In this document: positions 1 to 19,283 of the stretch, in pieces
Position numbering within the stretch: the stretch's first letter is position 1
How the letters are laid out: each line of letters starts with the position of its first letter
Translations under genes and position numbers: made by a program
From: an uncultured beta proteobacterium
GTDB lineage: Bacteria > Pseudomonadota > Gammaproteobacteria > Burkholderiales > Rhodocyclaceae
Direction of reading: 5' to 3'
DNA: 19,283 bases
NCBI GenBank assembly: GCA_903910495.1
Contig: CAIVZW010000230.1
Coordinates: forward strand, 1-19,283
Notes under the pieces: generated by a model
Told to the model about the DNA's origin: nothing
Seen by the model: the letters and a program-made list of their open reading frames with translations, nothing else
The model's database searches: none

Positions 1-1545
1 ATTGACCAGACCCTGCCGCAACTGCTCAGCCGCATTTCAAAACAGGTCGACATGCGCTTCGAACTTGACGGCCCCAATCTCGCCGTCATGCCGGACACGC
101 CCTATCTCAAGAGTTACAAGATCGACTACGTCAACATGTCTCGCGATGTCAGCGGGACGGTATCCACCAATACCCAGATATCCACTAGTTCGCTATCAAC
201 CACTGGAGCAGCTACTGGAGGGGCTGGTGGGAATGTATCCCGCATCAGAATCGAAAACACTTCAAAAAATCGTTTCTGGGAATCCCTTGAGAAAAACCTT
301 AAGGATCTGCTGCACGAAACCGACAAGATTTTCCCTGAGGGCTCGACGGAAACGGTGGTAGAGCAAAACACATCACAAAGCACAACCGGTACCGGAGTAG
401 CTTCACCTTCGATCAATGCAGCCCGTGGCAGTCAGGTTAACCAGAACCTGGCTGGCAGTCCGAATCCTGCAGCCATTCAGAACACCGGCGCTTCGGTGGT
501 AAAACGAATGACCTTCCGCGAAGCCGCCTCGGTAATTTCCAGTCCGGAGTCGGGAGTCATCACGGTCCGCGCCACTTCGCGGCAACACGAAAAAGTGCAG
601 GAATTTGTTGATCGAGTGATGAGCAGCGCCCGGCGCCAAGTTTTAATTGAAGCGACCATTGTCGAAGTTCAGCTCTCTGATGGATACCAGCAAGGTATTG
701 ATTGGAGCCGCATGGTTGATGGCAAGACCCCATCATCAACCACGCTGCCGTCAACCGGCACACCGGGTTTCACGCTCTCCCAACCTACCACTGGCCAGAA
801 TGTCACCAATTCAGTTACACCCTTTGTCTTTTCTTATTTCAACAAAAACAACCCTCTTAACCTTCTTACAACGGTCAGCCTTCTAGAGTCCTTTGGCAAT
901 CTTAAAGTCATCTCGAGTCCGAAACTGACCGTACTAAATAACCAGACGGCAACCCTCAAAGTCACAGAGGAATTTGTCTATTTCAACGTCAAGTCGGATA
1001 TTGCTGCTGGCAACCTCACCACAAATGCAACAAAAGCTTTTACGACCACACCGCAATCCGTCTCGGTCGGTTTCTTTATGAGCCTGACCGCGCAAATCAG
1101 TGACAACGACACCGTCACGCTGAACGTCCGCCCGTCGATTTCCAGCATTTCCCAATTGAAACAGGATCCCAATCCTGACTTAGCCGGTATCCAGAACCTG
1201 GTACCGCAAATCCGAACCCGCGAAATCGAGTCAATGATGCGCATTGAAAGCGGCGACATCGCAGTACTCGGGGGACTTATGCAAGACTCGATGGACAATA
1301 ATACCGGTCGAACCCCCGGACTGGGTTCGATTCCATTTTTCGGAGAACTGCTGAATAAACGCTCCAACGCTTCTACGAAAAGCGAGTTGGTTATCTTTAT
1401 CCGTCCAACGATCATCAAGGACGCCTCAATCAACGGCGATTTCACGAACTTCGCCAACTCATTGCCAAACAGGGATTTCTTCAAGCCTGACAAGGTTTTT
1501 CAACCCTTCTCTGTACCCCACCAGACCCAGGAGCCGCTTAAATGA
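1..1545 (+). CDS. mshL: MSHA-type pilus secretin MshL, 3' part (5' end outside window)
   Basis: This is the C-terminal 514 residues of an outer-membrane secretin, the ring channel through which the pilus fibre leaves the cell. The reading frame is open from base 1, so the gene starts upstream and the first internal ATG at 52 is not the real start. Visible parts are a Ser/Thr/Gly/Asn-rich stretch (about nt 150-480), a short secretin N-domain with a VLIEATIVEVQL core (about nt 640-680), and the beta-barrel region with the secretin signature VPQIRTRE (nt 1201-1224), an AVLGGLMQD motif and the GLGSIPFFGELL motif, ending in the usual ELVIFIRPTII strand. These match MshL/PilQ/GspD secretins, and the neighbouring mshE and mshG genes favour MshL. 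The stop overlaps the next start as ATGA, suggesting coupled translation. By eye the gene is clearly more AT-rich than the gene after it. Confidence 0.92.
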   Translation: MDQTLPQLLSRISKQVDMRFELDGPNLAVMPDTPYLKSYKIDYVNMSRDVSGTVSTNTQISTSSLSTTGAATGGAGGNVSRIRIENTSKNRFWESLEKNLKDLLHETDKIFPEGSTETVVEQNTSQSTTGTGVASPSINAARGSQVNQNLAGSPNPAAIQNTGASVVKRMTFREAASVISSPESGVITVRATSRQHEKVQEFVDRVMSSARRQVLIEATIVEVQLSDGYQQGIDWSRMVDGKTPSSTTLPSTGTPGFTLSQPTTGQNVTNSVTPFVFSYFNKNNPLNLLTTVSLLESFGNLKVISSPKLTVLNNQTATLKVTEEFVYFNVKSDIAAGNLTTNATKAFTTTPQSVSVGFFMSLTAQISDNDTVTLNVRPSISSISQLKQDPNPDLAGIQNLVPQIRTREIESMMRIESGDIAVLGGLMQDSMDNNTGRTPGLGSIPFFGELLNKRSNASTKSELVIFIRPTIIKDASINGDFTNFANSLPNRDFFKPDKVFQPFSVPHQTQEPLK

Positions 1546-2804
1546 GCTTGCTCATGGAAGCGCTCAAGAAGGCCGAGGAAGCCAAGCGACTGGCCAGCGA
1601 GGGCCATGCTCCAGGGCTGGCGCCGGCCGCGCAGCCCGAGTTGACGCTCAAGGCGATGGCGCAACCGGCGGACAGTTCCAGGCCCCCGCCACTGACCCCA
1701 CCCGGCTCACCACTGCCGCTTCTCTCGCAGCACATCGATTCCGTCGACGCCGATCTGGCGGCCGTATCGACGGATGCGCCGGTCAAGCGTCGTGCCTCTG
1801 CGTCCGCGCCGCCTCCCGCCGACAACAACCCGCGCGAAACCGCCGAGCGCATCGCCGTCCGTAACGTCTTTGCTGCGAAGCAGGCCCCCGCATCGCGTAC
1901 CGGGCTGTGGCTCATTCTTGGCCTCGCCGGGATATCCGCAGCGGGATTCGGCGCCTACGTCTGGTGGCAGTTGCAGGGTGTTTCCGGCAGTTCGCTGGCG
2001 CGCCCGCTGCAAGCCCTGCCGGCTGTCCAACCAATCCCTCCGCTGCCGCCCGTCGTTTCATCGCAGACCGTCAGCGGAGCGCTACAGCCGCTGCCGGAAA
2101 GCCAGCCCGCCCCGATGGTTTCGGCCCAGAAACCGGCCTCCGGGCCGGCACCGGCAACGACCTTCGAGCGGTCGCCACGCGCACAGCGGCCGCTAGCGGC
2201 GCAGGACAGCCCACTGCGGCTCAGCAGGGGCGCATCCAAGTCAGGTCAGACCATAGAGCACGCCTATGAGGCCCTGCAGTCCGGCCATCTGGAGGAAGCA
2301 CAAGTCGGCTACGAACAGGTGTTGCGTAATGACGCAAAAAGCACCGATGCCCTGCTCGGCATGGCGACCATCGCCGCCCGCCAGGGGCAAGCGGAACGCG
2401 CCCAGGCGTTTTACCTGCTGGCCCTCGAATCCGACCCCAACGATGCCACCGCCCAGGCCGGGGTGATCAACACGCGCGGGCAAGCCGACCCCGGTCTTTC
2501 CGAAAGCCGGCTGAAAACGGCACTGGCCAGCCAGCCGGATTCTGCGGCCCTGCAGTTCACCCTGGGCAACCTCTATGCCCGCCAGAACCGCTGGAGCGAG
2601 GCGCAGCAGGCCTATTTCAAGGCCTATTCGAGTACACCGGAGAATGCGGATTTCATCTTCAACCTGGCGGTCAGCCTCGATCACCTGCATCAGAACACGC
2701 TGGCCGCACAGTACTACCAGATGGCCCTGAAAACGGCAGAAACGAGACCCATCTCGTTTGACAAGAACCAGGTCAAAACCCGCGTCCTTGAACTGCAGCC
2801 GTGA
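1542..2804 (+). CDS. Membrane-anchored TPR protein in the MshN position of the pilus operon
   Basis: This is a 420-residue bitopic inner-membrane protein. The N-terminus MSLLMEALKKAEEAKR is a charged amphipathic helix typical of pilus and secretion accessory proteins. It is followed by a Pro/Ala-rich cytoplasmic linker, one transmembrane helix (about residues 121-143, with WW near its end), a second Pro-rich linker on the periplasmic side, and at least four TPR-like helix pairs from about residue 237 to the end (for example SGHLEEAQVGYEQVL and NRWSEAQQAYFKAY). Its place between the secretin and the MshE ATPase is that of MshN in Vibrio MSHA loci. The sequence does not resemble Vibrio MshN closely enough for me to use the symbol. 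A role in secretin assembly or in linking secretin and inner membrane is inferred from the topology. It begins inside the mshL stop codon (ATGA). Confidence 0.82.
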   Translation: MSLLMEALKKAEEAKRLASEGHAPGLAPAAQPELTLKAMAQPADSSRPPPLTPPGSPLPLLSQHIDSVDADLAAVSTDAPVKRRASASAPPPADNNPRETAERIAVRNVFAAKQAPASRTGLWLILGLAGISAAGFGAYVWWQLQGVSGSSLARPLQALPAVQPIPPLPPVVSSQTVSGALQPLPESQPAPMVSAQKPASGPAPATTFERSPRAQRPLAAQDSPLRLSRGASKSGQTIEHAYEALQSGHLEEAQVGYEQVLRNDAKSTDALLGMATIAARQGQAERAQAFYLLALESDPNDATAQAGVINTRGQADPGLSESRLKTALASQPDSAALQFTLGNLYARQNRWSEAQQAYFKAYSSTPENADFIFNLAVSLDHLHQNTLAAQYYQMALKTAETRPISFDKNQVKTRVLELQP

Positions 2805-2894
2805 TTCTGGCACGCTCTTACCGTCTTCCATCGCGTTTGCTCCAACGGTCATGGATTTGGCGCCACTCCACATTATGAAAGTTGCTGGCCTGCC

Positions 2895-2960
2895 CGTTAC
2901 CCTCACCCCCGGCCCCTCTCCCACAAGGCGAGGGGAGGTTCGCGAGTCGCAGACGCGACT
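2895..2960. repeat. Intergenic palindromic element (two inverted repeats) ahead of mshE
   Basis: The 173-base gap between the TPR gene and mshE is the longest untranslated stretch in this operon. It carries a C-rich block reading CCCTCACCCCCGGCCCCTC, whose CCCCTC (2913-2918) pairs with GAGGGG (2930-2935). A second hairpin, AGTCGC (2945-2950) with GCGACT (2955-2960) around an AGAC loop, follows. From memory, similar CCCTCACCCC...GCCCCTCTCCC blocks occur as dispersed intergenic repeats in many proteobacteria; I cannot count copies here. There is no T-tract after either hairpin, so they are not typical terminators, but they may alter mRNA stability between the two halves of the operon. Confidence 0.5.
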
Positions 2961-2977
2961 TTCACGCTAAATCAACG

Positions 2978-4684
2978 ATGAACGCTCCCGTACGCCACCA
3001 GCGACAACTTGGCCAGGTTCTGATTGCCAAGGGCATTCTCAGCGAGGATCAGCTGCGCATTGCCCTGCTCGAACAGATGAAGTCCAACCAGCCGGTCGGC
3101 AAACTGCTGGTTTCGCTCGGTTTCGTTTCCGAAGCCACCTTGCGCGACGCGCTCTCCGAAAGCCTCGGCAAGCAGAGCATCGATCTCTCCAACGCCATTA
3201 TCGACCCTTCGGCGCTGGCGCTGGTGCCGCGTGAGCTGGCCAAACGCCACCACCTGCTGCCTCTCGACTACGATGCCGAGCATCAACGGCTGACGGTCGC
3301 ACTGTCGGACGTCAACGACATCGTCGCGCTCGACAAGATCCGCGGACTGGCCGGCGACGCCCTCGAGATCGACACCCTGCTCGCCGGCGAAACCGAAATC
3401 GACCGGGCCATTGATCAGTCCTATGGTTACGAGCTGTCGATCGACGGCATCCTGCACGAGATCGAAACGGGGGAAATCGATTTCCGCGGCCTGCAATCTT
3501 CTGCCGACGAGTACAGCCAGCCGGTCGTCCGGCTGATCGACTCGATCCTGACCGACGCCGTAAAGCGCGAATCCTCCGACATTCACTTCGAGCCGGAAAC
3601 CGGCTTCCTGCGCATCCGTTACCGCATCGACGGCATGCTGCGCCAGGTGCGTTCGCTGCACCAGTCCTACTGGCCGGCCATGGCGGTGCGCATCAAGGTC
3701 ATGAGCGGCATGAACATCGCCGAAACGCGGGCGCCGCAGGACGGCCGCATCTCGCTCAACATGCGTGGCCGGCCGATTGATTTCCGCGTTTCGGCGCAGC
3801 CGACGATTCACGGCGAAAACATTGTCCTGCGTATTCTGGACCGCCAGAAAGGCCTCGTTCCGCTTGAAGGTCTGGGGCTGACCGAAAAGCAGCTGGACCA
3901 GCTCAAGCTGATGATCGCCCGCCCCGAAGGCATCATCCTGGTCACCGGCCCGACCGGCAGCGGCAAGACGACAACGCTCTATTCGGTGCTCAACCACATC
4001 AACTCCGAGGGTCTGAACATCATGACCCTGGAAGATCCAGTCGAGTACCCGATGACCCTGGTCCGGCAAACGTCGGTGGCCGAAGCCGCCAAGCTCGATT
4101 TCGCCAACGGCATCCGCTCGATGATGCGCCAGGATCCGGATGTCATCCTGGTCGGCGAAATCCGCGACGAGGACACCGCCGAAATGGCCCTGCGCGCGGC
4201 CATGACCGGCCACCAGGTCTATTCCACCCTGCACACCAATTCGGCCATTGGCGCCATCCCGCGCCTGCTCGACATCGGCATCCTGCCCGACATCATGGCC
4301 GGCAACATCATCGGCGTCATTGCCCAGCGCCTGGTTCGCCGCCTGTGCCTGCACTGCAAAACGCCTTATCAGGCCGAAGCCCACGAAGCGCGCTTGCTGG
4401 GCGGGGCCGCGGAAACACCCCGCCCGGTCATATTCCGTCCTTGCGGCTGCGAACGCTGCGATTTCCAGGGCTATCGCGGCCGCCTGGCGATCATGGAGAT
4501 CCTGCGCATGAACGCCGACATGGACGAGTTGGTCGCCCGCCGCTGCACGGTCCGGGAAATCCGCCATCTGGCCGATCGTCAGGGCTTCGTCTCGCTCGCC
4601 GACGACGGTTTGCGCCGCGTTCTCGATGGCTCCACCTCGATCGAGGAACTCGGCCGCGTGGTCGACCTGACCGACCGGATGTAA
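2978..4684 (+). CDS. mshE: MSHA pilus extension ATPase MshE (GspE/PilB family, MshEN domain)
   Basis: This is the cytoplasmic hexameric ATPase that powers pilus assembly. I chose the ATG at 2978 (568 residues) because it puts the first conserved motif about ten residues in; a TTG at 2882 would add translated repeat sequence. Residues about 10-65 form an MshEN domain with two tandem motifs (RxLGxxLxxxGxxxxxxLxxALxxQ, then VGKLLVSLGFVSEATLRDAL), the fold known to bind c-di-GMP in Vibrio MshE. The core has Walker A GPTGSGKT (324-331, Lys330), the Walker B region DPDVILVGEIRD (Glu394) and a zinc-type tetracysteine arrangement (C457xxC460 and C491xxC494). No clear Shine-Dalgarno precedes the chosen ATG. 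The stop lies three bases before mshG. Confidence 0.95.
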   Translation: MNAPVRHQRQLGQVLIAKGILSEDQLRIALLEQMKSNQPVGKLLVSLGFVSEATLRDALSESLGKQSIDLSNAIIDPSALALVPRELAKRHHLLPLDYDAEHQRLTVALSDVNDIVALDKIRGLAGDALEIDTLLAGETEIDRAIDQSYGYELSIDGILHEIETGEIDFRGLQSSADEYSQPVVRLIDSILTDAVKRESSDIHFEPETGFLRIRYRIDGMLRQVRSLHQSYWPAMAVRIKVMSGMNIAETRAPQDGRISLNMRGRPIDFRVSAQPTIHGENIVLRILDRQKGLVPLEGLGLTEKQLDQLKLMIARPEGIILVTGPTGSGKTTTLYSVLNHINSEGLNIMTLEDPVEYPMTLVRQTSVAEAAKLDFANGIRSMMRQDPDVILVGEIRDEDTAEMALRAAMTGHQVYSTLHTNSAIGAIPRLLDIGILPDIMAGNIIGVIAQRLVRRLCLHCKTPYQAEAHEARLLGGAAETPRPVIFRPCGCERCDFQGYRGRLAIMEILRMNADMDELVARRCTVREIRHLADRQGFVSLADDGLRRVLDGSTSIEELGRVVDLTDRM

Positions 4685-4687
4685 GCC

Positions 4688-5890
4688 ATGTCGCTCTACA
4701 ACTACAAGGCAGTCGGCCCCGATGGACGCACGGTGCTTGGCCGCATCGACGCGCTCAACATCGTCGATCTCGAGATGCGTCTGCGGCGCATGGAACTCGA
4801 CCTGATCAGCGGCGATCTGGTCAGCAACCGCAGTCTGTTCGGTGCCGCCGGCGTACCGCGCCGCGAGATCATCCACTTCTGTTTTCACCTCGAACTCCTG
4901 GTGCGTGCCGGTGTGCCCATCCTGGAAGGCCTGTCGGACCTGCGCGACAGCCTTGAACACCCGCGCTTTCGTGAAGTGGTGGCCAGCATGATCGAGTCCA
5001 TCGAGGGCGGCCAGCGGCTTTCACAAGCCATGGAAGGCCAGTCGAAAGTCTTCAACAAGGTCTTTGTCAGCCTGATCCGCGCCGGCGAAGCCACCGGCCG
5101 CTTGCCCGAAGTGCTGCAGAATCTGACCGAATCCCTGAAGTGGGAAGACGAACTGGCCTCGCAGACCAAGAAACTCATCATGTATCCGGCCTTTGTCGGC
5201 ACGATCGTTCTCTCGGCCACCTTCTTTCTGATGATCTACATGGTGCCGCAGCTCAAGCAGTTCGTAAAAAACATGGGGCAGGTTCTGCCCTTGCAGACCC
5301 AGGTGCTGTTCTTTATATCCGACTTGCTGGTGGCCTACTGGTATGTCGCCCTGCTGCTGCCTGTCGTGCTCGGCTTCGCGCTGAAAGTGCTGCTCCATAT
5401 CAACCCGCTGGCGCGCGTCCACTTCGACGGGGTCAAGCTGAAATTACCGCTTATCGGCGACATCCTGCGCAAGATCATCCTGTCGCGCTTCGCCAACACC
5501 TTTGCCCTGCTCTACTCTTCGGGCATCCCGATCATCGAATCGATCCGCACGACGCAGGACGTCGTCGGCAACCGCGTGGTAAGGCGCGGACTCGAACGCG
5601 TCGAACAACTGATCGGCGAGGGACAGAACGTCACCGCCGCCTTCCATAGCATCGGATTTTTCCCACCGCTGGTGATCCGCATGCTGCGCGTCGGCGAAAA
5701 CACGGGCTCGCTGGATGTCGCGCTGCTGAACGTCAGTTACTTTTATAATCGTGACGTCAAGGAATCGGTCGAAAAGGTACAGCAACTGATTGAACCCATG
5801 CTCACCGTCGTCCTCGGCTGCCTGCTCGGATGGATCATGCTGGCCGTCCTGGGGCCGGTTTACGACGTCATCAGCAAGATAAAAACCTAG
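4688..5890 (+). CDS. mshG: Pilus inner-membrane platform protein MshG (GspF/PilC family)
   Basis: This 400-residue polytopic inner-membrane protein is the platform on which the ATPase acts to load pilin into the fibre. It opens with MSLYNYKAVGPDGRTVLGRIDA, the usual start of GspF/PilC-type proteins. Two T2SSF four-helix cytoplasmic domains follow (about residues 60-165 and 265-365), each with the family's E-x-G-x-x-T/S-G-x-L turn (RAGEATGRLPEVL and RVGENTGSLDVALL). Hydrophobic spans lie at about 166-190, 207-237 and 367-395. The length is normal for the family. Only three bases separate it from mshE, and the pairing of E and G types supports the MSHA assignment. Confidence 0.95.
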   Translation: MSLYNYKAVGPDGRTVLGRIDALNIVDLEMRLRRMELDLISGDLVSNRSLFGAAGVPRREIIHFCFHLELLVRAGVPILEGLSDLRDSLEHPRFREVVASMIESIEGGQRLSQAMEGQSKVFNKVFVSLIRAGEATGRLPEVLQNLTESLKWEDELASQTKKLIMYPAFVGTIVLSATFFLMIYMVPQLKQFVKNMGQVLPLQTQVLFFISDLLVAYWYVALLLPVVLGFALKVLLHINPLARVHFDGVKLKLPLIGDILRKIILSRFANTFALLYSSGIPIIESIRTTQDVVGNRVVRRGLERVEQLIGEGQNVTAAFHSIGFFPPLVIRMLRVGENTGSLDVALLNVSYFYNRDVKESVEKVQQLIEPMLTVVLGCLLGWIMLAVLGPVYDVISKIKT

Positions 5891-5903
5891 CCGGGCAACG
5901 CCA

Positions 5904-7445
5904 ATGAAAACCAGCCGCCTGCTTTACCTCAGCGCCTACCAGATGACAGCCTACCGCTGGCATTCCGGTAAACTGACAAGTGAAGGGCTGTTCGCGGCGA
6001 CTGAGAGTGGTCATCAGCAGTTTGCCGCCTACCTCGGGCAGCATCGCAAGAGCGTTTTTGCCATCCTGGCCAACGTCTCCGAAGAAGGTTTCCAGATCGA
6101 GACCATCCCTTTTCTGCAGGGGGCGGATCGTCAGTCCATCATCCGCCGCAAACTCGGGCAACTGTTCTTCAACGCCGGACTGACCGCCTCGCTATCGATG
6201 GGCTACGAAAAGAACAAGCGCAAGGACGAGCGCATCATGCTCGCCGCGCTGACCAATAACGATTTTTTCACCCCCTGGCTGAAGGCTCTCGATGGCGCCG
6301 GGGTGGCCCTGGCCGGGATATACTCGCTGCCCTTGCTGGCACCGTCGCTGCTGAAGAAACTCCAGTTCGTCGAAGACCAGTGCTTGTTGCTCACCGTCCA
6401 GGATCAAAGCATCCGGCAAAGCTATTTTGAAAAAGGCGAACTGCATTTCAGCCGGCTCACGCCACTGCAAAACAGCAGCATTGGCGGCATTGCGCAAACC
6501 TTTGCCAGCGAGACGCACAAGCTCCAGCAATACCTCGCCAGCCAGCGTCTGATCGGGCGCGGCCAGCCGATCACGGCGCACATTCTGGCGCATCCCGGCG
6601 CACTGAAAACCGTCCAGAATAGTTGTATCAGCACCGAAACGATCCATTTCAACATTCTTAGCATCGAGGACTGCGCAAAAAAAACGGGGCTCAAGACCCT
6701 GCCGCTGGACTCCCATTGCGAACAACTCTTTCTCAATTTACTGGTCAGATCCCCGCCGCGCATCCAGTTTGCCAACGACAACCAGCGCCACAATTATCAT
6801 CTCGTAAAGATTCGTTCAGCACTCCACAGCCTTGGCGCGCTTGCCCTGCTGGGCTGCCTGCTGTTCTCCGGCAAACTGCTGTTCGAAACCTACTCCGTCA
6901 CCCAGGAAACCGACAAATTCAGAAGCGAAGCCGGCGTATCGCGACAACGCTACAACGATATCGTAAAAACCTTTCCTCCCATCCCGACCAATAACGAGAC
7001 TCTGCGCCGGGTCATCGACCGCTTTGTCGAACTGGACAAGAACAGTGCCACGCCCAACGGCCTCTACCACGAGATCAGCCGCGCCCTGCAGGCGGCTCCG
7101 TCGGCAGAGCTTGAGAGCATTGACTGGAAAGTGGGCAGCGCCGACACCGGCGCCGTCAAATCCGTCGGACAGTCGTCCATGGTCAGCGCCGTACCTAACG
7201 ATAGCGAATCGGTCGTCGTCCGCGGCAACCTGAAGCTCGGCCTCAATGCCAACCCGAGGCAGATGCTGAGCGCCTTCAATTATCTCGTCGAAGCGCTGAA
7301 AGCCAACCCGAAACTCAAAGTCGACGTCCTGCAAAGGCCGTTTGATATCGAATCCGGAAAATCACTCAAGGGCGGCGATACCACCGTCGAAGACAACAAG
7401 CCGCGTTTTTTCAGCCTGCAGATCACCCGAAAGCTAGGATCATGA
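5904..7445 (+). CDS. PilM/PilN-like fusion protein, MshI position
   Basis: This 513-residue protein has a cytoplasmic N-terminal half that resembles the divergent actin-like (GspL/PilM type) fold, including the stretch ALDGAGVALAGIYSLPLL. One membrane helix (about residues 303-326, SLGALALLGCLLFSGKLLFE) is followed by a periplasmic coiled-coil-prone and ferredoxin-like part, as in PilN. In MSHA systems MshI combines these two roles. Here the gene follows mshG and precedes a PilO-like protein, so it probably forms the inner-membrane alignment complex. I recognise the architecture but not a close named relative. There is no strong ribosome site before the ATG at 5904. Its stop overlaps the next start as ATGA. 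Confidence 0.72.
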   Translation: MKTSRLLYLSAYQMTAYRWHSGKLTSEGLFAATESGHQQFAAYLGQHRKSVFAILANVSEEGFQIETIPFLQGADRQSIIRRKLGQLFFNAGLTASLSMGYEKNKRKDERIMLAALTNNDFFTPWLKALDGAGVALAGIYSLPLLAPSLLKKLQFVEDQCLLLTVQDQSIRQSYFEKGELHFSRLTPLQNSSIGGIAQTFASETHKLQQYLASQRLIGRGQPITAHILAHPGALKTVQNSCISTETIHFNILSIEDCAKKTGLKTLPLDSHCEQLFLNLLVRSPPRIQFANDNQRHNYHLVKIRSALHSLGALALLGCLLFSGKLLFETYSVTQETDKFRSEAGVSRQRYNDIVKTFPPIPTNNETLRRVIDRFVELDKNSATPNGLYHEISRALQAAPSAELESIDWKVGSADTGAVKSVGQSSMVSAVPNDSESVVVRGNLKLGLNANPRQMLSAFNYLVEALKANPKLKVDVLQRPFDIESGKSLKGGDTTVEDNKPRFFSLQITRKLGS

Positions 7446-8059
7446 AACTCGGCACCGCTGATCTCCCCAAACTGCAGTTCAGCCTGCTGGCGGCGGTGCT
7501 GATGATGGCCCTCGGTGCCGGCAGTGTCTTTATCGCGCAGGGCTCGACCAAGGCGGCCAAACGCGACATGGCGGTGGCACACAGCGAACGCAACGAATTT
7601 GACGGGAAACTCAGGCGCGTAAGCAGCGAAGAAAACGAAATCAAGCAGAAATCGGCCTTGTTCAACACGCTGCAGACACGTGGCGTGATCGGTGAAGAAC
7701 AGCGGCTCGAATGGGTCGAATTGCTCAAGGAGATCCGTGACAAACGGCGCCTGATCGACCTGCAATACGAAATCGCTCCGCAACGTCCGCTCGATACGGT
7801 GCCTGGAAGTGGATTCGCCTATTTCGCCAGTACCATGAAAGTGCAGCTCAAGCTATTGCACGAGGAGGACCTGATGCGACTCATCGACGACCTGCGTCAG
7901 CAGGCCAGGGCGCTGATCCAGGTCAAAAGTTGCAGCGTCTCCCGCCTGCCGCGCGGCAGTGCCGACGGCGGGACCAACGCCCAGTTGCTGGCCGACTGCC
8001 AGATTGACTGGGTTACGGTGCACGAAGTCGCTAAAAAACAGGAGGGGCCCCTCCGATGA
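7442..8059 (+). CDS. PilO-like inner-membrane alignment protein, MshJ position
   Basis: This 205-residue bitopic protein has a short cytoplasmic N-terminus, one transmembrane helix at about residues 12-34 (SLLAAVLMMALGAGSVFIAQ) and a charged helical coiled-coil stretch (about 40-100). A compact C-terminal periplasmic domain contains two cysteines, Cys164 and Cys186, that could form a disulfide. This is the layout of PilO/GspM/MshJ proteins, which pair with the PilN-like partner encoded just upstream. The assignment rests on topology, size and position and not on recognised signature residues. It overlaps both neighbours by ATGA junctions, and its last codons contain the palindromic ribosome-binding region of the next gene. 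Confidence 0.68.
   Translation: MKLGTADLPKLQFSLLAAVLMMALGAGSVFIAQGSTKAAKRDMAVAHSERNEFDGKLRRVSSEENEIKQKSALFNTLQTRGVIGEEQRLEWVELLKEIRDKRRLIDLQYEIAPQRPLDTVPGSGFAYFASTMKVQLKLLHEEDLMRLIDDLRQQARALIQVKSCSVSRLPRGSADGGTNAQLLADCQIDWVTVHEVAKKQEGPLR
8041..8054 (+). promoter_or_regulatory. Shine-Dalgarno inside a perfect 14-base palindrome
   Basis: The sequence GGAGGGGCCCCTCC is its own reverse complement and contains the strong GGAGG ribosome site for the gene starting at 8056. In RNA it could fold as GGAGG-GGCC-CCTCC and hide the ribosome site. Ribosomes finishing the upstream gene would melt this hairpin, which would enforce coupled translation. The effect is inferred. Confidence 0.5.
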
Positions 8060-8526
8060 ATATATTCCTGCTCCCGACCAGAAATGGCGCACGCCTTGCC
8101 GGGCTGCTTTGCACCTTTGCCGTGCTGGCCTCGCTATCCCCGAAGCTGGTTGCCGAAGAAGAACTCGGCCGTCTGTTTTTTACGCCCGAACGCCGGCAGA
8201 ACCTTGACCGCCAGCGGCTGCTCAATATTCAGGAAAAGCAGGAAATCCCTGAAGAGCCGACATTCACCATCAACGGCCTGGTCACGCGCAGCAGTGGCAA
8301 GCGTACGACGTGGATCAACGGCGTGTCGCAAAACGAAAACGAAACGCAAAGCGGCGTCAGCGTCACCCCGAAACGCAAGGAACCGGGCAAGGTCATTGTC
8401 CAGTCCAGCGAATCGCCAACGTCGAATGCCAGCGTCGGCGATACGGTCAACCGTAATACCGGCGAAGCCACTGACCTGCTCAACGGCGGCCGGATCAGCA
8501 TTCGTAGTGCCGTGCCGGCAAAATAG
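8056..8526 (+). CDS. Small periplasmic PilP/MshK-like pilus protein
   Basis: This 156-residue exported protein has a signal peptide of about 34 residues (Arg near the N-terminus, hydrophobic LAGLLCTFAVLASLSP, then LVAEEE). The mature start LGRLFFTPERRQNLDRQR is a motif I associate with betaproteobacterial pilus clusters. A short conserved core, FTINGLVTRSSGKRTTWING, resembles the small beta domain of PilP/MshK-type proteins, followed by a Ser/Thr/Asn-rich, probably flexible tail. Proteins of this type connect the PilN/PilO-like pair to the secretin. It starts within the stop codon of the PilO-like gene. The function is inferred from size, export signal and position. Confidence 0.62.
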   Translation: MNIFLLPTRNGARLAGLLCTFAVLASLSPKLVAEEELGRLFFTPERRQNLDRQRLLNIQEKQEIPEEPTFTINGLVTRSSGKRTTWINGVSQNENETQSGVSVTPKRKEPGKVIVQSSESPTSNASVGDTVNRNTGEATDLLNGGRISIRSAVPAK

Positions 8527-8540
8527 ACAGCGGACCGATA

Positions 8541-11135
8541 GTGCCCGGGAATACCCCTTCTTGCGGTCGCTGGCGTCAAGCGTTGCGGCAAAGGCAGCAG
8601 GGAGCCGCTCTGCTGCTTATTTTTCTTATTGCCATGACAATTGGGCTGGCCCTTTTCTTCAGGCCTGGCGATGGCGGTAGCGGCGGCTATGCCCGCGAGC
8701 AGGGCAGTGAAAACGTCCTGGTGCAGGCCAGGGACGCGCTGATCGGCAAAGCGGCTGCGGAGCGAAACAACTCACTTTTTGGTTTTCTCCAGGTTCCCGA
8801 TCTGGGCAGTACCCGGAACTCAACGCCGAACGAAGGCGAAAGCGCCGGCAATTTCACCGGAAACGTACAGAATCTTTCGGTGGTCGGCCGGCTTCCGTGG
8901 CGGACACTTGGTGAAGCTCCGCTCAAGGACACCAATGGTGAGTGCCTGTGGTACGCCGTTTCAGGTTCTGCCAAATCTGCCTCGCCACCGGACGTCTTCA
9001 ATTGGGATTCGCTCGGCCACTTTGATCTTTTCACGTCCGACGGCACCCCGGCCGGCACGGTCAGCAGCCTGGCCGGCAACTACCACGCCCGGCCGCTGGC
9101 GATCATCTTTTCTGCCGGACCGCTGCTCGCCGGGCAAAACCGCAGCACTTCAGCGACAGACACGGTCAGCGAATGTGGCGGCAATTACGACGTGCGCAAC
9201 TATCTGGACTCCTACACCGCCGACGCCAACATCAACAGCATCGTCAACTATTTTTCGGGTTCCACCAACAATTCCACCGGCGACGCCTCGCTACTGGCCT
9301 CACCCAAGGCGCTGATCAATGGCAACGTCGATATCGTGGCGGACGGCAACAAGGCTAGGCTGGCCAATGACCGCTTGCTGACCATCACCGCCAGGGACAT
9401 CTTTGACCTCGTCAAGAAGCGCAGCGATTTCAAATCCGATATCGACACGCTGCTCAACGATCTTGCGGCCTGCCTCAACACCATTCCGTCAACGTCATTG
9501 CCGGTGGCCTCCAGCCTGAGCAACAAGGGCATTGACACCATCATCGCCGCCTGCCCGGCGCCAACAACCACGAATGCGGCCATTCTGGCCAACTGGAAGG
9601 ACAATCTGCTTTACGCGGGTGGCCCTGCCGGCAATTTCACCGTCAGCAACAGCGCTGCTGCATGCAAGGCGGTCCTGATTTTTGGCGGCGAGCGAACCGC
9701 CCGGACGGTGGCGCCGCTGACCGCACAGTCCCGTGCCACTCCGGCCCAGAAGGGGGACAACGCGAACTACGGTGATCCCGCCATGTACCTCGAAGGCGCC
9801 AATGCCACACAGTTCCCGAACAACGGAGCCTACATCGGCGCCGCCTATTACGCGACTGGCGCGCCCAGCGCCGACGTCGTGCGCTGCATCACCGGTGCCG
9901 GCGCCGCGCAGGTTTCGTTTGCCACTGACTTGCCGAATTTTGTCGCGGCGGGAGCCACGCCGTCGATTACAACTAGCTCCGCTGACAACAGCGTGACCAT
10001 CACCGACAATGCCGCCGGCACAGCCGCCAGCTGCTTCTGGTCGCCGGCTCCTATCCCGCTCGCCGGCAAGACCCTGCGCGCCTATTACGAATACCGCTTT
10101 GGCTATGCCGACACCTATGCCACCACCGGCGCACCCGCCGACCGGGGTAACGGCATGGTCTTTCAACTGGTGCGCGGCGACATCCCGAATGCCTTCGGCA
10201 TGGCCTCCCCTCCGAACACCTGCGGCACCGAGACAAACCTTGGCGCGCTCGGTGCGACCGACATCTGGGGCAGCTTCTCCTACATCGTTGAGACCGATGT
10301 GCGGCGCAACGCCACCAACGACCCGGCGGGGAATCATACCGCCATCATGCTCAACGGCAGTCTCGCTCACGCGGCCGGCGAAACGCAAACGGCCACTGCG
10401 ACCATCCCATGCAACGGCAGCAAGAGCAGTTGCCTCCACTATCCCGAAAACACCTTCGAGGAATCACCAAACCCGCGGGCGCACAATCAGCGCATCGAGA
10501 TGCATACCGGCTGCAACGCGACGTGTTCCCGCTGCAACCCCAGCGGCAGCGATGGCTACGCAAAAATCAGCGCCTGGGTCGATTGCACCGATTGCAGCGA
10601 CGTCTCCGCTGATTTCGGCAGTTCCGAACTCATCATCAACGTGGCGAACCGCGATTTCAGTGCTTCCGGGGACTGGGCCGGAAGCAAGTGGTCATGGTCG
10701 GCCAGTGCCTTCAACCACACGGCGGGGGCAAACGCCGCCACACTCCCGAACGCAGCGCTGGCTGCGCCCCCGACAGTCGGCACCTCCTACCGGGTCGCCA
10801 TCACGCTCAGCACCACCGCCCCCGGAAGCATCGCCATTACGTTTGGCGGAAACACGACAGGCCTTCTTGCTCAAGCCGTCGGCACGGCAAGCTACAACGT
10901 TCAGTTCGATCCGGTTTCGGCCGCCGCGCTGAGCCTGACCCCCGACGCCGCGTGGGAAGGCAGCATCAGCAGTGCGAGTATCCGCGCCGTCACGCCACCG
11001 AACATCAACCGCTGCGTGCCCCTCTACGACCCCGAAATGCGGCAGGCGTTTTTCGGTATCCATGCCGGATTCCTGTCCACGCCGGACACGGTCCAAAGCG
11101 TCACCCTTAAAAACCTGTATCTGCGCAGCGATTGA
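8541..11135 (+). CDS. Giant PilX-like prepilin with a C-terminal lectin-like region (candidate tip adhesin)
   Basis: This 864-residue protein begins with a prepilin-like segment: basic leader RQRQQG, then AALLLIFLIAMTIGLALFF, with no Glu at position +5, as in GspK/PilX-type minor pilins. The GTG at 8541 is the listed start; a TTG at 8583 would give a typical seven-residue leader. Residues about 60-470 form a large domain including GRLPWRTLG...LWYAVSG and SECGGNYDVRNYLDSY. From about residue 470 the pattern fits an L-type lectin: FW-x-P-x-P-L, GNGMVFQLV (about 535-543), VETDV (Glu584, Asp586) and NDPAGNH (593-599), then the closing strand FFGIHAGFL...LYLRSD at the end. A second beta-sandwich module (about 700-815) and a cysteine cluster (624-685) lie in between. 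I infer a non-polymerising tip subunit that binds glycans. Confidence 0.7.
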   Translation: MPGNTPSCGRWRQALRQRQQGAALLLIFLIAMTIGLALFFRPGDGGSGGYAREQGSENVLVQARDALIGKAAAERNNSLFGFLQVPDLGSTRNSTPNEGESAGNFTGNVQNLSVVGRLPWRTLGEAPLKDTNGECLWYAVSGSAKSASPPDVFNWDSLGHFDLFTSDGTPAGTVSSLAGNYHARPLAIIFSAGPLLAGQNRSTSATDTVSECGGNYDVRNYLDSYTADANINSIVNYFSGSTNNSTGDASLLASPKALINGNVDIVADGNKARLANDRLLTITARDIFDLVKKRSDFKSDIDTLLNDLAACLNTIPSTSLPVASSLSNKGIDTIIAACPAPTTTNAAILANWKDNLLYAGGPAGNFTVSNSAAACKAVLIFGGERTARTVAPLTAQSRATPAQKGDNANYGDPAMYLEGANATQFPNNGAYIGAAYYATGAPSADVVRCITGAGAAQVSFATDLPNFVAAGATPSITTSSADNSVTITDNAAGTAASCFWSPAPIPLAGKTLRAYYEYRFGYADTYATTGAPADRGNGMVFQLVRGDIPNAFGMASPPNTCGTETNLGALGATDIWGSFSYIVETDVRRNATNDPAGNHTAIMLNGSLAHAAGETQTATATIPCNGSKSSCLHYPENTFEESPNPRAHNQRIEMHTGCNATCSRCNPSGSDGYAKISAWVDCTDCSDVSADFGSSELIINVANRDFSASGDWAGSKWSWSASAFNHTAGANAATLPNAALAAPPTVGTSYRVAITLSTTAPGSIAITFGGNTTGLLAQAVGTASYNVQFDPVSAAALSLTPDAAWEGSISSASIRAVTPPNINRCVPLYDPEMRQAFFGIHAGFLSTPDTVQSVTLKNLYLRSD

Positions 11136-11326
11136 GCCAACTCGCCGCAAGCGGCCGGCTTCCCGGTATCCGACCCGGCGTTTCCATACGGCAGTTGCTT
11201 TCACTGCGCGAACACGCTAGCCTTTGATCAACCCATGCAGAGGTTTGCCATGTTAGCCATCTACCACGTAAAACTCTTTTATCGCGGCACAAAATTACGC
11301 GTTGAAAACGTGCTGAACCCCTGACC
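11136..11326. other. Intergenic region between the two prepilin genes
   Basis: This is 191 bases without a convincing gene. A possible sigma-70 promoter, TTGCCA (11245-11250), 18-base spacer, TAAAAC (11269-11274), lies 50 to 80 bases before the next start; the -10 match is only partial. A 29-codon open frame (11235-11324) ends two bases before the next ATG but lacks a ribosome site. No terminator is visible after the giant prepilin gene. Confidence 0.3.
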
Positions 11327-12109
11327 ATGCCGACAGGACATTTCTCATCCCGGCTGAGCTACCGAGATGAAACAATCACCATCCGACCCGCTCAGAGCGG
11401 CTTCACGCTGGTCGAACTGACCATTGTTCTGGTCATTGTTGCGCTGCTTCTGGGCGGCATGCTGATGTCTCTAACCACCCAGCAGGACATTGCAAACGGC
11501 AAGGAAACGGAGAAGCGCCTGAATGACTTCCGTGATGCGCTCCTTGGATTTGCTACGGCTCAACAACGGCTGCCTTGTCCGGCGATTGCAGGAGCTACCG
11601 GTATCGAAAGCCCGGCGGGCGGAGGCGCATGCACGAATAACTTCAGCGGGTTTCTTCCGGCCATCACTCTGGGCGTCACCCCGACAGACACCCAGGGCTA
11701 CGCCATTGACGCATGGGGCAATCGTGTCAGATATGCGGTCACCAACGCCAACGCCAATGCCTTCACCACAACCAGTGGATTGAGAACGGCCTGGGCCATC
11801 AACCCGGCGACAATCCAGCCTGATCTTCGTGTGTGCAACACGGCTGCAAACATTACCAATCCCGATACGGCCAGCGCCGACTGCCCGGCCACGGACCAGA
11901 TGACCAACACGGCCGTGGCCATTGTCTTCTCAACCGGAAAGAACGGAGCAGCTGCTCCCGGAGGAGCCGACGAACTTGCCAACTGGACTTCGTCCAACGA
12001 CCGCGTATTCGTAAACACCTTGCCGAGCGCGAGCTTTGACGATCTCCTTGTCTGGCTTTCCCCCAACATCCTGTATAACCGGCTGATTTCTGTCGGTCGC
12101 CTGCCCTAG
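11327..12109 (+). CDS. Prepilin-type minor pilin
   Basis: This 260-residue pilin-like protein carries the classic prepilin motif QSG/FTLVELTIVLVIVALLLGG, with Glu at +5 after the predicted prepilin peptidase cut. The leader from the ATG at 11327 is 25 residues, long for type IVa pilins, and has no clear ribosome site. An ATG at 11367 would give a short leader, but it is in another frame. The globular part contains LPCPA, GFLPAITLGV and DAWGNRVRYAV, echoing motifs of the giant prepilin upstream, and several cysteines (CPAI, GGACT, RVCN, ADCPAT) that may form disulfides. It is probably a minor or priming pilin acting with the giant prepilin. Confidence 0.85.
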   Translation: MPTGHFSSRLSYRDETITIRPAQSGFTLVELTIVLVIVALLLGGMLMSLTTQQDIANGKETEKRLNDFRDALLGFATAQQRLPCPAIAGATGIESPAGGGACTNNFSGFLPAITLGVTPTDTQGYAIDAWGNRVRYAVTNANANAFTTTSGLRTAWAINPATIQPDLRVCNTAANITNPDTASADCPATDQMTNTAVAIVFSTGKNGAAAPGGADELANWTSSNDRVFVNTLPSASFDDLLVWLSPNILYNRLISVGRLP

Positions 12110-12203
12110 ACGAATCGTCGTAATCGGCACATTCGGTCTTGACCGACCGCACGGTTTGGAGTCAAATCAGTGCTGATAACTTAATGACTGCGTCAGACAC
12201 CTA

Positions 12204-13481
12204 ATGAGCGATCAACGCGGCTTTCTCGATGGCTTCCGCAATGCCGGAATCCTGCCGACCGACTCCGAAGAATTGCGCCTGCAGAAATCTCTGCTGATTT
12301 TTGCGACCGGCCTGATCAGCTTCGCCTCAATGTTCTGGCTGTTCATCTACTGGCAGCTCGGGCCGCAATTCTCATCGACCATCCCCTTCCTGTTCCAGTT
12401 GCTGCTGGTCGGCAATCTGGTGGTTTTCCTGAAAACGCTCAATTTCGACGGCTTCCGCCTGATCCAGCTGTCACTGTTTCTGTTCGTGCCCTTTGTCGCC
12501 CAGTGGAGCATGGGCAACTTCATTTCTGCCAGCGGCGTCAGCCTGTGGGCGCTACTGGCGCCGATTGGCGCCGTGCTGGTGATCGGCGCCAGAGAGGCCC
12601 TGGCCTGGTTCATTGCCTATCTTTTTCTCACTGCGCTTTCCGGCAGTTTTGACTATTACCTCGCCGATTCGCTGACCTCTGCACAACTGAAGGTACCGAC
12701 GCAGACCACGGTGTTCTTCTTCGCCCTCAATTTTGCCGCAGTGTCGACCATTGTCTTCCTGCTGCTGCGTTACTCGGCTATCGAGAAGCAGAAAACGCAA
12801 GCGCGCCTCGAAGTCGCACACCAGCAACTGCAGATCGAACAGGATCGCTCCGAGCGACTGCTCCTCAACATTCTTCCGGGTTCGATTGCCGAGCGGCTGA
12901 AGAACAGCAACCAGACCATTGCCGATGGATTTGCCGATGTTTCCGTGATGTTTGTCGACATCGTCAACTTCACCCGCATTGCCGAAGGCTTGAACCCGCA
13001 AGAGGTTTTCTCGATGCTCAACATGGTTTTCTCTTCGTTTGACGAACTCGCGGAAAAGTTCGGGCTGGAGAAAATCAAAACGATAGGCGATGCCTATATG
13101 GTTGCCGGAGGCCTGAACGACGAGCGCAGCGACTATTCCGAGGCGCTGGTCGATATGGCGCTGGAAATGCGCGACCTGCTGAAGCGCGACTTCCATATCA
13201 ACCACATGCATCTTGAAGTACGCATCGGCATTGGTACCGGGCCGGTCGTGGCCGGCGTGGTGGGCAAGAAGAAATTCATTTACGACCTGTGGGGCGACAC
13301 CGTCAATATTGCCAGCCGCATCACCAGCGAAGGTGTTCCCGGCATGGTGCAGGTCGATGAAACGACCTACCGGCGACTGCTGCAGCACTTTGATTTCCAC
13401 GCGCCGCAAACCATCCACCTCAAGGGCAAGGGCAACATGGTGGTGTACCGCGCCATCGGCCGCAAGGCCTACGACTGCTAG
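12204..13481 (+). CDS. Membrane-bound class III adenylate cyclase
   Basis: This 425-residue protein has about six transmembrane helices (residues ~28-190), a short coiled-coil linker containing the cyclase lead-in SERLLLNILPGSIAERLK, and a class III catalytic domain (about 240-425). Metal-binding aspartates are Asp252 (VMFVDIVNFT) and Asp296 (IGDAYM). Substrate-choice residues are Lys292 (KIKTIGD) and Asp361 (YDLWGD), the Lys/Asp pair of ATP-specific enzymes and not the Glu/Cys pair of guanylate cyclases. Asn368 and Arg372 (NIASR) are the transition-state residues. All catalytic positions are present, so it should form active homodimers that make cAMP. The stimulus sensed by the membrane part is unknown. 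It sits between pilin genes, suggesting a link between pili and cAMP signalling. Confidence 0.9.
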   Translation: MSDQRGFLDGFRNAGILPTDSEELRLQKSLLIFATGLISFASMFWLFIYWQLGPQFSSTIPFLFQLLLVGNLVVFLKTLNFDGFRLIQLSLFLFVPFVAQWSMGNFISASGVSLWALLAPIGAVLVIGAREALAWFIAYLFLTALSGSFDYYLADSLTSAQLKVPTQTTVFFFALNFAAVSTIVFLLLRYSAIEKQKTQARLEVAHQQLQIEQDRSERLLLNILPGSIAERLKNSNQTIADGFADVSVMFVDIVNFTRIAEGLNPQEVFSMLNMVFSSFDELAEKFGLEKIKTIGDAYMVAGGLNDERSDYSEALVDMALEMRDLLKRDFHINHMHLEVRIGIGTGPVVAGVVGKKKFIYDLWGDTVNIASRITSEGVPGMVQVDETTYRRLLQHFDFHAPQTIHLKGKGNMVVYRAIGRKAYDC

Positions 13482-13501
13482 CCGGCGCCCTTCGTGCCTC
13501 C

Positions 13502-15238
13502 CTACTGCGTTCGTCCCTGCGCCGCTATCCGCCGCAATTCGAAGCCGACCTGCCCGGCCACATTGCTCGCCAACCGGAGTTCGTAGCCGTAACGCTCGGC
13601 CTGCCTGGCGGCGTGATAGAGCCCGATGCCGAAGCCGTTTTCCGACGCTACCGGCGAGTGGAACAGATCATCGACAACAGCCTTGCTGACCACGCTGCCG
13701 TTGTCACAGACCCTGAGCACGGCCGCATCGGCCGCCAACGTCACACGCACGACCAGGCCATTTTCGCCCTGACGCTTGAGCCGCGCGTTGTGCAGGAGAT
13801 TGTCCGCGACGCTGTCGTAGAGTGCCGCCGGCAGACGCGCCGCCTTGTCGAACACGACCGGACTGAAAACAATGTCGTCATGCGCGTAACGTTGCCTCAG
13901 CGTATTCCACCAGACCGTGGCCAGCGCATGCACACCCACTCCGGCGATCTCGCCTTGCGGCGCCTGCAACTTCTCCAGTGTCTGCTGCAGACGTTGCGTG
14001 ATCTGTGGTAACTGCCGCTGCATGAGCTGATTGAGGCGCACGCCATCGCTGTCATCCGGCGCCTGCGCCATGAAACAAAGATTGTTCAGGGACTGCAGCA
14101 GGTTTTTTACATCGTGCGTCAGACGCGCACCGGTTTCATGCACGGCGCGCAGATAACTCATCTGCTGGAACTCGCGCGCACTCTGCTTGGCGATGTAGTA
14201 CTCGTTGGTCAGCTGTGACAGCAGATGGAAATGCCAGATCAGCGATGGACTCAGTTTGTGGCGCGTAAACAGGGTCAGCACCAGCGGCCGGCTGGGGAAG
14301 TCCTGGCAATAATTCGACTCCTGCCCAAAGCGTCCCGAACCTGCCTCGGCACCGCTGGCGGGCGACCAGGCCCCACCCGCGACCCACGGCAACTCAAGCA
14401 TGCCCTCGAAAGCGGCGGATAAAAACTGGTCGGGATCACTCTCGCGCTCGGCGCATTCCATCAGCCGTTGCAGCCATGTTTCAAAGGGCAGGCCGATGGT
14501 CAGCAGGTAGCGGGACAGGAAGACGCCGATGCCGCTGAATCCCGGCCGCGGATTCCACGCCCAGGCAATGAGCAGCAGCATGCCGGCAATCGACACCAGC
14601 GTCTTGAACACCGCTTCGATATACAGGGTTTGGCGCAACAGCATGAACGCCAGGCTGCCCAGCACCAGCACGGAAATCAGCAGAGCGACGAACAGGCTGT
14701 AGAAAAAATCGACCATGCCGTCACTGGGCAGGCGAATCTCCTGCGGGCGCGGCATCAGCAGCATGACGACAAACAGCAGCGGGGCCGTCCAGGCAAAGGG
14801 GATATCCAGCGAAGGACCGATCAGCGCCACATCGGGTACCACCCTGGGCACCAGCCAGACCAGCAGCGCGCACAGCAGATAGGCAAAAGCCAGCAGGTAG
14901 AAAATGCGTGTCGGCTGATGGCCGAGCAGCAACACCCGCCCGCCGAGCAGTGCGGCCAGCACGACCACCCAGAGAATCAGCAGCCACCAGCCAAACAGCC
15001 ACGCCCCGCCGACCAGCAGTACCACGATCAGCAGCAGGCTGTTAACCCCGAGTTTGCGCTCGGCCTGAATGAAGGGCTGCCAGATCAGGAACAGGCCGAC
15101 GTCAACGAGCCAGAACATCAGGCTGACGGCAGAACTCACGCCGGCCAGCAAGGTCACGTGCAGAACCACCAGCAGGGCGATCAGCACCCAGCGCTGCCGC
15201 TCCCTGAGAAAGCTCCCGAACTGCCCTAAAGCCGTCAT
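13502..15238 (-). CDS. Multi-TM sensor histidine kinase without adjacent response regulator
   Basis: I chose the ATG at 15238 (578 residues) over a TTG at 15262 because an AGGAG ribosome site lies just upstream of it. The N-terminal half has about eight hydrophobic helices. A degenerate GAF-like segment (about 270-350) follows. The phospho-acceptor region is GARLTHDVKNLLQSLNNL with His375; this HDVKN form resembles PrsK-type kinases more than the common HELRTP form. The ATPase part has an N box (DNLLHNARL), a G1 box (VCDNGS) and a G2 box (NGFGIGLYHAARQAERYGYEL). It converges on the cyclase gene with only 20 bases between stops and diverges from the sigma-54-type pilin gene. No response regulator is in the window. 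A role in controlling the pilin is inferred from position. Confidence 0.87.
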   Translation of the reverse strand: MTALGQFGSFLRERQRWVLIALLVVLHVTLLAGVSSAVSLMFWLVDVGLFLIWQPFIQAERKLGVNSLLLIVVLLVGGAWLFGWWLLILWVVVLAALLGGRVLLLGHQPTRIFYLLAFAYLLCALLVWLVPRVVPDVALIGPSLDIPFAWTAPLLFVVMLLMPRPQEIRLPSDGMVDFFYSLFVALLISVLVLGSLAFMLLRQTLYIEAVFKTLVSIAGMLLLIAWAWNPRPGFSGIGVFLSRYLLTIGLPFETWLQRLMECAERESDPDQFLSAAFEGMLELPWVAGGAWSPASGAEAGSGRFGQESNYCQDFPSRPLVLTLFTRHKLSPSLIWHFHLLSQLTNEYYIAKQSAREFQQMSYLRAVHETGARLTHDVKNLLQSLNNLCFMAQAPDDSDGVRLNQLMQRQLPQITQRLQQTLEKLQAPQGEIAGVGVHALATVWWNTLRQRYAHDDIVFSPVVFDKAARLPAALYDSVADNLLHNARLKRQGENGLVVRVTLAADAAVLRVCDNGSVVSKAVVDDLFHSPVASENGFGIGLYHAARQAERYGYELRLASNVAGQVGFELRRIAAQGRTQ

Positions 15239-15296
15239 CACCGGTCTCCTGGAACTGACCAAAGCCCGTCATCAAAACCCCGTGGCGGTTCAATCC

Positions 15297-15326
15297 CCGA
15301 CACATGTGTCGAAGAACCGACACATG
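15297..15326. promoter_or_regulatory. Probable enhancer-protein site: palindrome and 20-base-spaced repeat
   Basis: CGACACATGTGTCG (15298-15311) is a perfect 14-base palindrome. Its left arm, CCGACACATG (15297-15306), recurs exactly at 15317-15326, a 20-base step or about two helical turns. The GACAC/GTGTC units match the core reported for PilR sites at Pseudomonas pilA. They lie about 60-90 bases before the predicted start of transcription, in the usual place for a sigma-54 activator. Confidence 0.6.
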
Positions 15327-15361
15327 CTCGGTCAAATCGGGCAAAAAACACTTGTATCATT

Positions 15362-15378
15362 TGGCGCGAATATTGCTT
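15362..15378 (+). promoter_or_regulatory. Sigma-54 (RpoN) promoter of the pilin gene
   Basis: TGGCGCGAATATTGCTT carries the invariant GG (15363-15364) and GC (15375-15376) separated by exactly ten bases, close to the consensus TGGCAC-N5-TTGCW. Transcription should begin about 12 bases after the GC, near 15388, leaving a leader of about 30 bases before the ATG at 15419. RpoN control of type IV pilin genes is well known in Pseudomonas, which makes this assignment coherent. Confidence 0.8.
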
Positions 15379-15418
15379 ATAACTATGCTGTCATTAATGT
15401 CATTGCACGGGAAAAACC

Positions 15419-16051
15419 ATGAACAAACAACAATCGGGTTTCACGCTGGTAGAAATTGCCATTGTACTCGTCATCATCGGCCTGCTGCTCGGCGGCGTGC
15501 TGAAGGGGCAGGAACTGATCAACAGCGCAAAAGTCAAGAACATGGCCAGCGATTTCCGCAACGTTCCCTTGTTTATCTACGGTTACCAGGACAAGTACAA
15601 GCGCCTGCCCGGTGATGACGAAGGCGCTGTCGCGCGCTGGGGTGCAATCACGGCCAACGGTGACAAGAACGGGACAATCGGCGGCACTTGGGACTCGGTC
15701 GCTCTGGCTGATGAAACTGTTCGCTTCTGGCAGCATATTCGCCTGGCGAATCTTGCCGCCGGCTCAACCGACTTTTCGACGATCGCCAGCGCAAGTCTTC
15801 CGACCAACGCCGAAGGCGGGAAAATCGGGATTCAGATGACACCCCCGATCAGTGGAATGTCAGGCACCTACTATGTGTGTTCCCAGAACATTCCGCGCCT
15901 GACGGCTGAACAGCTTGACATCACGCTTGACGATGGCAACGGCGCGACGGGCGCCCTCCGCGGGCAAGTGGGCGGCGCCACCGATCCCGCTGCCGTAGGC
16001 GTTGCCTATGCCGCGCCAAACCAGACCTATACCGCTTGTATGGCCTTCTAG
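15419..16051 (+). CDS. Type IV pilin, probable major-type subunit
   Basis: This 210-residue protein has a short leader MNKQQSG, prepilin cleavage before Phe8, Glu at +5 (FTLVEIAIVLVIIGLLLGG), then KGQELINSAKVKNMASDF. This is the usual start of a group of proteobacterial pilins with a Y-x-D-x-Y-x-x-LPGDD stretch (here YQDKYKRLPGDD). Cys154 and Cys207 bracket the C-terminal loop and could form the D-region disulfide that stabilises pilins and often contacts surfaces. Because it has its own sigma-54 promoter and its own terminator, it is a single-gene unit, as expected for an abundant subunit. Whether it polymerises with the MSHA-type machine encoded nearby is inferred from proximity. Confidence 0.9.
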   Translation: MNKQQSGFTLVEIAIVLVIIGLLLGGVLKGQELINSAKVKNMASDFRNVPLFIYGYQDKYKRLPGDDEGAVARWGAITANGDKNGTIGGTWDSVALADETVRFWQHIRLANLAAGSTDFSTIASASLPTNAEGGKIGIQMTPPISGMSGTYYVCSQNIPRLTAEQLDITLDDGNGATGALRGQVGGATDPAAVGVAYAAPNQTYTACMAF

Positions 16052-16066
16052 CAAACACGGCATGCC

Positions 16067-16091
16067 AAAGCCCGCTTCGGCGGGCTTTTTT
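16067..16091 (+). terminator. Intrinsic terminator of the pilin gene (UUCG loop)
   Basis: AAAGCCCGC (16067-16075) pairs perfectly with GCGGGCTTT (16080-16088) around a TTCG tetraloop, followed by more T residues to 16091. It begins 15 bases after the pilin stop codon and should isolate the pilin transcript from the Kdo/LPS operon. Confidence 0.93.
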
Positions 16092-16143
16092 CGTTTGTGC
16101 GCCAGTTCCTCATGCGTAGCGGAATCAGGAGGCCCGGGCCTTC

Positions 16144-16152
16144 TGCTATACT
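16144..16152 (+). promoter_or_regulatory. Extended -10 promoter for the kdsD operon
   Basis: TGCTATACT is an extended -10 element (TGN followed by TATACT, 16147-16152). No good -35 box lies 17 bases upstream, which the TG extension can offset. Transcription would start near 16159, about 20 bases before the kdsD ATG at 16180. Confidence 0.55.
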
Positions 16153-16179
16153 TGCACCAATCCTTACTACCACAGGTCC

Positions 16180-17163
16180 ATGAACCCGATTCAGCCCTCC
16201 CCCAAGGCGCTAGAGCTTGCGCGACAGGTGCTGCGCATCGAAGGCGACGCCGTCCTCGCGCTGGTCGAGCGCATCGATGACACCTTCCTGCAGGCGCTAT
16301 CGCTGATCCTCAATGGCCACGGCCGCGTCATCGTCAGCGGCATCGGCAAATCCGGACACGTCGCGCGCAAGATCGCCGCCACCCTGGCCAGCACCGGTAC
16401 GCCGGCGTTTTTCGTACATCCGGCGGAAGCCAGCCACGGCGACCTCGGGATGATCACCGCCAACGACGTGCTGATTGCCCTCTCCAACTCGGGCGAAAGC
16501 GAAGAACTGCTGAACATCCTGCCGTTCATCAAACGCCAGGGCGCCAAGCTGATCGCCATGACCGGCAACCCGAAATCCACACTCGCCCGCGACGCCGACG
16601 TCCATCTCAATGCCGCCGTGGCGCAGGAAGCCTGCCCGCTCAATCTGGCGCCCACCGCCAGCACGACCGCCATGATGGCCCTCGGTGATGCGCTGGCGGT
16701 CGCCCTGCTCGATGCACGCGGCTTCGGTGCCGAAGACTTTGCCCGCTCGCACCCCGGCGGCCCGCTCGGCCGCCGCCTGCTGACGCGGGTGCATGAAGTG
16801 ATGCGTACCGGCCCGGCCATCCCCTGTGTCCTGGTCAAGGCCAGCGTCGCCGAGGCGACCCGCGAAATCTCGCGCGGCGGCATCGGCATGACCGTGGTTA
16901 TCACGCCCGGACGGCAAATTCTCGGGATATTCACCGACGGTGACCTGCGCCGCGCCATCGTCAGCAACCTTGACCTGCAGGCCCTCACCGTCACCGACGT
17001 GATGAGCGTCAAGCCGCGCCTGATCGGCCCGGACAAGCTGACTGCCGAGGCGGTCGAGATGATGGACAAACACAAGATCAACCAGATCCCGGTAGCCGAC
17101 GAAAACGGTCTGCTGATCGGTGCCCTCAACATGCACGACCTCTTTCAAGCCAAAGCCATCTGA
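16180..17163 (+). CDS. kdsD: D-arabinose 5-phosphate isomerase KdsD (KpsF/GutQ family)
   Basis: This enzyme converts D-ribulose 5-phosphate to D-arabinose 5-phosphate, the first step towards Kdo in the lipopolysaccharide core. The 327-residue length is standard. An N-terminal SIS domain (about residues 35-180) has the motif SGIGKSGHVARK (Lys57), ASHGDLGM, the phosphosugar-binding NSGES turn, and SHPGG with His191, matching active-site positions known in the family. Two CBS domains follow (about 208-327, for example GIFTDGDLRR and IGALNMHDL). The stop shares its last base with the kdsC start (TGATG), so the two are translationally coupled. Confidence 0.96.
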   Translation: MNPIQPSPKALELARQVLRIEGDAVLALVERIDDTFLQALSLILNGHGRVIVSGIGKSGHVARKIAATLASTGTPAFFVHPAEASHGDLGMITANDVLIALSNSGESEELLNILPFIKRQGAKLIAMTGNPKSTLARDADVHLNAAVAQEACPLNLAPTASTTAMMALGDALAVALLDARGFGAEDFARSHPGGPLGRRLLTRVHEVMRTGPAIPCVLVKASVAEATREISRGGIGMTVVITPGRQILGIFTDGDLRRAIVSNLDLQALTVTDVMSVKPRLIGPDKLTAEAVEMMDKHKINQIPVADENGLLIGALNMHDLFQAKAI

Positions 17164-17708
17164 TGGATTCTCTAGCCACAGCAAAAGCCCGCGCGCGCCG
17201 CCTCAAACTGATGGCCTTCGACGTCGATGGCGTGCTTTCCGATGGCACGCTCTTATATACCGACGAAGGTCTCGAAATCAAAGTCTTCAACTGTCTCGAC
17301 GGCGTTGGCCTGAACATGCTGCAGAAATCAGGTATTACCGTGGCCATCATCACCGGCCGGAAAACCCCCTGTGTCGAATTTCGCATGCAGAACCTGGGCA
17401 TCGAGCTCCTCTATCAGGGCATTACCAACAAGTTGGAAATCCTGCATGAACTGCTCGACAAACTGGGCATCAGCGCCGACGAAGCCGGTTTCATGGGTGA
17501 CGACATCATCGATCTGCAAGTCATGGCTGCCTGCGGCTTTTCGGCCACACCGGCGGACGGCCACGATCTGGCGAAACGCTATGCCCGGTTCACTTCAGGC
17601 AAGGCCGGCGGCAAGGGCGCGGTGCGTGAAGTCTGCGAATTCATCCTCGACGCCCAGGGCAAACTCGATGACGCCCTCGCGCCGTATCTTCCGGTATCCG
17701 GAAAATGA
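17163..17708 (+). CDS. kdsC: Kdo 8-phosphate phosphatase KdsC
   Basis: This 181-residue HAD-family phosphatase removes phosphate from Kdo 8-phosphate to give free Kdo. The HAD motif I is MAFDVDGVLSDG, with nucleophile Asp20 and acid/base Asp22. The second motif is IITGR, and GDDIIDLQVM carries the metal-binding aspartates. It lacks a large cap domain, as expected for the tetrameric KdsC subgroup. It sits between kdsD and lptC, the standard order in proteobacteria, and overlaps lptC by an ATGA junction. Confidence 0.96.
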   Translation: MDSLATAKARARRLKLMAFDVDGVLSDGTLLYTDEGLEIKVFNCLDGVGLNMLQKSGITVAIITGRKTPCVEFRMQNLGIELLYQGITNKLEILHELLDKLGISADEAGFMGDDIIDLQVMAACGFSATPADGHDLAKRYARFTSGKAGGKGAVREVCEFILDAQGKLDDALAPYLPVSGK

Positions 17709-18286
17709 AACACTGGGGAAGCGCTCTCTTCCCGCTGACTATCTTTTTCGCCCTGACCGGCCTGACGTTCTGGCTGCGCTATGCCACCGAGTTGCCTGAG
17801 CCACGGCACGACGGAAAGCACCGTCACGACCCGGACTACATCGTCACCGATTCGACCCTGCGCAAGCTGGATGAAACGGGGCAATTGCAATACACGCTGA
17901 AAGCGGCGGACACCCGCCATTATCCGGATGACGACAGCACGGACATCATCAAGCCGAATCTGATCTATCTGCATGTGAATAAACCTCCCGTCACGCTGAC
18001 TGCCGAGCGTGGGCACGTGAGCAAGGACAGCGAGCAGATCGATTTATACGGCAACGTCACGATCTACCGTGCTGCGTCTGCGGAAGAGGAAGCACTGACG
18101 GCTATAACCCCCGAACTTACCGTTGTGCCCGACGACGAAAGGGCCTTCACCCGAAGCGCCGTGCTCATCACCAAGGGCAAATCCTGGCTGAAAGGTGTTG
18201 GTCTGCAAGTCGACAACCAGACACAGACCTACATCCTTGAGTCAAAAGTCTCCGCTATTCTGGAAAGCAAATACGCCAAAAAGTAG
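17705..18286 (+). CDS. lptC: LPS export system protein LptC
   Basis: This 193-residue bitopic protein is part of the Lpt bridge; in the family LptC binds the LptB2FG transporter and passes lipopolysaccharide to LptA. One N-terminal membrane helix (about residues 7-27, LFPLTIFFALTGLTFWL) is followed by a periplasmic beta-jellyroll domain with the family features DYIVTDSTLRKLDETGQLQY and ADTRHYPDDDSTDI, and a conserved LYGNV turn. Length and order fit LptC. Five bases separate it from lptA. Confidence 0.95.
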   Translation: MKHWGSALFPLTIFFALTGLTFWLRYATELPEPRHDGKHRHDPDYIVTDSTLRKLDETGQLQYTLKAADTRHYPDDDSTDIIKPNLIYLHVNKPPVTLTAERGHVSKDSEQIDLYGNVTIYRAASAEEEALTAITPELTVVPDDERAFTRSAVLITKGKSWLKGVGLQVDNQTQTYILESKVSAILESKYAKK

Positions 18287-18291
18287 GAACC

Positions 18292-18897
18292 ATGATGCCA
18301 AAAATTATTTTCATTGTTGCCTCCTGCCTGCTCGCTACGCTCTCGTTGCCTGTTTACGCGGAAAAAGCAGATCGCGAGAGTCCGATCCATCTTGAGGCGG
18401 ATAGCATCAGCATGGACGACATCAAGAAGGTGCAGGTTTTCGAAGGCAATGTTGTCTTGACTCAGGGCACTCTTCGGATTCGCACCAACCGGCTGGTCGT
18501 CACTCAGGATGCGGACGGCTTCCAGAAGGGCGTCGCGACCGGCGGCGCCAATGGGCTGGCCCGCTTCCGGCAGAAACGTGAAGGTCGTGACGAATACATC
18601 GAAGGCGAAGGCGAGCGCATCGAGCATGATGCGCGCGACGAAAAAACCGAGTTTTTTGTCCGTGCCTGGGTAAGAAGCGGGCTCGATGAAGTCAGGGGGC
18701 AGTACATTTTCTATGACGCCCTGTCCGAAAAATATCTGGTCACCAACGGCAGCGGTGACACCAAGACTGCCGTCGGCGTTGCGCAGGCACGTGTACGTGC
18801 CATCATCCAGCCCAAGGGAAAGAATGCCGCGGCAGAAGAACAGAAAGGCCAGCCGCTGACGCTCAAGCCCTCCGAGACCGTCAGCCCGATCAAGTAA
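18292..18897 (+). CDS. lptA: LPS transport periplasmic protein LptA
   Basis: This periplasmic protein assembles head to tail into the bridge that carries lipopolysaccharide to the outer membrane. A signal peptide ends at about residue 23 (LPVYA/EKAD). The OstA-like jellyroll includes SPIHLEADSISMDD, VFEGNVVLTQGTLRIRTNRLVV and a YIEGEGERIEHDARDEKTEF stretch. The C-terminus is a short low-complexity tail. Two adjacent ATG codons occur; the second (18295) is better spaced from the AGGA ribosome site, so the protein may start there. No lptB follows; instead the operon ends at a strong terminator. Confidence 0.95.
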   Translation: MMPKIIFIVASCLLATLSLPVYAEKADRESPIHLEADSISMDDIKKVQVFEGNVVLTQGTLRIRTNRLVVTQDADGFQKGVATGGANGLARFRQKREGRDEYIEGEGERIEHDARDEKTEFFVRAWVRSGLDEVRGQYIFYDALSEKYLVTNGSGDTKTAVGVAQARVRAIIQPKGKNAAAEEQKGQPLTLKPSETVSPIK

Positions 18898-18957
18898 GCT
18901 GCCCGACCAGCGCGCCAGCACCGATTCGCAGCGCAGGATCCGGGATTGGCCGGATTG

Positions 18958-18991
18958 AATAACGAAACCCCGTCACTGGGGTTTCGTTATT
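18958..18991. terminator. Bidirectional terminator between lptA and the convergent gene
   Basis: AATAACGAAACCCC (18958-18971) pairs without mismatch with GGGGTTTCGTTATT (18978-18991) around a six-base GTCACT loop. The right side runs into TTATTTTC, giving a T-tract for the lptA transcript. The left side offers a weaker one for the opposing gene. Confidence 0.88.
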
Positions 18992-19018
18992 TTCAGGCGA
19001 GGCTATTCGACACAGGCG

Positions 19019-19283
19019 TCATTCACGCCAGCGCCAGGTGATTTCACGTCGCTCAACTTCCTGCCTGATCTCTTCCATCACCTGATCGACCAGTGCCTCG
19101 GCGCCTTCCACCCCCAGTTCCAGATGCCGCCGCTGCCCGTCTTCGCCGATTGACGGCAGGCTGAACAGGCGCAACGCCGGATAATCGGCGACGATGCGTT
19201 GCATCAGATCAAGCAGGGCGCTCTCGTAAGCGTTCGGTCCGGTCAACAGGAAGGCCTTGTCGACCATCGGATTACGGTTGAAC
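19019..19283 (-). CDS. C-terminal part of a CinA/molybdopterin-binding-fold family protein (5' end outside window)
   Basis: This minus-strand frame is open to the window edge; residues FNRNP precede the internal Met at 19267, so the gene starts outside. The visible 87 residues include AFLLTGPNAYESALLDLMQR, LRLFSLPSIGEDGQRRHLELGV and a charged C-terminal helix. This pattern resembles the end of betaproteobacterial competence/damage-inducible CinA-type proteins with a molybdopterin-binding-like domain. The match is from memory of the family and only a short fragment is available, so the function is uncertain. It converges on lptA. Confidence 0.5.
   Translation of the reverse strand, partial: FNRNPMVDKAFLLTGPNAYESALLDLMQRIVADYPALRLFSLPSIGEDGQRRHLELGVEGAEALVDQVMEEIRQEVERREITWRWRE

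Follow-up and report, generated by a model that had tools for sequence, protein, structure and literature searches.

Organisation of the locus

The window, by which we mean the whole 19,283-nucleotide stretch of DNA analysed, starts inside or just before mshL. It comes from an environmental bacterium that is probably related to Accumulibacter, and carries the following genes around a large open reading frame, referred to here as the lectin-pilin gene.

52..1545, + strand: MshL-like secretin (Pfam Secretin)
1542..2804, + strand: TPR protein, MshN-like by position (TPR families)
2882..4684, + strand: MshE-like extension ATPase with an N-terminal c-di-GMP motif domain (T2SSE)
4688..5890, + strand: MshG/GspF-like inner-membrane platform protein (T2SSF)
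5904..8526, + strand: g5, g6 and g7, at the position of PilM/N/O/P-type alignment proteins (synteny across loci)
8541..11135, + strand: lectin-pilin gene, a single open frame of 864 aa with a GTG start
11327..12109, + strand: pil2, Glu5 pilin (QSGFTLVEL) and paralogue of the pilin module (N_methyl E 2.1e-7)
15419..16051, + strand: pil3, Glu5 pilin (N_methyl E 9.8e-8)

The products of g5, g6 and g7 had no Pfam match; their position suggests that they act as alignment proteins. Downstream of the lectin-pilin gene the order was pil2, an adenylate/guanylate cyclase gene (12204-13481; PF00211, E 1.2e-55), a gene on the opposite strand with an HATPase_c match (13502-15262), and pil3, possibly the major pilin. 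Because the cyclase and HATPase_c genes recur in several related loci, they suggest signalling tied to the filament. After pil3 came SIS-CBS, HAD-hydrolase, LptC and LptA-type genes, which would correspond to kdsD-kdsC-lptC-lptA.

The N-terminal half of the lectin-pilin is a pilin module lacking Glu5

The lectin-pilin ORF matched no family in Pfam or NCBIfam. Homology searches returned 139 homologues at E ≤ 0.001, and conservation figures were taken from an alignment of 121 rows. The protein was divided as follows.

8541..8603, + strand: leader peptide, residues 1-21, predicted cleavage after G21 (QRQQG^AALLL)
8589..9416, + strand: pilin module, residues 17-292, with a long N-terminal helix and a pilin-like core
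9417..9899, + strand: extra subdomain, residues 293-453, common to lectin-less relatives ending near residue 450
9900..10625, + strand: predicted legume-type lectin, first part, residues 454-695
10149..10151, + strand: N537, which profile alignment to peanut lectin and 7elv puts where plant lectins have their sugar-contacting loop-A Asp
10290..10337, + strand: putative metal-site stretch E584-x-D586...N590...D594-P-x-x-x-H599, aligned to peanut lectin
10626..10994, + strand: beta-rich inserted module, residues 696-818, inside the lectin (strands in the model)
10995..11132, + strand: predicted legume-type lectin, last strands, residues 819-864, where the structural match ends

A class III signal peptide, with Gly at -1 followed by a hydrophobic helix, is predicted to be cleaved after G21, within QQGAALLL (residues 19-26). 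G21 was found in 111 of the 121 rows, the remaining 10 being gaps, and mature position 5 (residue 26) was most commonly L, I, V, M or A, with Glu5 absent. These figures bear out the original prediction of a prepilin-type N-terminus without Glu5. The structure model placed N-terminal helices at residues 22-39 and 46-73.

Since Pfam N_methyl found no match in the ORF, the prepilin call rests on the homologues and on the paralogous neighbour pil2. Residues 17-292 aligned with nearly the entire pil2 family (hhalign 99.5%, E 2.3e-22, 218 columns), and an HMM of the body, built from the window and 72 loci, matched pil2 in many loci with E down to approximately 1e-15. These profile matches identify the lectin-pilin body as a pilin and a paralogue of pil2, without Glu5 and with the extra subdomain at 293-453 added. 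In pil2 itself, Glu5 was invariant in 28 rows.

Tip minor pilins of the GspK/PilX/PilK type lack Glu5, have a hydrophobic N-terminal helix and carry an extra domain on the pilin core. The lectin-pilin shares these three traits, but its closest demonstrated pilin is the neighbouring pil2. The body was modelled confidently (pLDDT 90.4, pTM 0.87) and, including the subdomain at 293-453, had no fold match in the PDB; the likeness to GspK therefore lies in the missing Glu5. Neither a sequence nor a fold match between the body and GspK was obtained, an absence that is no evidence against the likeness.

The C-terminal half has a predicted legume-lectin fold and a conserved metal-site motif

Structure prediction and fold search gave a ConA-type beta-sandwich spanning the whole C-terminal domain, as anticipated for a legume-type lectin, and we regard a legume-lectin fold on a modular pilin as almost certain. 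The profile match to 7elv, from the archaeon M. jannaschii, had a weak second part covering the last strands (819-864); the E-x-D and H residues of 7elv align with those of the lectin-pilin. PF00139 and PF18483 did not match the window protein; among 40 homologues, five matched PF00139 weakly, with E 0.0042 at best, and a profile comparison linked the lectin to a PF00139 protein with E 1.2e-8.

The motifs GNGMVFQLV (536-544), VETDV (583-587) and NDPAGNH (593-599), on which the lectin assignment had first been based, are present in that order. The putative Mn/Ca residues E, D, N, D and H follow the order of legume lectins, and the letters of E-x-D and D-P...H align with peanut lectin. Of the four residues proposed as a metal site, E584, D586 and D594 kept that place in the alignment with peanut lectin; N598 is invariant (121/121) yet falls off any ligand position. 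In an ungapped alignment of the family profile with peanut lectin, the motif His was H599 and the motif Asn was N590, positions at which legume lectins coordinate Mn and Ca. Conservation was high at E584 (117 of 121 rows), D586 (118), D594 (116) and H599 (118), the E/D/D/H set occurring together in 112 of the 118 gap-free rows. Position 590 was D, N, S or T in most relatives, and the N590-D594 loop in the window, counted by hand, is one residue shorter than that of peanut lectin. Besides carrying Asn in place of the loop-A Asp, the lectin-pilin differs from legume lectins by extra cysteines, a large insertion and the fusion to a pilin.

In a related genome, L100:6246-7169 encodes a bacterial legume lectin that also matches PEP-CTERM weakly and may be a relative of the lectin module.

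Inserts within the lectin-pilin vary between relatives

At least 60 residues were present at the place of the inserted module (696-818) in 47 of the 121 homologues. Three of them (P0033, P0036 and P0037) had an insert of approximately 250 residues, about double the length, which by eye consists of two copies; most short lectin-pilins among the aligned genome loci had only 2-3 residues there. The lectin domain of Rhodocyclus gracilis DSM 110 (L041) lacks the insert. The module had no PDB sequence match and no consistent Pfam match, and may be a second binding module. A long relative (L091:772-4656, - strand) contained E1_FCCH repeats (E 3.2e-21), and L033 had a weak match to the same family (E 0.043). 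These E1_FCCH-like repeats apparently are inserted in the lectin part, the lectin of L091 being read by eye. Five other loci (L093, L094, L095, L096 and L097) had long inserts that follow the pilin core and precede the body's end; they matched neither the lectin nor any Pfam family.

The lectin is an optional module

A relative was encoded by 254 genome-contig stretches, of which the best 80 by similarity to the query were kept; the fractions given here are therefore no population estimates, and contig ends truncate some of the ORFs. By HMM, 64 of these 80 loci had body and lectin in one ORF and 11 had a lectin-less body that stops near residue 450. The rest comprised three cut by contig ends, L029, whose lectin lies in a neighbouring frame, and the ambiguous L076. 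Two of the loci, L019 and L061, belong to the same assembly and possibly represent a single gene in two halves.

In a set of 199 genomes from the family to which the Rhodocyclus gracilis locus belongs, a lectin match at E ≤ 0.001 was found in 55, a lower bound given that L091, with its FCCH-like repeats and lectin seen by eye, was missed by the HMM. A body match at the same threshold was found in 158, an upper bound because pil2-type pilins match too; about 100 reach E ≤ 1e-60 by eye. Across 150 genomes of the corresponding order there were three lectin matches, one being the secreted-type L100 protein.

Different lectin-pilin alleles occupy the same place next to constant machinery

The machinery-closest relative was that of Accumulibacter sp. 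bin_122 (L029), with 92.9% DNA identity over 2976-8490. The match was lost just before the lectin-pilin gene and returned at 11398, inside pil2 (72.7%); within the lectin-pilin gene, only 93 bases matched (9998-10090, 71.0%). Protein identities followed the same pattern: MshE 99%, MshG 98%, g5 94%, g6 94% and g7 90%, then 42% for the lectin-pilin body, 51% for the lectin and 61% for pil2. As pil2 identity is also below that of the upstream neighbours, the exchanged stretch may reach into pil2. The corresponding values for L006 were 90, 86, 68, 64 and 68%, then 38 and 54% for body and lectin. Body identity stayed at 33-42% in the 20 loci listed regardless of machinery distance, whereas g5-g7 identity fell with that of the machinery. 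Assembly error could account for part of the L029 divergence, though the L029 contig runs without interruption and the pattern recurs in L006, L061 and L070. No second lectin-pilin copy was found in the L029 genome.

Different lectin-pilin alleles thus occupy one place in related loci, and recombination or transfer is the simplest reading. On a tree of MshE and MshG (57 rows, 10 of them lectin-less; a quick LG+G4 tree with long-branch warnings), the lectin-less state required 7 changes, and starred branches also forced at least 7. Shuffled lectin-less states required 9.3 changes on average, with 7 of 500 as low as observed, and all three states together required 8. Gain and loss of the lectin are indistinguishable on this tree. 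Relatives keep the machine and replace or drop the outer part, which looks like an exchangeable attachment tip.

The putative metal site is conserved and the sugar-contact place varies

The position of the loop-A Asp is N537 in the window. In the 121 rows this place was Asn in 88, Tyr in 25 and Asp in 2, and in the long class of loci it was E, D, G, P, S, T, F, L or I. The lectin had been expected to tell which surface the filament binds, an expectation that these residues do not sustain. We judge the chances of metal-dependent glycan binding by this domain to be evenly balanced.

The same data could mean that the fold was kept and sugar binding lost, the domain binding protein, nucleotide or hydrophobic ligands or stabilising a tip complex with pil2. 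The scarcity of Asp (2/121) and the range of residues in the long class agree with such a loss, and the metal residues may persist for fold stability alone. A variable sugar-contact place beside a constant metal site, however, also fits diversified glycan specificity. Moreover, with 11 of the best 80 loci lacking the lectin, the domain is not needed for assembly in those genomes. We consider loss of sugar binding possible but rather doubtful.

The machinery is closest to MSHA systems

MshL was the best-scoring secretin model, slightly below its cut-off (NCBIfam MshL 244.0 bits; cut-off 250.2), and the ATPase exceeded the cut-off of the NCBIfam MshE-related c-di-GMP motif (NF053729; 57.5 bits against 38). 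The window shares with the MSHA operon (MshL/E/G with MshO/P/Q) a secretin, a c-di-GMP-motif ATPase, a platform protein and a TPR protein. In contrast to that operon, which has MshQ, the window genes scanned with Pfam included no DUF6701 (MshQ-type) protein. Such a protein was present in 7 of 8 related genomes, where it lay on another contig or more than 100 kb from the lectin-pilin. Four DUF6701 regions were read, two of which (L086 and L087) had alongside prepilins presumed to be MshO- and MshP-like. In the genome of L029 (region L087) and in that of L086, the MshQ-type set is separate from the lectin-pilin operon. Because MshL scores best, the MshE motif is present and the DUF6701 set lies elsewhere in related genomes, the window system is best described as MSHA-like and distinct from the canonical MSHA set.

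GspE, GspF and GspD models also scored on the machinery, as would be expected of a type II-like secretion pseudopilus, with the lectin-pilin as a short periplasmic or outer-membrane tip recognising secreted glycosylated substrates; K subunits lacking Glu5 cap such complexes (PMC9934059). These models remained far below their cut-offs, in contrast to the MshE-related motif, MshL was the better secretin model, and no GspC or GspM family was among the matches listed for the window genes scanned, making a pseudopilus unlikely. A ConA-fold glycosidase in place of the lectin is very improbable: glucanases belong to the same fold superfamily, but none was among the best 50 entries and 50 rows of the two match lists, and the conserved acidic residues fit a metal site.

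A candidate tip adhesin with an exchangeable lectin

In the reading that we favour, the lectin-pilin is a modular minor pilin belonging to a type IV filament of the MSHA-like kind, and its N-terminal half shares ancestry with pil2. Without Glu5 it would cap the filament, as GspK-type subunits do. The C-terminal half would be an L-type beta-sandwich lectin with Mn/Ca residues in place and a beta-rich module near its end. The filament would be extended by the MshE-type ATPase, whose motif points to a possible response to c-di-GMP, and its tip would display the lectin, allowing attachment to glycans on other cells, in biofilm matrix or on surfaces. Swapping or trimming of the tip gene between relatives, with the machine constant, could re-target the same filament. 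We hold with good confidence that the protein is the tip adhesin of a filament, a position suggested by the lack of Glu5; that it presents a legume-type lectin at the tip of an MSHA-like filament seems reasonably likely.

Pfam N_methyl, which we take to be the Pfam counterpart of IPR012902, had no match in the lectin-pilin ORF, ten relatives or 40 homologues. A survey of more than 1,200 modular pilins in 264 architectures selected them by the IPR012902 motif and describes functional modules grafted on pilins, lectin-like ones included (PMC8179133). As that motif was required, the survey probably misses the lectin-pilin family.

A lectin on a prepilin has a precedent in PilC of Streptococcus sanguinis, a type IV pilin whose C-terminal module is a ConA-like lectin; that module binds glycans, and a tip complex of a few minor pilins has been proposed (PMC9934059). 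PilC retains Glu5, and its Glu5-less partner PilA is encoded separately, whereas in the lectin-pilin the lectin sits on the Glu5-less subunit itself; PilC also has an Ig-like module and is Gram-positive, whereas the lectin-pilin has a legume-type lectin with a Mn/Ca motif and a beta-rich insert (PMC9934059). The lectin-pilin differs in its combination of a Glu5-less pilin, a metal-motif legume lectin, an MSHA-like Gram-negative system and gene replacement on a constant machine.

More tentatively, and with somewhat less than even confidence, we suggest a betaproteobacterial filament with one assembly machine whose tip is exchanged as a cassette, comparable to the exchangeable receptor-binding tips of phage tails. 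The cassette would comprise a Glu5-less pilin and an optional legume-type lectin with a non-canonical, possibly non-monosaccharide site, hosting different inserts (beta-rich here, E1_FCCH-like repeats in at least one other). Changes in partners, prey, biofilm matrix or phages that target the filament would drive the exchange, which would explain how close relatives could differ in attachment.

A Glu5-less pilin with its own legume-type lectin in an MSHA-like operon is a direct and simply testable candidate. Members of the family are found repeatedly in genomes of the Rhodocyclaceae type. Among these is Accumulibacter, where a link has been drawn between granule formation and filamentous proteins such as pili (PMC12019908). 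In Accumulibacter sp. bin_122 the lectin-pilin is split over two overlapping frames (L029:5849-7989), reflecting either a real break or an assembly error.
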